The notes beneath the pieces were generated by a model. It was not told the DNA's origin, ran no database searches, and saw nothing but the letters and a program-made list of their open reading frames with translations. DNA of 64,000 bases from contig CACVBU010000970.1 of NCBI GenBank assembly GCA_902728285.1, forward strand, positions 372,001-436,000, written 5' to 3'. Both the position numbers and the translations under genes were made by a program. The stretch comes from Clytia hemisphaerica (lineage: Eukaryota; Cnidaria; Hydrozoa; Leptothecata; Clytiidae). Positions 1-64,000 of the stretch are shown piece by piece. How positions within the stretch are numbered: position 1 is the first letter of the stretch; each line of letters begins with the position of its first letter.

Positions 1-288
1 GAAAGATGAATGTCAAATAGACGCATTTTAATGTACATTACAATTAAGAATTATGTCATATTAGTGTCTTCTACCTTGGTACACCCGTTACATAGTGTTG
101 TGGATTAAGTTTGATCAATATTACACTAGAATTACCAGGAATTACTTGTTTTAGTGACAATATTATTCAGATTAGAAATCCTGTTGTTTAAGTAAGGTTG
201 GATTTGACAATGGATCTGATAATGGAATTTTACATTGATATTATGTAGATGAAAAAATTAATTTTTTATATTCAGGTGATACAAAAAA

Positions 289-3200
289 ATGAGAAACATT
301 TTCAAGCCACAGAAAGTAGCTGGCAAGGAAGAAACTAAATCTGACTTTTACAAAAGATGTTCACACACATACACATCAAAATATCCTTTCCTGACAAAGG
401 TTCAAATCAAAGCTAAGGTCAATATTGCCTGGAAAAAGCTACAGAAGAAAAGAAAATCTTTAGAAGGTAAAAAAATACTGTTTATACTTTTTGTTATGGA
501 ATGTTGGAGTGTACTTTAGGCGTACAAACTTTCGCGAGCAGAAACTTTCGCGAGGACGAAAAATCGCGAAATTCACGACATTTACTTTCGCGAATTTAAC
601 GGAAAAATATTTTTCGCGAGCATAAACTTTCGCGAATCAAGACGTAAAATTGAGAATTTTCACATGAAAAAATGGCTTAGAGGGTCAAATACTTCTTGGA
701 TTGGCTTGAAATATTTGTCTTTTGACTTATTAGTATTTTAGCAGGCTAAAAAGTGCCATAAAAGTTACATTTTATTCAAAGTTTGAAGTTTAACAGATTT
801 TCTATTTTGTCAAGAGTTTTTCGCGAGCATAAACTTTCGCGAATGGCCCTCCCTAGAATTTTTAAAGACATTTACTTTCGCGAAATAGGCCAAAATTCGC
901 GAAAATCGCGAAAGTTTCTGCTCGCGAAAATTTCTACGCCTAAAGTAAGAGTAGAGTGGTAAGAATATAACGCTTAAAAATCTTTACATTTGGCAGTGTG
1001 TGTTCATCTAATATTTGTACAATTTAACAAAAGTTTTCTTATTTTGCATCTGAAAATAATGTCCAATATTAAATTGTGCAAATTTTTGTTCTCTATGTAT
1101 TATTATTTCATCAGAAAATATATCTTACCGTCAACTGCTCTAACTTGGGACGATTGGTCGAAACATGGGACTGCTGACAATCTGGCCTGTATTTTCACTT
1201 ACTGCTAAATCTCTTTGACAATAAATTTGTTTTGATAACTCCACCAAGTTTATCAATCATACTTCTTCGTTCCTCTTAGAGTACACAGACACTCGCGTGT
1301 GTTCCACTACGGATTTTTTTCATATTTTGATTTAAAAGCCTACTCGATGCGAAAGAGAAATCGTGTATTTTTTAATACGCTGTTCATTAACTCAAATCAA
1401 ATGACTTTGGAGGTTCGGTGAAATGGTGGCCCATGTTAGATCAGTTGACAGACCTTCAATCCAAAAATCAACTGGAAATTAGCATTTTACAAGAGCAAAT
1501 TCTTAGAATGTGACTTTGCGGAGCTGTATCTGTCTTTTTCATTGTACTACAAGTCTTTTTGCACACTTGTTTTAACATCTTTGAAGACCATTATGGCATC
1601 ATTAGAATTAAATGAAATTGGCTAGAAGGTCCCTTTTTGAGCCTTTTTTTTGGACCTACCACGGAGGTCCTCTAAATTAAATGATGTTCGTTCGTTCGTC
1701 ATTTTTAGGGAATTATGAGCATTTCTCGCGATTGGTTTGGTACTTTTTTCTAATTCTTCACTTTGTTTTTCTTACCATTATTGCCATTTTCTCATTGCAT
1801 TAGTCGTCAGGTAGGTCCATTTAGCATGTAGCTTGTTAGTCCTAATTTTACAGATTTTCAAAAATGCTAAAAATTGCTCATAAGAGGGCCCTGTCACAGC
1901 TACAGTTTCAGGGAAAAGTTCTTTTGAGATCTTATCAGTACTGTAAAAGTTTGGGACCATGAAACACATGCATTCAGATTTTAGCTTTTTTGAAAATGTC
2001 AAAAACGAAACAATCATAAAACATTGTCCTTTTAGAGAATGGTTGGGAAAGTGCTAGGGACATAATAAATAGAAAGAAATATTTAACTTTGAAGAAAAAG
2101 CTTTTAAATTTTTTTAAAAAATAGGTAAGAATAAGATAGGTGGAAGTAAATTAGTCTAAAACATCTAGCTCCTTGAACATGTAGAAAAATGTCATTGATA
2201 AATTTAAAAAACCCTGTTTTTATATCTTCAGAGATAGACGTTGGGAAGAATGATAATTTGGATGTTTCCTCAGAATCCAGCGCTTCACAATGTGTAAGTT
2301 ATTAAATACCTTAAAGGAAGAAATTTCGGCGGATTTGGCGGATTTGGCCAGAATCCGCCAAATTAAACTCCCGCCAAATTAAACTTTTTGAAAATATGGT
2401 TTCTTTCAAGGTGTTTTTGCATTTTTTTTTGCTGTTTTTACGCCATTTTAAGGATAGTTTTTTCAGCAAACTCCAAATTGAATTCCCGCCAAATTAAGTT
2501 TTTTCGTCCATCCGCCAAATTAAATTCCCTCTAAAAAAACTTTTTCGGCCAACCGCCAAATTAAATTCCCGCCAAAATTTCTTCCTTTAAGGTATAATGC
2601 GTCTGGAAAAATTGACTATCGAATCATTTAGCTTCTCCATGGATAGTAACAGGGCGGAGTTTTAAGGTTCATCTGAAACGCTATGACAGCTACTTTGTTA
2701 GTAGTTCAAAGGTTTTTGTTTCACATTTCCCGTTTCATGTCAGACACGTATGTTTTATATCAGGTCTGCCTATTGTTATATTATGTGCGATTTTGTACTG
2801 GATAAACAAAAAAATTCCCCTATTTATGATCAATCTTTCTCCACATCCGTGTCGATTCGATGTGAAAAAAGCTTGTAAATTACCTTAAGGGAAATTATTT
2901 TGGCAGGAACTAATTTTGGCGGATTTAAAATTCGCCAAAATTAGTTCCCGCCAAAATTAAATATTTTGCTCCCTCGTCAAAATAAGTTCCCGTCAAAATT
3001 TAAGTTTTTGTTTAAATAGCCCCTGAAATTCATCGAAATTGCTCAAAATAAGACAAAATAGAACAGATTTACGCCGTCATTCGCCAAAATTAGTTCCCAC
3101 CAAAATTAAAAAATTTCATCATTCGCCAAAATAAGTTCCCGCCAAAATTAAAAGTCTTTAAGATTTTTGCTGAACGCCAAAATTAGTTCCCGCCAAAATA

Positions 3201-6200
3201 AGTTCCCTTAAGGTAAAATTGACGATATCAAACTTATTTAAAAATAAAACCTTTGAATTTGGGTTTTTGGAGGATATTATAAAGGGTTTTCATAATAATC
3301 TGATTTTTTTTACAAATTTATTTTGGAATCTTCTTCACATTTCCTTAGGTAAATCAATGTCGTAAGAGTGCTCGTGCTCGATGAGTTAAAAAAAAAGTTC
3401 TATTTTCTACAAAGTTTAAGAAAAAAGACTAGCAAAATATTTTCAAGAAACGAACTAAAAAACTTATTTTTTGATACATTTTTTATGAAAGTAACAGAAA
3501 ATTACTACAAATTTGAATTGATTTTAGAGAAAAAAGGCCCTTGTCAAGGATAAGTGGTATATGTTTGCAAAATAGTTCCTATTTAAGATAAAAAAAATCT
3601 TAACGACAATTTTAAATATTTTTCTATTTTCAGAGTAGAGATGCTGTTGTACCATCTCCTGAAATTCTAAACGATGAAGATTTGGACAAATTGGAATGTA
3701 GTTCGAATTCCACTTCAGTGAAAGAAGTTATGGATATTCCGGACACTCCAGAAAGTGGACTTTCCCCTAGCGGTAAAGAGAACATTTCTCCGGTCATTCT
3801 TGAAGGCGGAAAAATCCAAGACGTTGTGGATTCTTGTACTACCGAAGATGTTGTTTCGGAAGACATTGAAATGATTGAAATAAGTAATCCTTTAACTAAA
3901 GCTCCTCACCAAAATTTTATGAAAGAAATTGAGCTCATTGAAAACGCTGAAAGTGATATCGGAGACGATATTGAATTCAAGGTGACGTGTAAAACACAGA
4001 CCGAACAGCAATCTAAATCGCTTAATGAGGATAAAAAGTCTGTAGAATGTTCTCAACACGAGGATTCTGGATTGGGTGAAAAGCATATAGATTCAAAACT
4101 TGATGATTGTCTGGATGTTGAAAATAGAATCGACCTAGAAGAGAGTTCGTCAAAGAACGTTTCAGCCTTGGTCGAAAGTGACAGAGAATCTAACATTGTT
4201 GATTTGGGGGAAGATGAAAAATCTCTTCACAATATACAGTGTAGTACTGATAACAATTTTAAGTTGGATTTAAGAACAGTTGAAAAACAAAACGATATTG
4301 AGGTTACTGAGATCCTTGACAGTCCACCTGAAAACCAAAAAGTTGATAATGATGATGATTTTGCGAATGAAGAGCTATCTGGTAATAAGCCTGGTCAAGT
4401 AACACACAAGAATAGTGAAAATACTCAAGAGAGCGTGCATTTAAACAACGAAAAGAATGACGAAGAATTTACACTTAAAAACAACGAGTCTTGTGTGGGA
4501 ACTGGATTAAACAACGGAAAAAGTGAAGAAATTTCAGATGCAAGTGACGTAAAACAGCTCAAAAATGAGGATTCAAAAAATGAACTTTCCTCAAACGAAA
4601 GAGATAATTCGAATGAACCTATCGATGGAGACGTTAAGAAACAACCAATCAGAAAAAATGAAAACAATATTCTTGAAAGAGAACAACAGATCGAATCGAA
4701 ATTAACAAACGGGGACGTGAAACTTTCATCTCTTGATAAAACACAAAACCAGTGCTTAATCAACCGAAATCAATTCTTCAGTGACATTTTAAATCAAACA
4801 GAGGATTTAGATGATAGAAACCAGGCGCTTACAGTTGATGTCGCTAAGGATGAGTGTAGAAACCAGCCCTTTGATGAAGGTGATAGTGGTTTCTTAACAG
4901 ATTTGTTCAGCAAGCGAGATGGAAACCGTCCACCTGTCAAGACTAATGATGCAACTGGGTAAGTGAATTCGTTGAATATTTGAATCGGATATTTCTCGAC
5001 GCTTGGTTTTTTAAAGGGACATTAAAGTAGTAAAATGTAAATATTGCGCGAACCACGTGTCATTGAAGAGAACAATTAAAGTCACGTGTCTAAAACAAAC
5101 TCCAAAACAATTGAACAATCAAAATCAGCCATATTTGGTTTTATTTTTTATTTTGACATGTGATATTTGTTTTGATTTTGTATCCGCTGCATACAGTTTG
5201 TTTACAAATTTCGCAAGTACTGTTATGTCCCTTTAAGCTACCTCTAAAAGAATCCAAGAGAACTCACTCGAAAACCCTAATCTAACATATAATTCATCCT
5301 GCAATACCACTCTCTTTTCTAAAGAGGTGTGGTAAATGAGCCAAGGTCTTTATAGTGAATACCTGTCATGCACAGGGTATCAGAATCTGCTTGAAGATTA
5401 TCAAAATTCTATTCCGCATGAGAGACATTCACTGACTCTCTACGACGGTGGAGTGCAAACTGTTTTTTAAATTTGAATCGCCTGTACGCTTGTGTTTTCG
5501 ATACCGTCGAAAAGAATTTTCCTTGTATTTTCGTTACAAGTCTCCTCCAGTTGACCGCGCTTCTAATGGTTGATATAAAGTCTGTCTCGAAATAATTTGC
5601 AGCTGGAGAAATAAATAGCTGTAACTTTTGATAGAATTCGAATCAAGTTACGGTATTGTGCTCGTTAAAAAGATATTCGTGAGTGGAATATTATCAAGTA
5701 AAAAAATTGAGAAATAAAAGGAAAATGAAAATGAAAAATGAAGAAGAAAAAAATTAACTTCTTGTAGAAATGTGGTATAACTATCATTTTCACAGGAGTG
5801 ACTCTTCAATCTTTATTCATCATCACTGTGAAAAAATTTTTCAAAAATATTCATTCAATCAAAAGATATCAAACAAAATTTATTGCTGGTTGACTCTATA
5901 AAGTACTAAAAAACGACAAAAAAAACGAAAAAACCTGCCTTTTGTCGATCAACCAGCAATAAACTTTGTTTGATATCTTTTGATTGAATGAATATTTTTG
6001 AAAAATTTTTTAACAGTGATAATGATCTAAGATTGAAAAATCACTCCTGTGAAAATGATAATTATACCACATTTCTACAAGAAGTTGATTTTTTTCTTCT
6101 TCATTTTTCATTTTCATTTTCCTCTTTTTTTTCTCAATTTTTTTGACTTGATAATATTCCACTCACGAATATCTTTTTAACAAGCACAAAACCGCAACTT

Positions 6201-6925
6201 GATTCGAATTCTATCAAAAGTTACAGCCATTTTTTTCTCCAGCTGCAAATTATTTCGAGACAGACTTTAGAAGTAAAGACTACTCTCCTGTACTCGCGGC
6301 TTTGAAATGCCTTCAGTGTGGCTTCTTTCTGTATATTCATAAAGTCGTTATTTTAGCTGTTGTGTCAAAAAAAAAATGAATTGCTTTAATAAATAAGAAA
6401 AATCTAAATGTAAAAAAAGATATTTTTGCGAAACAAGACTTTTAATAATCAATAAATTACAGTTATTTTCTCGTTAAAATGTAAAATTAGCGACTAAAAA
6501 TTGTAAACCTGTTTTCAACAAATTAGGTTTGTCTGTTTGATCACAAATAAAACAGCAAAAAATACTCATTTAATAGGAAAACAACACCGATGCATGCAAA
6601 GCAGACTTTAAGTAATTTCTTCTCCATTCGAAAATTATAGAAATATCTTTCCAACGTTAAATGAGTTTTTTCAGAGGCAGACTTTTCAGAGTATCAAAAC
6701 AATAATAAACGAAAGATTGTTCATAACACTAAAGTATAAAAAGTTTACAATTTCTATTTTAACTTTACTTTTTACCCTTTTGAAGATGAAAGCGCTTAAA
6801 AATATCTTTCCAACGATTCATGATTTCTTTTCAGACGCAGTCTACTTATGGTATCGAATAACAACAATGGACGAAAGATCGAAGAATTCGATATGTTGGG
6901 TAACGAGGATGACATCTTCGCTTGA
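289..6925 (+). CDS. Spliced gene: acidic disordered protein with HMG-box-like N-terminus
   Basis: Coding exons 289-466, 2232-2293, 3634-4958 and 6835-6925. All junctions are GT/AG, and phases 1, 0 and 2 chain without a stop, giving 1,656 nt (551 aa plus TGA). The first exon has an acceptor at 275 and an in-frame TGA at 277-279, so ATG 289 is the likely start. Residues about 18-56 (aromatic-rich, KYPFL then AWKKLQKK) recall helices of an HMG box; this is weak and inferred from pattern only. The long third exon encodes an acidic, Ser/Asn/Glu-rich stretch with SP/TP sites (DTPESGLSP, DSPPEN), typical of a disordered regulatory nuclear protein. The C-terminus is short and ends EDDIFA. I do not recognise the family. 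A possible 13-nt microexon at 3350 would break the frame and is left out. Function unknown. Confidence 0.7.
514..945. mobile_element. TA-flanked MITE with TTTCGCGA word array
   Basis: The ends are inverted: CTTTAGGCGTA at the left and TACGCCTAAAG at the right, extending about 40 bp inward. They are flanked by TA at 512-513 and 946-947. The interior reiterates TTTCGCGA and its complement about ten times. No ORF. It lies in the first intron of the acidic-protein gene. The TA target duplication suggests a Tc1/mariner-type mobiliser (inference). Confidence 0.85.
2309..2592. mobile_element. TA-flanked MITE with GGCGG/CCGCC word array
   Basis: Terminal inverted repeat CCTTAAAGGAAGAAATTT, with TA duplications at 2307-2308 and 2593-2594. 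The interior repeats variants of CCGCCAAATTAA. The element starts 15 bp after the 5' splice site at 2294, so it landed almost on the exon without damaging the donor. Confidence 0.85.
2883..3213. mobile_element. TA-flanked MITE with CGCCAAAATTAGTTCCCG words
   Basis: The ends are CCTTAAGGGAA and its complement, with TA at 2881-2882 and 3214-3215. The interior consists of repeated CGCCAAAAT(T/A)AGTTCCCG words. It has the same architecture as the element at 2309 but a different internal word, and lies in the same intron 290 bp away. Confidence 0.85.
5015..5232. mobile_element. piggyBac-like TTAA MITE, copy 1
   Basis: The element begins AGGGACAT, ends ATGTCCCT, and is flanked by TTAA at 5011-5014 and 5233-5236. 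A second, oppositely oriented copy lies at 48999-49207. The TTAA duplication is the hallmark of piggyBac-type insertion. No ORF; it lies in the last intron of the acidic-protein gene. Confidence 0.88.
5576..6269. repeat. Foldback element with ~320-bp arms
   Basis: Arms 5576-5893 and about 5949-6269 are near-perfect inverted copies (TAAAGTCTGTCTCG...CGAGACAGACTTTA) around a loop of about 55 bp. The arms carry no ORF. The whole would form a long hairpin in the last-intron transcript of the acidic-protein gene. Confidence 0.88.
6675..6717 (+). pseudogene. Decayed duplicate of the terminal exon
   Basis: An acceptor (TTTTTTCAG) followed by sequence matching the start of the true last exon at 6835, including the preceding ATCTTTCCAACG intron motif. 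Read in the same phase it gives GRLFRVSKQ then TAA, against GRSLLMVSN in the live copy. The spacing is 160 bp, indicating a tandem duplication of the intron end and exon. It could still act as an alternative last exon with a shorter tail. Confidence 0.6.
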
Positions 6926-6942
6926 AAAAAGTTTATTTTATA

Positions 6943-7120
6943 CACCTTTTCGACCGTAGCTGTCAATTGCCGCGCGGGCTTTTTTTCGTTTTAACACCCT
7001 AAAACCGTCCCAGTCTTTTTTTCGCACTATAGACATTAGATAAAGGTGTCAAAAAGGATTGGATCGAGTTTAGGGGTGGGGGAGCCCGCTCGGCAATTGG
7101 CGGCTACGGTTGAAAAGGTG
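6943..7120. mobile_element. TA-flanked MITE in the 3'UTR
   Basis: Ends CACCTTTTCGACCGTAGC and complement, TA at 6941-6942 and 7121-7122. It starts 17 bp after the stop codon of the acidic-protein gene, so it probably lies in the 3' untranslated region. Confidence 0.82.
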
Positions 7121-7122
7121 TA

Positions 7123-8574
7123 TGAATTGTATTCTCAGGTGCTTAAAAAGCGATCCAAAATTTTATCCATCCTTTATAACCATGAACGAGAGATCTGTAT
7201 GAGGTGAAGAGTTTATTTATTTTTGAAAATATTTTTTGCGGTCAAAAGGAACCTCATTATTTTGCTCTAAAGCAGTTCGAGTTTAGCCTATATTTAGCCT
7301 TTTGCTTTACTTGGCTTATCTTTTAGTATGTAGAGGTATAATCTTAACACCCCAACGGCAATTAGGCCCTCTAGTTGATCAAATTTTGAACGTTTTCAAC
7401 CCCCTGTTTAATTTAACCTCCCCTCTGATAAATGCCCTTTCTGTTCACATTTCCAACGCCCCGGTAATAAGCCCCCCTCCCGTGTATTCCAGTCCCCAAA
7501 CCCCCTTTTATCAGGTTCCTCGGAGTTCTTTGCAAATAAAGACAAAATTGAACAAAATAGGTTTGTTGAAAAATTATTTTTTATTTTATTTTTTTTTCAA
7601 TTAATATTTATTTCAATTTTTTCAAAAAAGACAATATTCCAATATTTAACCTTACACAGAATTAGGTCTTTTTCTCAGTTTCTTTCGCACCAGCAGGATA
7701 TAATTGATACCTTTTCGACCTCCTCAACCCTTTTCTTGGCTCTCCAAATCTAAGTATATCGTTCGAGTCTAAATTGTATAAGAAAATTGTAAGAACATTC
7801 TAAGGCCTTTCGAACTCTAAAACATGCAATCTGCCGGGGATAATCTTTGAAAACGGTAAAAACGAAATCCGTACATACCAGGAGTGTACACTCGTCGAGT
7901 TTTAAGGGCTAGGGATAAATCTTAAAACTTTCAAAAGCAAGAAAAAGTGAACTCTTAACCTGTTCCGGACGAGAGAAATGCACTTTTAGAAAACAAAAAC
8001 ATTTTGCACGACACCTCGTGCTCTTGGGAAGGCTTAGCTCTCGAGTTATCCTTGTTTGAAGTAAGGTCCTTAGAATGGGCCACCCATTGACTTCAAAGCC
8101 CCGAAGGAGCTAGTATTCTACCATCCAAAACGCGCGACTCGTTTGGTTTTTACATAAAAAAAGCAATCTAGATCTGTTGATGAAGTCTAAAATCCACTTT
8201 TCCGAAAGAAAATGTATGCCAACTGAACCCAAAAAACTAGCTAAAACAATCCAAAGAAAAATTAAACCAAAGTTTTAACCTAAAAATTTCAACCTCGCTT
8301 CGCTAACCCATTTTAAAAATAATTCGCTAAAATTATTGAATATCTTCAATTACATTCCCCAGTCTTATCTAAGGAAAGAAACTTTCGCGGAATTAAATTT
8401 CACAGTTCACAGCTCAAAATTCGGAAGTTTCGCGGAATTTAACCCGCGGTTGCGATGAATTTTTGTTTAAAATATGGCTTATTTTGCCCCAAAAACACCA
8501 ACTCTATCGGTGATTTTTTAAATCATGAGAATATTCTTGTTTCGCAGATTTGTAAAAAAACCGTAGATAGTGTA
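7123..8574. other. Intergenic, no gene seen; C-run repeat remnants
   Basis: No supported coding exon. 7330-7520 holds CCCC-run sequence (AATTAGGCCC, AATAAGCCCCCC) resembling the element at 8575 but without a clear terminal repeat. 8380-8455 holds a relic of the TTTCGCGGAATT word arrays. Confidence 0.5.
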
Positions 8575-8842
8575 CTCTTTGGTGCCAAACCCCCCGGACG
8601 TTATTAGGACCCCACTTGTCTATTAATTTTTGAAAAAATTCCTAGCTACCAAAAGGAAAGTTTCTTGATTTACTCTAAAAAGCCTAAATGTAGTCTATTT
8701 TGACCCTTTTTAGGATTTTTGAAAGTCCATTTTCCAACCCCCCCCCGGTAATTAGGCTCCCCCCGTTTATTTGATTTGAAAAGTTTTTCCAACCCCCTCG
8801 TTTATTCGAACCCCCCCCCCCCGTTTATTTGGCACGTAAGAG
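8575..8842. mobile_element. TA-flanked MITE with poly-C blocks
   Basis: Ends CTCTTTGGTGCCAAA and (reverse) CTCTTACGTGCCAAA, with TA at 8573-8574 and 8843-8844. The interior holds several C-runs spaced by TTATTAGG or GTTTATT words. The terminal CTCT is shared with the GGTACC-ended elements at 18256 and 40619. Confidence 0.8.
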
Positions 8843-9226
8843 TAGACAAATAAATTTGTAACACCAAAAATTTTTAATTTAACTTTGCATCATTTATTTT
8901 CTAGTATGATAGTAAAAGATAACATAATCGACGGAAGAAAAAAGAGAAAGAAAAATTAAAAATGAAATTACTTTTATTTATACAAAATGAATATTTTTAA
9001 ATTAGTATAAAAAAAATTGGAATATTGTATCTACTGAAAAATGATATGGTTATAATTATCGACCAGAAATGTTCCAAAGTTTATATTTTTTGACATTTGA
9101 CCCAAAAAGTTAAGTATGTTGTCCAGTACCTTTACAAGTCTTTCTCCAAATAAAGTCAAGTATGTATGCCTTTGCATCGAGAATTACTCATAAACCTCAA
9201 ACAAAACAAAAACCAATGTTCTCGCT

Positions 9227-12200
9227 TTACCTCATACTTTGCTCCACAGCATAAATATTTCCAATCAAAACTCGAACTTCGTCGATATCAAATTTAACAT
9301 ATTTTTCAACGTTCTTTGTGAAATGCACATCACGATATCTGAGGAAAAACAAAATAGAGAATAGTCACTTGCTTTGTTTTAAGAGCCTCTTTGATGCCAG
9401 TAATAATCCAGGCAGTATGGGGTTTGGGCTATCATTTTGGCGCTGACAAAGGTTTGGGACTATTTTTAGGTTGTCAACGGTTTTTTTATTCAAAAGTTAT
9501 TAAATTCGGGCTGCACTTACAAAATTCTTGGTTTGCCGTCACCCGACCCTAGATTTTGGAGGTGGGTCGGTCGGAAAAATTTTTATTTTGTTCATTCATG
9601 GAATTTTTGTCTACATTTTGCAATTTTTGTAGAAAAAAAATTCGCGAAACAGCAATAAAAGTTTTTAGGTCGGCAAGTTTAGAGAACAGTCGCCGGCTGA
9701 CAGCAAACCAACATTTTTTTAAATCCAGCCTCGGCTGTTGATCTATTTTTTCAGATTTTGTTAAAAAATAGTTACACATTTCTATTGGTAAGCAACGATT
9801 TTTGTGATTTCTAAAGAATTTTCTCTGAATCAAAGGAATAGAAGGATAAGAATTATTCATGAAATTCTTATTTTAGGTTTTTAACGAAAGAAACTTTTCT
9901 GGGAAGTTATTTTGGCGGATTAGTAGGGGGAATTTTGTTCGATTTTTTGAAATCGCTCGAATGTTTTGATCAAAGCACTTGTTATACATTTTTGCAAAGC
10001 TAAGGGGTAGGGGAATCGAAATTACAATGTTTCCAATTTTTTTCGGACACTTTGATGTGATTTTTGGACAAATATGACGGTCTCAGGCAAAAATCATAGG
10101 GTTAAAAATTAATGAAAATTTTAGCTCGAGAAAACGGAGACCTGTTGTATATTTTTGGAAAGCTCTCAAAAAATTAAGATTAGAGATATATTGCAAGTAT
10201 AGGTGATTTCAGTACCCAACTCGAGATATTGAGCTTCAAAAAGCGTAAAAACTGGACAAAATAGCTGTTTCTGGCTGAAAAACACGGTTTTCAAGGGTTA
10301 ATATCTCGAGTTAGGTACAGAAATCACCTATACTTGCAATATATCTCTAATCTTAATTTTTTGAGAGCTTTCCAAAAATATACAACAGGTCTCCGTTTTC
10401 TCGAGCTAAAACTTTCATTAATTTTTAACCCTATGATTTTTGCCTGAGACCGTCATATTTGTCCGTAAATAAATCACACCAAAGTGTCCGAAAAAAAATT
10501 GGAAACATTGTAATTTCGATTTCCATACCCCTTAGCTTTCCAAAAATGTATAACAAGTGCTTTGATCAAAACATTCGAGCGATTTTACAAAATGCCCTCT
10601 ACTAGATGACAGAAAAAAATAATTTGGCGAATTTCAACTATATCCGTTTTTTTGGTCCAGCGCGCAGCAGAATGGACCTTTAAAAAGCAACTGATCGAAA
10701 AGATTTTGTCTTTGTCGGGGCCTGTGCGCGCAATAAATTAACAAGTCCAGGCTAAACCAACCGCCGATCTAGAATTTTTGTCCCGCCGTCCCGCGCGATG
10801 TTTGACCTATGTTTTGGATTGAATTAGTAGTAGAGTCAAATTTCTCGGTTAGATTAAAGGGTTGTTTCAGGTAGGGTCAGGTAGGGCTAGGGTTAGGGAT
10901 AGGAGTTACCGAGTGGTTAAGGCGCTGGCATTCTAATCATAGATGCTTTGTATATAGTGGGTTCGAATCCCATCAGCCGCAAAAGTTTCGAAATTTCGGG
11001 AAATACATCAAAAGCTTTTAAAACTTAGCAATACAAAGAAAGTGTCAAAGAATAGAAGCTCAGAGTGGAGGATGGGAAGGAAATTTTTTGCGTCACTTAA
11101 GGAACCCGGTACGAACGACATTCGGTTATTGCCACGTCAGCTGGACCTTCACGCCGCTCCGGCTTCTTGTCTTTTTTTAAGGTATGTAGCTTTAAAAAAA
11201 ATCACCTTTGAAGGAAAGCAGTATATTTTGGAACGACCAGATCGCAGATGCGATCATAAATCCTTTTCTTCAGCTCCATATCGGGGACTGTATATTGACA
11301 ATGTAGTTGCTTGATGTCTTCAATATCTGTGTTGAAGCCCTGGAAATGAAGGAGGAAATAAAAATTGGTTTTATTGTTAAGTCAATGCCGGGAGGGGGGG
11401 GAGGTGCCGCCCGACTTCCGACCCTTGGACCCTTACCGGGACTAAAAAGGAGAAAACAAAGGAAAATTTTACGACCCTTATTGGGACAATTTTCCTATTT
11501 CTCCGTCCCTTAGTGGGACTGAAATTTGATTTTCTGATTTCTCCGACCCTTAGCAGGACTTTGGAAATCCAAAAAAGGTACTCTTAAGTGTGGCACATAC
11601 CGTACCCTCCATTTGCCTAAGTACCCCCTCCCCCGGGAGTCAATGGAGGTAAAAGAGCTGATAGGAGTATACTGCTAAAATATGTTTGTCAAAACTATTT
11701 TAAAATATTCATAACTACAACTTTTTAACTTTTCAACCTCTTTTAGTCCTTTTTTCGGTCATTTTAGGTCTATTTTGATCGAAAGGAGAGTTGATACAAC
11801 TTACCTTAAATTTTTCCTTGATTGCTTGCTTTTGTTTGTCTTTTAGCTGTGAAAAAATAGCAAGTTAATTTGAAGATAGACGCCCTTGTGACAACAATAA
11901 AGTTTTAATCCATTAAAATGGGTTGAATGGGTCAAAGATACTTTTTCCATGGACATTTAATTTGAAAAAATTGTGAAAGACCGTCTGTCCATGGGGTAAA
12001 TTTGCTATCTCCCATGGGGTAAATTTAGTGTCCATGGGGTAAATCTCAGTGGCAGTGGCAATGGCGATGCTTGATACTTTTTCAGGGTCAAAACACGTGT
12101 CTAGGGGGTAAAAAAAATCGTAACGTCAAGAAGAGATCATTGATAAAATACCCCCTACTAAACCACAACCTTGCGCACCGTAATAAGATGCTCTACCACT

Positions 12201-15200
12201 GCACTACAGTCGCTACCAATAAAAATTAATCATAAAAAATTGGCCTTACATGTCCTCCCTTGGCATCAATACTTCTTTCACCAGCACTTTGTTCTAAATG
12301 GTGCGTCACACGAATCCAACTAACACGAAAAGAAGAGAGAGTACACATTATCTTTTTTCTTAAAAGGCTTGGGGACACGAGAAGTTGTTTTCGCGTTGCT
12401 ACAATAAAACATGCTCCAACCCACCAACACAATAAAAAAAGTGCATGTCTCATGGTTTCTTTTTTGTTTCATGGGATAAAAAGTGAGGGAAATACCCAAA
12501 AGACACGCTGATTTTGTCCCTGGGACAATGGAGCAAAATTGCTTCGAATCAATTTTTCTCCATTATCCTAGGGACAAAAGTGAGTGAAGCACAAATGTTT
12601 TTAAAATAAAAATGGGGTGGAGACACGAGAAAGCGTCTCAGGTTGGTGGGATGGAGCATGTTACATTGCACCAACGCGAAAAAAACTTCTGGTGTCCCCA
12701 AGCCTTAAGTTATTGAGTCAAAACTACATTCTAGGGGATCCACCCCTTCCCCCAATATCAATGTTGATGGCGGAGTCTTGTGAACGTGCAAAAATTCAAC
12801 TCCTACATTGATTTTTGGGGAAAAGGGGAGACTTGCCGTTGGAAAAGGGTTATCAGACACCAGACCTCTACAAAACCGCTGGTAATATAAGAAGCACAAA
12901 TTCGATCGTATTCCTTAGAGGATGCAAACATCCCGAAAATTGTCTTGGGGCAATAAAATCCTTAAATCCTTGAATATCCCATTATTCTTGTACAAGTTTT
13001 GACATTTTTCTATCTACTTGAATTGAAAAAAATATTTTGCGAATATCGCAGTTGGCAAACATTGTATTAATTTAGATGTTACGGGCGTTTTTGGACGTTA
13101 GATAGACATTTTGTACCAGTGACATAATCAGGAGCAAGATACGCACCTTCGTTCATAGGATTCCAGTTCTGTTTCAAGGAACTCGTTGTATCTCCCTTCG
13201 AGGTCTGGCTCACCGTTTTCTTGAAGCATCGACATGATACCAATCCTATGATGAAAAATGAGACCATGTTCTATTGGTTAGAAATGACGCAATTGAATTT
13301 AACCAGTAGAATTGCTTCATTTTATTTTGTGAAGCGAAACGGAACCGTAGCGTATGAACGTGATCCGAAAGATCAAAGAGTGTTGTAACTTCATACTTTC
13401 CTCGGAAGTTTGCAGCTTAAAAGTACTTCGTCGCATCGAGTTTAAAACTCCGAAGCGCCTAGAGATGAAACATTGGGATGGAAAATGAAGTCACTCATTT
13501 GCCATTCGAAACGCTTGACCCGCTTTGTGCCCGCCAGGTGAAATTTGTAACCAAATTGGATTAAATGGAAGAGCTAAATATACAAGAGCCATTGAAATTG
13601 GCTATTTTTCAATGAGTGCGGGACTTTTCAAACTCAAAATTCAGTTGGGACTCTCAAAAAGAATTATCCAATTCGTTTTGCAATAGGGATGAAATGTGTT
13701 TTTAACTAGAGGTAATTGGTTCAGCGAACCTATCAAGTGAGGATGTTGTCCCACAAAGTCCAAGCTGTTTGGTGAATTAATTGAAACAGTACTTCTTAGA
13801 TTGTTTCATTAAGGATTTTTGGCGACACCAAGTGAGTGGACGATGGCTTGTCATGCTTAATACATTTTCAAAGGAATTAATCATTGAAATAGAATTAAGT
13901 GTGTCCAAGTCGTGTTTATATAAATAATACGTTTGACCACAGCACAATAAATGAATTCTGCTTGAAAAATGTTATTTAATAACCCTTAAATGAGGTTTTT
14001 GATGGTTAAGACGTATGCAAGATCGCATTACAAGCTATTCAACACGAAAACAATTAATTTAACACAGTTTGAAAGTTGTGTAAGGGCAAGTAAAACAGTA
14101 AAACAGTTCATTTAGCAGCAAGAAGGAGAGAGGAGCTAACAAACGTTGTCTACGAAATATTTGATACGGTTGAAAACAACACAAACATATTTTCAAAGAT
14201 TTTTATCCATATAATACTGGATTAAATAATTCATCCGGCTGCTGATTGATTTTATATGACTTGGGTGGAGCTAGAAAATTCTTTGAGGAAAAGTTTGAAA
14301 AGGTCGGAAAAAAGCTTGTGAAAGTTTTTAGAGATGGAAGAAAATCGTCAGGAAGGAATGAACGATTTATCCAAAAACACATTGGAGATCAATCAACTAG
14401 CTGAATCCTTTGCCAAGGAGAGGACAGAGTTTGAAAACAAGATAGACCAGCAAAACCAACGTATCGACATTCTACAACAATCCATTGAGAATCTACTCCA
14501 AAGAATGGAGAAAATGGAGATATGCCATAATGAAGTGAAACATATTGTCGAAAAGCAAGGACAACTCGATGCTGTGGACACCGAAAAGCTGGGCCACGTT
14601 GATTTGAATCCGAATGAAAATTTACAGAGACAAACAACTGATTTTAATGATCAATCCCAAAACAAGCAGAAATCTAATAGTGACCAGACGGTGGGAGTGT
14701 GTAAACATTCTATTGGAAATATCGAAAGACATTCGAAAAAGACACTTTCAGTTGGACAAAAACTCGATGAGCGTATCTTGATTGAACTTGAGCAGGAGGA
14801 GGAAGTCAATCTACATAAAAACGAGGCCGACTCTGCAAAAGAGAGGGAAGTTGCATCGAATGGTAATGACAAAATCCCTCAGCTTGAAAATACCATTAAG
14901 AATCTAACACAAGAAATAACGAATCTGAAAGAGTTTGCCCACAGAATCAGTAACCTTCACTCAACATTGAGTCATCCAGAGGTGTCCGAGAAAGCTTGGA
15001 CAGTATCCTATCTCCGAAAAGAAGATTACAACAAGAGAACAGAGATTCTAAAATGGAACAGGTTTCTGGAGAATCTCAAAGCATCCAACACCAATGACTG
15101 CAAATACCTTAAAGAGCTAAATGATACCATATTGAGATACGGGAATCTCGTTTATAGTAACGAATGGAGGTGGAGACTATTGAGACTCTCCACTGCAATG

Positions 15201-18200
15201 GAAGTTGGACAATTCTTAGGTAACTTCATCAAAATAGGTGCCATATTTCATATTAAAAACATATCAGTTAAAGTGTTCACTAAATTGAAGGATTTTAATA
15301 AAGAGATTTTAAATGGGAATTGGAATCGTTTAACACATTACTTGGCAACTTATGTCGATGAAGATGAAAAGTTTTTCCGAGTTGCGTTGAAAGTTGATGG
15401 TTGCCAAAGAGTATCGATTCTCCATTGGAAAGATGAGAGAAAGAGAAAAGAGTTACCGAAAGATGGTCGATTTGTTTTGGTGGATGAACATTATTCTGTG
15501 CTCGGATATCGAATGTTAGAAGTGGAATTCTAATGGTGTATAGTTAATGAAGATGTTATTTGTTTTTTTAATAGACTTTTGAGAGATTTATAATTTTAAG
15601 GAACATAAAAAACAATGAATATTTAGTTTTTACGTATATGTATATTATACTACACATGTTTGAGTTTTTATCTTATTTTTATCAAACGGTCTTATCACTT
15701 AAAACACGCAAGGGGAGGGAAGACAAATTTGTCGAGTTAAGGAAATTTCGAGATATGGAGTACGGTTTGCAAGGCATTGTTAACTGAAGGGACTAGAAAA
15801 CTTGTTCGAGTTCAGGAGACAATTGGATTAGACGTTTTTTTATAAGAACAAACTATATAAGAACATAAGGCTTTGTGGACCCTAAAACACATATTTTCTA
15901 TTTATCATTTTCAGGAATATAAAAAAAACAATGAATTTTTAAATGAATTTATCACTTCAATATAACTATTACTGTAAGAGTTCTATTTCGAATCTTTCCG
16001 AGTGGCAATAAGAGTGGACTATTGCTAAGGAGCCCAAATTCTCCATTGACAGGATGTCAATGTTAATTTTATAGGTGCAGATGTTAATTTCTTTTGAATC
16101 TTTATTATAAGAATTTATATTCTAATGATCGCTTTCTAACTTGTATTGTTTTGCTTAATTTCAATTTGAACAGTCTTTGTTAACTACCTCGAAAATTAAT
16201 CATGGCTTCATTAGCATGTTCTTTACAAATCAATTAGCGACTTTATATGAATCATTAAAGATGTAGCATTCATTAAATGGAAGAGAAGAGGATTATTTTT
16301 AATTTGATCGCTTTTTCTGGAACTATGTTAAAGGTTTTGTTTTTACCTAAGTGTTTCAGTTTCTTATAGACACATTTTTTCATACCAGGGCAGTGTCTGC
16401 CTATTGTTATATCAGCTGATATAAGCAAAAAATGTTTTTCTTTCCTCTTTCTGACCAATCTTGCTCCACATCCGTGCCAATTCAATATCAAAAAAGCTTG
16501 TGAATTAAAATTGATCAGTAAGCAAACGACATCACTCTTATTTAAAAACAAAACCTTTAACATAGAATTCCTCTAATTGATCTGCAACGTCTTAAAATGT
16601 ACGATAAACACAATTCAATAAGAATGAGAAAGGCCCTACCCTAAATAGTCATTTACAGAACAAACATTTGGATCTTTACAACTTTGTTTATATATGATTG
16701 TCAATTTTTATTACGTCTTCAGGTGTTCTCAACTTTTCTAAGGTTACGAGCCTTAAAATTATTCCTAAACTATTCTTATTTTCCGCTTCTCATGCGTGAA
16801 TCTCTAGCGAATCGCGCGTTCAGCAAAACCTAAGAAAGTTTTTGCATGTTTGTGATATTTGGTCTCTAAAATAAATATATAACTTATTATATTTTGCTCT
16901 TATAAAAAAATGATTAGTTCTCAGTTCCCGTCAACAGGAAGCCCTCATAAAATACTCTATAATTCGAATCTTTCAGTGTTCCAAACTGGACTCGAATTAG
17001 CGAGAGCTATCTGTAAAAGTAAGAACGTCTGCGACCGCAGTCGGAGGCGATTCGAAGGCTCCTCTTTCGATAGCTATCTACCCGAAGGTAGGGGAGGGCG
17101 CCACTCTCTCCTTGGATTGCTCCACTTACCCTTGATCCTTCTCTTAATTGGTGAACATCAAGCAGAGAGACATCAAGTACCATTTTGGGAATCTTTGGTA
17201 TGACCCGGCTAGTGGGTTGAACCCATAACCTTGCGCACAGTAACCGGATGCCCTACCACTGCACTACGGTCGGTAAAAAATAAATTGAAAACTCACTTGT
17301 GTAAACTTTTAACAATATAATTGTAGTTGTTCAGCATGAAGATTGATTGGAGCGCTGATGTGTCATAAATCTTTGATTTCTGCATCAAGTTACCACTCAG
17401 ACTGCCAAGAATTTTTGCTGTAATAAGAAGGAAAAAGAACTTTGGTAAAATTTCTAAAGTGAATTTAAAGTATGATATATTTTAGGTGGCCCTAATAAAA
17501 GTCACATGAACTATTTTTCGCGAGTTAAGCTCTCGCAAAGAATTCAAATGAGGATTTTTACCAAAACCCATAGGAAAATGAAAGGAATTAGGTGAAAAAG
17601 AGGTCGACTCGCGAAATTTGGTGCGTGCGAAAATATATTTACGAAAGATATTCAATAGGTAAAAGATTGTTATTGAGATTTATTAACCCGAGGTGATGCA
17701 AAACAGGCCAAAATAAGAAAAGTGCTGTAAAGCCAGTGCCGGGTAGAGGGTCAGGAAAAGCTCGAATACTAAACATAGAAATTGAACAACAAATTCAAAT
17801 ACAAAGAACCTACACATGTACGATGATGCAGTCCGCTTGATAGAATAGGCGTCAAGTACAGCCTTTGATGCATTTGGATCTAAAAAAATTAGAGAAAATA
17901 GTTGAGACCAAAGCAAAACAGGATTTTATGGGTACCGGCTCTAATTTGAAAATAATTTAATCTGAATCGAGTGGAACTGATTTGAATCCTTTCAAAATTC
18001 AAACTAATTCTCAGGTTCCGTCAAGAGAAAATCAGCGTAGAATGCTCTCAATTATTCGAATCTCTCCAAAAGTCAATTTTCAATATTTATTATTATATAA
18101 TAAGAAAATGATGAAAGGTTTTACCATTTGAGGAAACAATAGCGGCTGTAGTATCCAAATACCCATTCAACTCTTCTAAGAAAATCATGACCTGAAAACC

Positions 18201-21200
18201 GAAAAGAAAAACATTAAAGAGAAAACCCAGTCGTGAAGCAATTTGTTTGAAACTACTCTCGGGTACCTCTAATAGCCATCCTCTTCACTAAAAATTTTCC
18301 ACCCAGGACATTCTTATTCCAGCCCCCCCCCCGCTTATTAACTTTGGGGAAATGTTTTTGAAAGTTCCCTCTTTTGTCCTAATTCTGCTGTATTAGCCCC
18401 CTTTAAAAAGATTTTCCACCCAGGACATTTTTATTCCAATAACCCCCGAGATGAGATTTTTTCCAACCCATCCCCGGCTATTAGGTACCCGAGAGTAATA
18501 GGTACCCGAGAGTAATTGGCCCTTTATGGGCTACTGGGAAAAGGGTCGATTTTGGAGCATCATCCAGTATACTTAATCAGTATCAGCAGTCGAAAATTCA
18601 ACGAATGTTTACAAGAAAATCTCATTTAACAGGGTCAGTTGTAGGAGCCAAAAAGCCAAAAGTTCTTACTATAAGCTGAAGTTTTGACGCTTTCCATTGT
18701 ACAGTGGATATAGTAAAAACACCCCTATCTCACAGCCCCGGTGAAACTATTTTCCTCAGTGGGGATAAAAATTCCTATTGAAATCTCAATTGGGATAGAA
18801 AATCTATTGTTCAAAGGTTAAAAAATCCAGTGGGGATGGTTTTGGAGTGCAATGTTCAAGCATTTAATTTCGAGTGGGGATGAAATAGACTTCAATTTCC
18901 CAGTGAGGCTAAAATTCATATTTCTCAGTGGGGCTGGGGTCCCAGCGGGTCTTTGATACAGGGGTGTGTAAAAAGGCGGGAACACTTACGAATACTTAAC
19001 AATACTCACGTTACTGGTGACTTGGTGAACGGTCCCATCTTTCGGCATATTGCCATGCTTCTCTGGCTCCTGTAAGAAAAAATGAAACAACCAAAAATGA
19101 ATTGACTGACTGAAGTGATACATAGTAGGCTTGTTATAAAAGAAATTGTTTATTTTGAGTCTGTGCTGAAGTACTCTAAGGCATGTAGATTAAAATTCAA
19201 AGCAGTGCCAAAAATAATCTTAAGCCTGTGAAATCACCAAAATTTGACGAAATTTATATTTTAAAAAGTTAATTCGCAACACTGCATTATGTGAAAGGCT
19301 TCATTTTTTTTTCACAAATTAACGTGCACTTTATTTAATCCAATCTAAATACCTTTAAACGTTCGATGAACTCGTTTAATATCTTCAAACCCTGGTTAGA
19401 AAAAAAAAACATATCATTACTGGTGAAAGGACTGACCGGGCGTCACCCTTTCATTGGGATTTTGTCTTTTGGATTTTCGGACCCTTTAGTTTAGTTCTTA
19501 TTCGGTTAGCTTTACCTTCCTTATTACGAGCTTGATGAATAAAGCACTTAATTAAACAATTCTTCTGAAGCTTATAAATATATACGAAATGGGTCTTCTT
19601 CAAGCAGATGAGATGGAGTATTTATAAGATACTTTAATAATTGGCCATCTGAAGTAATAAAAATGACCCGTTCTTTAGAAAAAGTAACAAAATCTATATA
19701 TTAATAGCCGTAGTCTGTATGTGTGTTTGTTTTTTGTGTGTCACTTTCGTTTTCGCAAGCAATGTTTTGTTCTTTTAAAAGATGACTTTTGCTTCTTGCT
19801 CCACAAATGTGTTAAATCAGATTCGCGCCGTTTCAAGACTTTGAGTTGTTCGATAAGTTTGTTTTGATTGATAGATTAGACTTTTTCTTCTTTTTTTTTT
19901 CTTTTCTTTTGTTTTATGTTTTCGAATGTAATTAACGACCTTATTTGATTTGAGACATTCGAATTCTTTTCAAAACAAAAGAAAATCTTTTAAACAGAAT
20001 CTGTTAAAGAAAAAAACAAATTTAAAATAAAACATAAGAATCACAAGATAAGTTTGTTAGAACAACAGCAACATTAAAAATACATCCAAAAGGCGGTAAA
20101 AACTAGAGTTTTTTCTTCGTAAAAAAGGGACCTTTAAAAATCTATGTCGATAATTATTTTGCTGTAAATCTAAGTCATTGTTGAATTTTAAAAGTTATGA
20201 CGAAGTTATTTTATAAAAAGCAACATAAAATTGCGCTATCAAGCTTTTTTGTCTGCGTGCCCTAGCTGCCTTTCGGAGGGACTATGGTTGCGAGCTGACT
20301 TTCGGCCCTGCCCATCGGACCCTTAGCAGAATAAAGAAGATAAGAAACAAGGGAAATTGTGTGAATTTTAATTCACCTTTTGGGGCTAATTTGACCAAAT
20401 TTCTATCTTTCCTATTTTTCCGATTCTTAGGGGGACTGAAGTTTGATTTTCTGATTTTTCAAACTGCCATGTTTCAAAAAAGGCACCCTAAAAGCCGGCA
20501 CATACCCATACCCTTCTCTTGCCTAAGTACCTCCCCCCCCCCGGGCTGCCTTTTCCGACGAATCTCGTGTCATGTCTATTATTTCACACCGCTTATCTTG
20601 ACATCAAAGTTTTCCTAAACATCAAGAACTACGGCAAATGTAACGCGAACGAAGCGAGAAAAAATTCTAATTGCAGAGCCGTCTCGGACATGGCTGGTCG
20701 CCGGTATGGTGTAATATGGGAATGACGCCCTTCCTGGGGCCCTTCCTGCTTACTGATCATTTTTGCCACAAAAATCTTTTTCAAAATATGGGAGGGATAG
20801 AGTCAAACTTTGAAGAGAATTCTTCCCTTTAATTTTGATTTCATCGTGTTTAAGCCACCTTCCCAACATCCAAATTACTTTAAATGCGTTCAGCAAACAG
20901 CTAAACGGGCGTGCGACGCCGGGTACCGGCTAGTTGTTTTATAACTGGTTAACGACCAACCAAATCAAATAAGAGCTTGTAAAAACTCCATCTCGTCCCC
21001 CTTCAAAAGAGAGCTATCCATTCTCTGATCCCAAATTTGTAAGAGTAATTTCCCAGTCATTCATAAAATTCTCAATCCTCTAACGTTAGTTTAATGGATT
21101 TCGGATTATAGACAAATCTGTATTTTGATAACAGAACAGCCTTACATACCGTATCGTCCACCAGTTGACCAACACTTAGAAACTTCTTTCGTGTGTCTAC

Positions 21201-24200
21201 ATTCACACCCTGAAAATGAAAATGAAAAACAGTAAGGTTAATATACATCATCCATAAATTTGTAACATATCAATCATTAAACCGCTACCAAAACAATTCA
21301 CGAATAACAATAAAAAACGTTCAACGTGCGTATATATTGAATCCAGTGCAAAAGTGTTATCAAAGTAACCTGGCTTTGTGAATGTGGACGAATGTCATGA
21401 AAAGTATTTGAAGTCTTTTCGCGATAAACCTGCATTCTTTTTAGCTTTCTTTATCCCCCTTAAGAGTTATTTCCATATTTTAGAAAGAGGAGGGCGCATA
21501 TATCGTGATCAGACTTGTGTTAGTTTGTCCAGCATCGGGTCTTTCTTTAGAATGCTATCCGAGGTATTGTATTAGTGGGGTCGTTTAGCATAATTTACGG
21601 GAAAACAATATGATCTAGCTGAAACTTTCTCCAGACCTTCTCTATAGGATGGTTATGCCTCAGATAATAGAAATGTCCCAAAAAAAGGATGTTCCACCAG
21701 TGGGATTTTAGGGGAATTTTTCCTGAGGTATAAGCATCCTATAGAGAAGATCTGGAGAAAGTTTCAGCTAGATCTTATTTTTTTCCTACAAACAGCCTGT
21801 ATTTTTGTAACACGACCACACTATATGTCCGTTAGACCTTCGTGCCGTTTCGGCTTCTTGTTTCTTTATTAAGGTCCAACTTACTGGAAAAAGCGCTAAA
21901 GTTACAACACTGGAATACTAGTACAGTTAGGAAACTAATTTATAAGGAAGCGAGTTTTGTTCCTGGAGTTCCATTTACGCACCTTTAGTAAGGGGTCAAA
22001 GTCTGATTTCACCAAACTCAAACATTTGGCCAACGGTAAAATGACTTGAATTGCCGTATGATCCAATTTTGATACTTTTCGTGCATTCAAACAGACGTTC
22101 TAGAAAAGAAAATAAAAACAATCATTTCTACTGCTTTTTACTGCTATTATTGATATAGACATTAGAAAGTGAAGACTAGAGTCTTCTTCTGATTGAGCTT
22201 TGCTGAGTCCAGTGAAATAGACTAGATAATCTCGCCATGTTGAAATTTTTCACTTTCGTTTTCAGAAATAATAACATCTGTCACAATGCCATCCAGTCTA
22301 TTAAATAATGATGGGCTAAAGAATACTTTTTGTAACAAAACACTTTACACCCGATAGAATCTCTATACTTACAGGGAATTCTAAGGAGTCCCTAAGGATT
22401 ATAAGGCCACCCACCAACCAATGTTAAGTAATGAAAAAAAGATCGGTCCAAGATAATGAAACAAAGCACAAAACAACAGAAAATAACCTCAGCATCAGTA
22501 TAGTACATTGAAAGAGTTTGTTGAACCAAATGACTGAAGACAGGAACTTGTCGTTCGGCTGGTATGATTGTTTGCATTAACTGCTTCTCGCTCTGTTAAT
22601 GAAAAGAATTAAGGAAGAAGATAGAATGTGAGATACGAAAAAAAATTCGAAATTCATCTCCGTAGAATGTCCACCAACAACAAGCTGGAGTTTTTACAAG
22701 CTCTTATTTGATTTGGTTGGTCGCTAAGATGTAATAAAAAGAATCTTATTACTTTTTCTAAAGAACGCGTCATCTCTATCACTTTAAATGACCAATTAGT
22801 GAAGTATCTTGTAAAAACTCCAAGGCATCTCCCAACAATAGAAGCAAAACCATTTTTTCAGAGAGAATATTTCATGGGGAATTAGCTGCAAACCAGCCAA
22901 TGAACGCAAACTGTACCAAGGAACGATATATGTGATATAAAAATATACTATTGCAATACATGAGCTAATAGAGTAGTATCACCTAACCAAATATGATTGG
23001 GAAAATCGTCCGAAAGAATGTAAACTAACCTGCATGAGCTTGAGTAGAGCATAGGTGCATTTGATGAAGGTGTTCACTTCCCTATTCCTAAAAAGGAAGA
23101 GTTTTTGTCAGGGTTCACACCACACTTTATAAAAAGATGAGTTATAAAAGGATGGGTTATACAAATCTAACATCAAAATTGATATCTCTGATCGGAATAA
23201 ATCTAAAATCTCAGCCTCAGCTCTTGTTTTGACTCTTGTTTAGCTTAGATAGGAGCTGGTTCCAAAAAAACAAAAACATATATGTTATAAAAAGATGGGT
23301 TATATAAATCCGATATCTAAATTAACATATCTCGGGAGGGAATACTTATAATAATTCTGAAATTCGCACGTCAAGTCTCAGGTCTTGATTTGACTCATCA
23401 CGAGTTTATACAGTAGCTAGTCCCACTGAATCCCAAAAAAAAAAACACAATAAACGAACAGAAAGGTTTTTAAATAATTGGTAACAAAAAGTGACTTACT
23501 CGTCCTCTTCGGTGTTGTCAGTATTCGATTTACTCCCTTTCACACCATACATACCTTCAATGAGGAGGAAAAAAATATTTTTCTTGAAATAAAGAAATAA
23601 TGTGCGATTTTGAAATGAAAGACAATGGAAAGAAAAATTTAAATAAATGTCTAAAATTATTTTCTCGCAAAATGGGTTTTTCCAGAAAAAAATTTTGATA
23701 TTAGGGGTGGAGGAAATAAAATTGTTGTCAATTTACCGCCCGGACATTGTGACTTTTGACCCCCGGACAGCAGGTCTTACCCCTGGATAAGCATCAGTTG
23801 CTCCATGGAAATCAAAATTACCCTCGAACAGAGCAAAATTGCCCACAAACGAGCAAGTCCCCCCTCCCCCGGACAACGCAAATTTTGTAAATTTTTAAAT
23901 ACCCTTAACCCCAATGTACATTTTCTGGAAGAGCCCATTACATCAAATCAAACCTTACTTTCGATATGTTGTCTTGTGGATCTCCTTGGTCCCCTGAGAA
24001 AAAATAAACCATGCATTGTCTTGATTGAGCAGATGTTGGATATTTTTGATAATGATAAATATTATCAAAATAGTTGAACTACTCTTAAAATATACGTTTT
24101 TTTATAACAACATCCAAAATTTTTAAAGCTTTTGGGATGTTCTTAACTTTTTGGGTTTCAAGCCTTAAAGTGTTCTTAACTTTTTGGGTTTCAAGCCTTA

Positions 24201-27200
24201 AAATGTTCTTAAAATTTTCTTACTTTCATCATTTTGTGACCATTTTTATCCATTTTCCTAAGAAAACGGGTGTTTTTGAGTCCGTAAAGCCTTAACATTT
24301 TAGCCATCGAGGCTTTTATGTTCTTATAAAGTTTGTTCTTATAAAAAACGTGTAGGTGACGAGAATGGAAAAATTCAGAGTTACAATCTTTTCCGTTGGA
24401 AGACGTCTGTTTGTCTTCTGCTTCCCGTTGGTGCAGCTGAAAAATCAAGATTGTCCAAAATATATTCCTTATACGCAAAAAAAAATAACACTTAAATATA
24501 TAGCATGAAAAAATCAATACCTATCTGTTGACGAAGACAGAACCCAGCTAACACTCACATCTAACGTCGAATGGACGTTGTGAACGTTAGATAAACGTTG
24601 AAACAATGTTGTTGTTGTCAGCTGGGAATAGAGGCCTACTTTTCGGAAGAACAGTTCTTAACAACTGAACCCAAAAACTACTTTAATCGGATTAACTTTC
24701 GCGAGATTAAATTTCGCGATTTCGCGGATTTTTGCCATTTTCACAAAATTTAAACTCGCGAAAACACGTGAGATTCCTGACTCACGAAATTAAATCCACC
24801 ACAAAATTTTAAAAATCGCATTTTCGGCGGAGAAACCAGTCCAAAGTCTCCAACTTGGGTATAGAATGGCTATTTTTTAGTTGTTTTCAGGTTTATTCTC
24901 GTAATTGAATCCACGCGAAATCTTTCAAAACCCTGACTCACAAAATTCAATCCAGAACATTTCGCGATTTTATTTGCTCGCGAAATTTATCCGATTAAAG
25001 TAGCCAGAGCAGTCCCAAGAAAAAAGAGACGATGAAATCGTTGGTATAGATCATTGGTTGAAATAGTTCAAAATAAAAGACAAAGTCCTTTACCAATCGA
25101 ACATTTTATTTTCACATGACATTATGCCTGAAACTTAAAATTTAAAAATCAGCGAGTCAATCATAATACCTGGTTGCTTCTTTTTGCCAATAAGATTCTA
25201 AAACGAAAATGAACAGAAATGAGGTTTTCCTATAGCGAGCACCTCGCTCAAGTAAAAAAAACATGCAATGTAAAGCTAAAAATTAAGATTTGATATGAAT
25301 ACCAATAAACACTTACCTCATAATTGAACTTGAAGTCATCTTCTTTCACTCTAAAATATAACAGATGTACACAGAAATCTGCAACAAATTCTTTCAGCAA
25401 GTACGAAAGCATCCATCGAGGACCTTTTTTCAAACATCTGTTTCCCAGGCATAGGCTTACTGGAAAATTCAATCTGTTGGCCAGAATTTCAAAATTCTTA
25501 TTTCTAGAAATTAAGATCTGTTTCTCCTCGAAACCAAACTTTTAATCTTAACCCTATTCATACTAGGCTTTTAGGGGCGGTTCAGAACTAGGGGGGCTTT
25601 TCCTGTACCACCCCTTAACTTTTGATCTAGTGGGTCTTTTTGGATGAAATTTGGCACACAAGATCCTTGTGACGTAAGGTAACAATTTTTTTGATGACGT
25701 CACTCATCATGCCCAAAGTGAGCAAAAACCGAAAATTTCCTTTGTTCTTGTAAATAGCTATTGTATTCTAACAGAGGCTTTAGAAAAAAGTTGCCTGAGT
25801 TTAAAATGCTCATTTTATCCTAAATATTCAATAAATTACGGTTTAAAAGATATATTTGACAATGAAAATAACTTTGTATTGGAAAAGTGTCAATTTTTGT
25901 GACACCTTACTGTCAGAAATGTCATCATGCTCAAGGTGTGAAAATATTTAGGTGTCAAATTTTTTTTTATTTTGAAGCTAAATAAAAGTTAGGAATTTAC
26001 AGAAAATTTCACGGCAAAAGCTCTATTATTTCAGGAGCTATTAGCAATAGTTTGACCTCCGAACAGAAAGAGCCCCCCCCCCCCAGTCTATGGTAGCCCA
26101 TCGGTATCAACGTTGTTTTTAGAGCATTTAGAACAAAAAAGTCAAAATTTAAGATAAAAAAATAAAAAAGTAAAAAAAAATTTCAAAAAATTTAAAAAAA
26201 AAATTAAAAATTAATTAATTCCTGGGCTACGGGGTCTAATTTCTTAATCGCAATCTATGGTTGTCTTGATACTTTTTCAAGAAAAATTATTTTCCTGAGA
26301 GTTTGGACCTCGAACTCTGACCCTAACTTGATTGGCAGATTTTATATGGAATATTTGCTGGATTCAAAACAAATTCCTACATATCTCAGAGTAGATAGAG
26401 GTACAGAAATTGGAACCATGGGGACAATTCAAGCCTTCCTTACTGATGAATTTGGAAACATGGAAGATCCTTTGAACTCTGTTGAAATTGGTCCATCAAC
26501 TTCAAACAAGATAGAACGTTGGTGGAAAGAACTTCATGAACGCATGGAACGTTATATCAAAGAACAATTGAATTTTCTTCTACGATCTCATGCATATAAT
26601 CCCAACAGTGAAATCGACAAAAAAGTAATGGCTTATATTTTTGTCCCAGTTGTCCAACGTGAGTGCGACATTTTTGCAAGAGGCTGGAATGCTCATCGAG
26701 TTAGGCATCAAGCAGGTGTTATTCTACCAGCAGGTGTCCCTAATCATATCTTCAATTTTCCAGAGAAATACAATGCTGAGGACCAGCATATTCCGATCAC
26801 TGAAAACTCCCTGTTAGAAGTTAGCGCCCTTGCCAAGCTTGATGAAGGACCATCACACTATATCAACGAAGAAGATCAGCAAGTTTTTTCAAACCATTTG
26901 GCACACCCTCAAGATATTTTATGTAAGGATTTAGTGGATACATACTTAAAAAGCTGTGTCACTTAGAACTTGACTGTTTTTGAGAGATATTTAACCCTAT
27001 CTGCCTGAGGGTTTCGGGGACTTGTGCTGCTCCGATATGGCACATTTAGGCCCCCTTGAATAATTCCTGATAGGGTGATTCAGATTTCATGAAACTTTGC
27101 ACACTTATATTAAGAACAAATCACGAAAAATGGGATGGAACTTTTAAACAGAATAAATACCATTCACAAAGAGTTTTTTGACTCATTTTTTCTGGTATTG

Positions 27201-30200
27201 CTCACGTCACAAGCAGGTGGTACATTAAAACCTGATTACTAAAAAGCTGGTGCTAAAACCCAAAAAGTGATTAAATCGCAGATTTCTAATTTTTTGAAAA
27301 AAACATTTTCCCATAACTCCTGATAGAATTTTTCTTTTGCCATGAAATTTGGTACAGAAGTAGTTTACAATGAATATATCAAGATGGACTACAAAAAGAT
27401 TGCATTAGATATGGAAATTTTTCATAATAGCAGCATAAATATGGAAAAATGCGAAAACGGCTATCGGCCTACCCTAAAAAATCGGTCACGTGATATAGGC
27501 GTTTTCAATGAAATCTTTTTATGCAATCTTAATCTACATCATGTACTGAATCATTGTATAAAATTTCAGGTTATTTGGACAACTGGTTCGGATTTTATTG
27601 CTATCTATTAATTTTCGGATTTAGCGGTTCTGGGGTTACTGCTGAACAAGGAGCCGCCTTGGGGGTCATCTATATATAATATATAGTACGTACGCAAGAA
27701 TTTTCCAAATATTTGACACCCCCTCTTTTCTTGTACGCAGAGAACAATATAAATGACATCATTCAAACAATAGACATATGCTTTTGCTAAAACCCCCTCT
27801 CTCCCCCCTTCACTGCGTACGTACTATATGGATGGCCCCTTGGCTGACATGGGCAGATTTTTTAAATAATTTTTTTCAGAATTTTTTGTTTAAATGAATT
27901 TGTAAAGAAGTCAAAAACTTTCAGAAAGTTTGTTTATAAAGTGGATAAAAAGATATGGGGAAAATCTAGTAGGGGGCACATTGTGCCCCATAGGGGCAGA
28001 TAGGGTTAAGCTATACCTTAAGGGAGCTAATTTTTGCGCAATTAATTTTTGAGGTCAGCTAGCATGAAATAAACATTTTTATGAACCAAAATTCTGTTGA
28101 TACGTTTTGTACAAAAATAGCAGACATCAATATTAGTGTGCTTAGAAAGAAATTCATATTTAAATGGGTCTAAAATTATATTTAATTTTGAATGAAAAAT
28201 GAATTTTCCTTTTAAATTTTACCAAAACAACCAAAACCATGTACTAAGACTCCCAATGTTATTACAATTGACTGATTTCTTGAGGAGAGCATATCGCATT
28301 AGTTTATATCTTCTGTTAAAAACTTCTTGTAGTTGTATTTATTAGCAAAAAGAGCTTTGAAATGAAAATTTATCGTTAAATTTATTTTTGCTGATGACCA
28401 ATTTTGATAATTTTTGCGGGAATTAATTTTTGCGGTCCGTATGTCAACAAAATTTGCGGGAACTAAATTTTGCGGTTTGTACTTCGAGACTGGTTAGTTT
28501 TGTTGTTTTTATTTGTATACCTTTCTTCTTTCCCATAATGAATATTGTTTCATTTTTTTGCTCTAGCTTCTAGGTGGATCTATTTTTTTGGTCATTGCAT
28601 TTATTCAGGAAAAATATTATTATTTGTAACTTTGAGATTATAATATATTTTGTTCTATCCTGTCATCCTGTAAATAAAGGTTTAAAACTACTTGTGCATT
28701 GTACCTAATGATTATCCGTGAAAGTACATTAATTAAAAAGCACTTTTTTAAGAAGACCAATTAGACCATTTTTCATTACTCTATGGGTCAAATAACACTT
28801 GGATATATCAAGTTAATATCTTAGTTTGACTGGATATTTTTTGCAGCCCTTTTGTCAAGGTTTAGTAAAAAAAATGGACCCAAAATTTTTCACAAAGCAC
28901 TTTCTCCACGCAAACAGCTTTTTAATTTTGTGATCTAACCTAAAAACTGTAAGGTCTATCATGCGATCTGAAAAAAATATGGGATAAAGAAGCACACTCA
29001 ACTTTTTATCAACTAATGGACCCTATTTGAAAAAATTTTATTTGACCAGAATGACCAAAAATATTAAAATTCTTTGGCCTTGTGAAGTGTGAAGCCAAGG
29101 CTTTAAAATTGAAAAGTGCTTGATAAAAAAAACAATTTCTGTGAAATATTTCCTAAATATTGCCACTTTTTATGACAGTGGAGGGTTTACGTAGTATTAC
29201 TACAATTATGTATAACTGTATTAGGCGAGACCAATTTAATTTGTTGTTCCACGGGCGCAACCAACCCACCATTTTTGCTGCAAACAAAAAAATAATTTCA
29301 AATTTCTAATACTAGTCATTTTAAAAATTTACACTTAAAGTTGAATTTTCGACCAAGATTATTTGAAAATATTACTTAAAGCCTAATTACCTTCCGTGAT
29401 TAATGAAAATCTTATTTTTATTTTATCGACCGACCGACTCATATTTTGCTAACGATATGCCTGTAGAATAAAATTGGTCTCGCCTCATACAAATTTAATA
29501 TTTAAGTATCTTTTTCATTTGGTAATGTTAACTTAGTTAATGGGGGGCGTACGGTTTGACTGTATCCGGGATAAGGCTTTTTTAACGTGAGATAAAGGTA
29601 TTCACGGGAGAAAAAAAAAACAGGATAACAGGATTTGACTCATAGTGACGGTAAATGTCAGATTTTTCTCTCAGGATACAGTATTTTTGTTCAAAATCTA
29701 CAGTATTTCGGTGAAAATCACAGAGAAACGGTACACAATTTTGTCATTATTTTAGCGACAACTTTTGTGATGCAAATACTTTATCAAACAAGAGCGGTTT
29801 TGGTTTTGGCCATAACAAGAACGCCTAAGTAAAAAATCAATATTCCCCCCTCCTCTAGTTTAAGCCTTTTCAGGGTAGGTTCTAAACATTTATCTTCTTT
29901 TTTGTTATGTTCTAGCTACAAAAAAAATTACAGTTAACACAATGTCAAATTCAGAGAAGTGGAGAAATTACAACAAAAAAATCTCTCAGAAAAGGATGGG
30001 TGATAACCAAAAGATTCAGCCAACAAAGAAACTGTCATATATTAATATTCAAAGAATGGCGCCCGATGCAGCAGAAAAAACTCTAAGATATGCTCCTGAA
30101 AAAACAAGAGACTTTGTCGATTTTAAAGAGTATCAAAGTTTGACACTTGCAAATGTTAAGCTAGCATGCGAAAAGTTTTATAATGAGCCAGCAGGGTCAT

Positions 30201-33200
30201 GTGATGTTTTGTTCTCCGATAAAGGGCCTAGCTGTTCTGTAGATGAACAAATACAAGGCAAAAAATTTTTATTAATTAGATTCATCGAGCCAGTCCAGGG
30301 GCCAGCTAAAAATTTAAATGTCTCCAATCAAGCTAGCGTGATGCAAAGCAGAATGGTTGGCGATAGTTGTATGGAAAGTTCATCTAAGCGTATACGCACT
30401 AGTAAAACCATCGCTCGAAAAAGTGCCCTTATCCCTCCTACAACTACAAATGGATTTCCAAAATCTGTTTCCATTGGGGACGTTCTCGATGCCGGAAAGC
30501 TGAAAAAACCTATTCATGAAATGAAAACTGAATTGGCACTGGAATATTTTGATATTAGGTCTAAAATTTGGTTGAAAGATACGAAAGAATTAAATATCAA
30601 AACTGAAAAGTTTTCTGAGGGTGCTTTCAGAGAAGCTTTTATGACATACAGTATTTCGAATGGTAAGCGCGAGCTCTACGTATTGAAAAAATTCAAAAGT
30701 GAATCATGGTCCAAAGTCTCAAAAGTGTATGGTATGAGCTTAGAAGAGCATACACGCAAACAAATACAGATGCATATGGCTGCAAAAGCCATTGCCGATA
30801 TATTCTTCAAGAAAATAAACCTGACGAAAAGAGAGGATTGGTTTTCATATAACGATGCCTTCTTTGCGACCCTAAATGGAGAGCCGGTCACAGTAGAGCC
30901 ATTTGTTGCTGGTAAATTTACGAAATATATTAACAATGATGGGGTTATTGGATCCCACGATACAAACAAAAATGCATCCAAAGCCATATATGAAAAAGCT
31001 GAAGCCTTGTGCCATTTTTCTTATGAGGACAGTGCTGACCGTCTCATGCTAGCCGATTTGCAAGGGAGTGGTCTAATACTGTATGACCCAGAAATTGCAA
31101 CTGCCGAAGAACTCGAGGGTGAAGATTTACAGGGAGAAAAATTCTTTTGTGGAGGCAACCTCAACGATGTTGCAATTGACACTTTCTTTCGTAATCATAA
31201 GTGCAATATTTATTGCAAGTTAGCTTCACTGAGAGAAGTGGCAATGACAGAAATTTCCGATGACAGTCAGTAAAGTTGCTCCTGGCTACATATTCGTAAA
31301 AACAAATATGTATTTACTTCATATTTTATTAGAAATTTGTTTTGCGTATTTTTCTTTTGTTAAATTCGTTTGAAGGTAGCCCTCAACAATAATCTTTTGT
31401 CAAGTTATAGTTTTTGTTTTAACGTTTTTTACGTGTTTAAATAAGGGAGCATAATCCGACTTTGGCCAGGGGAGAAGTTGTTTTCATTTTGGCTGAAAAT
31501 CGAAATCAACCTGCTACGACCCCTATGCACAAATAAAAGTTAGCCAGAATGCCAAAAATAATAGGCCTTTTTGTGTAGAGCTTGTACGCTGTTGTTCTTT
31601 GACTAATTTTGGGTAATATCACCAATATTCTTTTCTGAACCCGTATATACTTACAAAGTGCTTTCATTTTCAGAAAAAAAATCCAGTGTATATGCAATAG
31701 CCTACGTCAAGTAACTGACCCTTAGAGTAACTTCAAATTTTATCAAATGTCAGTATTTTGGTAAACCTGGTGCGTATCAGACCCACAACTTTTTTTAAGG
31801 GTTTTGGCATTGCCATTGGCCTATTTGGAGATCTTTTGACTAAAGAAACTCGTGATATTTATACCCAAAATTAGTCAAAGAACAGCGGATACAAACTCTA
31901 CACAAAAAGCCTATTTTTGGCATTCTGGCCAACTTGGTGCATAGCGGTCGGAGGCTGATTTCGATTTTCAGCCAAAATGAGTATCATTTTCAGAATCAAC
32001 ATTTAAAAAATGCCAAAAAAGCTTTTCCAGGCAGAAAATCGAAAAAAATGTTGATAAATGTCCTTTATCAATTTTCACATATTTTTAAGGCTTTAAGGTT
32101 GTCAGGGTTTAACCCTATTTTTATCAGGGGGGGGGGGTGTTTTCCACCACCCTGGCGCTCTTTTGCTAATAGCTCACAGAAAAATTATTTTGACACTCTG
32201 AAACTTTTTGACTTTTATTAGCAATGTGTATACCAAATTTTACAATCATCTTCGACATTTTTATTGCTACATTAAAAACCGGCAATTATGTTTAACATCT
32301 TCTTTTTGGCTTTTAGAAAATCAAAGCAGAATTGAGAAATCTTTATTTGTTCAACTTTAAATTGCAGTTTTAGTAGAGGGTACTTTCTCATTGGTCAGCG
32401 GTAAATGTAAAACTTTGTGATGACGTCATCACCTTTATGATGACATATCCAATCCAAATATTTTTTAATGTATTCCTAATATGGTATTGAACATTCGTGC
32501 CAAGTTTCAAGTCAATAGCACTTCTACATAAAAAGTTATGGAAGGGTGGTGGAAAACACCCCCCCCCCTTGATAAGAGTGGGTACTTAAAGTTACACAGC
32601 CTAGTTTTTTTTAAAGTTTTTCAACTGTTGATATTCATATATTTTTTAAGGCTTTAGGATTTATAAGAGTGGGTAAAATTCTTCACAAACCAAGTTTTAG
32701 GTTAATATTTTTAACTGTAAAATGCTGTAAATATTCCAGAATATTCACATATTTTCAAGGCTTTAGGAGGATTCTCACTGTCAGGGATTTTTTTGCCGTC
32801 ATCGCGATCACGAAAATAACCAAAACTTGCCCATCACGCCAATTCTCAATAATATAGCACCACGCCCCACATTTTCCCCACGACAGAATGTCAGAAAAAT
32901 ATGGGTGGGTCGGTATAATTAAAAAAAGTTTCTCAAAACCTCGGGTTGGTAATGTCCTATAGAATTAGGTTTTTACCCTGAAGACGTCAGTATTTGCAGT
33001 ATTTGTACTTGATAAGGAGAGTTTTCTATTTGAAGCTTGCGCGGCAGTGATTTTTTCTGTTACCTTTCTCTTTTGTTTGATACTTCTTTATTTATTACTT
33101 TATTTTCACGTGATACCAAATGACACTTTACTTCATGGTTTGATGAAATTAGTTTCCTCCTATCAATTGGATAATTTTTGGACTTTTTTTATATTTTTGA

Positions 33201-36200
33201 TGACATCTTTTTCAGTTATAACATAGGTTAAGACGTTGTCAAAAGCATTTATCTTCATATGGCTCAAAGTGCAAATCCATTAAATATATTTTGATATTTT
33301 AAAATATCTTTTGTCATATTTGTTAAAGTTTTCTTACATAAACAATTTATTGACATTCGTGAAAATGTTTTATTCTATTCTTGAATTAAAGTCTATTCAC
33401 GATAAGTGTGCACTAATTTTTGTTTTGCTTGCCATTTCCTAACGAATTTCGCAAATTTAATAAATGAAACACCGTTAAAAAGATAATTGCGAGCACTGTA
33501 ATTTTACGACAAAAATAATTCCAAAGATTTTTGAAAATGAAGATGAAAAATAAGTTGATGCTAGAAACTTCAGTTTTAGTACAGAGGTACCATGAACCTT
33601 CCTAATTTTTCAAATAATCATTTTTCCATAGCTTTAGTACATCAAAAGTTACAGCCTATAGGAGATAGATAGTTCGTTAGAGCTGAAAACCCCTGTTTTT
33701 GCTGTTGTTTTTTTTGCGTCAACGGGTTACCTTCCAGAGGAATATCTTTTGATCCAGTGAAGCAATGGAGAAATTTAGAATTTAGAATTTAGCCATTTGT
33801 TTGAAAATGGCAAGCAAAATGAAAATTAGTACACACTTATCGTGAACAGACTTTACTGTAGTTTCCTTTTTCCTTTCTTTTTATGTGCCAGATTAAGCGG
33901 CGCTGGGAGTGTTGGAAACTCAGTTGCTAAGAAAACTTATACTCTTCAGACGTACTCAGCAACGCTTTTCAGTGTCCCAAGCTCACGTGACGAAGCTATT
34001 CCAGAAAACATATACATGGGGTTGGAAGTTTAATCCCAGGAAATTCCTCTTTTTGACCCCTTGAACAGGCATACATTAGCAAAAGTGAGCCAAACTAAGC
34101 TACCCCCAGCAAATATTTTATGACGTAATCTTTTTCATACGGAAGCAACCGAAACTAGTGGCAAATTCTACCACCACTCTTTAATGTTATTTAGCCAGTT
34201 TTTCGAGTTATTTCGGGTGTTTCCGTATAAAAGATTATGGTCATGAATGTACGGTAGGCATTCCGAAGGGGCAGTGCCGATTTGTTAACGGCTCTTGCAT
34301 TAGCTACGACACCAGTTGGTCGCTGTTGTCTACGTCAGACTAACCTAACTCAAATTCTTTTGCATTCTTCGTTATCAACATATAACCCCCCCCCAATAAA
34401 TACACATATTTGTTTCTGGTGCAAATTGGTATTTGGCGGCTGATCATGTTAAGCCAGCGAGATTGGTTGCATCGTCACCTCACGATAACCAGATGAGCCG
34501 AGTAAAAAGACACCTCGGCCCAAGCCCCGATTTTATAGGCTTGCCGGGTTCAACTGCGATTTTTCAGGCTGCCACAGCATGACAGTTGAGTCCGACTGGT
34601 AAGGCGTGTGTCAAAGAACAATTACCCGTTGCGGTGGTGGCCGCCAAAACGCCGTCGGAATATGGGAATGTCAGATAAACCTATTATCTGGCGCCGAGAT
34701 GGTGAAATTTTCATTCGACACGCCAAAGCTCTGAAGGTCGGGAAAATTTTGGCCCGCTCCCTTTTTAGAGCGTTAGCGTGGGCGGCCACCAATCCGCCAT
34801 CGGAATATCAGATAAATAAACCTAGCTCCTCCGCTCACTTTTCCGCGCGGATAACTTTTCAAACCCGACAGGATTGCCAGTCTAGTCTATCAAGCTAACA
34901 ATAACTCACGGATATTCATATTAGAGAGATAATCGAAACTATGATACTGATACTCATGGGCCACGTCGAGAAATATAAAAAAAATTATAATTTTTTTTTT
35001 TTTTTTTAATTTTTAATTTTTTTTTTCGTTTTCTTAAAATTTTTATAAAATAATTTAATAAAAACAAAATTTTCAATTTTTTTCTTTTTTAAATTTTTTA
35101 ATTTTTTTTTAATTTTTTTTTTATTCATTTAATTATTTTATTTTATTATTATATTTTTATTTTATTACTATTATGATTTTTTTCTTAAGTTTTTAATTTT
35201 TCTTTATTTTTTCTTCAATTTTTTTTTTTTTTTTAACTTTTTTAATTTTTCATTTTTTTTAAACTTTTTTTTACTTTTTTGTTCTAAATGCTCTAAAAAC
35301 AACGTTGATACCGATGGGCCACCATACTAGTCCGAATAGGGTTAAACTGTTCTCCTAGAAAATTTGATATGTTTCTACGATTTTCTGAGTTATTTCCTGA
35401 GTTAGAATTGTGATCTGCTTTTCCAATGTATTGGATCTGTTTCCCTCTCTTAGAATCCTAGAAATCTTTACTCTTATCTCCCAAATAGACGGGGGGGGGG
35501 GGTGTAATTTGAAGACAGAATTTTAACTGATATCAATTTTAACAACAAAAAAGAAAAAGGAAAATTTAACAAGTTTAAGGTTTAGTCGGGGGGGGGGGGG
35601 GGTGGGGGTGGATTTTTCTCTTAACAATTAGCGGGGGGGGACGTCTAGTCGGGAGACGAGAGTATCTGTTCTCCCGCGCTTGTTTGTGATTGATATCAGT
35701 TTTCCTCTAGAAAACTCAATTTTTTCTAATGCAATGTCATCTTTTAGGAAACAGATGTCTGTCTCCAAATTTATTATATCATCTACTAGAAATTTTAATA
35801 TGTTTCCCAATGATGACGTCATCACTTGGAGCGGGGAAACAGATGATTGTTAGAAAATCATTTCTTCTAGAAATTCTGATCTATTTCCCAATTTTCGGAG
35901 TAAAAGCTATCTCTTGGAAAGGGGAAACAGATATTTTGGGGAAACAGGCTCATCGACTGCTTCTGCAAATAATGCTGAACATGAAAGTCCAGTTCATATT
36001 TGCTAAATTTTTTTGTTGTTTCTTTGTTCTAGTAATGTGTCTCTAGGGAAATTTGGTTTGTTTTGTCTTTTGTCTTTTAGGATTTTGGGTTGTCAAAATT
36101 CATTGGTCATTTGATTGTTGTCATATGATGTGGGGAAAGTTTAAGTGTTTTCTGAAATTTGATTAGCTTCTTCAGAATATCAATGAAAGCCAAGTCTCTC

Positions 36201-39200
36201 ATGCGTTATTGAAATTTCAGATGACTTCAAATTGACTTCTAGGGGTCGGCGAATACCTTAATTTGGTGTCTTATGAATATCACAAGAGAGAGACGAAAAA
36301 ATTTAAAAAACCCCGAGACGTAGCCGTAATATGCGAGAAGAACTAAAGAACAAAACAACAAGAGAAATAAATGAAAGATAAAGCAATACCCTTGTAAAGA
36401 TTCCACCAGTTTGTGAGCACGAATTTGTGAATAGACGTTCATGAAATCTGTTAAGAAGAAATAGAAAGAAAAATGTTTTTTCAGAATTTCATTGAGAAAA
36501 AAATCTATGATCTATAACTATGGTAGTGTGGTCGTGTTACAAAAATACAGGCTGTTTGTAGGAAAAAAATAAGATCTAGCTGAAACTTTCTCCAGACCTT
36601 CTCTATAGGATGGATATACCTCAGGAAAAATTCCCCTAAAATCCCACTGGTGGAACATCCCTTTTTTGGGACATTTCTATTTTCCCCAGGCAAAATCCTA
36701 AGGGCGAGATTTTTTGAACATTTCAAACTTATTTCCAGGCAATATCATGTATACCATTCGAAAGCTCTCGAAAAACTATATAGAAGACTTTTAAACGGTT
36801 ATAGCAGATTTCCCTACCTAACTCGAGATATTTCAAGCGCAAGTTCCACTTTTCGCCACACTTTGGTCAAAATTGACCATAAATAGCATCTTCTGCGTGA
36901 ATTATCTTGAGTTAGGTAATGAAATCGGCTATACCCGTTTAAAAGTCTTCTATATAGTTTTTCGAGAGCTTTCGAATGGTATACTTGAAAATATCTAAAA
37001 ATGAGTTTGAAATTTTCAAAAAATTTCGCCCTTAGGGTTTTGCCTGGGAAAAAAAGAAATGTCCCAAAAAAGGGATGTTCCACCAGTGGGATTTTAGGGG
37101 AATTTTTCCTGAGGTATAACCATCCTATAGAGAAGGTCTGGAGAAAGTTTCAGCTAGATCATATTGTTTTCCCGTAAATTATGCTGAACGACCCAACTAT
37201 GGCTTGAAATTCGTCAAACATATATTTCACTAGCAAAGGGGAGGAGGCGTACGGGATAACGAACACCATAATACCGATGCATGTTTCATCATTATTTTCT
37301 TTCTCGACACCGACAACTAAAAATTGCTAAAATCCATACTGTGGATGATAGCAATACTCCAAAAAAATTAACAATATAATATTAAAAATTTAATACCAGT
37401 GCTTTTCTTATGTGAAGTAAACCAGTTTGCAATCGTTGCCAATTCATTCATGTTGCGTTCTAGAAAAGAGAGACATTTATCATGCAAAAATTAATTTGAA
37501 GCCGAAAAACGGTGTAACTAAATACATTAAAGGAAGAAAATTTGGCGGATTTGGTCAAAATTCGGCAAATTAAGTTCCTGCCAAATTTAATGTTTTCCGT
37601 CATTCCCCCAAATGTGTGCTATTTCAGGCTTTAAAACAGATTTTTCCATTTTCAATGGCGTTTTTGGACAAAAATGCCCTTCGTCCGCCAAATTAAATTC
37701 CCGCCAATATTTCTTCTTTTAATTTATTCAAGCTGACAGTTTTCATTCCCTAGCTAGAGAAAGCCAAAAATGTTTAAGAAACTTTCCATAGCTGTAAATA
37801 AAAGTAACTTTCTCTGAAGCAGTTTCTGATGAAAGATGACAGCAGAAGAGAAAAGAAACAGCGAAAAAGTAAATACCTGAAAAATGTTCAATTTGAGTTT
37901 CTTCCTCTGAAATTTGACTGACTGCATCTGAAAAAGACAGAAATTTTTTGCTAAAGTCAAACACTCGCAGCTTGAATATCTAAACATGAGGTTTGTAAAA
38001 GAAAATACCTGTACAGAGATTTGAAAGAAAGGGACCAAACTTTTGAAACCGCCGGAGAAAATGTATGCAAATAAACCTGCGCATACCTGCATTTTCCGCC
38101 ATGGCGTTCAAAATATCTTGAATGGTAACGGGCGGAACTGCTTTACTGTTTCGTTTAAGTAGTGTTAAGAATTCTTTCTCCAGTGATTCTTTGCCAGACT
38201 CGTTTAGTGATCTCTGTGAGTCAAAAATGAAAACGAATAAGTTCTTGTGTATACGACGTCCAGGGAGGGAGCTCCAAAATAGTTTGCAGAGGGGTATGAA
38301 CCCCTCCCTAGCTTTATTTCACCCCCCTTTTTACATAAAATCTATTTCGAAGGAAACTTGCTCTATGCGCTACCAAAAAGTGATCAAAGAGTACAAAATG
38401 TATACAGTTACAAGCCAACAGTTTCAAAATATGAAAATATAACTAGCTGTATTATTAACATGATACACTTATGATCATTTGTATATGATTAAGTTGACCA
38501 AAATTTCCAACCCCCCTTTCTTATTTGACCCCCCTACATTCCAATTCCCCCAGATTTTTAGGCAAATCTTAGTACCCCCCTAAGAGGGCCCCCAAAAAAT
38601 TTGTCATACCCCTATTGAAAAGGGGGGTGCATAAGAAAAACAAATTCTCGCAATACACTTTTTCAGTAACTTAAAGTGTTTCATGCACGATGATCCAGCT
38701 CTTTTATAAATCGGCTAAATAGGATAACCAGTTAAATATCATCACAGCTTAAAGGAAGCCCAGCAAAAAATATTATAGACTCGGATCTGTTCCAAAATGA
38801 TCAAGTCTTCCTAATATAAAAACCGTAAGAATAACATTTACCAGAACAGAAAGCTCAATGCTGTCAGGATTGTTCTTTTCGAAGAAAGAGATTGCATGGT
38901 CGATCTTCTCCATGCTCTCCAGATACTCTGTCAAATGTCCTGTTGGCCTGAAAATGAGAGCAAAATAATATCACAATGATTACTTTAGAATTTCAAAACA
39001 ATTGAGTCTCCATAACTTGAACACCCACTGGGAGCGCAAATTTACTCGATTTATGGAAGTTCTGACAGGCATCGTTGTCTTAATAATGAGCAAAAATTTA
39101 GATATCTTAAGGTCTATTCCTGCCGGAAAATAAAAAATAAAAATATTTTAAGGTCTTCCAAAAGAAATTAAGTAAAGTTTGAAACATTCCTTCTGAAAGG

Positions 39201-42200
39201 GATAAAAAGTCCATTTCGAGCATTTCTAAGCAATTTATCGCTTAAAAATTATTTTACTTTTTTAAACTAAAAAAAAACTTGGATCTTTTCTCAGAGGGTT
39301 GTAACTTCTACTCCAAAAGAGATATTATATGAAATATCGGCGGGTTTCAAAGTCTCAGAAAAATATGTAATAAAAGATTGGCTTCATTGATATACATGCC
39401 CAGTAAAAAATATCTTCTTTTTTCTTCTTCATCTTTGATCTTCATTTAAAAAATTCAAAAAAAGTTTACATCAAGCCGCTCAAGATTATCTTTCAAAGGA
39501 GCCATTACTTTTCATTATATCTTTTATCCCATCAAGAGCAACAATGTTTCAAAAAGTAAGGACTGTCATTTTTTGAACAGATTTTAAATAAATGCATTTA
39601 AGAAGATAACGAAAGTACGAAAGAGGAAAATAGGCTTACCCTTCTTCGATGATTGGTTTAAGGTTCGACGAAACAGAGTGGAAACTCAAAACATCGTCCA
39701 GTAATACCAAAGTCTTGTCAACATCTTATTGTGGCAATGATGGATTGGTCAAGGGCAATGAAGAAGCTATTCTAGAATCTCTAATAAAAAACTATATCTA
39801 CTTTCGTCTCCCAAAACAAACTTGTGGAACCCCCATCCACACTAGACAAAAACTAATGAAATTAATTTTTTTCATCCGATTACAGCTTCCACCATTTTCT
39901 AACGAGAAATCGAAAAAAGGAGCTTTATTCTGCTCCAAAGCCCGATCAGGGCCCACATCATGATATGGAAGGTGGAAGGGCCAGAAATATAGTGACTAAG
40001 GACCGTGGTAGACTGACTTTGCACAGAAACCAAGCTTTGAACCGTGATATTTTAAATATACCATTTCATTTGAGAAAAAAATTGAGAGGGCAATGGCACC
40101 CCTGCTCCCCGTAGCGTGGCCCTGCCCTTGCAATTATTAAATTGAGGTAAAGGATACTGTCTTGTCTCCGTTGCAAATCAGTTGTTTCTTTGTGAACAGG
40201 TAAAATGGTGTCTTCTAACTTACATAATCGTTCTTCGAATGATGACAAAATGTTCAACTATGGAACATAAGAAGATGAAGAAAGTATTAAAGTTCACCTT
40301 AAGGAAAAATACCAAATAAAACACCCGGGAAGCCTTAACATGGCACTTTCGATATCAATAGCTCAGGTTTTGAATCATTCAAAATAATGAACAACAAGAA
40401 GCCCGTTGGGCGTAAAGGCCCAGCGAAAAGTAACGTGTTGAAATCAAGCGTACAAAACAGCAAATGTATGACCCCGTTGACATGGATCAAAGTGAAGACA
40501 GGAAAAATTTTTTCAAAATAACCGCGGTACTTCTCATTGGTTATACGCTTGAAATTTTATTGAATGGTCCCCTACCAACCGGGACTACACAGGCGAATAA
40601 GGCTCATCCGGTTGAATACTCTCCTCGGGTACCTAATAGCTGGGGTGTTTTGGAATAAGCGGGGGGGGGGGGGAGGTTGGAAAAAATCTCAAAACTTAAT
40701 AGGTGGGGGGGGGGGGTTGGAATAGAAATGTCTGTGGGGGAAAACTTTTGAAAAGGAGGCTACATGTTTTTTTATAAGCATATGTTTTTTGGGAAACAAG
40801 CTCAGTTATGCTTAGAGATATTTTAGACTCAGGCTTGAAGTATGTTTATCATATGCTTATTTTTCCAAAAAATTCGAGTTTCCAATTTTTCCAAAATCTG
40901 TCATTGCTATACATGAGGATAGGGAAATAAGTAATGACACTAAGATTTGTCATTACGTTTTGCAATAGAAAAAGAATTTTCACTTACACACCTCAAAAGC
41001 AAGCTCAGTAATATGCTTGTAATATGCTTATTTTTTAGACAAATTTAGGTCTTGGTATGCTTATAAACGTTATGCTTATAAAAAAACATGTAATACAGCA
41101 GATTTAGGACAAAAGAGGGAACTATTAAAAACATTTTCGCAAAGATCAATAAGCGGGGGGGGGGGTTGGAATAAGAATGTCCTGGGTAGAAAATTATTTT
41201 CGAAAAATTTATTTGCGGGGTGGGGGCAGCTATTAGGTACCCAAGAGTACGAGTATCAAAAATCGTGAATTTTTTTACCCAATTTTTGCCTTTACATTTT
41301 TGCCTGTAACGTCAGTCTTTGGCCAATAAAATATTTTACCAGGCCTTATTAGCAGCGGACCCCCCTCGCGAAAATGTCTTCAGCTACATTCAACTTTCCA
41401 ATAAAATTCTAGCCTGGGTATCCAGACTCAAAATTTCAGAAAAAAAAAACAATACAAAGTTTCTAAAGTTTCGGTGTAACTAAAAAAGTTGGGTACAGTT
41501 TGTTTGATACTGCCTGTGAGTGAACCCTTCTTGTTGACAGACTATCAAAACATCAGGCACATTTTATAAAGGCTACTTTCCAGCAGCCATTTTGTTTAGA
41601 AATGCACCTGTGTTTTCATTTTCATTTGTTTATCTTTTTTCACAAGGTCAGCTTTTTCCATAAATTATGCGCACCCATAGAAAAACTGGAAAAATATAAA
41701 AAAATCTCGCAAATATTCTGCTTAGTGAGTGGGCGCTTTTTAACGAATAAGGTGCACTCACCTGCAATCACATATGCAGGGAGAAATATCCCTGCAGGCA
41801 TGTTAGTTGGACCAGACTGTAAACCAGAAAAATAATCTTAAAAAAACTAGACGGTGAAATAGTTTACGGTCTGCATATCCAGGCTAATAAAATTAATGTG
41901 GTTAATGTTTGAATTAACAATTAATGTGACAGATCCAGAAATGACCATTTTCACTGTTCACGCATTGCAACCATGAAAAATGTTCCAATCTAGTTCAAAT
42001 TTACCCATGAGCTGCATTTAAGTGTTTATTAACAGATTCCAGAATCAGTTTATATACTTTAAATAATTATGTGATTGATGTGAGTCGAGTTTGAAACCGA
42101 CCGACCGTTTTAATGCGACAGATCCAGAAATGACCATTTTATTTAATGTGTGGAATCATGAAAAAATTCCCAATCTTGTTAGTTTCCATTAACATGTTCC

Positions 42201-45200
42201 ATAATCAGCTTATTTGAAATAATTCTGTGTCGAGTTTGAAAAATCAAGCCACCGCACCTTTCGTCAAACGAGACAGATCCAGAAAAAATAATTTTCACGC
42301 ACGCGTAGCATCATGGAAAAGTTCCAATCTTGTTCCAATTTACACATGAGCTCCATTTTAGTGTCCATTACCAAATTCCAGAATCAGTTTACTTGAAATA
42401 ATTATGTGTTGGGTTTGAAAATCATACCACGTCCCACCACTGTTGTACTGACCGTTGTTAACACCGACAGATTCAGAAGTGACTTTTTTCTTCTGTAGCA
42501 TCAAGAAAAAAGTTCCAATCTTATTCAAATTTACACATGAGCTGCATTTCAGTTTATTTATTTCTATATATCAGTCAGAAGCCATTTTTTCCTAAAAATA
42601 AAGTCTTTTTGAAAACAAGAAACTAAAAATGAAAGTGATTTAAGGTAGAATTTCACTCACAAAACTTTATGAAAACTTGAGCAAAGACTATAAGATATGG
42701 CAGAATGTTGAAAAAGGTTTATAAAGAAAAACCTTTACAAAATTTCTTTGGTTTTAAAATCTCTTGACCACTAAAAGCAAAGAAAATGTTCAAGAAAGTA
42801 TGAATCAACCTCCTCGCTTCGACCGCCATCTTGTTTTGTTTTGAAAATTGTTTTGAAGGAGCGCGGAATCAGAAAATATATCTTTTATAGCCAGTATCCA
42901 ACTTTAGCAAGCTTTTCCCTATCCAGACGGCAAAATGTGTGGTACTGGTTTTAAGCGCCGTTTCTACCAAAACGGACGGACAGATACACGTACACACGTA
43001 CGAACAGAACGTTGCAAATGAAAGGCCCACTCGCTTAGCGCTGGGCCAACAAGTGATACTTTTATGGACCTACCCGGTTATGCATTTAAGCAAATATAAT
43101 TGATATCTACGTGAGCATGACCGTTAAACAATCATTCAGAACACAAATAGTGACGATCTATTAAAATCAGTCGTTTGTTTTTTATAAAAAAAACGTTTAG
43201 AAACCAAAATTTCATGCTCTTGAAATATTCTTTCATATTCAAGACTTCGTGAGCAAAAAAAACATCTATCTCATCAAAAAATTGAGTAATTTGGCCAAGA
43301 ACATTGATGTATGCTTATTTAGTGATTCTTATAGATAAAGATGCGCTTTTGAGATGAAAAATTCTTTTTTTACAAATATCTGCTTGAGCCATCTTTTGCC
43401 TACTTTCATGCAAAAAATCTGAAAAAAGTAATGATCCAATATTTCACAAAGTCCCTTTTTTTAGGCCCAAATTTGCCCAAAAACATTTTTTTTCAAAAAT
43501 CGGGCTCCGTCACATTCGAGAGTTTATAGTTATGCATCTTTGTGCGAAAAGCATAAAGAATGAAAGAGCTAATACCTAAGTAATTGATAAGGTGCTTATA
43601 AAAAATATCGAATTTGGCCAGTTTTTCTATAAAAGCACGCTAAGCAACCAAAATTTCATGTCTAAACACACATATTCTTCAAAAAGTAAGCCCTCAAGAG
43701 CTAAAAAAAACATCTTTCTCATAAAAAAATGAGTAATTTGACTAAGAACATTGATGTATGCTTATTAATAGTGATTCTTATAGATAAACATGTGTTTTTT
43801 GAGCCAAGAAAATTTTTTTGCAAAAATCTGCTTGAGCCATCTTTTACCTATGATGGTACCCTACTTTCATGCAAAAAATCAGAAAAAATTAATGATCCAA
43901 TTTTTCACAAAGTCCAAAACCCCCGTTTTTTAGCCGTTTTTTGGCCCAAATTTGCCCAAAAAATGTTTTTTTCGAAAATCGGGCTCCGTCACATTTTGGC
44001 CAACACCATTTTGCACCTTTGTACCAAAAATCAAAAGATTCCTATGATTCAATCCTGAGAAAAGTTGGTAACAGACGAACGAACGAACGAACGGACGAAC
44101 AAACACAAGTTAATTTATAGGACCTTTACCGGGGTAGGTCCAAAAAGTCCTTCTAAATGTCTACTGTTGCCATCTACATCAATTAATTATAATAAGGCCT
44201 GGATCACCTTTATCCATTATCCAATGAGTGTAAAAAGAAAAACTAATTTTTAGTCATCAATAAAAATCTTGAAAAATTTAATTTTGCCCTGAACTGATTG
44301 TTACAAGGGTGTACACCTTTTTAATATTGGAGAAGTCTAATTGAAGGGAAAGACAGGTCTGTTTTTTTTCCTTTTTTTAAATATTTAATAAGGCGAAAAG
44401 TAAATTTAGCAAATGTTGTCTAGATTCACGTAGTACCTTACCATGTTATTGGTGAGCTGGTCACTCTTCTGTAAGCTTTCTTGTAGCCATTGAATATTGG
44501 CTTTCTCCTAAAGGTTGAAATGAATTGAAAAGATACAGGTTACTCTATGTTCATTGACCACATGGATTCGATATCTCAACCTTTTTTTGTTCAGATAAGC
44601 ATACACTTATCCTCCCTAATTCGAACTCAAACGGTGAATCTAATTAGTTCTAAATTCGAACAGAATTCGAATTAAAGAAAACAAAGGATCCTCCTTGACG
44701 GGGACTGGGGATTAGTTCGAAATATAGAAAGATTCGAATAATGGAAGTTCGAATTAACAAGAGTCCACAGTAAATGTAAACGAGACTCTATACATCATAC
44801 TGATCTTAACTGTCTTTTCTAATAAAAATAGGTATAAAAAGATAGAAGGACGCGATGGACCTAAAACGATGGGTAAAGAACGTTCCATTTTATGTTCGTT
44901 TTATTGGAACGTTCCATTTTACTTGTATTCAAAGTCGCTTGTGATTACAAATGTTAGGTTTTAGATCGCTAGATGAACACCCTGTGTATGTAGACCAATG
45001 TAGTATAATCTCGCATGGCTAGAAGTGAATCTCCTTGGTAGGATTCGAGGCCTCTAGATCCTACCAAAGTTGCGCGGCCTTGAGCGGCCCGAGTGGTTTT
45101 TATACAAATTCCTGATTGTAAAGTGAAATTTTTCTCTAGATTTCAAAAATATATCAATCGAAAACAAAGAAGCCGTTAAATTCAATCCGTCATCAAAAAT

Positions 45201-45312
45201 ACGGCGCGAGTTTATACTTCATTGATCTAGACCTCGCAACGAAATGAAAACATAACCTTACATCTTCCAATTTGGCTTCGATCTCTTGTTTCTTGATATG
45301 AATGTCCTCCAT
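9227..45312 (-). CDS. EXOC7: Exocyst complex subunit 7 (Exo70)
   Basis: Exo70 is the exocyst subunit that binds the plasma membrane and, with Sec3, tethers secretory vesicles before SNARE fusion. Twenty-eight coding exons on the minus strand join in frame to 686 aa plus TAA, against about 650-735 aa for animal EXOC7. I recognised it by local similarity to the vertebrate protein along its whole length: N-terminal coiled coil (SLQKSDQLT, ILPVHKE), EGPTG, NMPKDGTVH, MLNNYNYIVKSL, ESYERSW, the C-terminal GFN and FTKNVEKYVKFD. The exons around 23.5-25.4 kb encode a short, basic, less conserved linker, as in vertebrates. The start is ATG at 45310-45312, six bases after an acceptor, so a 5'UTR exon lies further upstream. 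Its introns hold three opposite-strand ORFs and many transposons. All splice sites are GT/AG. Confidence 0.95.
9921..10604. mobile_element. Foldback transposon, TAGT ends, 3-bp duplication GAT
   Basis: Begins TAGTAGGGGG, ends CCCTCTACTA, with GAT repeated at 9918-9920 and 10605-10607. Arms of about 300 bp (9947-10230 and 10299-10586) are inverted copies around a loop of about 70 bp. It interrupts a TTTGGCGG-word relic, part of which resumes at 10620. Same end pattern as the elements at 21573 and 36524. A PIF/Harbinger-like mobiliser is possible from the 3-bp duplication (inference). Confidence 0.85.
10900..10980 (+). repeat. tRNA-derived sequence (Leu/Ser-type), acceptor stem decayed
   Basis: An A box (ACCGAGTGGTTAAGGC) and B box (GGTTCGAATCC) with a pairable T arm are present, and the spacing fits a long-variable-arm tRNA. 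The presumed acceptor strand TAGGAGT does not pair with CAGCCGC, and no terminator follows. A SINE head or tRNA pseudogene is more likely than a working tRNA. Confidence 0.55.
11385..11645. repeat. Dispersed repeat with GACCCTTA words, copy 1
   Basis: Repeated (C)GACCCTTA..GGGACT words followed by GGCACATACC, TTTGCCTAAGTACC and a C-run. The same order and orientation recur at 20255-20550. Noncoding. It lies in the EXOC7 intron between exons 26 and 27. Confidence 0.65.
11940..12045. repeat. CCATGGGGTAAAT word array
   Basis: CCATGGGGTAAAT is repeated three times, with a related CCATGGACATTTAAT at the left, at irregular spacing. No ORF. A further example of the short-word arrays common in this window. 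Confidence 0.6.
12160..12217 (-). repeat. tRNA-derived SINE head (truncated)
   Basis: On the minus strand an A box (TAGTGCAGTGGTAGAGC) and the stretch TGCGCAAGGTTGTGG match the fuller copy at 17201-17275. The B box is mutated. Confidence 0.6.
14334..15533 (+). CDS. Coiled-coil orphan protein, single exon, nested in an EXOC7 intron
   Basis: A 399-aa uninterrupted ORF opposite to EXOC7, in its intron 13246-17296. Residues about 15-80 and 180-215 are heptad-rich coiled coil (QNQRIDILQQSIENLL; LTQEITNLKEF). A charged linker separates these from an ordered C-terminal region (about 215-399) with several Trp residues and a final VLGYRMLEVEF. No signal peptide or membrane segment. The codon use looks coding and the reverse-strand ORFs are shorter, so I take it as real, but I recognise no family. 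Intronless structure in an intron-rich neighbourhood suggests a retrocopy or a lineage-specific gene. Confidence 0.7.
   Translation: MEENRQEGMNDLSKNTLEINQLAESFAKERTEFENKIDQQNQRIDILQQSIENLLQRMEKMEICHNEVKHIVEKQGQLDAVDTEKLGHVDLNPNENLQRQTTDFNDQSQNKQKSNSDQTVGVCKHSIGNIERHSKKTLSVGQKLDERILIELEQEEEVNLHKNEADSAKEREVASNGNDKIPQLENTIKNLTQEITNLKEFAHRISNLHSTLSHPEVSEKAWTVSYLRKEDYNKRTEILKWNRFLENLKASNTNDCKYLKELNDTILRYGNLVYSNEWRWRLLRLSTAMEVGQFLGNFIKIGAIFHIKNISVKVFTKLKDFNKEILNGNWNRLTHYLATYVDEDEKFFRVALKVDGCQRVSILHWKDERKRKELPKDGRFVLVDEHYSVLGYRMLEVEF
17201..17275 (-). repeat. tRNA-derived SINE head
   Basis: Minus strand: A box TAGTGCAGTGGTAGGGC, then TGCGCAAGGTTATGG and B box GGGTTCAACCC, with GACCG at the 5' side and CGGGTC at the 3' side giving partial acceptor pairing. 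The adjoining 16990-17200 (CGATAGCTATCTACCCGAAG) may be SINE body. It ends 21 bp from EXOC7 exon 17297-17417. Confidence 0.65.
18256..18495. mobile_element. GGTACC-ended TA-flanked MITE
   Basis: Ends CTCTCGGGTACC and GGTACCCGAGAG, with TA at 18254-18255 and 18496-18497. The interior has C-runs and two CCACCCAGGACATT words. The right end is tandemly duplicated (18478-18497 and 18498-18515). Relatives lie at 40619, 52606 and 63919. Confidence 0.82.
18725..18960. repeat. CAGTGGGGAT word array
   Basis: (C)AGTGGGGAT or its degenerate forms recur about seven times between 18725 and 18960 at irregular spacing. Noncoding, within the EXOC7 intron between exons 20 and 21. Confidence 0.55.
20255..20550. 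repeat. Dispersed repeat with GACCCTTA words, copy 2
   Basis: Shares the ordered words GGACCCTTAGCAG, TGAAGTTTGATTTTCTGATTT, GGCACATACCC and TGCCTAAGTACC plus a C-run with 11385-11645, in the same orientation. Confidence 0.65.
21573..21823. mobile_element. Short TAGT-ended MITE, 3-bp duplication TAT
   Basis: Begins TAGTGGGGTCGT, ends ACGACCACACTA, flanked by TAT at 21570-21572 and 21824-21826. The ends and arms match the outer parts of the longer element at 36524-37199, so it is an internally deleted relative. Confidence 0.88.
24681..25000. mobile_element. TA-flanked MITE with TTTCGCGA words
   Basis: Ends CTTTAATCGGAT and complement, TA at 24679-24680 and 25001-25002. The interior has repeated TTTCGCGA and ACTCGCGAAA words. 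It lies in the intron between EXOC7 exons 25170 and 24385. Confidence 0.85.
26090..26235. repeat. A-rich repeat bounded by GTAGCCCA / TGGGCTAC
   Basis: GTAGCCCATCGGTATCAACG precedes an A-rich low-complexity tract that ends in CTGGGCTACGGG. The same left end appears inverted at 35297-35325 beside a much longer T-tract. Confidence 0.6.
26328..26966 (+). pseudogene. 5'-truncated integrase-like (DDE) ORF
   Basis: The ORF encodes the second half of an integrase-core domain of the kind seen in solitary animal integrase-like genes: LRVDRGTE (second catalytic Asp context), then IERWWKELHERMERY (third acidic residue context), plus a Cys-poor tail. The segment that should carry the first Asp is missing upstream, and no conventional ATG opens the domain; the first ATG in frame is in the middle of it. 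A GGCAG acceptor-like sequence sits at the 5' edge, so a missing upstream exon is possible. It is opposite to EXOC7, in its 11-kb intron. Probably a transposon-derived relic. Confidence 0.6.
26993..28013. mobile_element. Element with AACCCTATCTGCC ends
   Basis: TTAACCCTATCTGCC near 26992 and GGCAGATAGGGTTAA near 28013 form inverted ends. The interior carries a short ORF-like stretch and a smaller GCGTACGTACTATAT inverted pair at 27670-27830, but no transposase. Similar TTAACCCTATT ends occur alone at 25553 and, inverted, at 35343. Confidence 0.65.
28016..28480. mobile_element. TTTTGCGG word-array element, right end missing
   Basis: The left end is CCTTAAGGGA after a TA, as in the element at 2883. 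TTTTTGCG(G/C) words recur at 28032 and 28415-28480. I see no matching right end, so it is truncated or decayed. Confidence 0.55.
29223..29486. mobile_element. MITE with AGGCGAGACCAATTT ends
   Basis: AGGCGAGACCAATTTAAT at the left and AAATTGGTCTCGCCT at the right are inverted. The interior is noncoding. It lies about 450 bp upstream of the alpha-kinase ATG. Confidence 0.7.
29942..31273 (+). CDS. Intronless alpha-type protein kinase
   Basis: 443 aa with a C-terminal alpha-kinase domain (about 205-430), the atypical Ser/Thr kinase family of eEF2K, myosin heavy chain kinase and TRPM6/7. Visible: FSEGAFREAF (224-233), the ATP-binding Lys in YVLKKF (246-251), VEPFVAGKFTKYINNDG (318-334), CHFSYE (357-362), the catalytic LADLQG (370-375), the GGNLND loop (404-409) and NHKCNIYC (418-425). 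The His/Cys residues of the last two groups are the usual structural zinc ligands, so the domain looks active. The first 200 residues are basic and Ser/Thr-rich with no recognised domain, so the substrate and pathway cannot be given. No intron, opposite to EXOC7 in its 11-kb intron; retrocopy origin is inferred. Downstream is AT-rich with no clear AATAAA close by. Confidence 0.92.
   Translation: MSNSEKWRNYNKKISQKRMGDNQKIQPTKKLSYINIQRMAPDAAEKTLRYAPEKTRDFVDFKEYQSLTLANVKLACEKFYNEPAGSCDVLFSDKGPSCSVDEQIQGKKFLLIRFIEPVQGPAKNLNVSNQASVMQSRMVGDSCMESSSKRIRTSKTIARKSALIPPTTTNGFPKSVSIGDVLDAGKLKKPIHEMKTELALEYFDIRSKIWLKDTKELNIKTEKFSEGAFREAFMTYSISNGKRELYVLKKFKSESWSKVSKVYGMSLEEHTRKQIQMHMAAKAIADIFFKKINLTKREDWFSYNDAFFATLNGEPVTVEPFVAGKFTKYINNDGVIGSHDTNKNASKAIYEKAEALCHFSYEDSADRLMLADLQGSGLILYDPEIATAEELEGEDLQGEKFFCGGNLNDVAIDTFFRNHKCNIYCKLASLREVAMTEISDDSQ
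31480..31990. repeat. Foldback with ~145-bp arms
   Basis: Arms about 31485-31625 and 31845-31985 are inverted copies (ATTTTGGCTGAAAATCGAAATC... and complement) around a loop of about 220 bp. It lies about 200 bp past the kinase stop, with no ORF of interest. Confidence 0.75.
32108..32585. repeat. Foldback with G-run ends
   Basis: A G-run followed by TGTTTTCCACCACCC at 32127-32152 is inverted as GGGTGGTGGAAAACA and a C-run at 32544-32569. The sequence between has no ORF. Same G-run style as the GGTACC elements. Confidence 0.65.
33392..33849. repeat. Inverted-repeat element, TCTATTCACGATAAGTGTG ends
   Basis: About 30 bp at each end are inverted (GTCTATTCACGATAAGTGTG and CACACTTATCGTGAACAGAC), followed by related GCTTGCCATTT / AAATGGCAAGC. 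No coding sequence. Confidence 0.7.
34985..35280. repeat. Long T-rich low-complexity tract
   Basis: About 300 bp almost entirely T and A with T-runs, bounded by ATGGGCCACG at 34957 and CGATGGGCCACC at 35312. The bounds mirror the A-rich repeat at 26090. Possible replication-slippage hotspot. Confidence 0.8.
36524..37199. mobile_element. Foldback transposon, TAGT ends, 3-bp duplication TGG
   Basis: Begins TAGTGTGGTCGTG, ends GAACGACCCAACTA, with TGG at 36521-36523 and 37200-37202. Arms of about 310 bp are inverted around a short centre. The outer 120 bp match the short element at 21573. Both arms read as ORFs in mirror image (36650-36886 and 36814-37083), which is a palindrome artefact. Confidence 0.88.
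37525..37723. mobile_element. Decayed GGCGG-word MITE
   Basis: ATTAAAGGAAGAAAATTTGG and, inverted, CCAATATTTCTTCTTTTAAT resemble the ends of the element at 2309. TA precedes the left end; the right duplication is mutated. It lies between EXOC7 exons 37397 and 37877. Confidence 0.65.
40619..41247. mobile_element. GGTACC-ended TA-flanked element with G-runs
   Basis: Ends CTCTCCTCGGGTACCTAATAG and CTATTAGGTACCCAAGAG, TA at 40617-40618 and 41248-41249. It carries three G-run blocks, each next to TTGGAATA and GAATGTC words. A TATGCTTAT-word insert fills the centre. Confidence 0.8.
41930..42560. repeat. Tandem repeat, ~170-bp period, about four units
   Basis: GACAGATCCAGAAATGACC recurs (degenerate) near 41929, 42117, 42270 and 42467, each followed by GTTCCAATCTTGTTC and (in most) CATGAGCTGCATTT. 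No ORF. Satellite-like, inside the EXOC7 intron between exons 2 and 3. Confidence 0.75.
43070..44143. mobile_element. Element with GGACCTACC ends and internal duplication
   Basis: TGGACCTACCCGGT at 43069 and ACCGGGGTAGGTCCA at 44128 are inverted ends. Inside are two diverged direct copies (about 43190-43545 and 43610-44000) sharing CATTGATGTATGCTTATT and GAAAATCGGGCTCCGTCAC. A (GAAC)n tract lies at 44076-44100. Relatives: a left end at 51888 and, inverted, GGACCTACC with CGTTCGTTCG at 1655-1700. Confidence 0.65.
44610..44775. repeat. TTCGAATTA word array
   Basis: TTCGAA appears about eight times in 165 bp, mostly as ATTCGAA(C/T)TA variants. It lies between EXOC7 exons 1 and 2 and is noncoding. 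Confidence 0.55.
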
Positions 45313-45318
45313 TGTAAA

Positions 45319-46260
45319 CTGAAAAATAGACACATAAAAATATGAAACCACTTAACCGCGCTGAATTTATAGGAACTAACACGTTAAAGGGATGACAAGC
45401 TTTTTTTGGATGTGTTCACTGATTTTTCGTAAAATCAACGGTTTTCGACACCATCTTTGAAAGTCCGTCCTTTATTTCATCGAATATTTTTACAGGATAC
45501 ACATCTTGTCAAAGATTCTGACACAATTTCTGGCGAAGTATAATCATAATAGTATCGAAGTACAAAAAGATGGAAAAAAACAAGTACGGAAATTTTGAAT
45601 TACTATTTAAATGGCCGTTCCCAGCATTGTTCTTTTGTTTCAGGACTTTAGCTTGCTTTTTGAAAAATGCATAATTAATCTAAATAAAACATAAGTGTTG
45701 AAGTCCATACAGTCACTCTATTGTCATGTCCTCTGACCAGCCAAAACAATCGTTGGAAAGCCAGCGGATCCGGCAAGACAACGTTAAAGCAAAGCAAAGC
45801 CGTTTGCGGGCATTTTCTCTACTCTTTTGTGCTTAAATGTAGGGAGAGGTGGTGGAATAAGCAGGGATTGGTACTCTGGGAGAAAATCCATAAAATGGGG
45901 AGGGGGTCAATATTAAGTGATTTTGGGGCGATTTCCCCCAAAATCCCTAGGAAAATGAATGTATTGGCATTTTGTCAAGAAAATTTTATAAAATGGGGAG
46001 GGGGGTCATTATAAAATGCTATTGGGGTGATTTTTTTTCGATTCTTTCCATTGAACTATGAATCCATGTGAGTCCTTTGAACTAAATTGCAACTAGGACT
46101 GACTGACTGGACAGAGACAGTGAATCAAGAGAAATCCATCTCCGTTAAACTCAAGATTATTAACTTTTGTGAAACGGTGCAATATAAAAAAGAACATATC
46201 GATGGCCGAAGCCATTAACTTTAAAGGAAATATTATCGATTCTGTCAAAGGCCCCCCCCC
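45319..46260. other. Upstream of EXOC7 coding start; no exon identified
   Basis: An acceptor lies directly at 45319-45321, so a noncoding first exon and promoter must lie to the right, but I could not place them. 45885-46015 holds two AAAATGGGGAGGGGG(T/G)TCA words. Confidence 0.45.
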
Positions 46261-46440
46261 CAGCGGTTTGCGTGAATGCGTGAATCGGCTTTTTTGGTTG
46301 CGTGAATGCATGAAAATCGAAAAAAACTTGCGTGAATGCGTGAATTGAAAAAACTTGCGTGAATGTGAAAATCCATATTTTTATTGCGTGAATGCGTGAA
46401 TCTGCCCTGTTTTTTGCGTGAACGCGTGAATTTTTCCTTT
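46260..46440. repeat. TGCGTGAATGCGTGAAT word array
   Basis: The 17-mer TGCGTGAATGCGTGAAT or a close form occurs about six times, preceded by a C-run. Reading frames through it give repetitive proteins on both strands, which I do not believe are expressed. Confidence 0.75.
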
Positions 46441-48998
46441 TCACAGTTTGTAGAAAACCCCAACGTGCGCACCTATCCCAAATTCAAGGGATGTCAGGTA
46501 AAGGCGCACAAAAAAAATCAGCAACTTTCAAATTCTCTATTTTATAAAACGATTCATGATTTAGATGCGCTTTCTAGCAATCTAGACACCTTAAATTTCC
46601 AGATTTTTTCGCTCGGGCCAAACATGTATTGGCCCTCAAATCTTAAATAACTCTAATTTGCCCCCTTGAAAGTGTTTGTTTAAAAGACAAAACCATGGTT
46701 ATGCATGATGAGTGATCTAGGGTCAGGGCCAGAGCCACTGGGGCAGGAGGCGGCCATGACTTCACCACGTTTTTGCAAATAAAAAGTAACTTATTTCAAA
46801 GAAATTTTTACCCATGATGTAGACTTTCGATAACCTAATTTTTTGGCAAAATTAGTCTGAAATGGAGTCGTATTCAAGCACATCAGAGGGTTAAAATAGA
46901 AATTTTCTCCTGTCGGCACAAAACATGGTTGCGCCTCCTTAGTCACTATGTTTTCGGCCCCTCCACGTTAGGAAATTGATTCGCGAGCCCTTATTAAAAC
47001 CTTTCTTTTTAATTTTTTTTGATCGCTTATCTGCTAAAGAGAGCATTTTTAGCCAAACGCGAGTGACAGAAATGCAAAAATTTCCTCTCTGCGTAAACCA
47101 TGGTCGCGCCTCCTTACTCCTGAGCTAAGCATCATGGTGTCATACTCGAGTTTGTTTGACCTGTTTTTGATAACGTTTAAGCTATTTTTTGTACAAAAAT
47201 TCACCTGCGGCGCATATCTTTTCACTTACTATCGCGATACGTTAACTGCAGAAGCTTCACCTTCTCCAAACGATCGTGACAAGTTAGAAGAATCAAATAT
47301 TTTGCGTGATGGCATGTGATTAAAGTTGAAAAATTACGTAACGCTTTTTATTTGGGGGCTTCTTATGACGCTACCAAACACGGTGTTTTATAGTCAGGTC
47401 TACAGGAAAAAATCACTAAGTTAAGTTTTTCTCAAGTGCATGACCAGATCCGGTCGAATAATATCTCGAGTACAGCCTTGTCATACTTTTTTATGCAAAT
47501 CGAACATTTTACTCCATAATGGCGGAGATTACGTAAATTACGTAACTTAGGGAAATGTGCAAGACCTCTATTTTTGACATTTTCCCCGATTTTTTCCGAA
47601 AATTTCCCCGATTTCCCAAAGAAATTGGGTTTGCGTCAAAATCTGTGAGAAATAGAAAATAACTTTTTAAAATCTTATTTCTATAGTCTTCCATATTAGG
47701 TGGATACTTTACTTTGTAGCAATTTCTCAGTGTGTATTAATGCTATAAAAAGCAATACACCGTTGGAAAGATATTTCCAAGGAGAATTATCTACAATAAA
47801 CTAAAGATTTTTGCAAAATTATTGCAGAATGAAAAAGAAATATGAAGATAAAAGAAATGAAGATTTACTTAAAAAATTATGACATCAGTCAGACCTATTT
47901 GAATTTTTAACCTTGCTGATTTCAAATCGGGGCTCAGATTTTTCGTTTCTTATCACTTTTGCTGTTTTTGGTCATTTTTTGGTCGTTTTCGGCCTACTTC
48001 AAACTTTAGTTACAAAATTTACAGAAATCAAACTTTTTCACATCAATTTCTTTGAACGATTCTTTTTTCCTTTTTTCCTTTTTAAGCGAGAATCGAAAAC
48101 AAACCTTAAAGGGGGACTGGGCAAATATGTGATGTGATAAATGGACAAAAAAATGTGTGATAGATATGATTAAAATGAGACGATTTTTCTTGATTATCGC
48201 TAAATATAGATGAAATAATTTATAACTTATTTTTAAACAAATTTTCTCTGTTATTATTGTTAAAAACTTCAATAACATAATAGTTTAACACACTTTTCCA
48301 TAAGAACATAAATGGCTCAAAAACAATGAACGTTGTAAGAACATTTTTACGACTTTGCAGAAAACGGCTTTCCAGGACCATGAAACTTTAGATAATATTA
48401 CACGAAAATGTTAGAAAATATCTTAATAATAAGAACACTTATTTGTAGGCTTGAACCCAAAATTGTAAAATCATTCGAATTCCTAAAATAAACTTGTGAC
48501 ATTTTTATAGGACCGACTTTGTAAAGTAAGCCATACAGTTTTGTTGATATGAAATTTGATAAATATTCCGTTTATTATTATTTTGATTACCCCCTGGATA
48601 AACAGTAATGTCTTTGTTTTTGTATTTTTTCCCTGGAGAGGCGGTTTTATTCGCGTGATTACTCAAAATAATAAACGAAAGAAGACTTTTTCATTAAAAG
48701 AATGAAAGGTGAAATGGAAGGAGGGAAAAAATATGTTGATGTCGTCAAAACTTTATACATACTTTTTATTTTAGTTTGAAAGTCATATCTTTTTGTTGTT
48801 AGCTTGAAATAAGTACTGGAAGACGGGAACCGTCTAGTAAAGTACTAAAGTTAAAGTTAAGATTTTGAGATACATAGCTATTATACCTTTATTAGGAGTA
48901 ACCTGAGGCAAACGGATTTTTTGCCAATATCTAAAGAAAATAATTTACGACTGATGGAAAATTGATAAAAAATCTTCCTTTAATCATTGTTAATTTAA

Positions 48999-49207
48999 AG
49001 GGACATAACAGTACTTGCGAAATTTGTAAACAAACTGTATGCAGCAGATACAAAATCAAAACAAACGTCACATGTCAAAATAAAAAATATGGCTAATTTT
49101 GATTGTTCAATTGTTTTACAAGTTTGTTTTGGACACGTGATTTTAATTGTTCTCTTTAATGACACGTGGTTTGCGCAATGTTTACATTTTACTACTGTAA
49201 TGTCCCT
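48999..49207. mobile_element. piggyBac-like TTAA MITE, copy 2
   Basis: AGGGACAT...ATGTCCCT with TTAA at 48995-48998 and 49208-49211. It is an inverted-orientation copy of 5015-5232, lying about 130 bp upstream of the GPCR ATG, so it may contribute promoter sequence. It contains two CACGTG motifs (E-box type) shared with copy 1. Confidence 0.88.
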
Positions 49208-49333
49208 TTAAAAACGTGTAGTTAAATAATTTGGGAATTTGGGTTCTACTTGGACGTGAACTCGCCAAGTCTACTAATTTTAATTTGACATTTAATTAAT
49301 AGTTTTTATAGCACAAAATAAAGAAAAAACAAT

Positions 49334-50263
49334 ATGGGAGTCAGCTTCAACAATAGGACTTTGAACGCTTCATTCAGTTTGCTGACAGCGCTTACAGACG
49401 ATCTCCAAATAGTCCAGGGGATGCCTTACGTGTTTATAGCAGAGGGCGTACTCATCATCACCATAAACTTCGGACTCGTACTTTTTATTGCGCTACGTAA
49501 AAACGTTCGTAAAAACCCCAAAAACATTATCCTGGCAAGCCTCTTCTCAAGTCATTGTTTTGTTGGCATGTTGTGTTGCTCGTTGCCAAGCAACCATCAT
49601 CACAACGAGGCCGTTAAAGGACCATCTATTGATTACGGGAGTGCTATCATGCTGGCATCTTTTTGCAATCTAATGTTGGTGACTTTAGATCGATTCTTGG
49701 CAATACAATTCCCAATGTTGTACAGTCGTTTAACAACACATATGCTGATCTTAGCATTATTCATCGTTTGGTTGATTCCTGTAATGTTCTTACTGGCAAC
49801 TCTGGCAATTCAATTATCACGGCTAGCCTTTGTGATTATCACTTTTTCTTCCATGGTCATTTTACTACTTAACAATATACTCATATATGGTATAGCTAAG
49901 AAACAAGTCAAAAACATTAAGAGCGTTTTGATTCAAACTACAGACAGGAAAAATACAAATAAAATAAATAGACAGTCAGCCAGTCACCATCGCGCGTTTT
50001 TCATCTGTGCAGCTATGGTTTTATCCTATATTATAGCTTGGTTACCAGCCACCATTTATGTGCTCTACGATTCGCTTGTCGAGGAGAACAAAGTCAGTAA
50101 TGTGTATTTGAATTTGATTGTGTTTCTGGCGTTTGCGAATAGTATCTCTGATCCGATTATTTATACGTGGTTTAACAGAAAGTTGAAAAAGAAATTGAAA
50201 CAATTTGTACAAGAGGGTAGAGGACGTGCGCAAACACAGATGAGCTTTTTGGAAAACTCTTAA
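49334..50263 (+). CDS. Rhodopsin-like (class A) GPCR, single exon
   Basis: 309 aa with seven hydrophobic segments: TM1 about 30-53, TM2 64-84, TM3 102-125, TM4 137-160, TM5 164-188, TM6 221-245, TM7 257-279. Class A marks seen: LDRFLAI (118-124; DRY as DRF), AWLP in TM6 (235-238), NSISDPIIY in TM7 (269-277) and a basic helix 8. N-glycosylation sites lie in the N-terminus (NRT, NAS). Unusual: TM2 has Ser where the sodium-site Asp normally sits, and the usual TM3 cysteine of the TM3-ECL2 disulfide is absent, with a very short second outer loop. Orphan; the ligand cannot be inferred. Large families of intronless class A receptors of this type are common in cnidarians and other invertebrates. Confidence 0.93.
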   Translation: MGVSFNNRTLNASFSLLTALTDDLQIVQGMPYVFIAEGVLIITINFGLVLFIALRKNVRKNPKNIILASLFSSHCFVGMLCCSLPSNHHHNEAVKGPSIDYGSAIMLASFCNLMLVTLDRFLAIQFPMLYSRLTTHMLILALFIVWLIPVMFLLATLAIQLSRLAFVIITFSSMVILLLNNILIYGIAKKQVKNIKSVLIQTTDRKNTNKINRQSASHHRAFFICAAMVLSYIIAWLPATIYVLYDSLVEENKVSNVYLNLIVFLAFANSISDPIIYTWFNRKLKKKLKQFVQEGRGRAQTQMSFLENS

Positions 50264-50715
50264 GAGAGAGCAGATGTATTCGTTCTTAAGCTATGGGTGT
50301 CCACTGAAAATAATAGCTTCGTTCTTAAGCTGGATGCCCACTGAAAAAAAAAAGTTCATCGCAAACATCTGTTGCGGCCAAAAAAATAAATCCAGATACA
50401 TAATCCAGATACTAAATTACGCCATCACGGAAACTGCTGGCAGTCGAATGAAACGATAGACGTTTTAATTCTAATACACGCAGCAGTAAACAATTTTCGA
50501 TTTGAATATTTTTTGACACTACCAAAATAAAAAAACCGATCCTTAAATAGTTAAAATTGTTTTTAAATGGATTATACCTAAATAAATACATATTAAAACA
50601 AAGAAAATTCATTAAACGCCAGGTATTTCTTTATTTTTAGATAAGTGTTCCCTTTAAGACAACTGTTTCATATCATGACAGTGTCTTCCTATTGTTTTAT
50701 TGTGCCTAATAAAAT

Positions 50716-51790
50716 TCAGTTTCTATAAGAGTCATTTTTGGGAGGTTCTGTCTACATTCACCAAACCATGGAAATTTATAATGCAATACCTGTATTTTTG
50801 TCTTGATCAATTTGTCAACTCAAACCATGACCCATTGATAATCTACAGCCATTCCATGAATCCAATAAACCAAGAAGTGTGTATAGTGAGTTGGCATCAA
50901 ACAATCATAACATCATTTTTTTATTCATTATCTCTTAAATTATTTTTTCTATAAAAAGAAAAAAACAAAATAATGATCAGGTAGAAGATATCAGAAGATT
51001 TTTTTTCATTAAAATTTCTTACAAAAAATTGTTTATTAGGAATAACGACTTTCACTTCCGATAGACCTTTTCAGAAATTACGTCACGAACATCACTTGCC
51101 TCGTTTTGCCATGGTGATTAACTCCCAGTGGATTTTATCAAAACGACTTCCTATTCATAAAAAAATAATTTGATGTCTCAAGAGACATAATCACCATGGT
51201 ATTTGTTTGAATACGAGGCAAGTGATGTTCGTGACGTAATTCATGAAAAAGGTCTATTACCCTCTTATAATTCAAAATTTCCCTCATTCTGAAATTTTGC
51301 TGCGTTTTTTGTAATGTTTGCTATTTAAGAACACTACAATGAATGAATATCAACTGAGAGTAAAAATAAAATGTATTCTTGATTAAAGTACATTAGAACG
51401 TAACAGGCAATCTTAGTATCAAAATCAAATAAGAATGTTTGTTTTTGGGAAACTCTGGAGAAATAAGAGTTGGTATGGGTAGAATTGTTCAAATCGTGAT
51501 AGGCCAGTGAAATAACTGAGATAAAGGAGGGACGAAACGTACATTTCTTATAAAATAACTATCAAAAAATATTTATTATAAAGTTCCTATAAATTCGAAA
51601 TTAAACAAAATTTAAAAATATGCGATCACGTGGGCAATAATGAGAAGTTATAGGTAAAAGCCTTAATAATAATAACAAAAAAAGTTGCGTGAAATTTATA
51701 AACTTACAATATGAAATCGACCTAGAAAAGATCACTGACAGCTCTTTGTTAGGTGTTAAAAACACATACAGTAATTATATCTCTCTCAGA
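50716..51790. repeat. Long direct repeat, copy A (left of NLR-like gene)
   Basis: Closely similar, in the same orientation, to 61752-63195, from CAGTTTCTATAAGAGTC to ACAGTAATTATATCTCTCTC. Copy B is longer owing to insertions of about 115 bp (62519-62632) and about 245 bp (62885-63125). It contains a 196-bp foldback at 51062-51257 (AGACCTTTTCAG...). No protein is encoded. Confidence 0.85.
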
Positions 51791-51889
51791 GTAAGTTCGT
51801 ATTTTTATGTGTCCTAGAATCAGATTTAATATTAAAGTAAGAATTGATGAAATTTTGAAATAATGTTAACAAGCAACATGGTGAATGGA

Positions 51890-52545
51890 CCTACCTGTTG
51901 ATCAAAAAATTTTCCAAGAAAAAATTACTTCAGCCACATTTTAGGGTGCCTTGCACTCTATCTTTCTGCCAAAAATCAGGAAAAACTAATGAAGCAATTT
52001 TGCACAAAGTCCAAAAAACCTTATTTTTAGGTAGTTTTTGGCCCAAATTTGCCCCCCAAATTTTTTTTCAAAAATCGGGCTCTGTCACTTTTTAGGCATT
52101 GCTATTTTGTATCATTGTGCAAAAAATTAAAAAAAACTAATGAGCCAATCCCGAGAAAAGCTGCTAACAGGAAAATGGTAAAAGGGAATTTCCCCAAAAG
52201 ACGAAAATCCATATTTTACGACGAAAAAAAATTTTCCGAGAAAAATTACTTCAGCCACATTTTAGGGTACCTTGCAATTTATCTTTCTGCCAAAAATCAG
52301 GAAAAACTAATGAAGCAATTTTGCACCAAGTCCAAAAACCTTATTTTTAGGTAGTTTTTGGCCCAAATTTGCGAAAATCCGTATTTGACGACGAAAAAAA
52401 ATTTTCGAGAAAAATTACTTCAGCCACATTTTAGGACACCTTGCACTCTATCTTTCTGCCAAAAATCAGGAAAAACTAATGAAGCAATTTTGCACAAAGT
52501 CCAAAAAACCTTACTTTTAGGTAGTTTTTGACCCAAATTTGGTAA
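51890..52545. repeat. Tandem units containing CTTCAGCCACATTTTAGG
   Basis: Three similar units start near 51925, 52246 and 52418, each running ACTTCAGCCACATTTTAGG to TAGGTAGTTTTTGGCCC. The sequence relates to the interior of the element at 43070. The left boundary is TGGACCTACC at 51888. A GGTACC-element right end (GGTACCCGAGAG) follows at 52595-52606. Confidence 0.7.
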
Positions 52546-52720
52546 TGGTAATAAGAACATTTTTGAAAAATTAATTAGCGCCCCCCTGTTATTAGGTACC
52601 CGAGAGTACTTCAATGAGACTTTCTGATGAGAAATCTAAATCATTGCAGGTCAAGATAAAGAATCAAATTTTAAAGATTTAAAAGGCCATTAATTTAAGT
52701 AATCTCTCTAACAAAAATAC

Positions 52721-53899
52721 CTATAAAGAATAACTTTCTAAATCCGTTTTGAATATTGCATTAATATTTGATTTCATATCCAAGCATTGTACCAAAAGTT
52801 CCGGTGAACGTGTTTCATTGAATTTCTTGTGGAGTTCTGCATACTGTTTTATCAACCATGATAAATCTTTGATATCATCAGCATCAAAATCTTGTAACAG
52901 GCTCAGTGCTTCACTGAAATCATGTTTTTGGAATTTGACGAAAGAGAAAATAGTTGATAATAGTGAATCCAAATACAACGATTCATCGTAAAGTTTTTCA
53001 ACAGCATCAAAGTTTCCAAGAGCTAAATTTATCAATGCTTTAGTAGAAATTAACTCGCTGTATGCACTTTCGTCAACAAGATATTTGATCCCATTTGATA
53101 TTTGATCACAAACCATTAGAGCATCAGTGTATTTACCTTTCTTATACAAAAAGAAAGCTTTATAATTTAGAAAATTGTAATGTCCATTAGGTGCTATTGA
53201 ATCGTACCTCTTATCAATGTAATCTTCAAATTCTTTAAACACATTCTCTGCTTCATCAAATCTTTTTTGAAACAATAAATTGTTACTTTTTACTTGAAAA
53301 TATTTGATAACATCATCGTTATTGTCTAAGTCTTTAACGTTTAGTGTCTTTAAAAGCTCTTTCGTAGCTACATGATTGTTAGCATCTCTGGCCATTTCTA
53401 ATAGAATTTGGGGAGAATCAACTTTATTTTTCGATGCTTTTTCAAATAATGTAGATTTTATTTTCGAGGCTACTTTAAGCATTCTACATCTTTGGTACAG
53501 CTCAGCTTGAGCCAATTTCCAATTGTATATTTCATCATGACCAACCTCCAGTTCCTTATTATAATCCTTTTCAAATTGTTTTAGTGTTGGGATAACTTGA
53601 TCTTTAATGATATCATCTGAAAAAGTATTTAGGCAACAACGTATGTAAACTTTATAAGAAGTCACCATTTCAATGAAGAATCCAAGTTCATTCGACTCTT
53701 TATACTTTTTAGTAAAGAGGCCAACGTAAGAACTTGACATCAGACGTAGACCATGCATATCCATTCTTCTATCTGCAATCAATGACAATTCAGATAACCA
53801 GATCTCATTTAAGAAATCAGTGTGATGGTTGTCGATAAAGTGATTTTGCATTACATAAACAACATGGGCATACCATAAATCTTCATCATCATAATACAT
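52721..53899 (-). CDS. TPR C-terminal part of the NLR-like gene, downstream of an in-frame stop
   Basis: A 392-residue open frame made of helical hairpins typical of tetratricopeptide repeats, for example NFLNYKAFFLYKKGKYTDAL and the following ALINLALGNFDAVEKLYDE. It lies directly after the NB-ARC ORF in the same frame, separated by TAA at 53909-53911 and three sense codons before this ATG. In STAND proteins, TPRs after NB-ARC are the ligand-sensing or autoinhibitory part, so the two were probably one polypeptide. Either the stop is a nonsense allele or sequencing error, or the TPR part is made separately or by readthrough. No convincing intron removes the stop. Confidence 0.75.
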   Translation of the reverse strand: MYYDDEDLWYAHVVYVMQNHFIDNHHTDFLNEIWLSELSLIADRRMDMHGLRLMSSSYVGLFTKKYKESNELGFFIEMVTSYKVYIRCCLNTFSDDIIKDQVIPTLKQFEKDYNKELEVGHDEIYNWKLAQAELYQRCRMLKVASKIKSTLFEKASKNKVDSPQILLEMARDANNHVATKELLKTLNVKDLDNNDDVIKYFQVKSNNLLFQKRFDEAENVFKEFEDYIDKRYDSIAPNGHYNFLNYKAFFLYKKGKYTDALMVCDQISNGIKYLVDESAYSELISTKALINLALGNFDAVEKLYDESLYLDSLLSTIFSFVKFQKHDFSEALSLLQDFDADDIKDLSWLIKQYAELHKKFNETRSPELLVQCLDMKSNINAIFKTDLESYSL

Positions 53900-53908
53900 T
53901 GTAAGGTT

Positions 53909-56900
53909 TTATAAATCTTTCTTTTTAAAGCTAAAAATCCCAGCAATTGTATCCATCACAAGTTTTTTGGGACATTCATCTTCAACTAAATTCTGTTCTT
54001 CAACACAATATCTTAACATTTTTTGAACAAGGGCATGAATTTCCAAAAATCCATTTCTTTCATTAACCAGAGAATATTGACCGAGTAATTGAACAATTTC
54101 TTCAACATCAATTTCATCAATATTATCCAAATAAGTGAACGTTTTTTTATTGATTCTCTTATTATCCATGTAACCCATCATTGTTAAAACTAAAATAGCA
54201 TTTTTAGATTCCTCTTTTATCTTGTGAAATGCCATATCCCAAACTGTCAACAAAGTTTTATCGTAGTCTGAAAATGACTTTATTTTCATGCTTAAAACAC
54301 TTTTGCGGCAAGCTTCAAATTGCTCAATATAAGATGGGACAGCAATTTTTAACTTACGTATATAACATATTGCTTGATGTAAAGCTAAAGGGTAACATTG
54401 TAGATGACCAACTAGAGTTGAAATATCTTCAGCAGAAGCATGATGAATTTGACCTTCCAAAAATCCAACAGATTCATATTCCTCAAAACAAGGAACTTTT
54501 ATATTGGTGACAGCAAGATCCTCCCAATCAGTCAATTGTGATGTCATAAGTAATGATAATTTGTCCTTGACATGACGAAGGAAACTCTTAAAATCTTTAG
54601 ATGATAAGTTTGTAACATCATCTAATACAATCAAAGTCTTTTCCTCAACTTTGCAAACTTTTGATAACAATAACTTGACCAATATTTCAGTCGAAGGATC
54701 TTTTGGAAGATATTGACCTAATCCAAAATAGCGGATGATTTCATCCATTGTTTTATTGAGATTATCGGCAGCTATCCAAAAGACTTTTTGGTACTCATCT
54801 TTGTATAACTGTGTGAATTTGGCAACAGTCTGTGTTTTTCCAACACCTCCCAACCCAGTCAAAACGACTCTTTGATTTGAATCAAGTTCTGAGTGAATAT
54901 TTTTGATAAGTTCCTTACGACCATAGAAAACGGAGACAGGATCGTATATGTTCCAATGTTCCACTATGGAAAATAAAAGTAATTGGTTTGATACCGATGT
55001 CGTTGAATTGCATAAAAAAAATAAAAATCATCTGTAGTGAATTCACATCATAATGTGTTTAGATAAAGTGGAAAATAGCAAAATTGAAAAAAATAAGCAA
55101 CTCAATTATGCCGGCAAAACTCTTCATAGAGAATTTGATATAGTATAAATTAAAACCTGTATGATCCCTGGATTGAATTGACTCATCTTTGATTTCCAAA
55201 TTCTTCATTCTATCTTCCAAAGCTGAAAAAGGATTTTGAAAGTATGGCGTGTTATTGGAAATCATTATAATCTCTATTGTTTTTGGATCAATATTTTGTT
55301 TATCAATTGAAAATGAGACGAAAAGGAATTTCTTTTTGTTAAGTTTAACCAATTGATTGATTCATAATAGTTTGATTATATGAAGAATTCTTTTTATGTA
55401 AAAAGATTCTAGTTCAATGTATGTAAAACACATATAATATCAGCTCAGATTGACTTAAATCAACTTTTTTATTTTTGAATCCCTCAATTTCATCGTCACG
55501 AGCAAAAACCCTGCGCAGGCATAAAACAAAGCATAAATTATCATTGAAGAAATATTTCAAAATCAAACCTTTAAGTTGATTTTTATCAGCTTTTTCATCT
55601 TTGACATTCTTTACTTCATCGCTCAAATCTGAAATCACAAAAAAATGAAAGAAATTAGCAGCTTATCCCTTTAAAATAAATACTTACTTATCATTGAAGA
55701 AATATTTCAAAATCAAACCTTTAAGTTGATTTTTATCAGCTTTTTCATCTTTGACATTCTTTACTTCATTGCTCAAATCTGAAATTACAAAACAAAAGAA
55801 ATTAGCTGCTTACCAGTGGATACCCCTTAAAACCTACAACAACTAAAAGATACTCCATTTATCCTGATAGAGAAAACATTAAGGGCTGAAACTTTTCCTA
55901 GTGAATCTAGGCTACCTATGAATTTCTCCCCTTTTTATAAAGCTGCTATGAAAAATGTTATTGCTTCGTGAAAAATGTGATTTTAGCTATTTTTACCCCT
56001 TAAAACCTACAAAATGGTTTTCTTGAATGACTTTTTATAAAATAGTTCTTTTGGTCTCAAATTTTGAACAGCGATTCACTGCAAAGTTACTAATGCTATA
56101 ATTAGATCATTGGTACCTAAATATTTTCAAAACTGTACGTTAAAATCAAATCACACCTTAAAACTTACAAACATTGACCCCTTGCTCACAACTTACTGAA
56201 ACGATGAAATTGTAATTCAGGTGCTGAACCGTGATTAATTGATCAAATACATGCTAAAACCGATTCCCAAAACAATACTTGTATATTTCAATATTTCATG
56301 CCCATAATGCAATTGCACCTGTTTTTTTTTGTCAAAAAAAGGTTCGAAGGGTTAAAAATTTTATTCCCTTCATTTTTGACGTATGTTACTAATGTTTTTC
56401 TAAATCTTTATCAAATTTGTGACGTTTCGGTATGCAAGATGACCATGTTTCGAGAAAGTCGATTTTTAGATTTCATTTGCCACTACCATAACTTTAAAAT
56501 AGAACTTTGAGGGACTTGCAATTTCTTTGGGGTGTAACCATGAAGAAAAACATGATTTTTTCGTACCTACCATAAGTATAGGTACCTAAAAAGTAGAGGT
56601 ATTATGACCTTAAATTCATTTGTGTAATCTCTAGGTCCGAAAGACTTGATTCTTTGAAGGGATTTTTGATAACATTTTCAATAACTTCGAATTTTACGAC
56701 ACTTTGCGATGGTTAAAATTCTTGAAAATAGGTATTTTATGAAAGTATCTATATTAGAGTTTGTAAAAAAATGAATAGTAGCAATATTAAATTAAGTTTG
56801 GGGGTTAAGAGAACCCAAAACCCAACTTTGTAGATTTTTAGGGGTATATGGTTTTAAGGGGTATCCACTGGTATCCCTTTAAAATAAACTATTACTATAT

Positions 56901-59859
56901 CATAGGTGAAGAATTATTATTTCAAAATCAAACCTTTCAGTTCATTTTTATCAGCTTTTTCATCTTTGACATTCTTTACTTGATCGCTCAAATCTGAAAT
57001 TACAAAAAAAATAATAAAAGAAATTAGCTGCTTATCCCTTTAAAATAAAGTATTATTACTTATGATAAATGAAGAAAATATGTTTTCGAAATCAAATCTT
57101 TGAGTTCATTTTTATCAGCTTTATCATCTTTGACATTCTTAACTTCATCGCTCAAGACTGAAATCATAAAAGAATAAAAGAAATTAGCTGCTTACCCCTT
57201 TAAAATAAAGAAATTATATATGATAGATCAGAAATATGTTATAGCGGAGCTGGATAACGCACATTTAAAAATCCTTGTTCTATCTCTGTCCCTGACAAAT
57301 TTGATAAGAAATTTAACTTTTTTAATTAAAACTCGTGAAATTTGGATTTCCTCTTAGCCAATGATTCTGCTGCTGCATTTATCGTTCACGATTAAAAATT
57401 TTTAATTATCAAGAGGATCTGTAAAACATTGGTGAATGACAATTAAAAAAAATGAAAAACATTGTTTTCATTAGTAAAGTTGTAAGAAATTTCTTCTCTA
57501 AGATTATAAATAGTACTTTTTCATTTGAAATACCGCGCTATACCGTACTACCGTGGTGCCTCACTTTCTAACTGATATTTTCAGATAGTCGGTATGTCTG
57601 ATTATGGAAAAAAATTCAAGTCAATTGAAACAATATTTGTCAAAATATTTACATCCGAAATTTTTAAAGAGAAATCATGAAAGCTTCTCAAATTCATAAT
57701 ACACGCTGGTAAAAATAGATTTCATTTACAAAAGGAAGCTTTTGGGGTATCTTCTACAAATATGTGACCCTCCAAACGATTTGGAGTACATTAAAAACGA
57801 GACCGGTCTTGGTGCGGTCGTGCTTGTGCCGCTTTCGGACTGGTTAATTGTGCGATTAAATATTGAAAAAAGCGGCCAGAAGACCGCACAGTACCGTATG
57901 GCCCGTGCGTACAAAACGCCGACTAAAGCGGACGATGGTGCGGTCCCCGTCGACTAAAGCGGACGATGGTGCGGTCCCCGCCGTTTCTATGTATGCTGTA
58001 TGCTGTTTGTTATGCCGGCAAACGTTTCGAACGGCAAAATTTCCGCACCATGACTGCACTGAATACCGCACTTATTCAAATGGTGCTCTTTAGTGACCGA
58101 TCGAGTGCGTTTGAATGGATTTTTAAAAATTATTTTTGGATGATTTCTGGCCGCACGGTAAATCGTTTCGCCGCTTTTTTGCCGCACATATTATCGATCC
58201 GTCCGCACCAAGACCGGTCTCATTTTTGATGTACTCCAAATCGCTTGGGGGGTCACATATTATTTTGATGAAAAACGGGAACATCATAGCAAAATATGTG
58301 CAAACGTACTGCATAAATACTTTGTCTGCTTCATTTTTCTTATAAAAACAGAACACTCAAGGGGACAGAGATGGATTTCTATTATCAACAGTTTACAATA
58401 GAAAAGACAAAGAAGCAATCCGCTAAGGAATTCTCGTCCTTCATCCAGCTCCGCTATAACATTTCCCTGGATAGATGAAGAAAATTTTTTTTTAAAATCA
58501 AACCTTTCTGTTCATTTTTATCAGCTTTTTCATATTTGACATTATTTACTTCATCGCTCAAATCTGAAATTACAAATTAGATGAAAATAGAAACACAAGG
58601 TATCAAAAAGTCCAAAAATTCGTTATTATTGTTATGGGAAGTATAAAACTTCTGCAAGCCGATAGAATTTGCCTGGTGAAAAATTTTGCTCGTTTAAAAC
58701 AAACGATTCAGTGTCAAGCAATTAATATCAAAATTCAAGAGAATACCTTGCACATCCTTTTTATCAGTGCTGATTACTTGAATTTTCTGCTGCAAGTTTT
58801 GTATATCCTTAGCATTGTCATTGGTATCTTTCATTAAATTTCCAAGCATCGTATGAATCAAGGAATTATGTTTATCCAAAGAACACTTTTCCAAATCATA
58901 AAACTTCTGCATATCCTTGTACTGAAGTCCAAATAGAATGTTCTCAATTCGACTCAAAAATGTTTTGAACGTTGGCAAGTCTGGAATGTCGGTAACAGCT
59001 CCATGCTTTAATTCGTTTCGAAGTTTTCTGACCAAATAAAGATAAGCTCCAATAGATTGGTCACCTGGACTAACATTCTTGATATCCCAGCCTCCATTAG
59101 GTTTAAAACCAACAACAGTTCTTAAGACAGCAATGAGTAAGGTGATGTCCCAATCTTCAGGGTTTGAAAGTTGGTTTTGAGGACAAAGTGTGTTCCATTG
59201 ATCAGATTTTAGCACTTTGTGAAGCTTATTACCTGAAACATAAGAAAACTGAGGTTGAGTATGTATCTGAATTGAGAGGAAACAATGTCATTCATGGCTA
59301 AAAAGTGAGCAATACTATTATTGTAATCAATAACACAGATGCACTTCCTATCTTGGAGTCACCCTTGAATAAAAAAGTAGGTATTTTCATCTGGTGGCTG
59401 TTGGTAGAGCAGGGAGTGAGGGAGTCTCTCCCCTTTTCTATCTGCGGTAGACCTGTGAAGTCCCACACCTTCTCTCAGCCCCAAGCTATCTACCTCATTG
59501 ATCAGATTACCCAATCTAAGCAACTCATTTGCTGAGTTGGCAGTGACCGGGGATGAATCTCACATCCCTTAGATTGTACAGCGAATACTCTACCAAGCCA
59601 TGTTTAATATTAATCTAAACCTATATTCCATTATTACGTTAAGGTTTCCTGATACAACTCAAGTTCACTTACGTTTATCTTGTTTGCATTGCAATAATCG
59701 CTGATACAAAGCTGATGGATTTGTTGGCAGACCATGGTAAGATGCATCATTATGAGAATTGTAAAGAACATCTATAAGTGCCTCTTTAATGCAATATTCC
59801 AAAGCGAGATTGACTCGAATCCAATACTCGCTTTGTAGAATGTGCAGAGGTGTACTCAT
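53909..59859 (-). CDS. HEPN(DZIP3-like) - repeat linker - NB-ARC protein (NLR/STAND-like)
   Basis: Exons: 59673-59859 (start), 58747-59232, 58504-58563, 57098-57157, 56934-56993, 55719-55778, 55569-55628, 55157-55222, 53909-54963. All join in phase 1, totalling 697 aa if every repeat exon is used. Exons 1-2 encode a DZIP3-type HEPN domain with DWDITLLIAVLR, GGWD and the intact RNELKH (R-x4-H) motif of HEPN RNases. The 60-nt exons give a charged coiled linker. The last exon is NB-ARC: P-loop GLGGVGKT, Walker B LIVLDDV, LLMTSQ sensor, CYPLAL as GLPLA. Such proteins act as oligomerising innate-immune or cell-death switches; HEPN could cut RNA on activation (inference). The donor of 57098-57157 is AT, not GT, so that exon may be skipped without frameshift. 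Confidence 0.85.
55461..55506 (-). pseudogene. Relic repeat exon
   Basis: On the minus strand RDDEIEGFKNKKVDLSQSEL aligns with the repeat unit LSDEVKNVKDEKADKNQLK. The acceptor position reads TTTTTG instead of a YAG and no GT donor follows, so this sixth copy is probably dead. Confidence 0.55.
55813..56871. mobile_element. TA-flanked element CCAGTGGATACC, with empty sites in sister repeats
   Basis: Ends CCAGTGGATACCCCTTAAAA and the complement, with TA at 55811-55812 and 56872-56873. The uninterrupted sequence GCTTATCCCTTTAAAATAAA exists at about 55660 and 57030 in sister intron copies, proving the insertion point and the TA duplication. About 1.06 kb, no transposase seen. Confidence 0.9.
57229..58470. 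mobile_element. hAT-like element in the exon array
   Basis: Inverted ends CAGAAATATGTTATAGCGG and CAGGGAAATGTTATAGCGG, extending through AGCTGGAT. GATAGAT is repeated at 57222-57228 and 58471-58477 (8 bp if one mismatch is allowed). A GC-rich inner foldback (57762-58259, TATGTGACCC ends, paired GAGACCGGTCT) includes a 31-bp tandem duplication near 57925-57980. Overlapping ORFs there are palindrome artefacts. Confidence 0.8.
59545..59602 (-). repeat. tRNA-derived SINE head
   Basis: Minus strand: A box TTGGTAGAGTATTCGC and a B box-like AGATTCATCCC at tRNA spacing, followed by a body reading AACTCAGCAAATGAGTTGC. It lies in the first intron of the NLR-like gene. Confidence 0.55.
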
Positions 59860-60394
59860 GATGTTCTACAAGAAACACTTCGCTGATGAGGTCTATAAGG
59901 GAAAATCGAAACCAGATATTGCTTCTGAAGAAAAAAATTTTAAGAAAAGCTGGACTAACAGAGGGTTTCTTTTAAAACTTTATGGTCCTTAGGTTGCACG
60001 CCTGACGGAAGCGGGAGACTGGGGAGACTTCAGCCTCCCAACTTTTGAGCAAATGAGATTTTTTTATTACATTCCTATTGATTTTTATCTCATTTTCAGC
60101 CTTCAGCCTCCCCACTTTTACGTTTGTTCCGCAGGGACTGCCTTGGAGTTTAATACTGGCAGAAGATATGATTTCCTTACGCTTACAATGTTGGTTTTTC
60201 TCCTTTTGTAGCAAAGTGGCATGATGCATGATGGAATAATTCAATCATCTCTCATATTTTTGTCCATAAAACATCATTGTTCTATTTTGTTCAATTTTTG
60301 TATTTGTTCTTTTATTTTTGCTAAAAAATAGAATAATTGTATTAGAATTGTCAGGACAAGTTTATATTGAAGTATATTGATTTGACTTTTATTT

Positions 60395-61660
60395 CAAGAA
60401 AACAAACTTTTTCAAATTGAGTCCTTTTTCCTTGAAAAATACACAATACAGATTCCAATATTGGTTAACAAAATACCAGATACTTTTTCTTCTTTTTTTT
60501 CTTTGGGGGGGGGGGGGGGGTTGAAAAAATCTAACAAAAATTTCAATTTTTATACTTTTCTTGAGAAATACACAAAATAGATTCAATTTGAACATATTTT
60601 CTTAGGGAATATAGAATCAAGACTTTAGAAAATTAGAATAAACATATTTTTATTGAGGAATGCAAAGATCATATTCACTTTCAGCCCCGGGGGTGGAGAA
60701 AATTATAAAAAGGTCTCGCTAAGGGTAGAAAGTTTTTTGAAAATCGAACAAAATGTTTCAAAATTTGTTCTCTCCAAGGGTCAGTTATGGCAGTTCCTGT
60801 CCCCACATAACCAACATTCTCCAACCCTAGTATCCTAGTTGGTTTTAAGCACAGTTTTTCCTTTAGAAGTACGTTATAATAATCCGGCACCCTTCAATTC
60901 ACTTGGAAATTTCTATCTTTGGAAAGTAGCCTAATAACAATAATGTGAAAACATTACCCTCCAGAGACACAAAATTTTTTACTCTGAATACATTTTTTTA
61001 ATGAATTCACAATTCTGATACACATCAACTTGTTTCATTTAATTTCCTTAATAAATACAACATAAATTTCAATGTCCATAAATTTTCCTTGTGAAATACA
61101 CAATAAAGATGTTCAATATGGACACATTTTTCTAGGCAAAAAGATTTCATCGCAAACACTTTTTCCTTGAGAAAAACTTAATTTAAAATTGAAAACATTT
61201 TCCTTAAGAAATACATTATAAACAGATTTCAAGTTGAGCACATTGTCTTTGATAATTACTTTATATATAAAGACTTCATTATGAAAGCAATTCTTTGTGA
61301 AATATATACATCACATAAGTATTCAATATGAAAACGTATTTACTACGAAAATATTTTCCTTGATACATACACAACGCAGACTTCAATTTGAATATTTTTT
61401 CCCTAAATAAGTACATGAAACACTCATGTACTTTGAAAACGTTTTGCTTGATAGATAAAAAGTGAACAATTCAACGAGATAAAAATAAAATAGATTTTAA
61501 ATTGACTACCTTTTCCTTGAAAATAAAAAATACTGACTTTATTCAATACTGATAAAAAACAACAAATTTAAACAACAAATATTTCATTTTTTATACTTTT
61601 TTCTTGAGAAATACACATTTTTAGTAAGATAATATTTTAATCTCAAGAGAAAAAATTCTA
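60395..61660. repeat. Degenerate interspersed repeat TTTTCCTTGAGAAATACACAA
   Basis: CCTTGAGAAATACACAA followed by CAGATTTCAATTTGAACA recurs at least eight times (60429, 60556, 61086, 61165, 61200, 61290, 61366, 61605) at irregular spacing. Noncoding, upstream of the NLR-like gene; includes a G-run at 60505-60520. Confidence 0.65.
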
Positions 61661-61751
61661 AAACAAGTCTCTCTAAAGTAAGGAATTTTTTTCAAAAATT
61701 GAGGTAAATGTTTCAAAAATGCCTCTCTAAGGGTCACTTTTACACTAAAAC

Positions 61752-63195
61752 TCAGTCTCTATAAGAGTCATTTTTGGGAGGTTCTTTCTACATTCATCAA
61801 ACCATGAAAATTTATAATGCAATACCTGTATTTTTGTCTTGATCAATTTGTCAAATCAGACCATGACAAACAAAAATTCCTTACATTGATGATCTACAGT
61901 CATTCCATTAATCCAATAAAACAAGAAGTATGTACAGTGAGTTGGTATCAAACAATCATAACATAATTTTTTTATTCATTATCTCTTAAATTATTTTTTC
62001 TGTAAAAAGAAGAAAACAAAATAATAATCAGGCAGAAGATATTATCAGAATCCAACCATGACAGAATCAAAATATTTCTTACAAAGAATTGTTTATTAGG
62101 AAATGACTCTACTTCCAATAGACCTTTTCAGAAATTAAATCACGAACATCACTTGCCTCATTTTGTCAAGTGATTAACTCCCAGTGGATTTTATTAAAAC
62201 TACTTCCTACTCATAAAAGAATCATTTAATGCCTCAAAAGACATAATCACCATGGTAATTGATTAAATACGGGCAAGTGATGTTCGTGACGTAATTTATG
62301 AAAAGGTCTATTACCCTTATAATTCAAAATTTTCTTCATTCTGAAATTTTGCTGGGTTTTTTGAAATGTCTACTCTATTAAGAACACTAAAACGAATGAA
62401 TATCAACTGAGAGTAAAAAGAAAATGTTTTCTTGATTAATATACATTAGAACGTAACAGGCAATCGTAGTATAAAAATCAAATAAGAATATTTGTTTTTG
62501 GGAAACTCTGGAGAAATGAATCTAGCTCCATTATTTTATTTTATTTTTCAAAATTTTCCATGTTTTCACTAAGAGATTTTGTTAAGTTTCAAAAAAGAAC
62601 CATGAAACTTATTTAGAATTTCCTTCCTTGGGAGTTGGTATGGGTAGAATCGTTCAAATCGTGAATAGGCCGGTGAAATAACTGAGATAAAGGAGGGACA
62701 AAAAGTACACTTCTTATAAAATAACTATCAAAAAATATTTATTATAAAGTTCCTATAAATTCAAATTTAAACAAATATTAAAAATATGCAATCACGTGGG
62801 CAATAATAAAAAATTATACGTACCAGCCTTATTGATAATAACAAAAAAAAGGTGCGTGAATTCATCAACCTACATTATGAAGTCGACTTAGTTGCATTTG
62901 TGTTCTGCATCTTTCAGTTTAGTGTCCAAAAAAAGCAAACTCATTCTACTAGAACCATCTTTCATATATAAACTCACTTTCCCATACGTCAATCGTTTCA
63001 CAAATTTAATTTTTTACTATGAGATAAGCATTGTTGAGTTACAGTTGCATAAAGAGACAAACAAAAAAATATTCATAATTTCACTACTTTCACAACAAAA
63101 GGTTCAAAAATTATACTACAAGTAACAAAGAAAAGTTCGCTGACAGCTCTCTGTCAGGTGTTAAAAACACATACAGTAATTATATCTCTCTCAGA
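61752..63195. repeat. Long direct repeat, copy B (right of NLR-like gene)
   Basis: Partner of 50716-51790, same orientation, about 11 kb apart. It contains the matching foldback at about 62118-62308. The unit ends sharply at CAGTAATTATATCTCTCTCAGA in both copies. Confidence 0.85.
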
Positions 63196-63218
63196 TACCA
63201 GATTTAATCTGTATTAAA

Positions 63219-63881
63219 GCAGAGGAATGTAAAGAGATGGAAAAACAGCTTTTCTGATTACTCAAAGTTCAAAGTTCAACGATCAATTCTATTGAAAATT
63301 CTATTGTAAAAACGTTGATTAGGTCATTAAATGAAAGTCCAGAAAAGACGGCTCGCAATACAAATCGGACGGTTTCTACATGATTTGACGATAAAAATGA
63401 AAATTTGTTTTTCTTTTTTTGCCGATTACTAGTTCAATTTTTAAGAATAAGGAGCAATATTTTTACCAATGTATAGCAAAAGAAATTCTTAACGCAATGA
63501 TATTAAATTGGTTCTTGTAAAACTGTCAAAAGTCGAGTAAAATCAAGATGAAGTTATAATTTTCTCGAGCTCTAGCTTTCCATATTATGGTGCGGTCATG
63601 ATGCGGTTATATCAGTAGAATCGCTAGGAAATTCTGAGCAAGAAGATATAGGCACCTTTTCGTATAGGAGAGGTGTACCCAAAAAGTTTGCGCATAATTA
63701 GGCTTGAAACAAAAGAATTTTGTCACAACACGCTAATTATGCAGGTTTTTTATAGCGACAACAAAAGAAACCTATTTACTCGACATAAACTCCCTTAAGG
63801 GCAAGAGACCTGGTATATGACAAGCCGTTTTTACATTGTTTTCAAGAAGCTGTTTTTCCATCTCTTTACATTCCTCTGATT
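63219..63881. mobile_element. Inverted-repeat element with CAGAGGAATGTAAAG ends
   Basis: About 38 bp at each end are perfect or near-perfect inverted copies (CAGAGGAATGTAAAGAGATG and complement). The interior is noncoding. It abuts the end of direct repeat copy B. Confidence 0.75.
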
Positions 63882-63918
63882 AAAGAAAGAATTGAAAAAA
63901 AAATTCAAAAAGCACCTA

Positions 63919-64000
63919 CTCTCGGGTACCTAATAGCCGGGGGGGGGGGGGGTTTCGGAATAAGCGGGGGAGGGGGGATGGAATAAAAATGTCCTGGGTG
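63919..64000. mobile_element. GGTACC-ended element, cut by the window edge
   Basis: Left end CTCTCGGGTACCTAATAGCC after TA at 63917-63918, then G-runs with GGAATAAGC and GTCCTGGGTG words. The right end is outside the window. Confidence 0.75.

Follow-up and report, generated by a model that had tools for sequence, protein, structure and literature searches.

A tandem family of NLR-like HEPN/NB-ARC genes in Clytia hemisphaerica with a linker of phase 1-1 exon units that vary in number

In STAND proteins the tail senses and the NTPase switches and oligomerises; HEPN domains pair and cut RNA. The DZIP3-type HEPN was described in animals as fused to NACHT, TPR, DEATH and LRR, among others (PMC3710099, available portion). 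Its combination with NACHT was reported in cnidarians, Clytia included (PMC8260672, in part), HEPN was found in NACHT/NB-ARC proteins of corals, where NB-ARC occurs mostly with TPR (PMC10236652, in part), and the pearl oyster was found to have an expanded set of HEPN-NACHT proteins with Rx4H (PMC9646362, in part). As far as the available portions of these sources go, the cnidarian and bivalve proteins resemble the Clytia family described here in their N-terminal HEPN, STAND NTPase and expansion, and in C-terminal repeats as far as the Clytia tail is TPR-like, but the same portions mention no exon-counted linker, whereas the Clytia family has one.

Exon-modular repeats are known from other candidate receptors. 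The brown-algal ROCO and NB-ARC-TPR proteins carry one repeat per exon in constant phase, and these exons are duplicated, shuffled and alternatively spliced (available portion of PMC11378527, citing Zambounis 2012 and Teng 2023). There, according to the same portion, each exon unit encodes a sensor repeat, either LRR or TPR (72 bp and phase 2 in the case of ROCO), whereas the Clytia units lie between HEPN and NB-ARC as an effector-switch spacer and the tail is encoded together with NB-ARC in a single exon. Human NLRP3 and other NLRs have modular LRR exons, used differentially by alternative splicing (PMC6642158, in part), unlike the Clytia modules, which form the effector linker. The module that exon shuffling typically uses in animals is the class 1-1 exon (PMC8001218, in part); these modules and the titin PEVK exons are symmetric and can alter the protein in frame, as the Clytia units can, but in the descriptions available in part the former are folded domains and titin PEVK is a muscle spring, whereas the Clytia units belong to a STAND receptor. 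An earlier note on this DNA knew of no described equivalent of the array, a statement that is too broad given the brown-algal ROCO/NB-ARC-TPR and NLRP3 repeats and the standard use of class 1-1 exons in animals. No paper on an exon-counted effector linker of this kind was found in the literature searched, with subscription papers mostly outside it. The domain architecture and exon-modular sensor repeats are thus already known, while the exon-counted effector linker looks new.

We analysed a stretch of 64,000 nucleotides, called the window here (C671:372001-436000), and searched the 417 Mb assembly of 951 contigs to which it belongs. The window gene is a hydrozoan nuclear gene, located on the minus strand at 59859-53909 of the window and composed of exon 1, the HEPN exon, five repeat exons, a 66-nt exon and the NB-ARC exon. 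Its parts and the inserts between them are as follows (window positions).

59673 to 59859, minus strand: exon 1, with the start codon and the N-terminal part ahead of HEPN (open reading frame and AC/GTAAGT donor)
58747 to 59232, minus strand: exon 2, DZIP3-type HEPN with RNELKH (Pfam PF18738, E 9.4e-15; splice sites and phase)
58504 to 58563, minus strand: linker exon R1, 60 nt, phase 1-1 (repeat match and splice sites)
57229 to 58469, no strand assigned: transposon-like insert between R1 and R2, 34-nt inverted ends
57098 to 57157, minus strand: linker exon R2, 60 nt, donor AT instead of GT; read-through leads to an in-frame stop
56934 to 56993, minus strand: linker exon R3, 60 nt, phase 1-1 (repeat match and splice sites)
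55811 to 56873, no strand assigned: transposon-like insert between R3 and R4, 38-nt inverted ends
55719 to 55778, minus strand: linker exon R4, 60 nt, phase 1-1 (repeat match and splice sites)
55569 to 55628, minus strand: linker exon R5, 60 nt, phase 1-1 (copy present in database protein P0001)
55443 to 55502, minus strand: possible relic of a sixth unit, 35/60 bases, no better than a low-complexity chance site in the window; no AG/GT at its ends
55157 to 55222, minus strand: last linker exon, 66 nt, phase 1-1 (exact in P0001)
53909 to 54963, minus strand: NB-ARC exon (Pfam PF00931, E 9.3e-8), in-frame TAA at 53909-53911 at its end; 351 residues identical to P0001
52721 to 53908, minus strand: TPR-like tail, the same-frame continuation, cut off by the stop here and open in the neighbour

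The identification of an NLR-like HEPN/NB-ARC gene in the earlier note was confirmed, both domains exceeding the Pfam cut-offs. HEPN_DZIP3 (E 9.4e-15) takes the N-terminal effector position of STAND/NLR-like receptors, and its RNELKH follows the Rx4-6H pattern of the HEPN ribonuclease superfamily; RNxxxH was present in all 17 HEPN copies read, broken copies included. The NTPase (PF00931, E 9.3e-8) has its Walker A motif, GGVGKT, in the window-gene translation. Exon 1 is 98% identical to exon 1 of P0001. Beyond the TAA, 395 aa continue in the same frame with weak similarity to TPR (TPR_12, E 5.2e-4, 20.6 bits, under the Pfam cut-off of 30.1), and the neighbour copy, C671:438928-436688, reads through at this position.

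The 60-nt phase 1-1 exon array that the note had described is present as five copies, with phase 1 at every junction of the gene as computed from the exon borders; it is not intact, since R2 has lost its donor and the inserts split the array. The exons are symmetric, having phase 1 introns on both sides and lengths that are multiples of 3. The five copies match the typed unit at 55-59 of 60 bases, compared with at most 35 of 60 at other window sites, by which chance similarity of the repeat exons was ruled out. The repeat takes in intron as well as exon, a piece of at least 124 nt present in five copies, spaced 150-164 nt where unsplit and divided later by the inserts. A nested element with 62-nt inverted arms (57759-58261) lies inside the insert at 57229-58469.

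The window holds other features on its own account. An integrase core domain (26208-26966, plus strand; Pfam rva_4, E 3.8e-18) marks a transposon-type gene, an alpha-kinase domain ORF is found at 29879-31273 (plus strand; Pfam E 1e-32) and a rhodopsin-type receptor ORF at 49322-50263 (plus strand; Pfam 7tm_1, E 6.4e-18). Just downstream of the window gene a 169-nt unit is repeated twice in tandem with 93% matches (52202-52541).

The NB-ARC query had at least 60 genome matches and the HEPN query at least 86, many of them distant. NB-ARC matches of at least 53% identity, some short pieces among them, lay on the contigs C671, C793, C913 and C858. The DNA read from the clusters comprised 50 kb on C671, 140 kb on C793 and, on C913, the 60 kb from 39.5 to 99.5 kb, C858 lying outside it. 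We detected 47 unit exons in the three clusters (35 of 60 nt and 12 of 48 nt) and 25 last linker exons (23 of 51 nt and two of 66 nt); an array peculiar to the window gene was thereby ruled out. Exon lengths were preset in the scan, which left the splice signals at the precise exon borders as the test; GT stands at 4.5-4.8% of positions in these contigs. Among the unit exons AG was present in 46/47, GT in 44/47 and an open frame in 46/47, all three in 43/47; AG, GT and an open frame occurred together in 24 of the 25 last linker exons, and both kinds taken together had AG/GT in 67/72. Two unit exons lacking GT, C793:1064823 and C913:51872, lie outside the HEPN-to-NB-ARC spans, and those at C793:1027159 and 1027443 belong to a copy in which no HEPN was found.

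The number of units differs from gene to gene. The window gene has five copies (one dead), the neighbour four (one dead) and the other genes one to four. Counting usable units in 14 genes, there are four in the window gene and three in its neighbour on C671; one in G1 and G7, two in G2 and G10, three in G5 and G9, and four in G3 and G6; two in H1, H2 and H3, and one in H5. G4, G8, H4, H6 and truncated copies were omitted from this count for missing parts or unclear exon assignment, and HEPN or NB-ARC is broken in some of the listed genes (G6, G10, H3 and the window gene). A tree built from 13 terminal exons, G1 excluded, requires six or more changes of unit number when the dead copies of the two C671 genes are counted in. 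This tree has a star-like shape, one of its ten branches being starred. The differences among paralogs, together with database models that differ in the exons kept, support the proposal of the note that gain, loss or skipping of units keeps the reading frame.

The intron interrupts the 20- or 16-residue unit at one constant point, and one repeat register runs from the closing residues of the HEPN exon (KADKNDVQ in P0001; TDKKDVQ, a degenerate form, in the window gene) through the units to the last exon. The constant cut point and the matching half-units in the flanking exons allow any number of units to be joined in frame and in register. The statement that each exon adds one coiled 20-residue unit was not supported in that form: the 100-degree periodicity exceeds all but 9 and 4 of 200 shuffles, yet the signal is strongest at 144 and 154 degrees, and paralog units also have 16 residues. 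A 20-residue unit would measure about 30 angstroms if helical. Pfam DUF4795 covered the linker in 6/11 members, below the cut-off, and the best PDB matches were repeat proteins, aligned chiefly to the KADK repeats.

The HEPN plus NB-ARC architecture can do without the exon linker: a relative on C899 (HEPN 48% and NB-ARC 41% identical) encodes the two domains within a single 1019-aa open frame. The linker of its protein, P0056, has no KADK units, and P0056 (Clytia) and P0057 (known by its transcript name only) belong to a sister group without units. In the ORFs P0077, P0078, P0080, P0083 and P0085 one to six 9-residue repeats of the KADK type (KADKSEL-type) close the HEPN reading frame; these five, read out of 27 'ena' matches, are 50-54% identical to the query, and their repeats precede what is apparently the same boundary, KADKxDVE then G, or nearly so. 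Length variation of the HEPN/NB-ARC linker may, to judge from these sequences, predate the exon array and have come about by more than one route.

Comparison of the window gene with its neighbour gave dN/dS of 0.34 for HEPN (142 codons), 0.30 for NB-ARC and 0.92 for the tail, and a slightly shifted boundary gave 0.37 for NB-ARC and 0.89 for the tail. The tail exceeded NB-ARC in 55/55 B-group pairs (medians 0.71 vs 0.30), which share genes and are not independent, and in 45/45 pairs after removal of the stop-bearing H3 (medians 0.70 vs 0.31). In 60-codon windows the first half of the tail had dN/dS of 0.5-1.1; one NB-ARC window (columns 151-210) reached 1.02, resting on very few silent changes. 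Such a contrast is expected where a conserved switch adjoins a recognition surface on which selection is either diversifying or relaxed; diversifying selection is our own reading, and the fast-evolving tail strengthens the immune reading of the gene.

We compared 21 Clytia family proteins from the database (P0001-P0010, P0033-P0035, P0072, P0073, P0076, P0091 and P0104-P0107) with the clusters. NB-ARC occurs without HEPN in three of them (P0002, P0034, P0035); P0001 and P0002 are encoded letter for letter in C671, while P0033 (51-nt exon twice) and P0072 were not placeable as wholes. The 16 placed models are divided at the predicted exon borders except on three points: the last exon of P0007 is 12 nt longer, P0076 continues beyond a unit and P0009 is missing a stretch where the HEPN exon ends. 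Three models (P0091, P0106, P0107) contain the 60-nt exon C793:1067798 and two (P0004, P0105) skip it, all of them database models that may be predictions. P0003 and P0008, both named isoform X2, keep one copy only of the doubled 51-nt exon. Six of the 16 models stay inside one gene (P0003, P0005, P0008, P0009, P0076, P0107) and the other ten (P0001, P0004, P0006, P0007, P0010, P0073, P0091, P0104, P0105, P0106) combine exons from different genes, within C793:940-1080 kb and C671:425-449 kb. The join of 58747-59232 to 53909-54963, which the note had expected, was seen in 0/21 proteins; P0001 instead consists of the window R5, 66-nt and NB-ARC exons with the neighbour's HEPN exon, located 20 kb upstream. 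Six direct cross-gene junctions, in P0001, P0006, P0073, P0091 and P0104, connect pieces that each have a single match in the DNA read, so that uniqueness applies to the regions of C671, C793 and C913 named above; for P0006 and P0091 the HEPN side has to be taken as a long piece to be unique, since several genes are alike at its end.

The cross-gene models may result from splicing, from a prediction or annotation chimera, or from an assembly or haplotype fusion, each compatible with the models alone. Splicing would make the array one receptor cluster in which the HEPN, linker and NB-ARC exons of neighbouring genes, all with phase 1 introns, are recombined, as the cross-gene joins in 10/16 placed models and the six junctions between single-match pieces suggest. 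We regard such a cluster as unlikely: gene predictors and short-read assemblers produce chimeras of this kind in tandem arrays, the broken HEPN copies of G6, G8, G10 and H3 would push a predictor to borrow the upstream one, real fusions may sit on other haplotypes, and 6/16 models stay inside one gene. On the side of splicing, P0091, P0104, P0105 and P0106 have neither start nor end, as transcript assemblies may. That the tandem array is a splice-assembled system, with HEPN, length-unit and NB-ARC/sensor cassettes joined within and across genes into many combinations and broken cassettes bypassed, appears quite doubtful to us. The condition of the window copy itself has to be weighed too. It may be a dying or truncated gene that yields no more than a HEPN-NB-ARC protein without a sensor, with a possible role as helper or decoy, a reading to which we give a serious chance, though one below even. 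The TAA at 53909-53911, a position that is open in the neighbour, the AT donor of R2, the transposon-like inserts in the array and the stops present in other family members all point this way; P0001, on the other hand, terminates precisely at this stop, and dN/dS against the neighbour is low in HEPN (0.34) and NB-ARC (0.30). The high tail value was dropped as a sign of decay, because other family genes, compared in pairs, give values between 0.49 and 0.92.

Neutral tandem exon duplication would leave the linker a permissive spacer with no length selected, intron-exon units being added and removed by unequal exchange and the symmetric phase merely making changes harmless. Several features are consistent with it: the repeats reach into the introns, unit number differs among related genes, the tree is star-like, as with frequent exchange, and the differences among unit exons (109 amino-acid vs 30 silent, random single changes giving 142 to 29) are nearly neutral in ratio, so that constraint on the unit sequence is weak. 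However, the nine C671 unit exons are 92.5% identical, their intron flanks 84% and 81% and similarly aligned random pairs 69%, with exon identity above both flanks in 26/36 pairs. Defective units are few (4/47), and an apparent relative varies its KADK linker otherwise, by the 9-residue repeats in the HEPN frame of five ORFs. We consider neutral duplication a rather improbable account of the array.

The best explanation as a whole, which we consider probable to a moderate degree, is a tandem NLR-like family with a phase 1-1 exon linker, tail-triggered HEPN clustering, linker length as reach, and unequal exchange. What is observed directly is how the exons are arranged, that this arrangement recurs across the family, that unit number varies and that database models differ in the exons they keep. 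According to the proposed mechanism, the TPR-like tail is the likely sensor, and binding there would open NB-ARC. The opened NB-ARC would cluster the HEPN domains, the predicted RNase effectors, into active RNase pairs, and the length of the linker would set the reach between HEPN and the switch. Changes in unit number would arise by unequal exchange between near-identical intron-exon units. Linker length may also be tuned to function.

Comparisons of NLR-like receptors usually rest on their effectors and sensors, and the effector-switch distance is rarely a countable trait. In Clytia the same receptor occurs in tandem with 1-5 natural units, which makes the role of spacer length in HEPN activation and oligomer geometry directly testable. 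These genes also let one ask if symmetric exons are an adjustable part of immunity in animals, as was proposed for the brown-algal sensor exons.
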